Shown: positions 1 through 46,656 of the stretch, in pieces
Position numbering within the stretch: the stretch's first letter is position 1
How the letters are laid out: the number at the start of each line of letters is the position of its first letter
NCBI GenBank assembly: GCA_024278315.1
Contig: JAJRTL010000043.1
Span: 1-46,656 of the forward strand
Source of the DNA: Planctomycetota bacterium
GTDB taxonomy: Bacteria > Planctomycetota > UBA1135 > GCA-002748355
DNA: 46,656 bases
Direction of reading: 5' to 3'
The notes under the pieces: model-generated
Databases searched by the model: none
Seen by the model: only the letters and a program-made list of their open reading frames with translations
What the model was told of the DNA's origin: nothing
Position numbers and translations under genes: made by a program

Positions 1-1188
1 GAGCACCTGCTGGATCCCGAGGCTCCGACGGGACGTCCCTATCGGTCCAACTTCCTGGACATCGAGAGTGTCGAGGCCAAGGGTGAGTACCAGCTCGTCT
101 TCCACATGCGTCAGCCTTCGGTCGTCCTCGTCAAGAACCTGACCATGTTCTGTTCTTCCATCGTATCTCCCTCGGCTCTCCGTAAGCATGGCAAACACTT
201 CGCATCCAACCCTGTCGGAACCGGTCCGTTCAGCTTCAAACGTTGGAAGAAGGGGCAGGTCGTCGTGTTGGAACGTTTCGATGATTGGTGGGGAGAAAAG
301 CAGGGCAATATCCAGACGCTGGTCTTCCGCCAGATCAAGGATTGGGCCAGCCGTCGGCAGCAGTTGCTCTCGCGAGAGATCGACATGACAGATGACATCG
401 TCTTCCAGGATGTCGAAGATCTCCGCAAGGCCGAGCATGTAGAGGTCCAGATCCGCGACGGAATCAACGTCTGTTATCTGTCCTTGAACACCACGAAGGC
501 TCCCTTCGATGACCCACGGGTGCGTCGTGCGGCGGCGATGGCCGTGGACCGTCAACGCATCATCAAGATGGGCTACTATGGGCAGGCGGTGGCTGGTAGG
601 GACTTGATCCCGGCCAACATCCAGGCCCATGCGGATGTAGCTCCAGCCCATTCGCAGGAAGGGGCCAAGAAGCTCCTGGAGCAGGCGGGCAAGGTCGGCA
701 TCGAGATCGAGTTCTGGGTCATGAACAACCCGCGGCCCTACCTCATGCAACCCGACCAGGTGGCCCTGATCATCAAGGAGTCGCTCATCAAGAGTGGATT
801 CAAGGTCCGCATCAGAAAGCTGGACTGGGCGACCTATCTCGACGAGCTGTCCCAAGGATCCCACCAATTGGCCATCATCGGTTGGAGCACGGACAATGCT
901 GACCCGGACAACTTCTACTCCCCTCTGCTGTCCAAGGCGGCCATCGGAGGAACGAACTACTCACGCTTCGCGGACAAGGAGTTCAACGCGCTGCTTCAGG
1001 AGTCGAAGCGGATCTCCGACCAGGACGAGCGTGGACGAGTATTTGCGAAGATGCAGGACATTCTCCGCAGGGAATGTCCGAGCGTGCCCCTCGTCTACAC
1101 CAGGATCGGCTCTGCCTATCTCAAGCGTGTGACCGGATACGTGCGGCATCCCATCAAGATCTATCTCGGCGACACGAGCGTCGACTGA
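1..1188 (+). CDS. ABC transporter substrate-binding protein, family 5 (peptide/nickel type), 5'-truncated by window edge
   Basis: Frame 1 is open from base 1; SBP_bac_5-like sequence 'NPVGTGPFSFKRWKKGQVVVLERFDDWWGEKQGNIQTLVFRQIKD' and 'DDPRVRRAAAMAVDRQRI'. Confidence 0.93.
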   Translation, partial: EHLLDPEAPTGRPYRSNFLDIESVEAKGEYQLVFHMRQPSVVLVKNLTMFCSSIVSPSALRKHGKHFASNPVGTGPFSFKRWKKGQVVVLERFDDWWGEKQGNIQTLVFRQIKDWASRRQQLLSREIDMTDDIVFQDVEDLRKAEHVEVQIRDGINVCYLSLNTTKAPFDDPRVRRAAAMAVDRQRIIKMGYYGQAVAGRDLIPANIQAHADVAPAHSQEGAKKLLEQAGKVGIEIEFWVMNNPRPYLMQPDQVALIIKESLIKSGFKVRIRKLDWATYLDELSQGSHQLAIIGWSTDNADPDNFYSPLLSKAAIGGTNYSRFADKEFNALLQESKRISDQDERGRVFAKMQDILRRECPSVPLVYTRIGSAYLKRVTGYVRHPIKIYLGDTSVD

Positions 1189-1211
1189 AACAGGCGAAAG
1201 GAAGAGACACA

Positions 1212-2309
1212 ATGGTTCTACGTTGCGGCATCGTTGGGCTTCCCAATGCGGGGAAGTCGATGATCTTCAATGCACTCACATCGGCAGGCGCTGACACGGC
1301 TGCCTTTCCGTTCAGTACGGTCACTCCCAACGTGGGGCTGGTGCCGGTGCCGGACAAGCGACTGGAGGAGATCCACGGTTACGTGGAGACCGATCGGGTC
1401 CTGCCCGCCGAACTCCAGATCGTGGATATCGCTGGCCTGCCCAAGGGGGCGAGTCGCGGTGAGGGCATGGGAAACAAGTTCCTGGGCCACATCAAGGAAT
1501 GTGATGCCCTCCTCCACGTGGGACGTTTCTTCAAGAATGGCGACTTGGGAGAGGGCTACGACCGGATTGACCCGGTGGGTGAGATCGAGATCGTCGAGAT
1601 GGAGTTGGCCTTCGCCGACCTCGATACCGTGGAACGTAATCTGGATCGAGTCTCGAAGAGGGCCAAGTCCGGCGACAAGGAGTCCGTCGAGCAGAGAGAT
1701 CTCTTCGCCAGGCTCAAGGAGTGTCTACTCGAGGGCGGGCAGGCGAGGCATCTGGAACTGACGGATCATGAGCGGCTCCTGATGAAACCGCTTTTCCTGC
1801 TCACGGCCAAGAAGGTCCTCTACGTGGCCAACGTGACGGACTATCAACTGGACGAGGAGGGGCGTCGCGAACTCGAGAGACTGGAGACCTTTGCTGTCGA
1901 TCGTGGCAGTGAGGTGGTCGTCCTGGCAGGGCAGTTCGAGGCCGAGTTGACGGAGTTGGGCGACGAGGATCGTGAGATCTTCCTTTCGGATGCCGGAATG
2001 GAGGAGCCGGGCCTCGTGCGTCTCATCCAGAAGGCCTACCACCTCTTGGGACTTCGAACCTACTTCACGGCAGGAGAGATCGAGATTCGAGCCTGGACCT
2101 TCCATGAAGGGGACCGGGCACCTGTCGCTGCTGCCGTCATCCACACCGACTTCGAGAAGAAGTTCATCCGTGCGCAGATCTACGGCTTGGACGACCTGCG
2201 AGAGTACAAGAGCGAGGCCGGCATCAAGGATGCAGGTAAGCTCCGCGTCGAGGGCAAGGACTATCTCATGCAAGACGGAGACATCGCCCACTTCTTGATC
2301 GGCAACTAG
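1212..2309 (+). CDS. ychF: Redox-regulated ATPase/GTPase YchF (OLA1 family)
   Basis: 'MVLRCGIVGLPNAGKSMIFNALTSAGADTAAFPFSTVTPNVGLVPVPD' P-loop and C-terminal TGS-like 'LRTYFTAGEIEIRAWTFHEGDRAPVAAAVIHTDFEKKFIRAQI'. ATG at 1212 chosen over the upstream ORF start. Confidence 0.96.
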   Translation: MVLRCGIVGLPNAGKSMIFNALTSAGADTAAFPFSTVTPNVGLVPVPDKRLEEIHGYVETDRVLPAELQIVDIAGLPKGASRGEGMGNKFLGHIKECDALLHVGRFFKNGDLGEGYDRIDPVGEIEIVEMELAFADLDTVERNLDRVSKRAKSGDKESVEQRDLFARLKECLLEGGQARHLELTDHERLLMKPLFLLTAKKVLYVANVTDYQLDEEGRRELERLETFAVDRGSEVVVLAGQFEAELTELGDEDREIFLSDAGMEEPGLVRLIQKAYHLLGLRTYFTAGEIEIRAWTFHEGDRAPVAAAVIHTDFEKKFIRAQIYGLDDLREYKSEAGIKDAGKLRVEGKDYLMQDGDIAHFLIGN

Positions 2310-2403
2310 CCAGCTAGAGATGCGTTGCCGTGAGGCGGGCGATGCGCTAGGTTTCCTGTGCGAGGATCGTGGGGGACGCCCCTTGGACCAAGGCCGCTGA
2401 GGG

Positions 2404-3591
2404 ATGCGGAAATTACTGCTCAAGAGTTTCGAGGAATGCATCCAGGCCTTGGAGCCTGAGTTTCTTGGGCAGGAGCGCATCTACCTGCGCAGGCTTCAGT
2501 TCGTGGACCTGGAGAAGTCCGAGCTCGTGCTCCTCTCCGAGGGGGATGCCCCTTCGGCCGCTTGCTCGCAGAAGGCGAGTCGCATGATCGCCGATCGGAT
2601 GTCCCAGAAGGTCGGGACGCGGCTTCTGGTGCGGATCCGTGCCAAGAGGCGGGGGGGGCCAGAGCGTGCGCCTGCCGACGTCTCCAAGGTTCCCATCCTG
2701 GATGATTCCAATCGCACCGCCCATCTCCTGCTGCAGGCCCTGGCCGAGCGAAAGGCCCCAGATCTCAACCCGGTGTTCATCTATGGAGCTGCCGGAGTGG
2801 GCAAATCCCATCTCGTGCGGTGGTTCCTGTCGAAGAACGATGTCGAAGCCTCGTACTGGGAAGGCCTTGAATTCTACAAGGTGGTGGCGGGTACGCTCCG
2901 AGCTGGCGAGTTCGCGGAGTTGCGCAAGTCCCTCGTCAAGGTCAAGCTCTTCGTGCTCGACGAGGTGCACCGGCTCAGAGGCAAGCGGCGCACCCAGGAA
3001 GAACTCTGCCTGCTCATGGACGAGTGGATGGCGATGGGGACGCAGGTCCTGTTTCTCGGTCGTCATCATCCCAATGAGATCCGGGATCTGGGCCAGGGTC
3101 TGGCCTCTCGGTTCCTGGGAGGTTTCACCGTGGAGATGGGGGCCCCTGGTCCGGCTGCACGCGAGGAGTTCCTGCGGCGAGCCGGTTTCTCGCCCTTGCG
3201 CGCCGCGAAGGAACTCCCCGAGACCGAGAGGCAGCGGCTCAGCTATCGCGATCTCGAGCGTATTCTGACCCTGCATCGGACAGGCGTTCCGCTGGAGCAG
3301 CGAGTCGGCCAGGGAGGCCCGATCAGGCTCGACACCTGTCTCGAGCGCGTGGCCCAGGCCTTTGGTCTGGAGGTGGCCGAGCTCCATTCCCGCAGCAGCT
3401 GCCGCAAGGTGAGCCTTCCGCGTCAGGTATCGGTCTACCTCCTTCGTCGGGAGGGGCGCAGCCACAGTGAGTTGGCCCGGACCTTCGGTTGGAAGTCGGC
3501 CTCCTCGGTCCACTATGCCATCCAGCGCATCGAGGAGCGGATGTCCAGGGACCGACGATTCCGGGAGATCGTCGAGGGGCTTTCGCGGTGA
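2404..3591 (+). CDS. Divergent DnaA-like replication initiator / AAA+ ATPase
   Basis: Walker A 'PVFIYGAAGVGKSHLVRW', Walker B 'LFVLDEVHRL', 'LASRFLGGFTVEMGAP', 'RDLERIL' sensor II and C-terminal DnaA domain IV-like 'VAQAFGLEVAELHSRSSCRKVSLPRQVSVYLLRREGRSHSELARTFGWKSASSVHYAIQRIEE'. Confidence 0.82.
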   Translation: MRKLLLKSFEECIQALEPEFLGQERIYLRRLQFVDLEKSELVLLSEGDAPSAACSQKASRMIADRMSQKVGTRLLVRIRAKRRGGPERAPADVSKVPILDDSNRTAHLLLQALAERKAPDLNPVFIYGAAGVGKSHLVRWFLSKNDVEASYWEGLEFYKVVAGTLRAGEFAELRKSLVKVKLFVLDEVHRLRGKRRTQEELCLLMDEWMAMGTQVLFLGRHHPNEIRDLGQGLASRFLGGFTVEMGAPGPAAREEFLRRAGFSPLRAAKELPETERQRLSYRDLERILTLHRTGVPLEQRVGQGGPIRLDTCLERVAQAFGLEVAELHSRSSCRKVSLPRQVSVYLLRREGRSHSELARTFGWKSASSVHYAIQRIEERMSRDRRFREIVEGLSR

Positions 3592-4226
3592 CCTCCGGTC
3601 TTCTCTTGGCATTCGAAGGGGCCGATGGTGTGGGGAAGAGTCTCCAGGCCCTGGCGCTTGCGGAATGGTTGCAGGCTCGTGGTCATGTGGTCACGCTGCT
3701 CCGCGAGCCGGGTGGAACCGAGTTCGGGGAGAAGCTCCGTAGTCTGGTCCTGGATGCCAGCGTGACCGGACACGATGCCTGTCTCGAGGCTCTGCTCTTC
3801 TCTGCGAGTCGTCGTCGTCTGGTCCTCGAGAAGATCGAGCCAGCTCTGGGGCGGGGAGAGATCGTCCTGCTGGATCGCTCCTTCCTGAGCACCTGGGTCT
3901 ATCAAGGCTGTGTGGGTGGGCTCTCACTGGATTTCCTGGACGAGGTCTCGCGGTTGGTTCACGGCAAGGCCTGGCCTCAGCGCATTCTCCTCCTGGATCT
4001 ACCGGAGGAAGAACGGCAGCGGCGTCGTGAGGTTCGGGAGGAGGAAGAGGATGGCTTCGAGTCCCGGGGAGCCGCCTACCTCGAGTCGATCGCTGAGGCC
4101 TTCCGGCAGCTGCAGGCGGCACGAGAGGACCTGGTCCATCGGATCGACGCCTCCGGCAGCCCCGAGGTGGTTCTGGAGCGGATTCTCACGGACCTGGCGG
4201 ATCTGATCTTCGAGGTCGACGCATGA
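3588..4226 (+). CDS. tmk: Thymidylate kinase
   Basis: 'LLLAFEGADGVGKSLQALALAEWL', 'REPGGTEFGEKLR', 'LLDRSFLSTWVYQG'. GTG start overlaps the preceding stop (gTGA). Confidence 0.92.
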   Translation: MTSGLLLAFEGADGVGKSLQALALAEWLQARGHVVTLLREPGGTEFGEKLRSLVLDASVTGHDACLEALLFSASRRRLVLEKIEPALGRGEIVLLDRSFLSTWVYQGCVGGLSLDFLDEVSRLVHGKAWPQRILLLDLPEEERQRRREVREEEEDGFESRGAAYLESIAEAFRQLQAAREDLVHRIDASGSPEVVLERILTDLADLIFEVDA

Positions 4227-5140
4227 TCTGGCTGGGGCCCCATATCCAGAGGGTCGAGGCTGGGCTCGATCCCTTGCTTGCGGAGGGGCGACTCCCGCAT
4301 GCGATCCTGATCCAAGGGCCCAAGGGGGTGGGCAAGCGCAGTCTGGCGCACCGGCTGGCCCGCGGGCTGCTCTGTTCCTCGGCCTCCATCAGCGGAGGTT
4401 GTGGGAGCTGTGGTTCCTGCCGCAGGATGGAGCTTGCCGAGCACCCGGATCTGCACCTGCTCGCGCGACCCACGGGAAAGACCAGGATCCCTGTTGCGCA
4501 GGTCAGGGAGCTGCTCGAAGCGCTCAGTCGATCTTCCCTCGAGGGACGTGGACGTGTGGCACTGCTTTGCGGCGTCGAGGATCTGGGGATCGAGGGGCAG
4601 AATGCCCTCCTCAAGACTCTCGAGGAGCCCTTCCCCGGCACCTGGATTCTGTTGACGACGAGTCGCCCGGAGGCATTGCTGGACACGGTTCGTTCGAGGG
4701 TCCATCGCCTGGGGCTCCCCCCTCTGAGTGCTGAGGAGATGCGGGACTTCCTGGCCACCAGCGGATCGGGAGCGCTTGGCGTCGAGGACCTCGAGGCCGT
4801 GGCTGGCGGCAGTCCCGGTCGGTCTCTGGAGCTCAGCGAAGGGGACGGTCTGGCGACCCTGGCGCTCGCGACCCAACTCTTCGGGCAGGGCGCGACCGGA
4901 CAGGACTGGGCCCGCTCCGTCTTCGAGGGGATCACCTCGGGGGAGGAGGGAATGCGGCAAGCCAAGAAGATGAGAGCGCAAGAGGTCCTCGCTCTCTGCC
5001 TGCGGCTGGTGCGCGTGAGAGGGCTCGAAGGGGAGATCGCGGCCTGGAACCAGGTCGAGGCCCTCCTCCAGTCCCAGCGGGATCTGGATCTCGGCCTCGC
5101 TCCGGATCAGGTCTTGCAGGCCTTGCATCGTCAAATCTGA
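4223..5140 (+). CDS. holB: DNA polymerase III subunit delta' (clamp-loader AAA+)
   Basis: 'LPHAILIQGPKGVGKRSLAHRLARGLLC', zinc-module cysteines 'CGSCGSCRRM', 'GQNALLKTLEEPFPGTWILLTTSRPEALLDTVRSR'; ATGA overlap with tmk. Confidence 0.92.
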   Translation: MIWLGPHIQRVEAGLDPLLAEGRLPHAILIQGPKGVGKRSLAHRLARGLLCSSASISGGCGSCGSCRRMELAEHPDLHLLARPTGKTRIPVAQVRELLEALSRSSLEGRGRVALLCGVEDLGIEGQNALLKTLEEPFPGTWILLTTSRPEALLDTVRSRVHRLGLPPLSAEEMRDFLATSGSGALGVEDLEAVAGGSPGRSLELSEGDGLATLALATQLFGQGATGQDWARSVFEGITSGEEGMRQAKKMRAQEVLALCLRLVRVRGLEGEIAAWNQVEALLQSQRDLDLGLAPDQVLQALHRQI

Positions 5141-5265
5141 TGTCACCGGATGAAATGTCCGCCAAGGGGGCTTCCCGTGCGCCCTGAAAGGGTTTGGAAT
5201 ATGGCACTTAAGTCCGCTTCTCATGGGGACGATAAGGACATGGGAATGCGAGGACGCGAGGAACG

Positions 5266-5670
5266 ATGAGCGAGAGTCTGGAAGCAAGAATCCTGGAGTT
5301 GAGGACGCGGGACGCCCGGTACTCGAAGAATGCCTATTTTTTCGTGCTGGATGCCCTGGATCACACCCAGAGCCTGCTGAGTTCGAGCGGACAGCTGGAT
5401 CGGCACATCGGCGGCAAGGAGCTGCTCGAAGGAATCCGGAATCTCGCCACAGACCGATTCGGCGCTCTCGCCAAGGAGGTCTTCAACCAGTGGGGCATCC
5501 TCTCCACCGAGGACTTCGGGCAGGTCGTCTTCAACCTGGTCCACGAAGGGTTGCTCCAGCGCCGTGCGCAGGACAGTCTGCTCGACTTCGCCAATGGCTA
5601 TGACTTCACCCGGGAGTTCGAGGCGGACTACGATTTCCGCGCCGCCTGGGAGAAGCTCAGTCAGGCTTGA
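5266..5670 (+). CDS. Minf_1886-family conserved protein of unknown function
   Basis: 'YSKNAYFFVLDALDHTQ', 'HIGGKELLEGIRNLATDRFGALAKEVFNQWGILSTEDFGQVVFNLV'. Confidence 0.85.
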   Translation: MSESLEARILELRTRDARYSKNAYFFVLDALDHTQSLLSSSGQLDRHIGGKELLEGIRNLATDRFGALAKEVFNQWGILSTEDFGQVVFNLVHEGLLQRRAQDSLLDFANGYDFTREFEADYDFRAAWEKLSQA

Positions 5671-5696
5671 GAGAGCCCGTCCCGAGCGGACCTTCC

Positions 5697-8600
5697 CTAC
5701 TTGTAGATCAGACCAGGAATCGGTAGGGACTGGAGATCGGTGAAGCGGGCGAAGAGCTGGCCCTTCTCATCTGTTTGCCTGAGCTCGATCAAGAGACGGT
5801 TGGTCCCTTCCTGGAGCTTCACCAGAACTTCGTCCTGGTCGGCTTGGGCGACACGCTCTTCGGTATTTTCGTGGACGAGTTTGCCGTTGAGCCACACACG
5901 GATGGCGCCGCTGCTTCCCAAGCGGAGGGTGCATTCGCGTTTCTGATCGCTTTGGATCAGGCTGGTTGCCAGGATCGTGGTCTTCCCCTGTGATTTGGGC
6001 AATGCCAGCGAAAGGCGAAGCAGGCGCGCATCCTCCATCTTGTAGACCGAGTTCCGCGCCTTCGTGAAGTTCTGAGGCAGAATGAGTTCGGCAATCTTGT
6101 TGGCGTCTCGAAGCGCTTGGGAGAGTCCCCATGTCCGGATGAAGGTGGGTGTGATCACCTTGCCGCCGGCAGCCTCGAACTTGACAGCGGCGTCCTTGAG
6201 GGAGGGATCGCTCCAGAACGCAGCACCTTTCTGGGTGGCGTTGCTGAGCTCTCGGGCACCGACATCGAAGAGCAGGGTCTTCACCGTGGGTTGGGCAAGG
6301 ATCGCTTGGGCCAGCTGTGCGGGAAGGTAGGGGAGACCGATATCGATCAGGTAGGAGCCGTCGGGACGGGAGCCGCCCAGCGTCGAGGTGATCACCAGGC
6401 TGGTTGTATCGGTTGGGACCTCGATGGCTGCCCCCTTGTAGGGGCCAAGCCCGCCGGTCTCGCGGAGGAACTTCTCCTTGTCGGTAGGCCACATGCCAGT
6501 CTCATTGACTTCCTTCTCGACGGATGGATACCGGACGTAGACCTCCTCTCCGACATTGATGGCGGTGTCCACGAACTTGGAGCCCTCGAGTCCGAGATCC
6601 TCGTTCACAACCACGTAGCGCAGACGGAAACGCATCTTGCGCACGGGCTTGCCGCTCTTGTCGATGTCCACATCCTTGACGAAGCGCTCGTCCATGAAGA
6701 TGTGGAACTGGTGCCCGTCGTGCTTGAGGTTCTTCATCGAGAGCCAACGCGACTTCGTAGGCAGTCTGAGCTTGAAGCGCTGGTCCTTCTTGGACCAGCC
6801 TGGTGATACTGCGTAACGGATGCCGTTGAGCGAGAAGGCGATGGCATCCAGGTTGATGCCCGCCTCGAAGGGGCCCATACGAGCCGGATACGCGCTGTTG
6901 TCGGGATCCACAGGCCTGCCCCGAGGATCATAGAATTCTGCCCAGCCTGCCGATGAGGTCGCCAGCTGCAGCAGTTCGTCGAGGCAGTCTCCGCGATTCT
7001 GATCATCCATGTCGGCCAGCGAATAGAGCAGGTAGCCCTGCAGGTGTCCCGGCGTATAGCCAACGGTCGGTGTCATGCCGACGCGGGTCCTGTTCTGCCA
7101 GAGCTCCGCCAGGGAGTTCCGCAGATTGTCCCGGTTGTGTTCTCCCAGGGCGTACGTGTATCCCACCCACTGGAGGCGCAGGTTGACCGGCGCGTAGGGA
7201 GCACGGTGGGGAAGGCCCGTGATCGGGGACAGGAACGGGGCAAACCGGTTCTCCTCGTTCAACCAGAAGGACTCTTCCATCTTCTGCAGGAAATCCAGAT
7301 GGGCACTCTCGTACTTGTTCTTGTTCTTGCTCTTCCAGTCCTTCTTGCCACTGTCAGATGCCTCTACCTGTCGGTCGCGGTCCTCACCCATTTCGCTCAT
7401 GGCGTTGAGCCCCATGAGATAGAGAACCGAATTGTCGAAGGAACGAGAATGTCGCGCTGGGCTCTCGGCAGGAAGGAAGTTGAGCTCCTTCGTCCTCCGT
7501 GCGAGACGGAACCAGCGATCCTGCATGTAGGGCTCCTTGCCACTGACCGGCATGGATGAACGACCATCTGGCTTCATGCTCTCCATGAGATGCACGAAGA
7601 AGGGCCAGCGCTCGGTGAGGATCTTCTTGTCCCATGTAGCGCGGTAGTACCATTCGTGCTGCAGCAGGATCCAGGCTGCCATCTCGTTGTTGGGGACCTG
7701 GATCTTCGTCCACTCTTCTGGGGTCGTCGGGAGAACGACCTTGGAGAGATCCATACCAGGAGCCAGATCATCTTCCAATCTGCCGCTCTGTATGGCTGCT
7801 TTGACGTGGTAGTCGAGGACCTGTTTCGCCTCTTTGAACAATCCGTAGCGCAACAAAGCCAGCAGTGGCCCGTTGTTCTCGGTGATGCGGCTGCGGCGAT
7901 GGCCGACCATGGGGACGATAGCTCCGGAAACCGCGGATCGCTGGACGAGCATGAGGACCTTCCAGTCCTCCATGAGGTCCATGAGGTCCTGCCGATCGCT
8001 GCTGAGAGTGGTGGTGCCCGCCAGACGCGCCGACCAGGAATCCATGCTCCCCTGGAGGGCATCGATGCAGTCCTGCTCGCCCGCTTCGGGGCCGGCAAAT
8101 CCCTCGTTCTTCTCCGCCATTCGCAAGTGCAGGACCAGGCTCTTGCCCTTCTTGGCTTCGATACTCCCCATGTCCAGGAGCCACTGGCCAGGTGTGGCCT
8201 TGCCAGTGAGGCTGGAACTCAGTTCGGCGCGGCGACCTTCTCCTGCGTTCACGACCTGGAGCCGTCCCTGGTCCGTGACCACGGCACCGGCCCAGTCGAC
8301 GCGGAGGACGAGATTCCTTGCGTCGTCCCCGAGATTCTGCACTTCGATCCAGCGATAGATGGTCTTGCTTCCCGGGCGCGCAAAGGTGACCGTGCGGATC
8401 GAGACTCTCCCCCGCGCCTTGTCTTCGCTCACCACCACATTGCATCCGCGCAGTCGCCAGAGGTGCAGGGATTCGAGTTTGATGGACTCACCGTCGGCCA
8501 GTACGTCGAGACTCAGTTCGCCGAACTGTCCTTTCTGCGCTGGAACCGCGCGTGTGGCGTATCCGGGTCCCGTGATTCCACGCAGCGTATTGGCGCGGCG

Positions 8601-8873
8601 TCCCAGACCCAGGGTCCCGAAGACCTCTCCATCGCCCACCGGATAGGCCGCGCGTCTTTTGAGATCCACAGCCGCACCTTCTTTCGCCGTGAGGTGCATC
8701 TGCCAGGTCGAAACCTCCTCGAAGGCGTCCTCGAAGTCCTCGGTCTTCTGGATCAGGCTCAACTGGGGGAGCCCGTTCTGCGGCGCAGGGCTCTGAGCCA
8801 GGCAGGGGGAGGGCTGAGAAAGGGCAATGAGACCGAGGCCGAGCAGGCTCGAGATCGCAGGGAGGAAGGACAT
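5697..8873 (-). CDS. Large secreted glycosidase-like (six-hairpin/glycogen-debranching-like) protein
   Basis: 1058 aa from the internal ATG with signal peptide 'MSFLPAISSLLGLGLIALSQPSPCLAQ'; central alpha/alpha-barrel-like region; C-terminal jelly-roll-like 'GAIRVWLNGKLVHENTE...LQEGTNRLLIELRQ'. Confidence 0.68.
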   Translation of the reverse strand: MSFLPAISSLLGLGLIALSQPSPCLAQSPAPQNGLPQLSLIQKTEDFEDAFEEVSTWQMHLTAKEGAAVDLKRRAAYPVGDGEVFGTLGLGRRANTLRGITGPGYATRAVPAQKGQFGELSLDVLADGESIKLESLHLWRLRGCNVVVSEDKARGRVSIRTVTFARPGSKTIYRWIEVQNLGDDARNLVLRVDWAGAVVTDQGRLQVVNAGEGRRAELSSSLTGKATPGQWLLDMGSIEAKKGKSLVLHLRMAEKNEGFAGPEAGEQDCIDALQGSMDSWSARLAGTTTLSSDRQDLMDLMEDWKVLMLVQRSAVSGAIVPMVGHRRSRITENNGPLLALLRYGLFKEAKQVLDYHVKAAIQSGRLEDDLAPGMDLSKVVLPTTPEEWTKIQVPNNEMAAWILLQHEWYYRATWDKKILTERWPFFVHLMESMKPDGRSSMPVSGKEPYMQDRWFRLARRTKELNFLPAESPARHSRSFDNSVLYLMGLNAMSEMGEDRDRQVEASDSGKKDWKSKNKNKYESAHLDFLQKMEESFWLNEENRFAPFLSPITGLPHRAPYAPVNLRLQWVGYTYALGEHNRDNLRNSLAELWQNRTRVGMTPTVGYTPGHLQGYLLYSLADMDDQNRGDCLDELLQLATSSAGWAEFYDPRGRPVDPDNSAYPARMGPFEAGINLDAIAFSLNGIRYAVSPGWSKKDQRFKLRLPTKSRWLSMKNLKHDGHQFHIFMDERFVKDVDIDKSGKPVRKMRFRLRYVVVNEDLGLEGSKFVDTAINVGEEVYVRYPSVEKEVNETGMWPTDKEKFLRETGGLGPYKGAAIEVPTDTTSLVITSTLGGSRPDGSYLIDIGLPYLPAQLAQAILAQPTVKTLLFDVGARELSNATQKGAAFWSDPSLKDAAVKFEAAGGKVITPTFIRTWGLSQALRDANKIAELILPQNFTKARNSVYKMEDARLLRLSLALPKSQGKTTILATSLIQSDQKRECTLRLGSSGAIRVWLNGKLVHENTEERVAQADQDEVLVKLQEGTNRLLIELRQTDEKGQLFARFTDLQSLPIPGLIYK

Positions 8874-9041
8874 GTAGGATCCGGGAAGGAAGAGGTTTCG
8901 AGTCAGTGCATCCGGTTTGGAGCCCACCATGAAAGCAGGGGGGGCAGCCTTTGGCCAGGATGAGAATGGGCAAGGACGGCAGAGGGGAGAGAACGGGGCA
9001 TCAACGGAGCAGCGACTCCATTGCTCCCGGCCGGTAGATGC

Positions 9042-10682
9042 CTACTTCTTGGGCTTCTTGGGCGGTCCCTTCTTGAGGACCCTCAAGTTGCCCTTGGCAT
9101 CGCTGATGGCCTGTCGTGCGTCCTTTTTACGGACCTTGTCCGAGGATCGGTCACGCAGGATCCTCTTGGCCTGCAGAATCGCCTCCTCGTACATCTTGCG
9201 GGCCTTGTCCAGATCCCGGTGCAGATGGTACTGGAGGATCACGGCCGTGTCGTTCAGGAGGCGCGGATCCGTCGGGGCCTTCTCCAAGGCCTTCTGATAG
9301 GCGCGGTAGGATTCCTCGAAGGATCGCGTCTCTCTGCAGAGAAACGCGTAGTTGTTCCAGGACTCGGAGTCATCGAGGTAGTCGGCGAGTGCCCGGTTCA
9401 TGGCTCGGGATGCTTGGAATTGGCCCTTGCGATAGGCCTTGTCGGCCAGGATGACCAGCTTGTCGGTCAGATCGCGACTCTGCTCCCGGGTTCCGGCCCG
9501 CAGCCTGGCATCCAGCCACTTGGGTGCCTCGACGGCGTAGAGCCCCATGGCTGTCATGGCTCCGTCCTTGTCGGAGAGATTGAAGCTGGAGATGGCGAAG
9601 CTGTAGAGCCCATCCTTCCAGGACGGGTCCATCTTGTAGGCCTCTTGCGCGAGGCTCTTGCAGAGCTTCCAGTTCTGGACCTCAAAAGCGGCCACAGCCG
9701 CCTTCTGCAGCAGCAATGCCCGATCCCGAACCGGCTTCGTGGACAGCTCGGCGTATCGCTTGGCGGCCTTGATGTAGAGGTCCATGCGCTTGAAGGGATC
9801 GAGTTCCTTGTCGATCCAGCCAATGGGAGCTCCTTGGCGCGGATCGCGAGCCAGGCCTTCGACGAACCACTTGAGACTCTGGACCTGCTTCTTCCGGAGC
9901 CAGGAAATGACTCCCAGCATGCGATAGGGCTGGGCCTTCTCCGGAGCCCGTCGGATGGCTTCCATGTATGCCTGTCGGGCTTCGCCCAGGAACCCGAAGA
10001 TCTCCTTGGGTTCGCCTTGGTCCCTCTTGGCAATTTTGTAGAGGCGGAACGCGATGTCCCCCAGGAGGACCGGGCCGCTGTAATGCCCCGCGTGTTCCTT
10101 GCTGAGTGTCTTGGCGGTCTCCCTGGCATCTTCATTGCGCCCGAGTCGGAACTGGGCCATGGCCAGCACGGCCAGAGCCTCTCGCTTTCTTGGCGCGGCC
10201 TCCAAGGCACTCTCCGCCTGGAACTCGGCCTCTTCGAGGATGGTGCGCAGATCCCGATCCACATCCAGTCCTGCGGCAATGAGTTCGGCCAACCGCATGT
10301 GCGCGGTCGCCATGCCCATCATGAGGGGCAGGTCCTTCGGGAAAAGCTCCTGACCCTTCTCAGCGAACTGGATGCCGAGGAGTGGCTTCTGCTGCAGCAG
10401 CGAGAGACGGAGGACCTCGCGGTAGGGCAGTGGATCTCGAGGTTTCAGCCGGGCCCAGGTCCGCCAGGCCTCGATGGCCGCATCCAGATGGCCCTCTTGC
10501 TCGAAGTGACGCGGGTTGACCAGCTTCTCCGTACTGGCCTGTGTCCTTGGAGTGCCCTGCCGGGTCGGTGTGGGCGGCGAGTCGGCCGGCTTGGATGCGG
10601 GACGCCCCGACTGTAGGGACATTGCGGGCAGGAGCGAGCCGATCAGGCAGAGCCAGAGCGTGGGGAGCTGGTGCAGCATCAC
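9042..10682 (-). CDS. TPR-repeat protein, signal peptide
   Basis: 546 aa with N-terminal hydrophobic segment and multiple TPR-like helices ('RHFEQEGHLDAAIEAWRTWARLKPRDPLPYREVL'). Confidence 0.8.
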   Translation of the reverse strand: MMLHQLPTLWLCLIGSLLPAMSLQSGRPASKPADSPPTPTRQGTPRTQASTEKLVNPRHFEQEGHLDAAIEAWRTWARLKPRDPLPYREVLRLSLLQQKPLLGIQFAEKGQELFPKDLPLMMGMATAHMRLAELIAAGLDVDRDLRTILEEAEFQAESALEAAPRKREALAVLAMAQFRLGRNEDARETAKTLSKEHAGHYSGPVLLGDIAFRLYKIAKRDQGEPKEIFGFLGEARQAYMEAIRRAPEKAQPYRMLGVISWLRKKQVQSLKWFVEGLARDPRQGAPIGWIDKELDPFKRMDLYIKAAKRYAELSTKPVRDRALLLQKAAVAAFEVQNWKLCKSLAQEAYKMDPSWKDGLYSFAISSFNLSDKDGAMTAMGLYAVEAPKWLDARLRAGTREQSRDLTDKLVILADKAYRKGQFQASRAMNRALADYLDDSESWNNYAFLCRETRSFEESYRAYQKALEKAPTDPRLLNDTAVILQYHLHRDLDKARKMYEEAILQAKRILRDRSSDKVRKKDARQAISDAKGNLRVLKKGPPKKPKK

Positions 10683-13600
10683 TTCTTGACGGGCTCCTTC
10701 TTCCCGGACTCCTCTGCATCCTTGGCTTTCCCCTGCACCTTTCTCTTCTGCTCCACGCGTTGCAGGAGGCGTCGGATGTCCTGTTGGCTGGGGCGTCTGT
10801 AGCCAAGACCTTGCTTGAGGACGCGTTCGGCTCCCTCTAGATCCTCGAAGTGCTCCAGGAGGAGCTTGCCGAGGTTCATACAGGCGTCACCGGTGGCTTC
10901 GCTGACGAAGGCAGCGTCGAAGCCATTCCTGCCCTTGCTGGTCGTGAGCAGCCGGGCGCCGATCTGGATGGCACGCTCCAGCAGTCGTCGGTTGGCGTCG
11001 GGTTCGGTGTGCAGGTAGAAGACATCGATGAGTGCGGCATCGTTCATCAGCCGGACGTCGTTGCGCGACTTCTTCAATGCGAGCTTGTAGGCAGCATAGC
11101 TCTGCTCGAAGAGCGCCTTGCCCTTCTTGGGATCACGGCGCGAGACGATGTTGCCCCAATCGCGGAGCATCAGACCCTTGTTGCTGAGGATCTTGGGGTC
11201 ACCCTGCAGGTGCTCGAGTGCGGCGTCGAAGAGGGCCACGGCATCGCCATAGCGTCGTGCGCCATAGTATTTGCCGCCCACGGCTTCGAGGTAGGTCCGC
11301 GTGGTCCATCCGGAGTAGTCCGAGGCATCGGCTGCCGAGGCAGATGCGGCCAGGCTCTCGACCAGGCCTTTGCCTGCGGCATCCCAATCCTGTTTCGCGT
11401 ACTCCAAGGCGGCTTCGGCAAGCCAGGTGTAGGCCAACCAGATGGCGGTGGAGGCCTTGAATCCGGCATTCTTCCGAACGCTCCTCTCAAAGTCGCTCCG
11501 CGACTTCCTGACCTGGGTCAGGGCCTTGTCTTCCTTACGTTCCTTGCGCAGTTCGATGGTTCTCAAGAAGTGGGTCCGTCCTCGATACCACAGCAGCGTG
11601 GCATCACCCTTGCTTGCGTCGACCAGACGATCCATCACACGGAGCGCCGCTTCGGCATTGCCACGCTTGGCAACCATCTCGACCATCTGGTTGGCCAGTG
11701 CCAGCCGCGCGGGCCCGCCCAGGAGCTCCGCCCCCTTGCCGAGTGCCAGGATCGCTGCCGCGGGCTTGCCCCGCCAGAGTTCGATGTCCTTCCACACGAG
11801 GTACAGCTTCTGTGGATCCCAGTCTTTGCCCGCGCCCTGCTGGATCTTTGGCAGAAGCGCGCCCTTGGCCTTCGCCACTGTCTCCAGGCTCTTGTGGGCT
11901 TCGACCATGTGGGCCTTGGCCTCTTCGAGCACCGGTATCCGTTCTTTCTCAGGCATCGGAGTGGCCGTCCTGAGAGCGGCTTCACCGAGCGTGGCCCGGA
12001 AGCGAGCCATCAGTGCGCGGTCGAAATCGAGTGTGACTCCCATGAGATGCGTGCGGTGCGTCTGGCCAGCGTCCATGGCCGCGCGAGGCTCGCGCTGCGC
12101 AATCCTCGCTTCCATCAGATAGAGGACCGGCAGGATGTGGATCGAGTTTCCGAAGTGGGGGCTGCCCTTGGTGAGCTTGCGAGTCGCCTGATCTGCTGCG
12201 CTGAATCGAGAGACGGCATCGATGAGGGTGCTCTCCCCGCCACGTCGTCCTGCCCGCATGGCCGACTGCGCGAAGAGGAGGCTTCCGCGACCCGCGAGGT
12301 AGAGGAGCTCGACGTTCTCGTCATCCTCGTCGAGTCTCCTCTCGTACAGATCGAGGGCTGCTTCGGCCTTGCCTGCGGCCAGGAGGGAGAGGATCTTCTC
12401 TACATCATCCTCGAAGACCGATGAGGGTGGCACCAGGACCACGGGGGCGGTGAGCGGGAGGATTCGGTCCCAGGTCTTGTCGGTTGCCGTCTTGCGGAGC
12501 ATGGCGCGGATCTGCATGCGCAGGCTGGGTGACCAGAACTGCGTGGCCTTCTCGTAGGCTTGTCGGGAGTCGGCGTCCTTCTCGAGCCTCTTGTAGAGAA
12601 CTCCCAGGTTCTGCCAGGCATCGCCTACGGCTTCTTCGACATCCCGGCGGGGGGTGCGGACGTTGTCCTTGATGTCGGGTTCGTCGTCCTCCATCTCGTC
12701 GAGTTTGGCTTGTCCGAGTTGGATGGCCTTGTGGAACAGCTGCTCTGCACGTTCATAGTCCCGCTTGAGGTGGTAGACCAACATCAGACCCGCGTCGTTG
12801 ACGATGCGCTCGTCCTCGGGGGCGAATCGGATGGCTTGCGTGTATGCCTTCCAGCTCTCTTCCCACTCGGCCATGGCACTCTTCGCATCTCCGTTCTTGG
12901 CAAGGAGGCTCCCATGATCGCGCAGGGCAAAGCCCAGGTTGTTCCAGGCCGGGCCCCAGGTGGCATGACGTCCGGTCAAAGCGCGCCAGAACCGGACGGC
13001 TTCGGCGAGCCGCCCTTCCATGAATCGTGCTCCCAACTTGTAGCAAAGACCACGGTAGGACTGTTTGAACGCGTCGAAGTAGCGGTCATAGCCACGCTCG
13101 TCGATCTCTGCGACGCGTGAACTCGTGTTCCAGGCCTGCGTCAGTTCCTCCCAGGCGCGGTCCTCTTCGCCGTCCTCGAGCGACATGGCTGCCTTGGAGA
13201 CATCGCAGATGGCGCGATTCAGATCACAGTTGCTCTTGAAGGAGGCGTTGTGTCCCGCCGAGCTCTGGAAGGCGGCTTGCGCTGAATCGTAGCTTTCGTT
13301 CGCCTTCTCGTTGTCGCCGAGTTTGCGCGCGGCGTCAGCCTTCATCTGATAGGCCAGGCCCAGGTAGTAGTCGAAGTAGTCCTTGGCCGTCCGGGAGGCA
13401 GCGGTCATTTTTTTGTAGACACTGACCAATTCGGAGAGGCGATTGTATCGGCGGTACAGGGACTGCAGTCGCTGGTGGTGGGCATCGTTGTGCGGGTTGT
13501 TCCTGACGCTGATCTCCAGGACGGTGATGGCCTCCAGGGGGCGGTTGATCCACTCATAGCAGTTGGCCATCCAGTAGTAGGCCAGCACCTGTTCTGGGTC

Positions 13601-14281
13601 CAGTTGGATGGATCGGCGAAACCGCTGGAGGGCCTCCGAGCTGTAGGAGTAGACATTCTCTCCGATCTTGGCCTTGGGATCGTCTTCGAGTTCGGCCTCT
13701 CGTTCTGCCGTGCACTCTCTCAGGTAGGCGTATCCTTCGTACCCGATCACGCTGGCGAGCAACCTGGTGTCGTCGGGCCCCAGATCGTCTCCATGGGAAG
13801 AGAGCAACTCGCCGGCCTTCTCTGCCGCCGTCCTCATCTCATCCCACTTCCCTGTCTTGTAGAGGGCCTTGGCCAGGATCGCCCAGGGACGGGCGTCATC
13901 GGGCATCAGTTGCGCGGCGTCTCTCAGTCGGTTCACCGAATCGGTGTAGCTGCCACTGATGATGGCGGCTCCCCGGCCCTGTTGTTCCGCCTCCTCGGCG
14001 AACTGGAGGTTGGCCTCGCCAGCCAACAGGTGCACCTTGCCCTTCTGCTCCCTGCTGAGTCCGTCCATGAGATCGAATGTCTGATCCAGCAGGGTCAATG
14101 CCTCTTCTGCATTCCCCGAGCTGTACCGGATCTCGGCTCGCATGTAGAGGTCCCAGGCTTGCAGGCTCTTGGGGTCCTGGCTCTGCGTCTGGGGGTCCGG
14201 GCCGCTACTGCAGGCGACGAGGAACAGGGCTGAGGTGGCGAGGAGTGAGCTCTGGAGGAGGCTGCGGGACTCCTGGTTCAT
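10679..14281 (-). CDS. Large TPR-repeat lipoprotein
   Basis: Start at 'MNQESRSLLQSSLLATSALFLVACSSGPD' (lipobox LVAC) rather than ORF start; many TPR-like repeats; 4-bp overlap with the next gene. Confidence 0.82.
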   Translation of the reverse strand: MNQESRSLLQSSLLATSALFLVACSSGPDPQTQSQDPKSLQAWDLYMRAEIRYSSGNAEEALTLLDQTFDLMDGLSREQKGKVHLLAGEANLQFAEEAEQQGRGAAIISGSYTDSVNRLRDAAQLMPDDARPWAILAKALYKTGKWDEMRTAAEKAGELLSSHGDDLGPDDTRLLASVIGYEGYAYLRECTAEREAELEDDPKAKIGENVYSYSSEALQRFRRSIQLDPEQVLAYYWMANCYEWINRPLEAITVLEISVRNNPHNDAHHQRLQSLYRRYNRLSELVSVYKKMTAASRTAKDYFDYYLGLAYQMKADAARKLGDNEKANESYDSAQAAFQSSAGHNASFKSNCDLNRAICDVSKAAMSLEDGEEDRAWEELTQAWNTSSRVAEIDERGYDRYFDAFKQSYRGLCYKLGARFMEGRLAEAVRFWRALTGRHATWGPAWNNLGFALRDHGSLLAKNGDAKSAMAEWEESWKAYTQAIRFAPEDERIVNDAGLMLVYHLKRDYERAEQLFHKAIQLGQAKLDEMEDDEPDIKDNVRTPRRDVEEAVGDAWQNLGVLYKRLEKDADSRQAYEKATQFWSPSLRMQIRAMLRKTATDKTWDRILPLTAPVVLVPPSSVFEDDVEKILSLLAAGKAEAALDLYERRLDEDDENVELLYLAGRGSLLFAQSAMRAGRRGGESTLIDAVSRFSAADQATRKLTKGSPHFGNSIHILPVLYLMEARIAQREPRAAMDAGQTHRTHLMGVTLDFDRALMARFRATLGEAALRTATPMPEKERIPVLEEAKAHMVEAHKSLETVAKAKGALLPKIQQGAGKDWDPQKLYLVWKDIELWRGKPAAAILALGKGAELLGGPARLALANQMVEMVAKRGNAEAALRVMDRLVDASKGDATLLWYRGRTHFLRTIELRKERKEDKALTQVRKSRSDFERSVRKNAGFKASTAIWLAYTWLAEAALEYAKQDWDAAGKGLVESLAASASAADASDYSGWTTRTYLEAVGGKYYGARRYGDAVALFDAALEHLQGDPKILSNKGLMLRDWGNIVSRRDPKKGKALFEQSYAAYKLALKKSRNDVRLMNDAALIDVFYLHTEPDANRRLLERAIQIGARLLTTSKGRNGFDAAFVSEATGDACMNLGKLLLEHFEDLEGAERVLKQGLGYRRPSQQDIRRLLQRVEQKRKVQGKAKDAEESGKKEPVKK

Positions 14282-14525
14282 ATCGTGCTCCGAGACTGTT
14301 TCCTGGAATGGGGGGTGCCGGGGCGAAGGCGACCGTGAGGCTTGGCGGAGGCTGGCCCAGCCATGAGGGCTGCAAATCCCGATCCGACAGGGCCGCCCGG
14401 GGATGTAGTTATGAACCCGCGAGGCTGGTGAGGCAAGTAGCACTCGCAGAGTGCCTCAAGCCAGCGTCGGGAAGCGCCGATCAGACCAGGAACCGGGCTC
14501 CCCCCAGGGCTCGACAGGAGTCCCG

Positions 14526-15623
14526 ATGTCCCCCAGTGCCACCGAGTCTGTAGCGATCCTCATGCCCTCCCGTTTCGATCGGGAAACGGTCCCGGCTCTC
14601 CTGCAGGAGGTGCGGAGGGGGATCCATGAGGGGCAACACCGTATCTGCCTGGACCTGAGAGAGGTCGAGAGTTTCGACAGCGCAGGCATGGCGCTCGTCG
14701 TGGGAGCCCTCCGGGCGGCCAGGGAGGCTGGCCTGCAGATCGAGATCCAGGGTGTCCAGGATTCGGTCTACGACTTCTTCAGCCTGGTCTCGGTCGAGCG
14801 TCTCCTGGAGGAGCCACAGGCCCTGCCTCGACCGGGCTTCATCGAGGGACTCGGAGGCCTGGCCCTGCCTCTTGCCGAGGGGAGTCAGAAAGGCGCCATC
14901 CTGATCGGGCGTTCGATGTGGGGATGGGTGCTGTCGCCTTTCCGAGGGCAGAAGCTCCGTCTGGGCAAGATTGCCGAGGAAATCTTCCAGGCTGGCAATG
15001 GAGCCATGTTCATCGTGGCATTGATCGGGTTCTTGCTGGGCCTGATCCTCGCGATGCAAGCATGGGTCCAGCTCAAGATCTTTGGCGCCGACATCTTCGT
15101 GGCCGACATGGTCGCCGTCGGGGTCACCCGGGAGATCGGTCCCCTCATGACTGGAGTGCTCGTGGCTGCGCGTTCAGGATCGTCGATCGCCGCGCGATTG
15201 GGGACCATGGTCATCAACGAGGAGGTGGACGCGCTGGAGCAGATGGGCATCCATCCCAACCGGTACCTCGTGGCCCCCAAGGTCTTGGGACTCGCCATGG
15301 CGACACCTTGTCTGACGCTGGTGTTCTGCACGATGGCCATCCTAGGTGGATGGCTCTTCGGCGTGACCACGGTGGGTTTGGATGCCATGGCCTACATAGA
15401 ACAGACGCATCAGGCTCTGCGAACGGCGGACATCCTCGCTGCCGTTATCAAGGGAGCGACCTTCGGAGCGCTCATCGCTGCGGTCGCCTGTTCCTTGGGA
15501 CTGGGGGTCCGTGGTGGTCCCGAGGGCGTGGGACGGGCGACGACCCGGGCCGTGGTGACCTCCATCTTCCTGATCATCCTCGTGGATGCCTTCTTCGTCC
15601 TCTTCGTGAAGCTGGGTGCCTGA
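14526..15623 (+). CDS. mlaE: MlaE-family lipid ABC transporter permease with N-terminal STAS domain
   Basis: STAS-like 'RICLDLREVESFDSAGMALVVGALRAAREAGLQIEIQGV' followed by MlaE 'IFVADMVAVGVTREIGPLMTGVLVAARSGSSIAARLGTMVINEEVDALEQMGI'. Confidence 0.93.
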   Translation: MSPSATESVAILMPSRFDRETVPALLQEVRRGIHEGQHRICLDLREVESFDSAGMALVVGALRAAREAGLQIEIQGVQDSVYDFFSLVSVERLLEEPQALPRPGFIEGLGGLALPLAEGSQKGAILIGRSMWGWVLSPFRGQKLRLGKIAEEIFQAGNGAMFIVALIGFLLGLILAMQAWVQLKIFGADIFVADMVAVGVTREIGPLMTGVLVAARSGSSIAARLGTMVINEEVDALEQMGIHPNRYLVAPKVLGLAMATPCLTLVFCTMAILGGWLFGVTTVGLDAMAYIEQTHQALRTADILAAVIKGATFGALIAAVACSLGLGVRGGPEGVGRATTRAVVTSIFLIILVDAFFVLFVKLGA

Positions 15624-16501
15624 TGTTTTTTCGCAGGACCAGGAGTATCCCCGAGGAATACCTCCAGAACATCGGTGCCCACGATGACCTGCTCCGTGCG
15701 CTCTTTGTGATGACCCAGTTCGATGGGCGTACGGTCCTGGATGGTGTGGATCTGGCAATTCGCCGAGGGGAGATCTTCGTGATCCTGGGCCCTTCGGGAT
15801 GCGGCAAGACGACCCTTCTGCATCACATGGCTGGCATGCTGCCCCCGACCATGGGGTCGATCCAGATCGATGGGAAGGACATCTATGGCATACCCCCTGC
15901 CGAACTGGATGAGCTTCGTACCCATATGGGGTTCTCCTTCCAACATGGTGCCCTCCTCAACTCCATGTCGGTCCTGGATAATATCTGCCTGCCCTTGCGG
16001 GAAGCCACACAGCTACCCGAGATGCTGATTCGTGACATTGGCCGCATCAAGCTGGACATGGTTGGTCTGATCCACGCCCAGGATCTGGAACCTTCCGATC
16101 TCTCCGGTGGCATGAGGAAGAGAGCTGCGATCGCCCGAGCCATTGCAATGGATCCTGACCTCGTCTTCTTCGATGAGCCCTCTGCGGGTCTCGATCCGAT
16201 CACGGCCGCCGAGATCGACAACCTCATCTTGAAGCTCAAGACGGTTTTCGGCATCACGATGGTCGTAGTGACGCACGATATCCCCTCGGCGTTCACGATT
16301 GCTGACCACATGATTCTGCTTCTGGATGGACAACAGCTTGCCAAGGGATCTCCGGAGGAGATCCTCTCCAGCAAGGATCCTCGAGTCGTGAATTTCATAG
16401 GAAGAACGATGCCGCTGGCGGATCCTGCCAAGGTGGACATCCTGAACTACGTGGCAGGTGTCGATTCCAGGCTCCCAGAGCCTCGAGGTGCGAATTCATG
16501 A
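15623..16501 (+). CDS. mlaF: MlaF-family ABC transporter ATP-binding protein
   Basis: 'ILGPSGCGKTTLLHHMAGM', 'LSGGMRKRAAIARAIAMDPDLVFFDEPSAGLDP'. ATG overlaps the mlaE stop. Confidence 0.93.
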   Translation: MFFRRTRSIPEEYLQNIGAHDDLLRALFVMTQFDGRTVLDGVDLAIRRGEIFVILGPSGCGKTTLLHHMAGMLPPTMGSIQIDGKDIYGIPPAELDELRTHMGFSFQHGALLNSMSVLDNICLPLREATQLPEMLIRDIGRIKLDMVGLIHAQDLEPSDLSGGMRKRAAIARAIAMDPDLVFFDEPSAGLDPITAAEIDNLILKLKTVFGITMVVVTHDIPSAFTIADHMILLLDGQQLAKGSPEEILSSKDPRVVNFIGRTMPLADPAKVDILNYVAGVDSRLPEPRGANS

Positions 16502-17451
16502 ACGGTAGTTCCACACAGTTCAAGGTTGGGCTCTTTCTGCTGGTTTCGGCCGGACTCCTCCTGGCATTGATGGCCTTGGCGCTGGGGCCCGGTCTCCTCC
16601 AAGAGAGCATCCACTACCGAATCCGCTATGAGGAGACGGTGAAGGGCATGGTGGTTGGGTCCCAGGTCAACTTCCGCGGAGTCAAGATCGGCAAGGTCAG
16701 TGACATGCGGTTCGTCGATGGGCAGACCGAAGTCTGGATCCAGGTGGACCCGGAACGTTCACCCATCCAGGCCACCACATGGGCCAGCTTGGATCGAGCC
16801 TGGGTCACGGGCCAGGTCACCGTCGAACTGGAAGGCTGGGAACCAGGGGGTGAGGCCTTGGCGACGGGTGAAGTGATTCCCACACGGTCCTCGATGGTGG
16901 CCTCCATGGCAGGTTCCATGCCTGAGCTGATGAAGAGTTCGGGGAGACTCATGGAGGAATACCGATTGTTGGCCCAGAACCTGAATCTCGTCCTGGACGA
17001 GGAGGGGAGGGGACGTTTGCGACATCTGCTAGCCTCTTTGGATGCGCATCTGCCCTCAATCCTCACCCAGCTGGATCAGACCTTGATTCCCGAAATCCGG
17101 GGCAGCCTGAGTGACCTCCGGGAGCTCAGACCCCAATTGCAGGAGTCCCTTGTGATGGGAAAGGACCTGCTGGCCCGGTGGTACGAACTCTCCAACCATC
17201 CCGCGATCGAAGGCATCCTGACGAAAGGCGAAGCCCTGACCGCGGAAGCTCGCGACGCCAGCGCCGAACTCAAGACCCTGCTCCGCGGCAACCGGCGGAG
17301 CCTCACCCAGACCTTCGTGGCCCTGAGCGAAGCTCTCCGTGAGATCAAGGGACTCTCTCGCATGCTCCGGTCCACACCCAGTGCCCTCGTGTTCGGGCGC
17401 CCTGTCCCGGAGCGCACCCTTCCCGCCAGCCCTTCAGGAGGCAGAGAATGA
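16498..17451 (+). CDS. mlaD: MlaD/MCE-family substrate-binding protein
   Basis: N-terminal TM then MCE motif 'GSQVNFRGVKIGKVSDMRF...VTGQVTVELEGW'; ATGA overlap. Confidence 0.9.
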   Translation: MNGSSTQFKVGLFLLVSAGLLLALMALALGPGLLQESIHYRIRYEETVKGMVVGSQVNFRGVKIGKVSDMRFVDGQTEVWIQVDPERSPIQATTWASLDRAWVTGQVTVELEGWEPGGEALATGEVIPTRSSMVASMAGSMPELMKSSGRLMEEYRLLAQNLNLVLDEEGRGRLRHLLASLDAHLPSILTQLDQTLIPEIRGSLSDLRELRPQLQESLVMGKDLLARWYELSNHPAIEGILTKGEALTAEARDASAELKTLLRGNRRSLTQTFVALSEALREIKGLSRMLRSTPSALVFGRPVPERTLPASPSGGRE

Positions 17452-18086
17452 GGCTCCCCATGAACGATGGTCCTTTCGTGGGCCTCAGCCTGGCCTTTCT
17501 GATCTTCTGCGGGGCCTGTGGCTCGGTGGAGGTTGGCCAAGACCACTACTACCGTCTTGGTCAGGCTTCCTTGAAGGATCCGCAGATCGCAAGTCGGGGA
17601 CACCTGAGGATTGAGGACTTCACGCTCTCTCCACATCTCGGCGGGGATCAGCTGCTGGTACAACAGGGCGAGTCCGAAATCTACCCCTATCGATATCACT
17701 ACTGGGCGGCCCCTCTGGATCGGATGGTCACGGATAGTGTGTATCGTGCATTCTTGGACTCGAATCGCTTCGAGACGGTTCTCGATGCTACCGATCCTGG
17801 TAAGGCCAATTGGGTGCTGAGTGGCCGCATCCTCGAGTTCCAGGAAGTGCGTGGGAGTCAGGCTGCGCGGGGACGCGTGCGTCTGGCCTGTACGCTCCGG
17901 TCGGAGCCTGGAGGCCTCACCCTGTGGCAGGGCGAGGTCGAGGAGGAGGTCCTCTCCAAGGGGGATACGGCCGTGGCTGTGGTCCAGGCATTGGACAAGG
18001 CTCTCGGAAAAGCGCTGGAGAGGATCGCGTTGCGTGCCGAAGAGAGGATGCAAGTGGGCGCATCCACAGCCAGTCCGCCGCGATAG
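17448..18086 (+). CDS. ABC-type transport auxiliary lipoprotein (PqiC/LptE-like)
   Basis: Lipobox 'IFCGACGS', 'YYRLG', 'YRYHYWAAPLDRMVTDSVYRAFLDSNRFETVL'; position at the end of an Mla operon. Confidence 0.8.
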   Translation: MRLPMNDGPFVGLSLAFLIFCGACGSVEVGQDHYYRLGQASLKDPQIASRGHLRIEDFTLSPHLGGDQLLVQQGESEIYPYRYHYWAAPLDRMVTDSVYRAFLDSNRFETVLDATDPGKANWVLSGRILEFQEVRGSQAARGRVRLACTLRSEPGGLTLWQGEVEEEVLSKGDTAVAVVQALDKALGKALERIALRAEERMQVGASTASPPR

Positions 18087-18120
18087 TTGCCCGCTCGATG
18101 GGCAGGGAGTACAGCGCAAG

Positions 18121-18486
18121 ATGACCACAGGATTGACAGTTCCGGATCCCGAGGCACTCGAGGATATCTTCGATTTCGACGATCCGGACGACTGTGAGAT
18201 GCTCAAGGAACTCTACGAGCACTTCTTGGTGGAGGGCATTCTCCAGCTCCGCAGACTCTCGGCGATGATGGAGCTCGGAAGACTCGATGAGGTCGATGAG
18301 ATCGCTCACAGCCTGAAGTCGTCCTTCGGCAACGTTGGCCTCGGGGCCAGCAGTGAAATCTGCAACGAGATCATGGTCCAGGCCCGGGCCGGGGAGTCCT
18401 CCGCCACCCGTGAAGTTGTGCGGCAACTGAGCTCATTGACCGATGACATGGAAGCTGGCATTCGCAGCTTCATGCAACGCCTCTAG
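18121..18486 (+). CDS. Histidine phosphotransfer (Hpt) domain protein
   Basis: Small helical protein with the Hpt motif 'AHSLKSSFGNVGL'. Confidence 0.83.
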   Translation: MTTGLTVPDPEALEDIFDFDDPDDCEMLKELYEHFLVEGILQLRRLSAMMELGRLDEVDEIAHSLKSSFGNVGLGASSEICNEIMVQARAGESSATREVVRQLSSLTDDMEAGIRSFMQRL

Positions 18487-18637
18487 CCGGTATCCGGCAA
18501 AGACCCCAGGATCGGGGATTTGTCATCCCTATCCCGGTAGACTACAGGGACATCGAAAATCCTCGCAGGGATGAGGCCTCAGGCTCGTCCCAGTCCGGCA
18601 GGACCGCTCGATCCTTCAACCTGGCCCTGAAGTCAAC

Positions 18638-21607
18638 ATGGTGACACGATCTCTCCTTTCCTCGCGACGCAGCGTGGCTCTGCGCAGCTGTAGCCTTCTC
18701 CTGCTCGCTTCCGGTCCAGGGATGCTGGCCCTGTCTTGTGGCGACAACGTCGGCCGCCTCTTCGACCGGGGTTATGGCAAGGGTGGTGGAACCGCAAGCT
18801 CCTCCATCCAAGCTCCGGCACCCAAGGCGGTCGTCTTGGCGAATCGTCCCCTGGTCCAACGCGTGGCACCGACTGGTGGTGGCGCCCAGGCCACGACTGC
18901 GGTGTACGTGCTCTTCAACGAAGCGATGAATCTCGAGAGTCTCAAGGCCTCGACGACGCAGGAGCCCGCACATCTCTACCTGAGGCGTAAAGGCAGTTCT
19001 GGTGGATCGGCTGGCGGATCGAACGGTATTCCCGGTGGTACGACCACCAACACCCCTCTCCCTGGTACCTACGATCTGCTCCTTGGAGGGCGTCTGCTCG
19101 TCTTCCGGCCGAGCCCGGCCCTGGCGCCCAACCAGACCTATGAGATCTTTGCAGGAAACAACGTCAGGGACCTCGACAGGTCAACGCTGCAGAAGCAGGG
19201 TGTGCTGGGTGAGTTCAAGACGGATGGCAACGTGCAGAGCGGCCCCAGTGTCGTGTTCGAGTATCCTGCTCTCAACGACCAGGGGACGCCACGGGATGCT
19301 CCGGTGCTGATCGGATTCTCCCAGCCGATCGATCCGACGACCGTCAAGAGTTCTACGTTCTTCATGAGTCTCTCGACCGACAAGAGCGCTGTCCCCGGCA
19401 CGATCGACTACCCGCTCATGGTGGGACCGGCTCCAGATACCCGGTTGGCGAGGTTCGTGCCCACCGACCCACTAGGGGCAGTGGCTGGATATGACTTCAC
19501 CTACACCGATGGCATCCAGACCGGAACCATCAAGCTTGCGGTAGGGACGCGGAAACCGCCGATCCAGTTCACGACGATGGCCCCATTGGCTCCCATCAGC
19601 ATCAGGGTCGGGAACCCGACGACAGATGCAGGAGTGACCTTCGAGAACAAGATCAACCTGCGGAATCTGGACAACCTGACGCTCGAAGTGGATCTGCCTG
19701 CGGGAACCCTGGTGGGGGACAAGGTGCTCCTACGGATCTACGGGCAGGACGCTTCGGTCACGACTGCAGACAGCCTGCTGTTCACGGAGCTCACGACCCA
19801 GGTCACGATCGCAGGCGCCCATCAGGAGGTCTTCCCGGTCCCCGGTAAGGTCGGCACGGTGGCCAAGAAGCTCTTCAAGGACGGGAAGCTCTCCTTTGCC
19901 GCTGCCGTCTTGCGCGGCACGAGCCAGACCGGCCTTACCCTGGCCCTGAATCCCGAACAGGATACGGTCCGTCCCACGGTGGACAGTCTCGGGCCACCTT
20001 TGGCCATCGGGACGACCAACGTCTTCCTGACGGATCTCAACGCTGCCGCTATCCACGGTACGGCCAGTGAAGCGCTGGGTGCTCTCGAGCTGACGGTGGC
20101 CTCGCAGACATACGGCCTTTTTGCGTCCACCGAGGACGGTCGATTCTTTTCCTTACCGTTCTTCCTGGGGCGCAACAGCGCGGACCTGCCTTTCGCCATG
20201 AATGCGATCGACGGGGCAGGTAACCGGAGCCTGAACAGCTTCAATGGCTTCTTTCGGCAGCGTGGATTCCTGACCGGTAGTGTGGCCGGTGGCAGTCTCC
20301 GTGTCCTGGCCTATGACGATGCGACCCTGCAACCCATCTCGGGGGTGCAAGTGATCATCGAGCCGGGATTCCCTCAAAAGCCAGCTGTGGGGCAGATCTC
20401 GGCCCAGACACTTGCCGATGGCTCAGTGACCTTCACAGGCCTGGCTTCGGCCCGATACAGCATCACCTTGGTCCGCGCGGGCTACCATTTATATTCGTTG
20501 TTGAACACGGGCGCGGCCCAGCTGTCCCTGCCCATGCGGCCCTTGGCCCAGGCGACGGCCACGGTCTCCGGAACCTTGGCCTTCGGGGTCATACCCGGCA
20601 TGTCTGCCAAGGCCGGCCTCAATCTTCTCGATGATGATTCCAACGATGGAGGCGTCAACACGAACAGCACGAATGCGAACACTCTGGATGCCGTTGCCGT
20701 TCGTCCCAACCGCCCTCTCATGGCTACGGGATTCGCAGGGATTCTTCCACCCACTGGCAAGCCTGCCTTCTTGTTCACCTCGGCAGAACTTGCTTCCACC
20801 AACGGTGGCAAGGGGGTCAACCTGCCTCCCCAATCCGTCAAGGGGGGAGGCCAGGCCTACACGGTAGCGATGGCGATGGCGGCTCCTGCTGTGACGGGCA
20901 AATACCTGGTTCCTTACACCGTGGATCTCAGCAAGGCCCTGGGGCTCGATACGACCAAGTTGGATGGCGATCTCCAGGTACACTTGTTGGCAAGTCTCGG
21001 CGGTTTTTCCGGAACGAGCCTCATGGGATTGGGTTTCACCACGGGGACGGGATCGATCCGGAGCGTGGATGGGAACTACGACACGGGAACTCTCTTGAGT
21101 TTCGCTGGGCTGGGACCCTTGCTCTGGTCCTCGGTCCAGGCCAAAGACCAGGCGGGCAACATCAGCCGTAGTCGCGCCGTGTTCACGGATACGAGCTTCG
21201 GGCTGGTTCTGGTGCTCGGAGACATGCCGGGCGTGCCTGTCCTGGATGCGCCTGCGGGCAACTTCACCGGGTCTCCTGCCGTCACCTTCGCGGATCGCAT
21301 GGATACCGCTAGCCTCGCCAACTCGGTGGCTCCACGTCGGATTCGCGCAGTGGACAGCAAGGATCGTCGTTGGGACCTGTATTCCTTCGATGAGGATGGA
21401 ACCTCGGCGTCGGCCAAAGATACGATCCAGTTTCCGGTCCTGCCGAGCGGCACCGTGGGGCTCAGCACGGGGGCCTGGAAGATCACGGTCGAAGACTGGT
21501 TCGTCCTCGCACCCGGCTCGAATGCCAGCGAAATCAACTTCGAGGATTTCTCACGGTTGCACCTGGGGTGGGCCCGGTCCAAGGCCGAGAACCACACGAT
21601 CCAATAG
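18638..21607 (+). CDS. Large secreted lipoprotein with bacterial Ig-like and carboxypeptidase-regulatory-like domains
   Basis: Signal/lipobox 'MLALSCGDN'; Big_5-like 'PTGGGAQATTAVYVLFNEAMNLES'; 'LRVLAYDDATLQPISGVQVIIEPG...ADGSVTFTGLASARYSITLVRAGY'. Confidence 0.75.
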   Translation: MVTRSLLSSRRSVALRSCSLLLLASGPGMLALSCGDNVGRLFDRGYGKGGGTASSSIQAPAPKAVVLANRPLVQRVAPTGGGAQATTAVYVLFNEAMNLESLKASTTQEPAHLYLRRKGSSGGSAGGSNGIPGGTTTNTPLPGTYDLLLGGRLLVFRPSPALAPNQTYEIFAGNNVRDLDRSTLQKQGVLGEFKTDGNVQSGPSVVFEYPALNDQGTPRDAPVLIGFSQPIDPTTVKSSTFFMSLSTDKSAVPGTIDYPLMVGPAPDTRLARFVPTDPLGAVAGYDFTYTDGIQTGTIKLAVGTRKPPIQFTTMAPLAPISIRVGNPTTDAGVTFENKINLRNLDNLTLEVDLPAGTLVGDKVLLRIYGQDASVTTADSLLFTELTTQVTIAGAHQEVFPVPGKVGTVAKKLFKDGKLSFAAAVLRGTSQTGLTLALNPEQDTVRPTVDSLGPPLAIGTTNVFLTDLNAAAIHGTASEALGALELTVASQTYGLFASTEDGRFFSLPFFLGRNSADLPFAMNAIDGAGNRSLNSFNGFFRQRGFLTGSVAGGSLRVLAYDDATLQPISGVQVIIEPGFPQKPAVGQISAQTLADGSVTFTGLASARYSITLVRAGYHLYSLLNTGAAQLSLPMRPLAQATATVSGTLAFGVIPGMSAKAGLNLLDDDSNDGGVNTNSTNANTLDAVAVRPNRPLMATGFAGILPPTGKPAFLFTSAELASTNGGKGVNLPPQSVKGGGQAYTVAMAMAAPAVTGKYLVPYTVDLSKALGLDTTKLDGDLQVHLLASLGGFSGTSLMGLGFTTGTGSIRSVDGNYDTGTLLSFAGLGPLLWSSVQAKDQAGNISRSRAVFTDTSFGLVLVLGDMPGVPVLDAPAGNFTGSPAVTFADRMDTASLANSVAPRRIRAVDSKDRRWDLYSFDEDGTSASAKDTIQFPVLPSGTVGLSTGAWKITVEDWFVLAPGSNASEINFEDFSRLHLGWARSKAENHTIQ

Positions 21608-21737
21608 ACAGTATGAATCGTTCGGGTGAGGAGGCGGATCCGCCCATCGGGGTGGATCGCTTCGGGAATCGCGACCAGGGAAAGCAAAGGAGCCTGTAGA
21701 TGCCTGGGGGGCAGCGGGTATGCTGCCCGCTTGGTCC

Positions 21738-22385
21738 ATGCTACGAGTTGCAGCGATCCACATGCAGATGAGTTCCTCCTACCTTCGGCTCTCCTTCCTT
21801 CGACATCCTGGTCTGGCCTTTGGGGGCCTTGCTCTGGGACTCTGCCTTCTCCAGGGTTGTGAGGCTCCCAAGCGGGATGTCTTCACTTTGGATTCGATCA
21901 AAGTCCTGGAACCTCGCGGAGAGGTCCGCGAGGTCATGGCCTGGCCTCTGGTGGCCGTGGGACCTGTCAACGACCAGCTGAAGCCGGATGCTCGAAAGAT
22001 CATCCAGGAGCGCCTCCAGGAGGGGTTGATCCAGAAGCAGTTCTCGGCTCTCGCCCTCGAGCGTGTGAGGACCTACGTCCGTCAATACGGCGCCGCCGAA
22101 GGGCATGCCCTCCAAGCTGTGGTCGCCGCCAAGGCGGATGCGGTGCTGATCCTGAGCATCGGCGAGTGGGATGAATCGGCCCTCTACACCCTGGGCAAGA
22201 TCCGCTGCAAGGGTGAGATCAAGCTTGTCGATCGCCAGGGGCGCATCCGCTGGGGGGGCAACCTGAAAGTCGATGCCGAGCTGGTGCCTTCGACAGCGAG
22301 GAACGCCTCACTGGACGAGAAGCGCCGGTTGGCCGTGGAGAGCTTCGCACGGCAGCTGGCCAGACGCCTGCCCAAGCAGTTCTGA
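21738..22385 (+). CDS. Hypothetical lipoprotein (weakly GNA1162-like)
   Basis: Hydrophobic N-terminus with lipobox 'LCLLQGCEAPK'; later 'ADAVLILSIGEWD...CKGEIKLVDRQGRIRWGG'. Exact start uncertain (ORF opens at 21720). Confidence 0.6.
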   Translation: MLRVAAIHMQMSSSYLRLSFLRHPGLAFGGLALGLCLLQGCEAPKRDVFTLDSIKVLEPRGEVREVMAWPLVAVGPVNDQLKPDARKIIQERLQEGLIQKQFSALALERVRTYVRQYGAAEGHALQAVVAAKADAVLILSIGEWDESALYTLGKIRCKGEIKLVDRQGRIRWGGNLKVDAELVPSTARNASLDEKRRLAVESFARQLARRLPKQF

Positions 22386-22605
22386 GGCCGATTTCCGGGA
22401 GCTGCTCTTTCAACCAGGCCTTTGGGTCTCTGCGGGAAAATCAGAGATTCCTTGCCCACGGACCCAGACCCAGGCAGACTGCTGCGCTGATTTTTCAGAC
22501 TCAGCCCTTTGTTCCAGAGGTGTTTGGGTCGATACGCTTGGCTAGACCTGCTGGTCGGATCCCTATTTTGGATCGGCAGGCCGTGAACAAAGGAAGAATA
22601 GGGCC

Positions 22606-22878
22606 ATGGCACTGACCAAGGAAGAGCGTCAAAAGCTCGTCGAGGAGTATCGCGACCACGAGAAGGACACTGGCAGCACTGCCGTCCAGGTGGCCATCCT
22701 CTCCACCGACATCAAGGCGCTGACCGAGCACCTCAAGAAGCACAAGAAGGATTATCACACTCAGCGGGGCCTCATGAAGAAGGTGGGTCGCAGGAATCGA
22801 CTCCTGCGTTACCTCCACCGCAAGAGCCCCGAGATCCACCGCGAGGTGGTCCAGAAGCTGGGTCTTCGCGCCAAGTAG
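22606..22878 (+). CDS. rpsO: 30S ribosomal protein S15
   Basis: Full-length S15: 'DTGSTAVQVAILSTDIKALTEHLKKHKKDYHTQRGLMKKVGRRNRLLRYL'. Confidence 0.98.
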   Translation: MALTKEERQKLVEEYRDHEKDTGSTAVQVAILSTDIKALTEHLKKHKKDYHTQRGLMKKVGRRNRLLRYLHRKSPEIHREVVQKLGLRAK

Positions 22879-23165
22879 ATAGCAAAGCCGGGATCTGCAG
22901 GATGCAGGTCTGCGGTGATTGGCAGCAAGACCCTCCCCCCGTCTCTGGCGCTCCCGATGAGCTCCGTGGGAATCGATTTTCCCAGCCAGGGCATGTCGTC
23001 CACTCGTCGTGGACGAGATCCGGGTTGCCCACCACCCTGGTGTGGCGGTCCAGTCAGACCGATCTCCGGCCCCCCTCGCGAAAGAGGGCTGTCGGGGAAG
23101 ACTCCCAGGTTTCGAATCCGGGAAGGCGTGCACACCCGCCAGTGGTCTTGCGAAGCGGTAGGAAA

Positions 23166-26100
23166 ATGGTGTGGGAGCAGGAGCTCCAGGAGAAAGAGCA
23201 CGTGACGCATGTCAACGTCAAGGGGAAGATCGCAGGACGCGAACTCATCCTCGAAACCGGGAACTGGGCGAAGCAGTCCGATGGTTCCATCATCGCCACC
23301 TATGGTGGCACCAAAGTCATGGCCATGGCCAACAGGGCCAAAGCACGAGAAGGCCTCGACTTCTTTCCGCTCACCGTGGACTATCGGGAGCGGACCTATG
23401 CTGCGGGCAAATACCCCGGCGGTTTCTTCAAGCGTGAGGCGAGGCCCACCAACAAGGAAACCCTCACCTGCCGTCTGATCGATCGGCCGATCCGTCCCTT
23501 GTTTCCGGATGGATACAAGGAGGAGGTCCAGGTCCTGATCACGGTGATCCAGGTCGACCAAGAGGTCGATCCCGACATCGTGGGCATGGTCGCGGGCTTT
23601 GCCGCGCTGCGCACGAGTTCGATCCCCTTCACGGAGAATCTCGGTGCCGTTCGGGTCGCCTACATCGACGACAAGATCGTCGTGAACCCCTCGATCGAGG
23701 AGACCGAGTCCGAGCAGAACAAGCTCAACTTCATCATGGCGGCGACGAAGGATGCCGTGCAGATGGTCGAGGCTGGTGCCGAGCAGGTCTCCGAAGAAGT
23801 CATCCTCGATGTCCTCGAGCAGGGCCAGAAGGTCTGTGGTGACATTGGTGCGCTGATCGAGAAGCTCGCCAAGAAGGTCAAGAAGGCCAAGCTCGAGTTC
23901 CAGGCTCCTGAGGTTCGTAGCGAGATCGAGACGAAGGTGGAGCGCAAGTTCTACAAGAAGCTCTTTGCCGCCGTGACGTCCCAGGGCAACAAGCATGAAC
24001 GTGGCGATGCCATCAATGAGGTGGCCACGGCGATCAAGGAGTGGGGCGAGATCGAGTTCGCAGGCTCCGAGACGGTCGAGGCCGACACTAAGTACCTCAA
24101 GAACTTCATCTACGAGCTCAAGAAGAGAGCCGAGCGCGAGACCATCCTGGATGGGACCCGCACCGACGGCCGCGGGCCTGCGGATATCCGTCCGATCTCC
24201 TGCGAGATCGGTCCCCTGAGTCGTTTGCACGGTTCGGCCATCTTCACTCGCGGTGAGACACAGGCTCTGGTGACCACAACGCTGGGAACGGTAGACGATG
24301 AGCAGATCGTCGAAGGTCTGGGTGATGGGATCCGCAAGAAGTTCTACCTGCACTACAACTTCCCACCCTTCTGCGTGGGCGAGGTCCGTCCTCAGCGTGG
24401 TCCCGGTCGCCGTGAAATCGGACATGGCATGCTGGCCGAGCGGGCCCTGGTCTCGGTGCTCCCGGATCCCTCGGTCTTCCCCTACACGATCCGCCTCGTG
24501 AGCGAGATCCTCGAGTCCAATGGATCCAGCTCCATGGCCTCGGTCTGTGGTGGTTGTCTGGCCCTCATGGACGCAGGAGTCCCGATCCAGCAGCCCGTCG
24601 CGGGCATTGCCATGGGGCTCATCAAGGAAGGCCGCAAGACCGCCATCCTGTCCGACATCCTCGGTAGCGAGGATCACTGTGGCGACATGGACTTCAAGGT
24701 GACCGGCACGCAGTTCGGCATCACGGCCCTGCAGATGGACATCAAGTGCTCGGGGCTCACCCGTGCCATCATGAAGAAGGCGCTCGAGCAGGCCAAGCAA
24801 GGCCGCATCCACATCCTGAAGGAGATGCTCAAGGCCATCGACAAGCCGCGGACCGCGATCAGCAAGAACGCGCCGCGCCTCGAGCGGTTGAAGATCAACC
24901 CCGAGAAGATCGGCCTCATCATCGGGCCGGGTGGAAAGAACATCCGGGCCTTGCAGGAGGAGACCAAGACCAAGCTCAACGTCGATGATGACGGCACGAT
25001 CACGATTGCTGGAGCGATCAGCGAACTCGTGGACGAGGCCGTGCGAAGGATCGAGGCCATGACGGCCGAGGTCGAGATCGGCAAGACCTACCAAGGTCGC
25101 GTCGTTTCGATCAAGGAGTTTGGTGCCTTCATCGAGGTCCTCCCGGGTCAGGAAGGACTTTGTCACGTCTCCGAGCTCTCCAACGACTTCGTGAGGTCTG
25201 TCAATGAAGTCATGGACATTGGGTACATCGTCGCCGTCAAGGTCCTGGACGTAGACGCCTTGGGCAAGATCAAGCTGTCCCGCAAGGTCCTGCTGGAGGG
25301 CGGAGATGCGGAGGGGCAAGAGGGTGGCCAGGAAAGGCCTCGGCGTTCCTCCCGGCGCGAGGAGGGAGATGCTCCCGCTCGCGGTCGAGACCGGGATCGC
25401 GGTCGAGATCGGGATCGTAGTCGAGACCGGGATCGGTCGGAGCGACCCGATGAGGACCACCCCCGCCGCTCGCGAGGTGGAGATGACGATGAGGCTCCTC
25501 GCCGAGGTCGCGCCAGTCGTGATGCGGAGGGTGAGGCACCTCGACGGAGTCGGGATGCGCGAACCGACGAGGATCGTCCTCGCAGAGGTGGACGCAGTCG
25601 AGACGACGAGGATCGCCCCCGCCGTGGACGCGGGAGGGACGAGGAAGATCGCCCCCGCCGCAGTCATCGCGATGATGAGGATCGTCCGCGCCGCAGCAGC
25701 AGCCGAGACGACGAGGATCGCCCCCGCCGTGGTCGCGGGAGGGACGAGGAAGATCGTCCGCGCCGCAGCAGCAGCCGAGACGACGAGGATCGCCCCCGCC
25801 GTGGACGCGGGAGGGACGAGGAAGATCGCCCGCGCCGCAGCAGCAGCAAGCGTGACGATGAGGATCGCCCCCGCCGCAGCAGCAACCGCGACGACGAGGA
25901 TCGCCCGCGTCGTCGCAGCAACCGCGACGACGAGGATCGTCCGCGTCGTCGCAGTAACCGCGACGACGAGGATCGTCCGCGTCGGGGTGCCCGGGGTAGC
26001 GAGGAGGGCGAAGAGCGCCCTTCCCGTGGTCGTGGCAGGGACCGGGATCGCGATGACGAGTGGGAATCCGAGGGGCGTGGCAGGACGGACCCAAAAGACG

Positions 26101-26240
26101 ATCGACCAGACCTCGATGCAGATGTAGATGAGATTCCCCGGGGACGCGGGCGCTCATCAGGCCGAGGTCGCTCCTCGTCCGATCGTGGCGGGCGTCATTC
26201 TTCCGGCTCACGGTCGAGTGGAGGGCGAACCAGGCGATAG
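23166..26240 (+). CDS. pnp: Polyribonucleotide nucleotidyltransferase with long Arg/Asp/Glu-rich C-terminal extension
   Basis: PNPase body ('RPIRPLFPDGYKEEVQV', 'FPPFCVGEVRPQRGPGRREIGHGMLAERAL', KH 'IGLIIGPGGKNIRALQEETKTKLNVDDDG', S1 'YQGRVVSIKEFGAFIEVLPGQEGLCHVSELS') followed by ~300 aa of charged repeats; conserved rpsO-pnp order. Confidence 0.97.
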   Translation: MVWEQELQEKEHVTHVNVKGKIAGRELILETGNWAKQSDGSIIATYGGTKVMAMANRAKAREGLDFFPLTVDYRERTYAAGKYPGGFFKREARPTNKETLTCRLIDRPIRPLFPDGYKEEVQVLITVIQVDQEVDPDIVGMVAGFAALRTSSIPFTENLGAVRVAYIDDKIVVNPSIEETESEQNKLNFIMAATKDAVQMVEAGAEQVSEEVILDVLEQGQKVCGDIGALIEKLAKKVKKAKLEFQAPEVRSEIETKVERKFYKKLFAAVTSQGNKHERGDAINEVATAIKEWGEIEFAGSETVEADTKYLKNFIYELKKRAERETILDGTRTDGRGPADIRPISCEIGPLSRLHGSAIFTRGETQALVTTTLGTVDDEQIVEGLGDGIRKKFYLHYNFPPFCVGEVRPQRGPGRREIGHGMLAERALVSVLPDPSVFPYTIRLVSEILESNGSSSMASVCGGCLALMDAGVPIQQPVAGIAMGLIKEGRKTAILSDILGSEDHCGDMDFKVTGTQFGITALQMDIKCSGLTRAIMKKALEQAKQGRIHILKEMLKAIDKPRTAISKNAPRLERLKINPEKIGLIIGPGGKNIRALQEETKTKLNVDDDGTITIAGAISELVDEAVRRIEAMTAEVEIGKTYQGRVVSIKEFGAFIEVLPGQEGLCHVSELSNDFVRSVNEVMDIGYIVAVKVLDVDALGKIKLSRKVLLEGGDAEGQEGGQERPRRSSRREEGDAPARGRDRDRGRDRDRSRDRDRSERPDEDHPRRSRGGDDDEAPRRGRASRDAEGEAPRRSRDARTDEDRPRRGGRSRDDEDRPRRGRGRDEEDRPRRSHRDDEDRPRRSSSRDDEDRPRRGRGRDEEDRPRRSSSRDDEDRPRRGRGRDEEDRPRRSSSKRDDEDRPRRSSNRDDEDRPRRRSNRDDEDRPRRRSNRDDEDRPRRGARGSEEGEERPSRGRGRDRDRDDEWESEGRGRTDPKDDRPDLDADVDEIPRGRGRSSGRGRSSSDRGGRHSSGSRSSGGRTRR
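25563..25995 (+). repeat. In-frame tandem repeat (36-nt unit, 72-nt higher-order unit) encoding R-D-[DE]-E-D-R-P-R-R-x-x-x
   Basis: 12 copies counted by eye in the translation (RDDEDRPRRGRG / RDEEDRPRRSSS alternating, then RDDEDRPRR[SR]SN). The 72-nt unit 'gacgacgaggatcgcccccgccgtggtcgcgggagggacgaggaagatcgtccgcgccgcagcagcagccga' recurs nearly unchanged. Confidence 0.93.
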
Positions 26241-26539
26241 CCTGGGATTCCATCCCCAACAGTGAGCTGCCCGGGCTCTCACCCGGCCGTCACCCAGACC
26301 GATCCCGTATCGGACAAGGCTGCGGCGGGGTGCGAGCCCGGTTCGCGTACCTCGCATCTGCCCTCGATTACAGCGCTCTGGGTTGAGACCGGGAAGAGCC
26401 CATGCCTTGGGCCAGTGGCGGCCATTTTCTCAAGTCCTCCGTCGTACATGCCGACAGAGGGTGTGGCTCCGACGTGGGGTCCCGGCTCATGGCGGCAGGG
26501 ACGCGTACGGATGCTGCCACAGGCCCTCAGGGTCGTGGC

Positions 26540-26570
26540 AGTCGGGTCAGGCCCGACTTGGTTCTTTATT
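26540..26570 (+). terminator. Terminator/attenuator-like hairpin just upstream of the csp start
   Basis: AGTCGGG-tcagg-CCCGACT (7 bp) followed by TGGTTCTTTATT; the GGAG SD-like motif follows directly and ATG is at 26582. Confidence 0.55.
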
Positions 26571-26581
26571 GGAGTAGATTG

Positions 26582-26848
26582 ATGAACGTAACCGGCACCG
26601 TCAAGTGGTTCGACAACCGCAAGGGCTTTGGGTTTCTCCTGACCGATGGGATCGAAGAGGACATCTTCGTTCACTACAGCCAGGTCCAGGGTGAGGGCTT
26701 CAAGTGTCTTCATGATGGCGAGAAGGTCGATTTCGACCTGGTGAGGGGAGACAAGGGATATCACGCTCATCAGGTGACCAAGCACGTGCCCTGTGCTGGT
26801 GGCGCGCACAGTGAGGCTCTGGTCGAGCCCACTCTCAGCAGAGTCTGA
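26582..26848 (+). CDS. Cold-shock domain protein
   Basis: 'MNVTGTVKWFDNRKGFGFLLTDGIEEDIFVHYSQVQGEGFKCLHDGEKVDFDLVRGDKG'. Confidence 0.93.
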   Translation: MNVTGTVKWFDNRKGFGFLLTDGIEEDIFVHYSQVQGEGFKCLHDGEKVDFDLVRGDKGYHAHQVTKHVPCAGGAHSEALVEPTLSRV

Positions 26849-26861
26849 GACTGCTCCTTAC

Positions 26862-26886
26862 CGGAAGGGTTCCAAGAGCCCTTCCG
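26862..26886 (+). other. 8-bp perfect inverted repeat after csp (possible terminator stem, weak T tract)
   Basis: CGGAAGGG-ttccaagag-CCCTTCCG, 13 nt after the csp stop. Confidence 0.45.
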
Positions 26887-26926
26887 AACGGATGTTCCAG
26901 CACACCGGGAAGCCCATACGCAGCGC

Positions 26927-26955
26927 GGCTCAATTCTATTGGGTGGAATTGAGCC
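26927..26955. promoter_or_regulatory. 10-bp perfect inverted repeat upstream of the large regulator gene
   Basis: GGCTCAATTC-tattgggtg-GAATTGAGCC, ending 41 nt before the ATG at 26997. Confidence 0.5.
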
Positions 26956-26996
26956 AAAGTCCTGCCCATACTGCGCTTTCTGCCTAGAATGTCTCG

Positions 26997-29900
26997 ATGC
27001 TGAGTTTGTGCAGAAAGAGACAGAGCCGATTTCCTGTTGGCGCAATAGCCGCAAATACCCCGGTTTCTCATGCGCCACTCCGCCGATTCCTCGCCAAGCT
27101 CGGGGTTCTGCCCTGGGTTCTCCCCTGGATCCTGGTCCTCTGTTTCGGGCTTTCTAGCAGTCGCCTGAAGGCACAGGGAGAGAGCCGTCAGGCCTCTCAG
27201 GTCAAGGTCCAAGTCCCGTACGCGACTCGTTTCATACGCATCGACGGTGTGGGACAAGAATACGAGCATGCGGCGATTCTCCATCTGAATCGCCGCAGCC
27301 AGCTGGTCTCGACAGCGGAGATTGCCTGGAAGGGGGATCGGGATGCCTCGGCGGAGATCCGCATACTGTACGACGAGGGGCATCTGTATCTCTTCGCCCG
27401 TGTCAAGGACGACGAGTTCCTGGCCCCTGGGGGAGAGGACGTCTGGAATTCAGGAGATGTCCTGGAGCTGTTCTTCAATACGGACCCCCTGGATGATGAA
27501 CAGGGCAGTTCCCGGTTCAACGAGGACGACTTCCAGATCTTGTTGCCCTTGCATGGACCGGACTGGCCTTGGGTGGCTGTGGCAGCCAAGAAGCAGGAGG
27601 GTGGCGAAAGGACCCGTCTTCAGAGTATCGAGAGTGGCATCGGCGGGATTGAAACTGCCCGCAGGGTCGTTGGGGACGAGGTTCACCTCGAAGCCAGGAT
27701 CCCCTTGCATATCCTGCCAGGGATTCGAAAGGGGCAGTCTGAACTGGGGTTCAACCTGGCGCTGGGAGACCGGGATCAGGGAGGGCAGATCTATAACTAT
27801 CTGGTTTGGGCGGGGGGGCTTCCTCCGTTCAACGATACCAGGCACTTCGGTTCTCTCCATTTTCGTGGACCGCCCATTCTGGTGGCCCCTGATTCGTCTG
27901 GGCTCGGAATGGGCGCTTTCCTGCTCACCGGCCTGGTCTATCTCCTTCCCTGTCTTCTGCTCTTCCTCCTGCTCTGGATGGCCCGCCGTGTGGACCAAGG
28001 ACCCTTGGCCTCCCGTCCGCGACTCCGGCTGGGGCTGGGCATCAGTTCGGGAGTTCTCTTTCTTCTGGCGATCTACATTCCGGACGTCATGGGCGACTTG
28101 GATGAGTTCAACCGGAGGGTGAGGGCCGAGGAGATTGCAGATACCGTACAGGCCGCTCTTCCTGAGATCGAGGAGGGCTTGTTGAGGAGGTTCCCGGGTC
28201 CCAGTCGGGACGAGCCTTTCATCGAGTTTCTGTCAGGCGCATCCGTTCGTCGGCGTCTCGAACGGGACTACTATCCGTTGCTCCCTGGACAGAAGGCCAA
28301 GCTGGGATGGCAGGCGAAGGCCTACGAGGACGAGGGGCTCTCGATCTATGAGTATGGTGTGCCTCTTGGAACGAATGGTGAGGAGATCCGATTCCAGGAT
28401 CTCGAGGAGGGGGATCGCATCGCGATTCTCGTGTCCCGGGAGACCTCAGACTGGATCAAGGCGACACCGAGACTCGAGATCTACGAGCAGGTGCAGGGGG
28501 GGACCGTCAGGCGCATCGTGAATGCCGACCGGAAGCTCTCCTCGCTCACGGATGGCAGGGTTGGTTTCTACGGAATCCTCGATATGAAAGCGGGTTCCTC
28601 CATCCTGCAGATCCGACCCGCAGAAGAGGACGGGCTTCGCCTGGAGGGGATCAGCAGGTTGCCAGCCGGTGAAGCGAAGCAGGCTTCGAAGCCCCTGGCC
28701 ATCGGGAGCGTCTCCCTGGCTGGCGTCCCCACGAGCTTGCGCGGTCCCTATCCTTGGAGGATCGGCGCAGAGATCCTGCCCGGCCGGAAGTTGGAGCTCG
28801 AGTTGCCTCGGTCGGACCTCGATGAGGTTTGGTTCTTCCTCGAAGCCAAGGAGGGACCTGTTTTTCTTGAAACGCCGGACAAGGCGAGTGTCTGTAGGCT
28901 TGAATTCTCTTCGAAGCGCAGCGAGAGAGGCTCCCAACGGGAGGTCCGGGAGCTACGTCATCAGGCCGAGATCTTCGCCAGCAAAGCCGTCGACAACGAA
29001 GAGCTTGCGCGATTGGAGAAGGGAGCTGGCACAGAGATCGGGTATGAGTGGGAGGATCGCAAGGGGGGCCGGAGGTTGACGCCGGTCATTCGTATCGATC
29101 TGAATCGCGCGATCCCCTACGGTCGGGTGACCATCTCCAACATTGGGCCCTACGCGCTGCGGCTTCGTTCGGTCGTGGGGGCGAGAGTCACGCAGGACCC
29201 ATCCTCGCCCATCGATCTGTCGAGCCTGATCAAGGGGAGAAACCGGACAGAAGTGCAGCTTTCGCCGAAGCTCAAATCGAAGCTGGCGGATGCCGAGTTC
29301 ACCATCTTTCGTGGAGGAAGTCTCCGGGCCACTTCGTCGGCATTGGGGCTGTACGTTATGCGTACGCGTCTTTCTGAGGACATCACGCGTGGTCTGCAAG
29401 GGGGGGCTGTCTACGGGGACGGATTGATCAGTATGGGGCCAGGTGCCCGCGATCTCCTCTTCAGGTTGCATGGCGAGGGCTGGGAGCAAGCCGTCCTGGC
29501 CATTTCCCTGTTCGATTACGATCGGCTTGCATTTGCGACGTTCACCCGTTTCCTTCGATTGATCTTCATGGGCTTGAGTCTGCCCTGGTTCCTGGTGTTC
29601 CTCCTGCACGTCTTGGCTCCGGTTGGAAGCATCCGATGGCAATTGGCCGGAGTCGTGGCTTTCGGAACCCTGGTTCCCCTCTTCTTCCTGTCGATCTTCC
29701 TCGTCAGCTTTCTGGAGCGAAGCCAACGCGACGCAGATGGGAGGAGAATGCAAGAGGAGTTCGAACTCGTCCTTGCCAACATGGAGAAGGAGCAGGCCCG
29801 AATGGCGGAAGGCGCGACCAAGAACGTCCAGGCCTTCATGACCGAGATTGCAAGGCTACCGGAGCTGGACCCTGAAAAACGAGAGGAGCTGTATCGCAGC

Positions 29901-32744
29901 ACGGAACGGGCGTTGAAGTTGCTTCGGCCCGATGACTGGTCTCGCGATAGTTTCGTCACGCTTCGTTTTCCTGATCCGGAGTCTGCCGACCGCATGCTCA
30001 CTCTCCGGGACGGAGAAGGGACAGGTCGGTTCGCAACGGTCGCATTGAGTGAGGGGAGTGGAATCTACTCCGCTTTCGGGAAGGTCTTCTTGGCCGTCCG
30101 TGCCGAGCTCCCCATGAAGGATGCGAAGGGGAAGCTGCGATTCTCCTGGGGCCGCGTCTTGGATCCCACTCTCTTGAGCGAACTCTCTTCGCAGGGAATC
30201 CTGGGGCTCTATGACCTCTCGGGATACCCCATCGCCCTCGGGGCTACGTCACAGTGGTCCCATCGATTGCTGGAATGGAAGGAGAGGGAACAGAGGCCAG
30301 ACGCGATCGAAGAGAAGCAGGCGCTGAGTCTGGAACTCGACGAAAGCACCGTCCCTGTGCGAGTCTCGCTGACCAAAGGGGGGCCGGAAAGGCGTGCCGT
30401 GATGGCCATGTTGCGAGGTTCTTCCAATAACGGACTAGCCATCCTGGCGAGCTTCGAAGAGCGGAAGCCTGCATCGTTGCTCTTTTTCTGGGGTCCCTTG
30501 GCGATCAAGAACTTCTTCATCGTGGTCGTCGGTCTGCTCTCGGTGTTCGCCATCTACCTTGTTTGGATCGTGACTGACCGCATCGCAGTCCCCATCGAAC
30601 GTCTGGAAGAGCATGCCAACCGCATCAGTCAGGGTGATCTTGAGATCCAAGTGATCGACACGGAAGGCGCCGGGGAGGTGTCCAGCCTCAATCGCGCTTT
30701 TGGTGAGATGGCTGAGGAACTGAGGGTCCGGATCCGCCAACAAGAGTTGAGGAATGCTGCCGTTGCGAGGCTCTCGTCCCGGTTGGATCTGGATGCCGTC
30801 GGTGATGAGGCCGTCGCAATCCTCCGTGAGGCTTGCGGTTGTCAATCCGTGGTTCTCCTGCTCCAGGACCGCGAGCGCAGACGCGTTCTTGTATTCAGCA
30901 AAGATGAAGAAAGGGAGGATGTCGATTCGCACGGAGAATTCCAGGATCTGGTTTTCGAGGCCGAAGGCTCGTTCTGCTTGCGTCTTCCCGTGAAGGCCCT
31001 GGAAGAGGAGCTTCGGATTTTCAGCCAGGAGGGCGCCTGTCTGGTCTTCCCGCTTCGCATCCAGGGGCGTAGATGGGGGTCTGTCCTGCTTCAGTTCCAG
31101 GATCCGAACGACATCGACCTGGATCTGGAGTTCCTCGAGGGCTTGCTGGGGCAGATCGTGTCCACGATGGAGACGGCTCGCCTGTACCGGCTCGCGATCG
31201 AAGATGCGCCGACCGGCCTCTATGTGGCGCGATACTTCGAGAGGCAGGTGGCCCAGGAGTTGGACAGGGTCCGGCGAAGTGGAGGCCTTCTCTCGTGGCT
31301 GCGGTTCGCTTTTCCAGGGCCGGATCGCCTCCGCAGGCATTGGGGTGACGCTGGCTTCGACCAGGTCCTGGGGAGGATCGGGGACGAGCTTCTCCATGAG
31401 ATGCCCAGTCACGGCATCGCAGGTCGCGCTGGCCTGGCTAGCTTCGACCTCCTGCTGCCAGAAACCGATCCTGAGCAGGCGCGAAAGGTGGGGCACAGGA
31501 TGAGGGGGAGCCTGATGGGGCTGTTCGAACGCCAGGGCCTGAGTCTAGAGATCCAGGTAGCCATGGTGGCTGCGCCTGTCGACGGAAGCTCGACGGCCAT
31601 GCTCAAGGATGAGCTTGCCCGACGTCTCAGGCAGCTGGATTCTGGAGTAAACAGGGGGCGGAATACGTCGATCAAGGTCGAACGTCGTGGAGGTGCGGTC
31701 TTTGCCTCGGTGGCGATGCACAAGCTCCTCGAGGATTTGGATCGAGTGGCGGCAACGGATCTCCCCCTCCTGATCCAGGGAGAAACAGGAACGGGCAAGG
31801 AGGTCCTGGTAGATCTCTGCCACGAGGAGAGTCGCAGGTCCAAAGGGCCCCTGGTCAAGCTCAACTGTGCAGCCATCCCCGCGAGCCTCATGGAGTCGAC
31901 CCTGTTCGGGCATGAGAAGGGCGCTTTCACGGGCGCGGATGAGCGAAAGCGGGGAGTCTTCGAGCAGGCACATGGGGGCACGCTGTTCCTGGATGAGATC
32001 GGGGACCTGCCCCTCGAGCTCCAGGCCAAGCTGCTTCGGGTCCTGCAAGCCAAGGAGGTCCAGCGCTTGGGTGGTGAGACCCCCATCCAGGTGGATGTGC
32101 GGGTCTTGGCGGCGACTCACCGGGACCTGGAGAAGTTGATCCAGGAGGAGGGGTTCCGCGAGGATCTGTTCTATCGGCTGCAGGGCTTTCGGCTCCAGGT
32201 GCCCCCCCTTCGGGACCGGCGGGAGGAGATTCCTTATCTGGTGGAGTCTCTGCGCCAGGAGTTCGGGGATGCTGCCAAGGAGTTTTCTGCGGAGGCCTTG
32301 GATCTCCTCTATCGGAATGCCTGGCCAGGCAATATCCGGGAGCTCAGCAACGTGGTTCAGCGGGCGCTGGTCCTGGCGCGTGGGGCCTTCGTGGAGGCCG
32401 AGGATCTGGACCTCGCCGAGCAACAGGGGGACTCGACTCTTCTCAACGTCTCGGGTCTGCCACCGGAGCTGGATGACGAAGAAGAGGGATTCTTGATTCC
32501 GCAGCCGCCGGAGACGCTCCGCATCGAGGATAGATGGGCGCTCCTCGAGGGATACCTGGAGGCTCGCCAGGCGGTAGATGCCTTCATCACGCCTCGCGTC
32601 TACCGTGCCCTGGTCAAGGTCAGTCGTCGAACTGCCAGTCGCGATTTGAGCCAGTGGCTTGAAGAGGGGCAGCTGGAGAGCAGTGGGCGCAAGCGGAGCC
32701 TGCAATACCGTCTGATGAGTCGCGAGAATACGTCGCAACCGTAG
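26997..32744 (+). CDS. Membrane-anchored multidomain sigma-54-type activator: CBM9-like / TMs / HAMP / GAF / degenerate GGDEF / sigma-54 AAA+ / winged-helix-like C-terminus
   Basis: 1915 aa. CBM9-like 'LYDEGHLYLFARVKDDEF...VWNSGDVLELFFNTD'; TM clusters; HAMP-like 'RIAVPIERLEEHANRISQGDLEIQV'; GAF-like segment; GGDEF-like 'DAPTGLYVARYFERQVAQELDRVRRSGG...GRAGLASFDLLLPETD'; AAA+ 'IQGETGTGKEVLVDLCHEES', 'LFGHEKGAFTGADERKRGVFEQAHGGTLFLDEIGDLPLELQAKLLRVLQ', 'WPGNIRELSNVVQRAL'; C-terminal 'VSRRTASRDLSQWLEEGQLESSGRKRSLQYRL'. Confidence 0.85.
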   Translation: MLSLCRKRQSRFPVGAIAANTPVSHAPLRRFLAKLGVLPWVLPWILVLCFGLSSSRLKAQGESRQASQVKVQVPYATRFIRIDGVGQEYEHAAILHLNRRSQLVSTAEIAWKGDRDASAEIRILYDEGHLYLFARVKDDEFLAPGGEDVWNSGDVLELFFNTDPLDDEQGSSRFNEDDFQILLPLHGPDWPWVAVAAKKQEGGERTRLQSIESGIGGIETARRVVGDEVHLEARIPLHILPGIRKGQSELGFNLALGDRDQGGQIYNYLVWAGGLPPFNDTRHFGSLHFRGPPILVAPDSSGLGMGAFLLTGLVYLLPCLLLFLLLWMARRVDQGPLASRPRLRLGLGISSGVLFLLAIYIPDVMGDLDEFNRRVRAEEIADTVQAALPEIEEGLLRRFPGPSRDEPFIEFLSGASVRRRLERDYYPLLPGQKAKLGWQAKAYEDEGLSIYEYGVPLGTNGEEIRFQDLEEGDRIAILVSRETSDWIKATPRLEIYEQVQGGTVRRIVNADRKLSSLTDGRVGFYGILDMKAGSSILQIRPAEEDGLRLEGISRLPAGEAKQASKPLAIGSVSLAGVPTSLRGPYPWRIGAEILPGRKLELELPRSDLDEVWFFLEAKEGPVFLETPDKASVCRLEFSSKRSERGSQREVRELRHQAEIFASKAVDNEELARLEKGAGTEIGYEWEDRKGGRRLTPVIRIDLNRAIPYGRVTISNIGPYALRLRSVVGARVTQDPSSPIDLSSLIKGRNRTEVQLSPKLKSKLADAEFTIFRGGSLRATSSALGLYVMRTRLSEDITRGLQGGAVYGDGLISMGPGARDLLFRLHGEGWEQAVLAISLFDYDRLAFATFTRFLRLIFMGLSLPWFLVFLLHVLAPVGSIRWQLAGVVAFGTLVPLFFLSIFLVSFLERSQRDADGRRMQEEFELVLANMEKEQARMAEGATKNVQAFMTEIARLPELDPEKREELYRSTERALKLLRPDDWSRDSFVTLRFPDPESADRMLTLRDGEGTGRFATVALSEGSGIYSAFGKVFLAVRAELPMKDAKGKLRFSWGRVLDPTLLSELSSQGILGLYDLSGYPIALGATSQWSHRLLEWKEREQRPDAIEEKQALSLELDESTVPVRVSLTKGGPERRAVMAMLRGSSNNGLAILASFEERKPASLLFFWGPLAIKNFFIVVVGLLSVFAIYLVWIVTDRIAVPIERLEEHANRISQGDLEIQVIDTEGAGEVSSLNRAFGEMAEELRVRIRQQELRNAAVARLSSRLDLDAVGDEAVAILREACGCQSVVLLLQDRERRRVLVFSKDEEREDVDSHGEFQDLVFEAEGSFCLRLPVKALEEELRIFSQEGACLVFPLRIQGRRWGSVLLQFQDPNDIDLDLEFLEGLLGQIVSTMETARLYRLAIEDAPTGLYVARYFERQVAQELDRVRRSGGLLSWLRFAFPGPDRLRRHWGDAGFDQVLGRIGDELLHEMPSHGIAGRAGLASFDLLLPETDPEQARKVGHRMRGSLMGLFERQGLSLEIQVAMVAAPVDGSSTAMLKDELARRLRQLDSGVNRGRNTSIKVERRGGAVFASVAMHKLLEDLDRVAATDLPLLIQGETGTGKEVLVDLCHEESRRSKGPLVKLNCAAIPASLMESTLFGHEKGAFTGADERKRGVFEQAHGGTLFLDEIGDLPLELQAKLLRVLQAKEVQRLGGETPIQVDVRVLAATHRDLEKLIQEEGFREDLFYRLQGFRLQVPPLRDRREEIPYLVESLRQEFGDAAKEFSAEALDLLYRNAWPGNIRELSNVVQRALVLARGAFVEAEDLDLAEQQGDSTLLNVSGLPPELDDEEEGFLIPQPPETLRIEDRWALLEGYLEARQAVDAFITPRVYRALVKVSRRTASRDLSQWLEEGQLESSGRKRSLQYRLMSRENTSQP

Positions 32745-32779
32745 CATTGTTGGGTTAAAGACCCGGGTGGCCGCCTTCT

Positions 32780-32816
32780 TGGCGCATAAATGGCGCGAAA
32801 GTGGCGCGCAAACTGC
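32780..32816 (+). promoter_or_regulatory. Three 11-bp-phased TGGCGC elements; each also fits a GG-N10-GC (-24/-12-like) spacing
   Basis: 'tTGGCGCataaaTGGCGCgaaagTGGCGCgcaaacTGCgg' between the regulator and the OmpH-like gene. Confidence 0.4.
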
Positions 32817-33073
32817 GGCATGCCCCCTTTGAGGAGCTGGGGATCCGCAATTGGGCATAGGACACTCTGGATATCTCCCGTCATCAGAGGCTCTAAGGCT
32901 AGTGCCCAAAAGAGGTTGAAGTTTCTGTTGGCAAAATATTCACCGCGACATTGTATTTGGCTCGGAGCTTGCTGGGAGAATCCGATCGTATTCCCAGGGG
33001 GCAGAGCCAAGCAGCTGTTTCCGGGGGCGGTCGACAGCTTCCGTCGCACACAGCTTTGCTATACACCGAGATC

Positions 33074-33601
33074 ATGTCACACAAGCACTCGATTCAATGG
33101 CTCACCGGCACCCGCCCTGGGCTGCCTTCACTCAGGGGGAACCTGCTCCTGGCCCCTGTGTTGGTGTTGACTCTGCTCCTCCTCTCTGGGCCAGCGATGT
33201 CGCAGGCGAGCGTCCGTAATGCGGGCATGGGGGCGGCAGCCTCAGATACCTCGGCGCTAGATGGCCATGGCATCAAGGTTCGGAACGCACGAAAGAATGT
33301 GCTGTTCGGGAACTGCAAGCGAAGCAAGACGCCATCCATCGTGGATTACAAGAAGGCCTTGGCGGCGACCCCCGAAGCGAGAAAGTGTCGGGAGGATGGC
33401 ATCGACAAGAACTCGGCAGAATATGCCATTCTCAAACAGAAGGCCGTGAAGCGACTCAAGAAGGTCCTTCGTTCCATTGCCGTGGAAGAGGGGCGGGATT
33501 GTGTCGTCAAGAAGGGCGCCATCCGTTCCAAGGGTGGTGCCGATGTTGTGGATCTTACGGACAAGATCGTCAGCGCCCTGGAATCGGCGGACCTCGATTA
33601 G
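33074..33601 (+). CDS. Small secreted protein, OmpH/Skp-like C-terminus
   Basis: Signal peptide 'LLLAPVLVLTLLLLSGPAMSQA'; 'LKKVLRSIAVEEGRDCVVKKGAIRSKGGADVVDLTDKIVSALE' resembles the end of OmpH family chaperones. ATG at 33074. Confidence 0.6.
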   Translation: MSHKHSIQWLTGTRPGLPSLRGNLLLAPVLVLTLLLLSGPAMSQASVRNAGMGAAASDTSALDGHGIKVRNARKNVLFGNCKRSKTPSIVDYKKALAATPEARKCREDGIDKNSAEYAILKQKAVKRLKKVLRSIAVEEGRDCVVKKGAIRSKGGADVVDLTDKIVSALESADLD

Positions 33602-34056
33602 TCCCTGATTCCGGAGTGGATGCGCTCCAGCATACCCAATCTCCAGAAGGTGCTTCTCCATGGACGTGGAGAGACACCCTCGGATCACCCTGTATTCGAT
33701 TCACCAGGCGGGAGAAATGCGTACTGAGAGGGGAGCCTATCTGGATGCGAATCCTATTTCGCTGTGTGCAAGCCTTGGACTGCCAGTAGGCTATGCGCAG
33801 GGCCTCGATGACAGATGCACCAGGCTTGGGCGATTGCTCGATCTGGTGCGGGTGGATCTTCATCGGGGTGGATCCTTCATGGCGAAGCACGCGCGATTCC
33901 TGGGAATCGCAGAAGCTGCCGTGAGGATGCAGGGTTGGACAAGCAAGGGAGGGATGCATGGGAGTGCTGCAGGAGCTCTCGAGATCCGAAGGTGCGAGGC
34001 GCCCCATGGCCCCTGAGCTGGATCAGACAGCACGGGTGAGTCGACTGCACCCCATC

Positions 34057-35646
34057 ATGAGGCGCATTCATGGCCTGAAGCGGCCGCGCTGGCGCACCCT
34101 GTCGTGGGGGGTTGCTGCCTTGTGTATCCCGGCATGCGTGACTTCCGATCGACCTCTACCGGATTTTGAATCCTCCCATAGGTCCCAAACGGAAGTTTCG
34201 GTCTACGACCCGGCAGGAGAGAAGACCGATCAGAAGATCGTAGGGGCCGAGCCTACGTTGGTGGGCACGCCCCGTGCCCGCCCCTGGGATGCTGCCGCGA
34301 TGCCGCAGGGCTCCAAGGTTGCCTCGCAGGGCAAGCCCGGAACCGGGGGCAATGAGGCAGAGAAGACAGCAGGGGAGCCAGGAGCTGTGGCTCAGGATCC
34401 AGAAGAGGACTTTGCCGAGGAGGATCTCTACGCGCGGTTCGGTTCTCGCATCGTGATCCACCCGGATGGACGTATCTCCAAGACCTATTGGCTCAACCAG
34501 GACACTGGCACGGTCTTCGAGAATCTGCTCAAGATGAGTTCAGCGAAGGTGCCTGCGAAGGGAGCGACGCCCAAGTCGGGGCAGCAGCCAGCCAAGGTCG
34601 AGGCCTACAATCTCGCCTACAAGTTCGGCCCCAAGAAGGGCCAGGTCCCGTCGGTGTTGGACACGCTCCTCGAGGGCTATGAGTTTGTGATCCAGAGGGT
34701 GCCCAAGTTCGATACGTTCCGGACCCGGCAACTCAACCCGGATGCGTTCAATGGGTCGATGGGAGCGCCTTCGACTGCCGTCGAGAACGACCTGCTCCTG
34801 GTCACCAGCAGCGCGGATGGTCTCGAGGCTTTCGAGCAGGCGATGGATCTCTTCTACAAGTCCATCCCACAGATCCTGATCGAAGCGCGGGTCGTGGAAG
34901 TGGACTATGGGGATTCGCTGGATCTGGGTGTGCGTCCGGTCGATTCGAAGACGCCCACCGTGCGGACGCTCAACTCAGGCAACTTCATCAAGTCCATCAC
35001 TTCGGTCTTTCCCAATACGACCGGGCTCTCCAACTCCCCGACCCTGAGCGAAGGGCTCCTCTCCCTGGGGGGGATCCAGGACAACCTCGAAGTGAATGCC
35101 GTGCTGGAACTGCTGCAGCAGCGGGCCAAGGCGGACATCGTGAGCCATCCCCGCATTGCGGTGCGCAACGGGGGCATGGCGGCGATCGTGACCCAGCGGG
35201 AGATCCCCTATCCGCAGGCCCAGATCATCGGCGTCAACACGCGCACCTCCATCAAGTTCAAGAAGACCGGCATCACCATGGAGATCTACCCGACCGTGGC
35301 GCCCGGGGAGACCGTCCTGCTGCAGATCTACGCGAACATCAGCGAGGTCACGGGCTTCGTCGATACGCAACCCATCCCGACGCCACAGGTGGCCATCCGG
35401 AAGGCGGTCACCTCCGTTCTCGTCCCCAAGGGGAAGACCACGATCATTGGAGGACTCAAGACCCGGAGTCGGTTCGAGTCGGAATCCATGGTGCCCCTTC
35501 TGGGGGATATTCCCCTTCTGGGATATCTCTTCCGGTCTACCAACGTCCAGACGAGATACTCCGAGGTGCTCTTCATGATCACTCCCCGGATCATCTATGG
35601 ATTCGAGGGGGTCGAGGTGGAGGACGATCTCGGCAATGATGGTTAG
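34057..35646 (+). CDS. Secretin (GspD/PilQ-type) lipoprotein
   Basis: Lipobox-like 'ALCIPACVTSD'; secretin core 'ILIEARVVEVDYGDSLDLGV', 'VLELLQQRAKADIVSHPRIAVRNGGMAAIVTQREIPY', 'KAVTSVLVPKGKTTIIGGLKTRSRFESESMVPLLGDIPLLGYLFRS'. Confidence 0.92.
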   Translation: MRRIHGLKRPRWRTLSWGVAALCIPACVTSDRPLPDFESSHRSQTEVSVYDPAGEKTDQKIVGAEPTLVGTPRARPWDAAAMPQGSKVASQGKPGTGGNEAEKTAGEPGAVAQDPEEDFAEEDLYARFGSRIVIHPDGRISKTYWLNQDTGTVFENLLKMSSAKVPAKGATPKSGQQPAKVEAYNLAYKFGPKKGQVPSVLDTLLEGYEFVIQRVPKFDTFRTRQLNPDAFNGSMGAPSTAVENDLLLVTSSADGLEAFEQAMDLFYKSIPQILIEARVVEVDYGDSLDLGVRPVDSKTPTVRTLNSGNFIKSITSVFPNTTGLSNSPTLSEGLLSLGGIQDNLEVNAVLELLQQRAKADIVSHPRIAVRNGGMAAIVTQREIPYPQAQIIGVNTRTSIKFKKTGITMEIYPTVAPGETVLLQIYANISEVTGFVDTQPIPTPQVAIRKAVTSVLVPKGKTTIIGGLKTRSRFESESMVPLLGDIPLLGYLFRSTNVQTRYSEVLFMITPRIIYGFEGVEVEDDLGNDG

Positions 35647-35694
35647 TGACGCGACTGGGTCGAAGGAAAGGCCGCGGTCGGACGTCGAAGGATC

Positions 35695-37341
35695 ATGACC
35701 CTATCGAATCCAGAGGAGTGGGCCTTGAAGGACAGGGCTGCGACAACCCCGGCGGTGCCGCCCCAAGCCATTCACCGGCAAGAGGGTGGATTCGCCTTGA
35801 TCCTCGTACTGCTGTGTGTGGTCCTGCTCTACATCCTGGTCGCCGAGACGGTCCTGCGGTCGGGCTTCGACCGGATGACCTCGGACAACCAGGCGGTTGA
35901 TATCCAGCTGCGGCAGTCGGCTCGCCTGGCTCTGACGATTGCCCTGCAGGAGCTGGTCGATGACCTGTCCGACGAGGCGGAAGAGGGTGGAGAAGGTGGT
36001 GGGGCCGGCGGCGGTCTGGGAGCCTTGGCCGGGGGCGCAGCGGGCTCTGGAGGAGGCTTGCCGGGTGGAGGTGGCGAGGAGGAGTCCTCGTCTCCCAAGG
36101 GAGATCACAGTCGTGATACCTGGTTCAAGCCCAAGAGCTACTACGACGACAACAACGTGAATGTGTATGGCTGGGTCGTCGACGAGAACCGGAAGCTGAA
36201 TCTCCTGTCCCTGCTGAGCAAGGATGAGGAATACGCCAAGGAGAGCCGGGAGCGCCTGGTGCGTGTTCTGGATGAGATATGGGAAGACACGGATGAAGAT
36301 CTTTCGGGTGCGGATGCCGAGGCGCTGGCACGTGGCATCCTCGACATGATGAAGGGCTATGGGCGCAACGAGGATCGGCCGAGACCGGCGCTCAAGACAG
36401 ACAAGGATGGCGTAGAAATCAGCATCCCACTCGCATTGGATGACATCATCCTGGCAGAGCAGTTCAAGCCCGAGTATCTGGACGATCGTTTCATTCAGGG
36501 CGGCGTATACCTGCCCGGTCTGCGATCGGTTCTGACGGTCTACACGGCATTGTCCAAGGTCGGTGGAGGCTCCGCGGGAGAGGGAGAAGGCGGGGGCAGT
36601 GGAACAGCAGGGGCTGGATCCACCGGAGCCGGCGGGGGAGAGTCCGGTCAGTCGGGCAGTGGGTCCTCTGAAGGCAGTGGCGGGAGTGAGGGTGAAATCC
36701 TGTCTCCCGGTGTCCGTATCAATATCAATACGGTGCCGCCGGCACTTCTGCGCTCCTTGATGAACCGTGCAGAGATTCCCGACACGGTCATCCAGGCGAT
36801 CCTCGAATACCGCAACAAGGTGGATGAGGAGGCGCGGGACGCCGCTGAGTCCGCGGCAGATGACTCGGGAGATCCCGGTCTCCTCGCCAACGATGGCAGC
36901 CAGACCGACATGCTCCAGATCTTCGAGACCTTGGATGATCTGGATGAAGTCGAGGAGTGGGACAGCCTCCCCAACTCGAAAGCCAAGAAGACTCTGAAGG
37001 CCCTGCTGACCACCCGATCCCATGTTTTCACGATCCATCTGGCGGTCGTGCACAAGCGCAATGAGGCTGGGACCGCTTTCTCGCTGCAGCGCTTTCGGGC
37101 TGTCTATGTCCGGGTGGAAGGCTCGGAGGAAGCACAGATGCAGGTTCTCGTTCCTCTGCATCGCGTGTCCGGTCTCCGGGTGGCCATGCCCGATTTTTCG
37201 GAAGAAGACGGCTTCTTGCCAGGAGACATCGATCTTTCCGGCGAGGCCGATCCCTATCGGGCGGAGGAGGAGGCGTGGAATCCTCTGCTCCTGGACTTCT
37301 ACGACCCGGCCCGACGGAATCGTTTTACCCAGGATCGTTGA
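35695..37341 (+). CDS. General secretion pathway protein K-like (GspK) minor pseudopilin
   Basis: N-terminal 'EGGFALILVLLCVVLLYILVAETVLRSGFDRMTSDNQAVDIQLRQSARLALTIALQEL'; helix-hairpin 'ININTVPPALLRSLMNRAEIPDTVIQAILEYR'; position after a secretin. Confidence 0.8.
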   Translation: MTLSNPEEWALKDRAATTPAVPPQAIHRQEGGFALILVLLCVVLLYILVAETVLRSGFDRMTSDNQAVDIQLRQSARLALTIALQELVDDLSDEAEEGGEGGGAGGGLGALAGGAAGSGGGLPGGGGEEESSSPKGDHSRDTWFKPKSYYDDNNVNVYGWVVDENRKLNLLSLLSKDEEYAKESRERLVRVLDEIWEDTDEDLSGADAEALARGILDMMKGYGRNEDRPRPALKTDKDGVEISIPLALDDIILAEQFKPEYLDDRFIQGGVYLPGLRSVLTVYTALSKVGGGSAGEGEGGGSGTAGAGSTGAGGGESGQSGSGSSEGSGGSEGEILSPGVRININTVPPALLRSLMNRAEIPDTVIQAILEYRNKVDEEARDAAESAADDSGDPGLLANDGSQTDMLQIFETLDDLDEVEEWDSLPNSKAKKTLKALLTTRSHVFTIHLAVVHKRNEAGTAFSLQRFRAVYVRVEGSEEAQMQVLVPLHRVSGLRVAMPDFSEEDGFLPGDIDLSGEADPYRAEEEAWNPLLLDFYDPARRNRFTQDR

Positions 37342-37630
37342 AAGAGGACTGATCCTGCCCCAATCATGGGCTCGACGGGGCCAGCTCCGCCTCAGGGGCT
37401 TTTCTCGATGCCCCGGTTGTGGCTGGGCACGGTATCGGTAAGATGCTTCGCCCAACTTGCTTGGGGAGGGGTCAGGCCTGTTTCACCTGCTCGTATCCAG
37501 CCGATCTCCCCATGGGGATGGGCAGGGATCTCAAGGCTGTCGTGGACGACTCCCTTTTCGGTTCCATTATTCAATTCCATTTCGACTTTCCCATAGACCC
37601 CCACGGGTTCGATCCCGTCGAGGCAATCCG

Positions 37631-39730
<2,100 letters not shown>

Positions 39731-39792
39731 TCCCTACCCAGAACCTGCTCTTGGGGCTTGATCGATGGCCCTCGGAAAGGCCGTTGGCATCC

Positions 39793-41655
39793 ATGAATCA
39801 GAACTTCTTCCAGATAGCCCTTCTCGTCGCCTTCAGCATGGTGGCCGGGAGGGCTTCTTCGATTCTGCCCCTGGGCCTCGAGGCAGCGGCCTCGGGCGAT
39901 GGCGGCTCCGCTGCCCAGGGCTCGAATCCCACGAAGGGCAGCCGGGCGAAGCTGACCTTGGTCCTCTCCGTGGATCAGTTCCGCGCGGACTACCTGGATC
40001 GTTTCGAGCCCTTCTTCGGCAAGGGCGGTTTTCGTCGCATCTTCCGCGAGGGTGTGTCCTGCAGGGACGCTTCGTACCGCTACGCCAAGACGGCCACGGG
40101 CCCCGGGCATTCCGTGATCGGGACCGGAGCCTATCCCCACCAGAGTGGCATCGTCGGCAACGCCTGGCGTGACAGGAAGACTCTCAAGAACGTCTACTGC
40201 GTTTCGGGGAGCCAGGGACCTTCGCCGGAGCGGCTGCTCGTGCCGACCCTGGCGGAGCTCTGGAAGGCTCGGTTCAAGGATCACTCGCGGGTGCTCTCGT
40301 TCTCGTTCAAGGACCGAGCTGCCATCCTGATGGCGGGAAACGGCGGGGATGGTGTCTATTGGTTCGATCCTGTCCGGGGTCGACTGGTTTCCTCCCCTTG
40401 GTTCGATCGCCGCAAGACGAGCCCGGCGAGAGAGGCATCCAAGCAATGGGCGACTGCCCTGGCCAAGGGAGGCCCAGAAGGTCGGTTCATCGATGCCTGG
40501 TTGGGCAAGACCTGGGAGGAATTGCCATGTCCGACCCAGGACCCGGCGCTCCGGAAGATCTGGGACAGCCTGCCGCCGGACGACCGCCAGGGGGAGAGTA
40601 CGCGCAATGGGTGGAAGCCCTGTTTTCCCAAGGTCTTCGCGAGAAGCCCCGGACCCCGCTACTACGCACAGGTCAAGGAGAGTCCCTTCGGCAACGAGTT
40701 CCTGATCCAGTGCTTCCTGTCCGCGATCGACTCCCATGCCCTCGAGCTGGGACGGCGCAAGGACAGCGTGGATCTCGTACTCCTGTCGCTTTCGTCGCTG
40801 GACTACGTCGGGCATGGGCATGGGCCAGATTCCCACGAGGTGAGGGACCTGTTTCTGCGGCTCGATCAACAGCTTGCGGCGCTCTTCCGTGCCCTGGACG
40901 AGAAGATTGGCAAGGGAGCGTGGACGCTGGCCCTCTCGGGTGACCATGGCGTGGGCAACACGATGGCCCGGTCGAAGAAGCTGGGGCGGATAGCCGGAGT
41001 GGTGGAGCAGCTCGTCGCTCCCAAGGGGGGTGGGAGGGTCCGTTCACGGCTTGGCGATTTCCTCCGACGGGACCTGAAGGGGAGCTTTCTCGAGGGTTTT
41101 CAGAAGCACGCCACCGAAGGGCTGGGGATGGGGCTCGTAGAGGGCCTTTGTCTGCTCAGTGACGGCGAGATCTATTTGCGGCCAGATCTGGAGAGCGTCT
41201 CAGGCATCCGGCCCGAGCAGTTGCTTCAATCCGTTGAGAAGTTCTTCGGGGCAGAACCCTATGTTCAGGCCATCTACCGCCCAGGACAGCTGAGGCATCC
41301 CAAAGAGGCCATGGCCCGCAGGGTGGCCCTCTCCTTCCATCCCGACCGATCGGGCGATCTCCTGATGATCCTGAGGCCGCATTGGCTTTGGCGGTGGCGA
41401 TCGTCGGGAGCCAGCCACGGCTCTCCCCATCCCTATGACCGGAATGTGCCCATCCTGTTTCTGGGGAGAGGCATCGCGCGAGGCGAGGCGATCTCGGGTG
41501 CGGGGATCGAGGATCTGGTTCCGACCCTTGGCAAGGCGAACGGGATTTCCAGGCAGGACACCTGGGAGGGACACGCCCTCGAGGAAGCCCTCGAACCGAC
41601 TCTTGGAGAGCCTCGTGAGGCGGCACCTGGCAAAGCCAGGAAATCGACCCGATGA
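39793..41655 (+). CDS. Alkaline phosphatase superfamily protein (PafA/type I phosphodiesterase-like), secreted
   Basis: Signal peptide; 'LVLSVDQFRADYLDRF', catalytic-Thr region 'RYAKTATGPGHSVIGTGAYPHQSGIVGNAW', 'ALSGDHGVGNT'. Confidence 0.87.
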   Translation: MNQNFFQIALLVAFSMVAGRASSILPLGLEAAASGDGGSAAQGSNPTKGSRAKLTLVLSVDQFRADYLDRFEPFFGKGGFRRIFREGVSCRDASYRYAKTATGPGHSVIGTGAYPHQSGIVGNAWRDRKTLKNVYCVSGSQGPSPERLLVPTLAELWKARFKDHSRVLSFSFKDRAAILMAGNGGDGVYWFDPVRGRLVSSPWFDRRKTSPAREASKQWATALAKGGPEGRFIDAWLGKTWEELPCPTQDPALRKIWDSLPPDDRQGESTRNGWKPCFPKVFARSPGPRYYAQVKESPFGNEFLIQCFLSAIDSHALELGRRKDSVDLVLLSLSSLDYVGHGHGPDSHEVRDLFLRLDQQLAALFRALDEKIGKGAWTLALSGDHGVGNTMARSKKLGRIAGVVEQLVAPKGGGRVRSRLGDFLRRDLKGSFLEGFQKHATEGLGMGLVEGLCLLSDGEIYLRPDLESVSGIRPEQLLQSVEKFFGAEPYVQAIYRPGQLRHPKEAMARRVALSFHPDRSGDLLMILRPHWLWRWRSSGASHGSPHPYDRNVPILFLGRGIARGEAISGAGIEDLVPTLGKANGISRQDTWEGHALEEALEPTLGEPREAAPGKARKSTR

Positions 41656-42041
41656 CCCTGGCTCCCAGCTTGCTCTGGGTCTTCCTGGGCGGAGGCCTCG
41701 GGGCTGTGGCACGCTTCAGTCTCTCGGTCCTTCTGCGTCCCTCGACGCTGACCCAGATTCCTCTGCCGAACCTCGTGGCGAATCTTCTCGGCTGCTTCTT
41801 GATAGGTCTGCTGTCCAAGGTCTTCGAGATCCACGCCCCAGGTCGCCCGATCTGGCAGTTCTTCCTGATCATCGGATTCCTGGGAGGCTTTACGACCTTT
41901 TCCAGCTTTGGGATGGAGACCTTCCGGCTCCTGGAGAATCGGGCACAGGGGATTGCGCTGCTCTATGTCGCCCTAAGTGTCGTGGGCGGGATCCTCCTGC
42001 TCTGGGCGGGCTACGCGCTGGGGCCCAACCGCGACCTGTAG
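41652..42041 (+). CDS. crcB: Fluoride efflux transporter CrcB/Fluc
   Basis: 'FLGGGLGAVARFSLSVLL', 'NLVANLLGCFLIGLL', 'GFLGGFTTFSSFGMETF'; ATGA overlap with the phosphatase gene. Confidence 0.94.
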   Translation: MTLAPSLLWVFLGGGLGAVARFSLSVLLRPSTLTQIPLPNLVANLLGCFLIGLLSKVFEIHAPGRPIWQFFLIIGFLGGFTTFSSFGMETFRLLENRAQGIALLYVALSVVGGILLLWAGYALGPNRDL

Positions 42042-42957
42042 CTCTGATCTACGCCTGGCAAGGGGCCTTAGCTGCGAAAGACCACATTTTCTACGGTAGG
42101 AGGGGAACATCGAACTGGGTTCCTTTCGTCCTAGTCACAGTGCTGTCGAGAAGGGCCGTGAAATGGCCCCCCCGCCCCCGGAAGGGGCCGGGCCCTTCAC
42201 GACTCCGTTCTCCACAATCTGATATTCCTGCGTCGAGGTTTTCTTCCCCCTGGTCATCGTCCTGGTCGGTGCGCCGATCCGTGCGAGCCTCCTGGATCCC
42301 CTGATGTTCCTCGCTGTCCTCTAGGCTGGCCATTCGGCTAGCCGTTTCTGCGAAGCGTCTCAATCCTGGGAGTGGATCGACATCCTGATCCGCCAGACGG
42401 TCCGTTTCCGACATGATCTCATCGAGTCGGATCGGTCCAGTTGTTTCTGATACGGGGATCTCCTTCGAGTGCTTACGGCTAGTGGGCCACGTGTTGCCGA
42501 GTAGGCGGTTTGCAGTTCTTGCAAGTCGTTGTCTTAGTGAGCGCGTGTAGACGTAAGGCCTTGTCCGAGTTCCTGAGGCATTCCCGCGCCTTTCCTTCCT
42601 TCGCCCTCTCTCGGGCCTGTCGGAAGGGAGATGCGTGTTGCTTTGGGGTTCCCTCATTCGAATCGCCGCATTCAACCCTCCGGACTCCGTGTCTTCTCCT
42701 CACGGACCGGAACCTTCGCACGCGTTCTCCTGTGTGCACGGGGCCTCTCACCCCGCTGGTTGGATGAGTCGACCGAGTGGTCTCTTGTTTGGGCAAAGAA
42801 ACAATGGCATTTGCTTCAGGTACCGGCCTTCGTCAATGACTTCCTGTCCGGTGAAGGAAACCTCGGCTCTCTTCTCTCCTCTTTCGTGCGTTTTCCGACC
42901 GTGAGCGCTGACATCTGTCCGCGACTCGGGTGCAGAGGACCACGAAGAGGTCAGGTC

Positions 42958-43230
42958 TCCCGGACCCAGCCTCCCCACTCTCTCATGGGGGGCGTTCCTC
43001 CGGGACGATCGAATCTCGCGTCGCTGCAAAGGCGCGAGAGTGTTCCTGAGAGGTTTCCCGACCTCTCGCTCTTTCTCTCTGGTGCTCAGGCCTCTCCTCC
43101 TGGGCATCGCCTCTACACGCGAATGGCGACCTCTGGTATTCCAGGCTCCTCTGGCTGTCCAGGCTCCTCGTCTCCCATCCGCACTCCATGCGAAGGGAGG
43201 GGACCAACGGTCTCCTCCCTCTTCTCTTTT
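42958..43230 (+). ncRNA. Candidate structured non-coding RNA (3' portion) with terminal intrinsic terminator; 5' end undetermined
   Basis: No credible ORF; consecutive hairpins at 42958-43005 (nested), 43014-43039, 43048-43067, 43080-43109, 43133-43144 and 43151-43162, then the terminator stem at 43194-43220. Confidence 0.42.
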
Positions 43231-43232
43231 AA
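43194..43232 (+). terminator. Rho-independent terminator
   Basis: AGGGAGGGGAC-caacg-GTCTCCTCCCT (11 bp, one G-U) followed by CTTCTCTTTTAA. Confidence 0.7.
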
Positions 43233-43296
43233 CCCGGACGGAGAGATACGTAGCTGTAGCCGTGCGCTGGTGAGATATGGGGGATAGATTCTGTGC

Positions 43297-44424
43297 ATGG
43301 AATCGTCGTGGGATCTGATCATCATTGGAGCTGGGCTGGCCGGCAGCTCAAGTGCATGGCACCTGTCGAAAGCCTCGGTGGGGCGGATCCTGCTGCTCGA
43401 ACAAGAGCGTCTGGCGGGCACACAGGCCACGGCGCAGAACGCAGCGATGATCCGTGCCCTCTCGGGTGAGCCTTCTCTAGCAAGCTTTGCCGAGGCTGGT
43501 CAGGCCTTCTGGAACGACCTTCCCCAGGAGCTGGAAATTCCCCATGCTTTCCGACCCGTCGGGTCGCTTCTGCTGGTTTCCGAGCCCGCTTCCCTGGCAA
43601 GGCTACAGGCCGAGGTGATCGGAGCTTCGGAGAGGGGGTTGGAGGTTTGTTGGATGCAGCCAGACGAACTCACAGAACGCTACCCGCTTCTTGGCGATTG
43701 CCCCGTCCTGGGCGCCGCCTGGACCGCGCGAGACGGCATTGCCGATCCCTCAGCCCTGAATGAAGCCTGGCTCTCTGGAGCGCGCGCGCGGGGCATTCGC
43801 ATGGACTTCTCCAAGGCCGTCAGGCGACTGGAGATCCAGGATGAGCGAGTTCGGGGCGTGTTCCTGCAGGACGGTGAGATCCTGCGGGCCAGATCCGTCC
43901 TGGTGGCCGCCGGTGCCTGGGCTGGTCAGCTTCTGGCCAAGAGTGGCCTGTCGGATCATGGGCTCAGGCCCCATCGCAGGCATCTCTTCTGCACGGTCGT
44001 GGACAGGAGGATTGCCGACGATCACCCCTTCGTCTGGCACCTGGATCGTAACGCCTATTTCCGGCCGGAGAGCGGGGGCTTCCTGTTCTCTGCTTGCGAC
44101 GAGACAGTCGTGTCCCCGGGGCCAGCCGAGACGGAACCCGGCATCGAGTCCTTTGCCCATGAACGTCTGCAATCCGTCTTTCCCTTCCTGTCCGAATTGC
44201 CTCTCAAGCGCTATTGGGCTGGCCTCCGGACCTTCGGACCACGGCCGGCGTTTCTACTGGGACCCGACGAGAGCACGCCGGGCCTTCTCCACGCCTCGGG
44301 TCTCGGAGGTCATGGGGTCACCTGTGCTCCCGAGGTGGGGCGTCGTCTGGCCCAATCCTGGGATGGGTCTTCCTGGAGCGGGGCTCGCTCGAACGGGGTG
44401 GGTGGGAGCGTTTCGACCGTCTGA
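43297..44424 (+). CDS. FAD-dependent oxidoreductase (DadA/glycine-oxidase-like)
   Basis: Rossmann 'WDLIIIGAGLAGSSSAWHLSKASVGRILLLEQE', 'RSVLVAAGAWAGQLL', C-terminal 'GLLHASGLGGHGVTCAPEVGRRLAQ'. Confidence 0.88.
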   Translation: MESSWDLIIIGAGLAGSSSAWHLSKASVGRILLLEQERLAGTQATAQNAAMIRALSGEPSLASFAEAGQAFWNDLPQELEIPHAFRPVGSLLLVSEPASLARLQAEVIGASERGLEVCWMQPDELTERYPLLGDCPVLGAAWTARDGIADPSALNEAWLSGARARGIRMDFSKAVRRLEIQDERVRGVFLQDGEILRARSVLVAAGAWAGQLLAKSGLSDHGLRPHRRHLFCTVVDRRIADDHPFVWHLDRNAYFRPESGGFLFSACDETVVSPGPAETEPGIESFAHERLQSVFPFLSELPLKRYWAGLRTFGPRPAFLLGPDESTPGLLHASGLGGHGVTCAPEVGRRLAQSWDGSSWSGARSNGVGGSVSTV

Positions 44425-44440
44425 CTTGAGTGCCCGAAAA

Positions 44441-44517
44441 TGGCACGCCCGGGAGGATTCGAACCCCCGACCTGCGGATTAGAAGTCCGCTGCTCTATCC
44501 AGCTGAGCTACGAGCGC
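44441..44517 (-). tRNA. tRNA-Arg (anticodon UCU), CCA encoded
   Basis: Reverse complement folds as cloverleaf: gcgctcg-ta-gctc-agctggata-gagc-a-gcgga-cttctaa-tccgc-aggtc-ggggg-ttcgaat-cctcc-cgggcgt-g-cca; anticodon TCT. Confidence 0.95.
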
Positions 44518-44821
44518 TTATTGGGTTGGATTCCCCGAGAGCCGCTAAATCCTACACGGAACCCCGATGGCGGAAAGAGGTCGGCAAAGAAAGTGGAGGG
44601 CATGGATCCACCTAAAAGTTCCCGAGCCTGCTGGGTGCATTCGTGCTAGGATCCCGACTTCTGCGGGAACTCCTTCACGGAGGGACCCCACCGTGCGAGG
44701 CGGTTCGCACGGGGGTCATCCCAAGCCTTCATTCCCGGCAGTCACTCGAGCGGAGACCTTCGCTGGAAGTGGATGCCCCGGGGTTGAGCGCATGCAGAGT
44801 GGATGCTTGAAGGGAGTAAGC

Positions 44822-46156
44822 ATGGATCGCTTCAATCTGGATCGCTTGAATGTGATATCGAATTCTTGGGTCGCAAAGGCCTGCGCCACTATCTTGGCAA
44901 CGGGGATCTTGTCGGTCGGGGCATTGCCCTCGCAGCAGAATCCGCCCCAGAACCAGCAGCCGGAGACGCCCTCGGGAAGGGAGCCACGGACGAGTTCTTT
45001 TCCTGGGGTGAAGACCAAGGTGGCTCCGGTCGTGTCTGGACAGACCGCGGCCAGCAAGGTGGCGGTCGAGAAGGAGCCCGAACAGGCTCCAGAGGCCCTT
45101 CTCTACGAGACCCGGATGGAAGTCGGCTTGCGTAACATCCCCAATGTGGAGGTGGATCCGGTTGTGGAGGCTCGACTCCCCAAGGGTACCTTGCTCTGGA
45201 TGCTCGCCAAGGAAGACGGGACCGGGTTTTCACGTGTCTCGGTTCTCGGTGGCTTCCGAGGTTACGTGTTTGCCAAGTACTGCCGCCCCGATGGTGAGGG
45301 CAATGTCGAGGTGATCGGCGATCGCCTCGCGTTCCGGGCCAAGCCCTCGACCAAGGGATGGCCGATCGACAAGCTTCGCAGAGGGACGCGCCTGCCACTC
45401 CTCTCGAGGGAGGGAGACTGGTATCTGGTCCTTTCCAATCCGGAGGTGGGTGCCTTGGTCCCCGATTCGACGATCCAGAAGCTTGCGGCGATCAGGGTCA
45501 AGCCGGGTGGCGAACTCGCGAGCTTTGCTGCAGGTTCAGACCACCTGAAACGCGCCGAGAAGCAGTATGAGGTGAGGCAGGCTTCCTGGCGCGCCGTCCG
45601 GGAGAAGAGCATCGCCAGCGCCAAGCGTCAGCGTAGCATTGCTGGGGTCCAACAGGAGATCAGCGACCTGCGAGCCAGGATCCGCCAGGAGAAGGAGCGG
45701 GACGATCCGGCCAAGATGGACCTCGATTCGATCACACCCCTGTTGGATCTTGTCCGGGAGCACGCCAAGGCCATCGAGCCCGCCGACCCCGTTCTCGTGG
45801 GTAGCCTTGCGACGGTGGCAGCCGAGTTCAAGTGGCTCCATACGATCCTGGCAGGCTATCGAGCGATGCAGGTCGCACCGAAGACGCCACAGCCGGTCGC
45901 GGCCCGGCCGGCCTCCGCCAAGAAGCGCGGATTCGACCAGAGTGGTTGGGTGCGCTACCGTCCCGGCGGCTACTCCTCGTTCCAGCTCGTGAAGGGCGGG
46001 GAAGTCATGTGTTTCCTCGTCTGCAGCAGCTTGCGCTACAACCTCAAGGACTACGTGGGTTGCGAGTTGGGCGTCAAGGGCAAGGTGGGGCCCCGAAGTG
46101 GTGCGGACTTCAAGGTCTTGGATGTGGAGAGGATCCGGGTCTTGGCTTCTCGCTAG
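44822..46156 (+). CDS. Secreted SH3-like-domain protein with coiled-coil segment
   Basis: ATG at 44822; hydrophobic N-terminus, two SH3_3-like stretches ('YETRMEVGLRNIPNVEVDPVVEARLPKGTLLWML', 'RLAFRAKPSTKGWPIDKLRRGTRLPLLSREGDWYLV'), charged coil ('SIAGVQQEISDLRARIRQEKE'). Confidence 0.7.
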   Translation: MDRFNLDRLNVISNSWVAKACATILATGILSVGALPSQQNPPQNQQPETPSGREPRTSSFPGVKTKVAPVVSGQTAASKVAVEKEPEQAPEALLYETRMEVGLRNIPNVEVDPVVEARLPKGTLLWMLAKEDGTGFSRVSVLGGFRGYVFAKYCRPDGEGNVEVIGDRLAFRAKPSTKGWPIDKLRRGTRLPLLSREGDWYLVLSNPEVGALVPDSTIQKLAAIRVKPGGELASFAAGSDHLKRAEKQYEVRQASWRAVREKSIASAKRQRSIAGVQQEISDLRARIRQEKERDDPAKMDLDSITPLLDLVREHAKAIEPADPVLVGSLATVAAEFKWLHTILAGYRAMQVAPKTPQPVAARPASAKKRGFDQSGWVRYRPGGYSSFQLVKGGEVMCFLVCSSLRYNLKDYVGCELGVKGKVGPRSGADFKVLDVERIRVLASR

Positions 46157-46178
46157 GTCCAAGGGTGGCCATCAGGAC

Positions 46179-46331
46179 ATGAATCCGATCCGGCGTTTCC
46201 TGCAAGCCATCCGCTCCCTCCTGACCGGGGGAGCGCCTCTCTGCGACAAGTGCAAATACGACTACGGCAATGTCTGTACGCGGCCAGAGCGGCCGAATGC
46301 CAGATCCTGTCCCGACTACCGACGCAAGTAG
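46179..46331 (+). CDS. Small four-cysteine protein
   Basis: 50 aa 'MNPIRRFLQAIRSLLTGGAPLCDKCKYDYGNVCTRPERPNARSCPDYRRK', 22 bp after the preceding stop. Confidence 0.5.
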   Translation: MNPIRRFLQAIRSLLTGGAPLCDKCKYDYGNVCTRPERPNARSCPDYRRK

Positions 46332-46370
46332 GAGAGCTTCCCGAGTGTCTCCTGCCGGCACGTGCCTGCG

Positions 46371-46656
46371 TCAACGCATGGGTGGGAAGGGAAGGATCGG
46401 CGGGCGATAGGATCGCACGGTCGAACGCTGCAGTTCGAGATCTCCTACCAGCATGGAAGGCGCGATGGTGGAGACAGGCACCGAGCCGGACTCGGCCACG
46501 CAGTAGCTGTTGTCCACCTCGTGCACGGCGCCGAAGGCCAGGATGCGTTGGATCACCGCCAAAGGAGTGCCGATGAACTCCAGATTGCGGACTCTTGTTT
46601 CGACGCCGGTCTCCGGATCCACGGTGTAGACGGCCGTCGGGTGTCCCTTGAAGGCC
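46371..46656 (-). CDS. TldD/PmbA-family protein, C-terminal part, truncated by window edge
   Basis: Reverse frame open to the window end: 'AFKGHPTAVYTVDPETGVETRVRNLEFIGTPLAVIQRILAFGAVHEVDNSYCVAESGSVPVSTIAPSMLVGDLELQRS'. Confidence 0.85.
   Translation of the reverse strand, partial: AFKGHPTAVYTVDPETGVETRVRNLEFIGTPLAVIQRILAFGAVHEVDNSYCVAESGSVPVSTIAPSMLVGDLELQRSTVRSYRPPILPFPPMR

Follow-up and report, generated by a model that had tools for sequence, protein, structure and literature searches.

The window, by which we mean the whole stretch of DNA analysed here (46,656 nt), comes from a Planctomycetota genome and carries a diverged dnaA gene, which we call dnaA2, on its forward strand. The gene shows the layout by which tmk-linked DnaA2 is recognised in this work, with dnaA2 directly 5' of tmk, followed by holB and Minf_1886 (2404-5670). 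The features of this block are given below, each with the evidence on which it is placed.

2404..3591, + strand: dnaA2, diverged DnaA paralog of 395 aa with domains I-III-IV and a very short linker II (ORF/translation, Pfam/NCBIfam, tree, AF2 model)
2404..2643, + strand: domain I, aa 1-80, helix-helix-strand-strand-helix-strand (secondary structure of the AF2 model)
2785..2808, + strand: Walker A GAAGVGKS, aa 128-135, intact (alignment)
2956..2973, + strand: Walker B LDEVHR, aa 185-190, with DE instead of the DD of DnaA (alignment)
3058..3072, + strand: sensor I GRHHP, aa 219-223, with Arg replacing the Asp that holds the nucleotide (D269 in E. coli) (alignment)
3103..3114, + strand: box VII ASRF, aa 234-237, with the Arg finger R236 (E. 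coli R285) retained (alignment)
3325..3588, + strand: domain IV, aa 308-395, with the HTH fold kept (Pfam, AF2 model)
3490..3519, + strand: rewritten DNA-recognition stretch WKSASSVHYA, aa 363-372 (alignment)
3588..4226, + strand: tmk, dTMP kinase, whose GTG start overlaps the dnaA2 stop in GTGA (ORF, Pfam/NCBIfam)
4223..5140, + strand: holB, DNA polymerase III delta', with an ATGA overlap with tmk (ORF, Pfam/NCBIfam)
5266..5670, + strand: Minf_1886 family protein (TIGR04138, Planctomycetes/Verrucomicrobia), at the fourth place in the conserved block (NCBIfam, synteny)

An earlier note on this DNA had described the first three genes as translationally linked, and both overlaps are borne out: the dnaA2 stop and the GTG start of tmk have GTGA in common (3588-3591), and tmk and holB share ATGA (4223-4226). 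The 4-nt overlap of dnaA2 stop and tmk start recurs in most tmk-linked loci with a readable tmk start. dnaA2 is presumably co-expressed with tmk and holB.

The ATPase core and the domain IV scaffold, which the earlier note considered recognisable, are readily detected by profile searches. Bac_DnaA (PF00308) matches aa 101-243 (3e-22, 79.9 bits) and Bac_DnaA_C (PF08299) matches aa 312-376 (3e-11, 43.6 bits), both above the Pfam cut-offs. The DnaA equivalog model of NCBIfam (TIGR00362) gives 142.5 bits, far under its cut-off of 343.9, and the match to the Hda model (TIGR03420) is weak (52.6 bits vs a cut-off of 194.8). Pfam DnaA_N was not found in window DnaA2, the domain I of which is too diverged, and is present in 15 of 23 relatives. 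The AF2 model (mean pLDDT 89) shows the alpha-alpha-beta-beta-alpha-beta order of domain I, an AAA+ core and the HTH. Its closest PDB matches are the DnaA structures 1l8q and 8btg (Aquifex, B. subtilis), and Hda structures are also among the fold matches.

The genome of the window is a MAG of 5.16 Mb in 518 contigs, estimated to be 85% complete. A check for a second, canonical dnaA, as proposed in the earlier note, led to contig C178, where a 731-codon open frame carries the motifs GGRDHSTVLHS, IDDVQ, TSD, SRMRWG and NIRELEG. We refer to this protein and its counterparts as DnaA1. DnaA2 as the only DnaA of the genome is thereby ruled out, and the proposal that the lineage should use non-canonical DnaA boxes, which had been tied to a sole DnaA, loses its premise. 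In the window genome (locus L060), DnaA1 has a very long domain II linker with tandem STVAQD/STVAQG repeats. Within the window's family (f1, eight genomes, G000-G007), the DnaA1 proteins of G004 and G006 (L064, L066) read GDRNHAT, that is D433N, and judged by this substitution DnaA1 too is drifting in part of the family. Neither a recognisable dnaN nor a recognisable dciA adjoins dnaA1 at L060 and L061 of this family; both loci carry, on the downstream side, a gene for a PIG-L deacetylase together with uncharacterised ORFs. DciA (PF05258) was undetected in G000-G007, four of which are 90-93% complete, and in the 53 of 53 other genomes of the order that encode it the gene lies mostly 2-3 kb from dnaA1.

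The relationship between the two proteins was addressed with a FastTree phylogeny of 52 DnaA1, 67 DnaA2 (45 tmk-linked and 22 non-tmk) and three outgroups from PDB sequences. DnaA1 together with B. subtilis DnaA is split from DnaA2 with a support of 0.911, and of 0.98 without the motif columns. All 45 tmk-linked DnaA2, the window's included, are monophyletic (0.884, or 0.986 after dropping the motif columns). Because support rises once these columns are dropped, the motifs do not account for the split between DnaA1 and DnaA2. D433 was partly used to delimit DnaA1, and the tree built without motif columns returns the identical set. Support for all 67 DnaA2 as a single group is low (0.21), and long-branch attraction of the fast-evolving DnaA2 sequences is possible in this tree. 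Taken from the phylogeny, DnaA2 is an ancient DnaA paralog that took up its place 5' of tmk-holB a single time, and the non-tmk and the tmk-linked proteins most likely represent one paralog.

DnaA2 precedes tmk-holB in 7 of 7 family relatives and in 15 of 16 sampled genomes of the sister family f6. It is found in f7 and f2 as well, and f4 retains a shortened form of 305 codons from which much of the lid is missing. The sister families f5 and f8 have tmk-holB-Minf_1886 without DnaA2, and DnaA2 is thus dispensable there. Across the phylum, our survey found two DnaA-type matches in most genomes. The sequence flanking tmk was read in 60 genomes, as were the loci of the best second DnaA matches, and this places a DnaA directly 5' of tmk in 14 families. 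The genes that come next are usually holB and Minf_1886. Other families have their second DnaA at a different place, away from tmk. That dnaA2 sits at the same position in every family relative, and across 14 families, rules out a horizontal acquisition or a local oddity of the window. Two genomes of the survey (G087 and G089, estimated to be 91-93% complete) gave zero DnaA-type matches at E <= 1e-12, and several genomes of f37, possibly the group of 'Ca. Kuenenia', gave three.

In E. coli DnaA, bases of the box are contacted by R399, D433, H434 and T435, and the Arg finger is R285 (PMC7561715), while sensor-I D269 stabilises the nucleotide and sensor-II R334 acts in hydrolysis (PMC4245941). 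Window DnaA2 has S, S, A and S at the four base-reading positions, and the canonical set is thus absent. The rewritten signature described in the earlier note, GWKSASSVHYA (aa 362-372), aligns to GGRDHSTVLHS of DnaA1 on C178 and has W363 and S365 in 8 of 8 family members; the reported Walker B change is equally real, with LDEVHR standing opposite IDDVQ. An alignment accident is ruled out by the constancy of W363 and S365 and by the D433 column, which holds Asp in 0 of 67 DnaA2.

The residue counts, ordered here as DnaA1, non-tmk DnaA2 and tmk-linked DnaA2, extend this picture to the whole sample. D433 is present in 50/52, 0/22 and 0/45 proteins and H434 in 52/52, 19/22 and 9/45. The sensor-I Asp is found in 51/52, 17/22 and 1/45, with Arg in its place in 41/45 tmk-linked proteins. 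For the Arg finger R285 the counts are 52/52, 22/22 and 18/45; it is retained as R236 in 8 of 8 members of the window's family and gone in 27 of 45 tmk-linked DnaA2, including those of f6, f7 and others. R334 of sensor II occurs in 52/52, 17/22 and 4/45, a loss of ~90% in the tmk-linked group; window DnaA2 has Arg in this column, yet only 1 of 8 family members does. The second Walker B residue is Asp in 51/52, 21/22 and 9/45, and Glu in 32/45 tmk-linked proteins. Nearly all sequences retain R407, an Arg of domain IV, and the Lys of Walker A. On the aligned residues, the change is graded: D433 is lost in all DnaA2, and the ATP-timer residues are then lost in the tmk-linked clade. The same columns indicate that tmk-linked DnaA2 is without the residues that make DnaA a reader of DnaA boxes and an ATP/ADP timer.

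This combination bears on the idea that DnaA2 is a second initiator for another origin, one with non-canonical boxes, which it would open. The complete domain set I-III-IV, the intact Walker A and the altered recognition helix would suit such a role. The sensor-I Asp, the sensor-II Arg and the Arg finger, however, are required for ATP-DnaA function in E. coli, and the first two and mostly also the third are lost from DnaA2. Since the gene is moreover wholly lost in f5 and f8, we regard a second initiator as very improbable. DnaA2 probably is not an origin-opening initiator and regulates or assists initiation instead.

Six close DnaA2 pairs have dN/dS values of 0.09-0.32. As these lie below 0.33, dnaA2 is functional. 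The fast sequence change and the shortened remnant in f4 could be read as signs of a decaying pseudogene without function, but the reading frame is open in all relatives, and the operon, the overlap and the family motifs are conserved. The low dN/dS together with the conserved frames and motifs rules out a pseudogene, the probability of which we consider negligible. The recognition helix is conserved above the mean of the whole protein (0.72 vs 0.55 in f1, 0.90 vs 0.67 in f6), yet the two families differ in its sequence, GW.S.SS in f1 against RTRAAVSY in f6. This pattern fits a DNA recognition that would be maintained but family-specific.

Searches for the corresponding target sites gave little. 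Within ~6 kb of dnaA1 and dnaA2 in families f1, f6 and f7, two single matches to the DnaA box TTWTNCACA were found, none of them in the window. The origin probably lies elsewhere than at these loci, or variant boxes are in use. Upstream of dnaA2 in f1 and f6, no clear common operator-like k-mer exceeded the shuffled sequences. The latter result speaks against DnaA2 as a local transcription factor, that is an (auto)repressor or activator of dnaA2-tmk-holB and other replication and nucleotide genes that tunes the dTMP supply and has no direct role at the origin. A simple repressor would moreover not need the retained domain I and AAA+ core. DnaA itself is a transcription regulator, and the close packing with tmk and holB in one operon, where most relatives show 4-nt overlaps, the conserved family-specific recognition helix and the lost ATPase-timer residues are all in line with such a function. 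We consider it possible, albeit rather unlikely.

In another explanation, DnaA2 acts like Hda, contacting DnaA1 and accelerating ATP hydrolysis by DnaA1 after initiation. Both Hda and DnaA2 are DnaA-derived AAA+ proteins that exist beside DnaA, a gene of the clamp loader is linked to dnaA2, the fold search also returned Hda structures, and 8/8 members of the window's family and 22/22 non-tmk DnaA2 retain the Arg finger. This residue is missing, however, in 27/45 tmk-linked members. Hda is essentially domain III alone, whereas DnaA2 has domains I and IV, the latter kept under constraint. Furthermore, a regex scan of the N-terminus of tmk-linked DnaA2 returned no clamp-binding-like motif, although a divergent motif is possible. 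The earlier suggestion of a Hda/DnaA-like regulator is therefore not supported as far as membership in the Hda group is concerned, given domains I and IV, the N-terminus and the loss of the Arg finger in most tmk-linked relatives. An Hda-like inactivation of DnaA1 appears unlikely.

The distribution of DciA raises the question of whether DnaA2 took over the delivery or co-loading of the helicase in the window's family. DciA is undetected in 8/8 genomes of this family and present in 53/53 others of the order, and no dedicated DnaC/DnaI-like loader was seen in the family, where IstB-type matches occur in one or two genomes only. In E. coli, DnaB is bound by domain I of DnaA (PMC5835720), and the DE of the DnaA2 Walker B is the usual AAA+ form. 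On the other hand, DciA may have diverged too far for the model. The sister families f6 and f7 carry both DciA and DnaA2, which rules out a general replacement of DciA by DnaA2. Helicase loading restricted to the window's family is, in our estimate, decidedly unlikely.

The explanation we prefer is that DnaA2 is a DNA-binding AAA+ protein with altered specificity and without a nucleotide timer, which would modulate initiation or its own gene set; we give this about an even chance of being correct. The earlier note had proposed a paralog with different DNA specificity. The paralog part stands, since DnaA1 is encoded elsewhere in the genome and DnaA2 forms a separate, phylum-wide clade, while the different specificity is suggested by the residues. 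Domain I, the Walker-intact AAA+ core and the HTH of DnaA2 are retained under purifying selection. In the mechanism proposed here, the protein would bind lineage-specific target sites in a sequence-specific manner. Its nucleotide exchange would be fast, and it would be produced jointly with delta' of the clamp loader and with dTMP kinase. DnaA2 might then modulate initiation with or against DnaA1, via domain I and/or the AAA+ interface; by an alternative route, it might control the replication genes beside it. Several results count against this preferred reading: the searches for boxes near either gene and for common upstream k-mers yielded no target site, f5 and f8 do without DnaA2, the loss of the Arg finger in f6, f7 and others argues against one catalytic mechanism for all, and the grouping of the 67 DnaA2 is weak and open to long-branch effects. 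DnaA1 would be expected to pick TTATNCACA-like boxes, and DnaA2 another motif that varies by family. A more elaborate two-protein system is conceivable, in which DnaA1 provides box recognition and ATP timing, and DnaA2 reads a second set of co-evolving sites and ties initiation to clamp loading and the synthesis of dTMP, its helix being rewritten stepwise and separately in each family and the protein maybe replacing DciA in f1. We put this forward tentatively and hold it to be rather doubtful.

With canonical DnaA, DnaA2 shares the domain order I-III-IV, the Walker A, the HTH fold and the top structural matches. It differs in the absence of D433 and H434, the exchange of the sensor-I Asp for Arg and of DD for DE, a sensor-II Arg that is not conserved in the family, a linker II that is almost missing and its coexistence with DnaA1. 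With Hda it has in common that a DnaA-derived AAA+ protein stands beside DnaA and that, in the window's family, the Arg finger is kept; the domains I and IV and the lack of a detected clamp-binding-like motif set it apart. The non-tmk DnaA2 proteins (f20, f25, f37, f42, f57 and others) resemble the tmk-linked ones in that D433 is replaced. Their change is milder: H434, T436 and the Arg finger are still there, and so, usually, are the sensor-I Asp and the sensor-II Arg.

More than one dnaA in a genome of the PVC superphylum has precedents, as the passages on dnaA copies mention two in Chlamydiales (PMC2878342) and three in 'Ca. Kuenenia' (PMC7709395). These passages count the copies and contain nothing on tmk linkage or residue changes. 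Our search of open-access literature brought up no description of a DnaA linked to tmk, nor any of altered residues in the DnaA of planctomycetes. Thus, relative to this literature, multiple dnaA copies are already known, and the tmk linkage and the rewriting of residues are apparently new.

DnaA is usually single-copy and strongly constrained. The DnaA2 series, which runs from proteins with only D433 changed to proteins with all box-reading and nucleotide-switch residues changed, constitutes a natural experiment on initiator specificity and on the ATP switch. Annotations that use either dnaA as a marker for the origin in Planctomycetota may choose the wrong copy. Finally, DnaA2 is a concrete candidate for the control of initiation in a phylum with an unusual cell biology.
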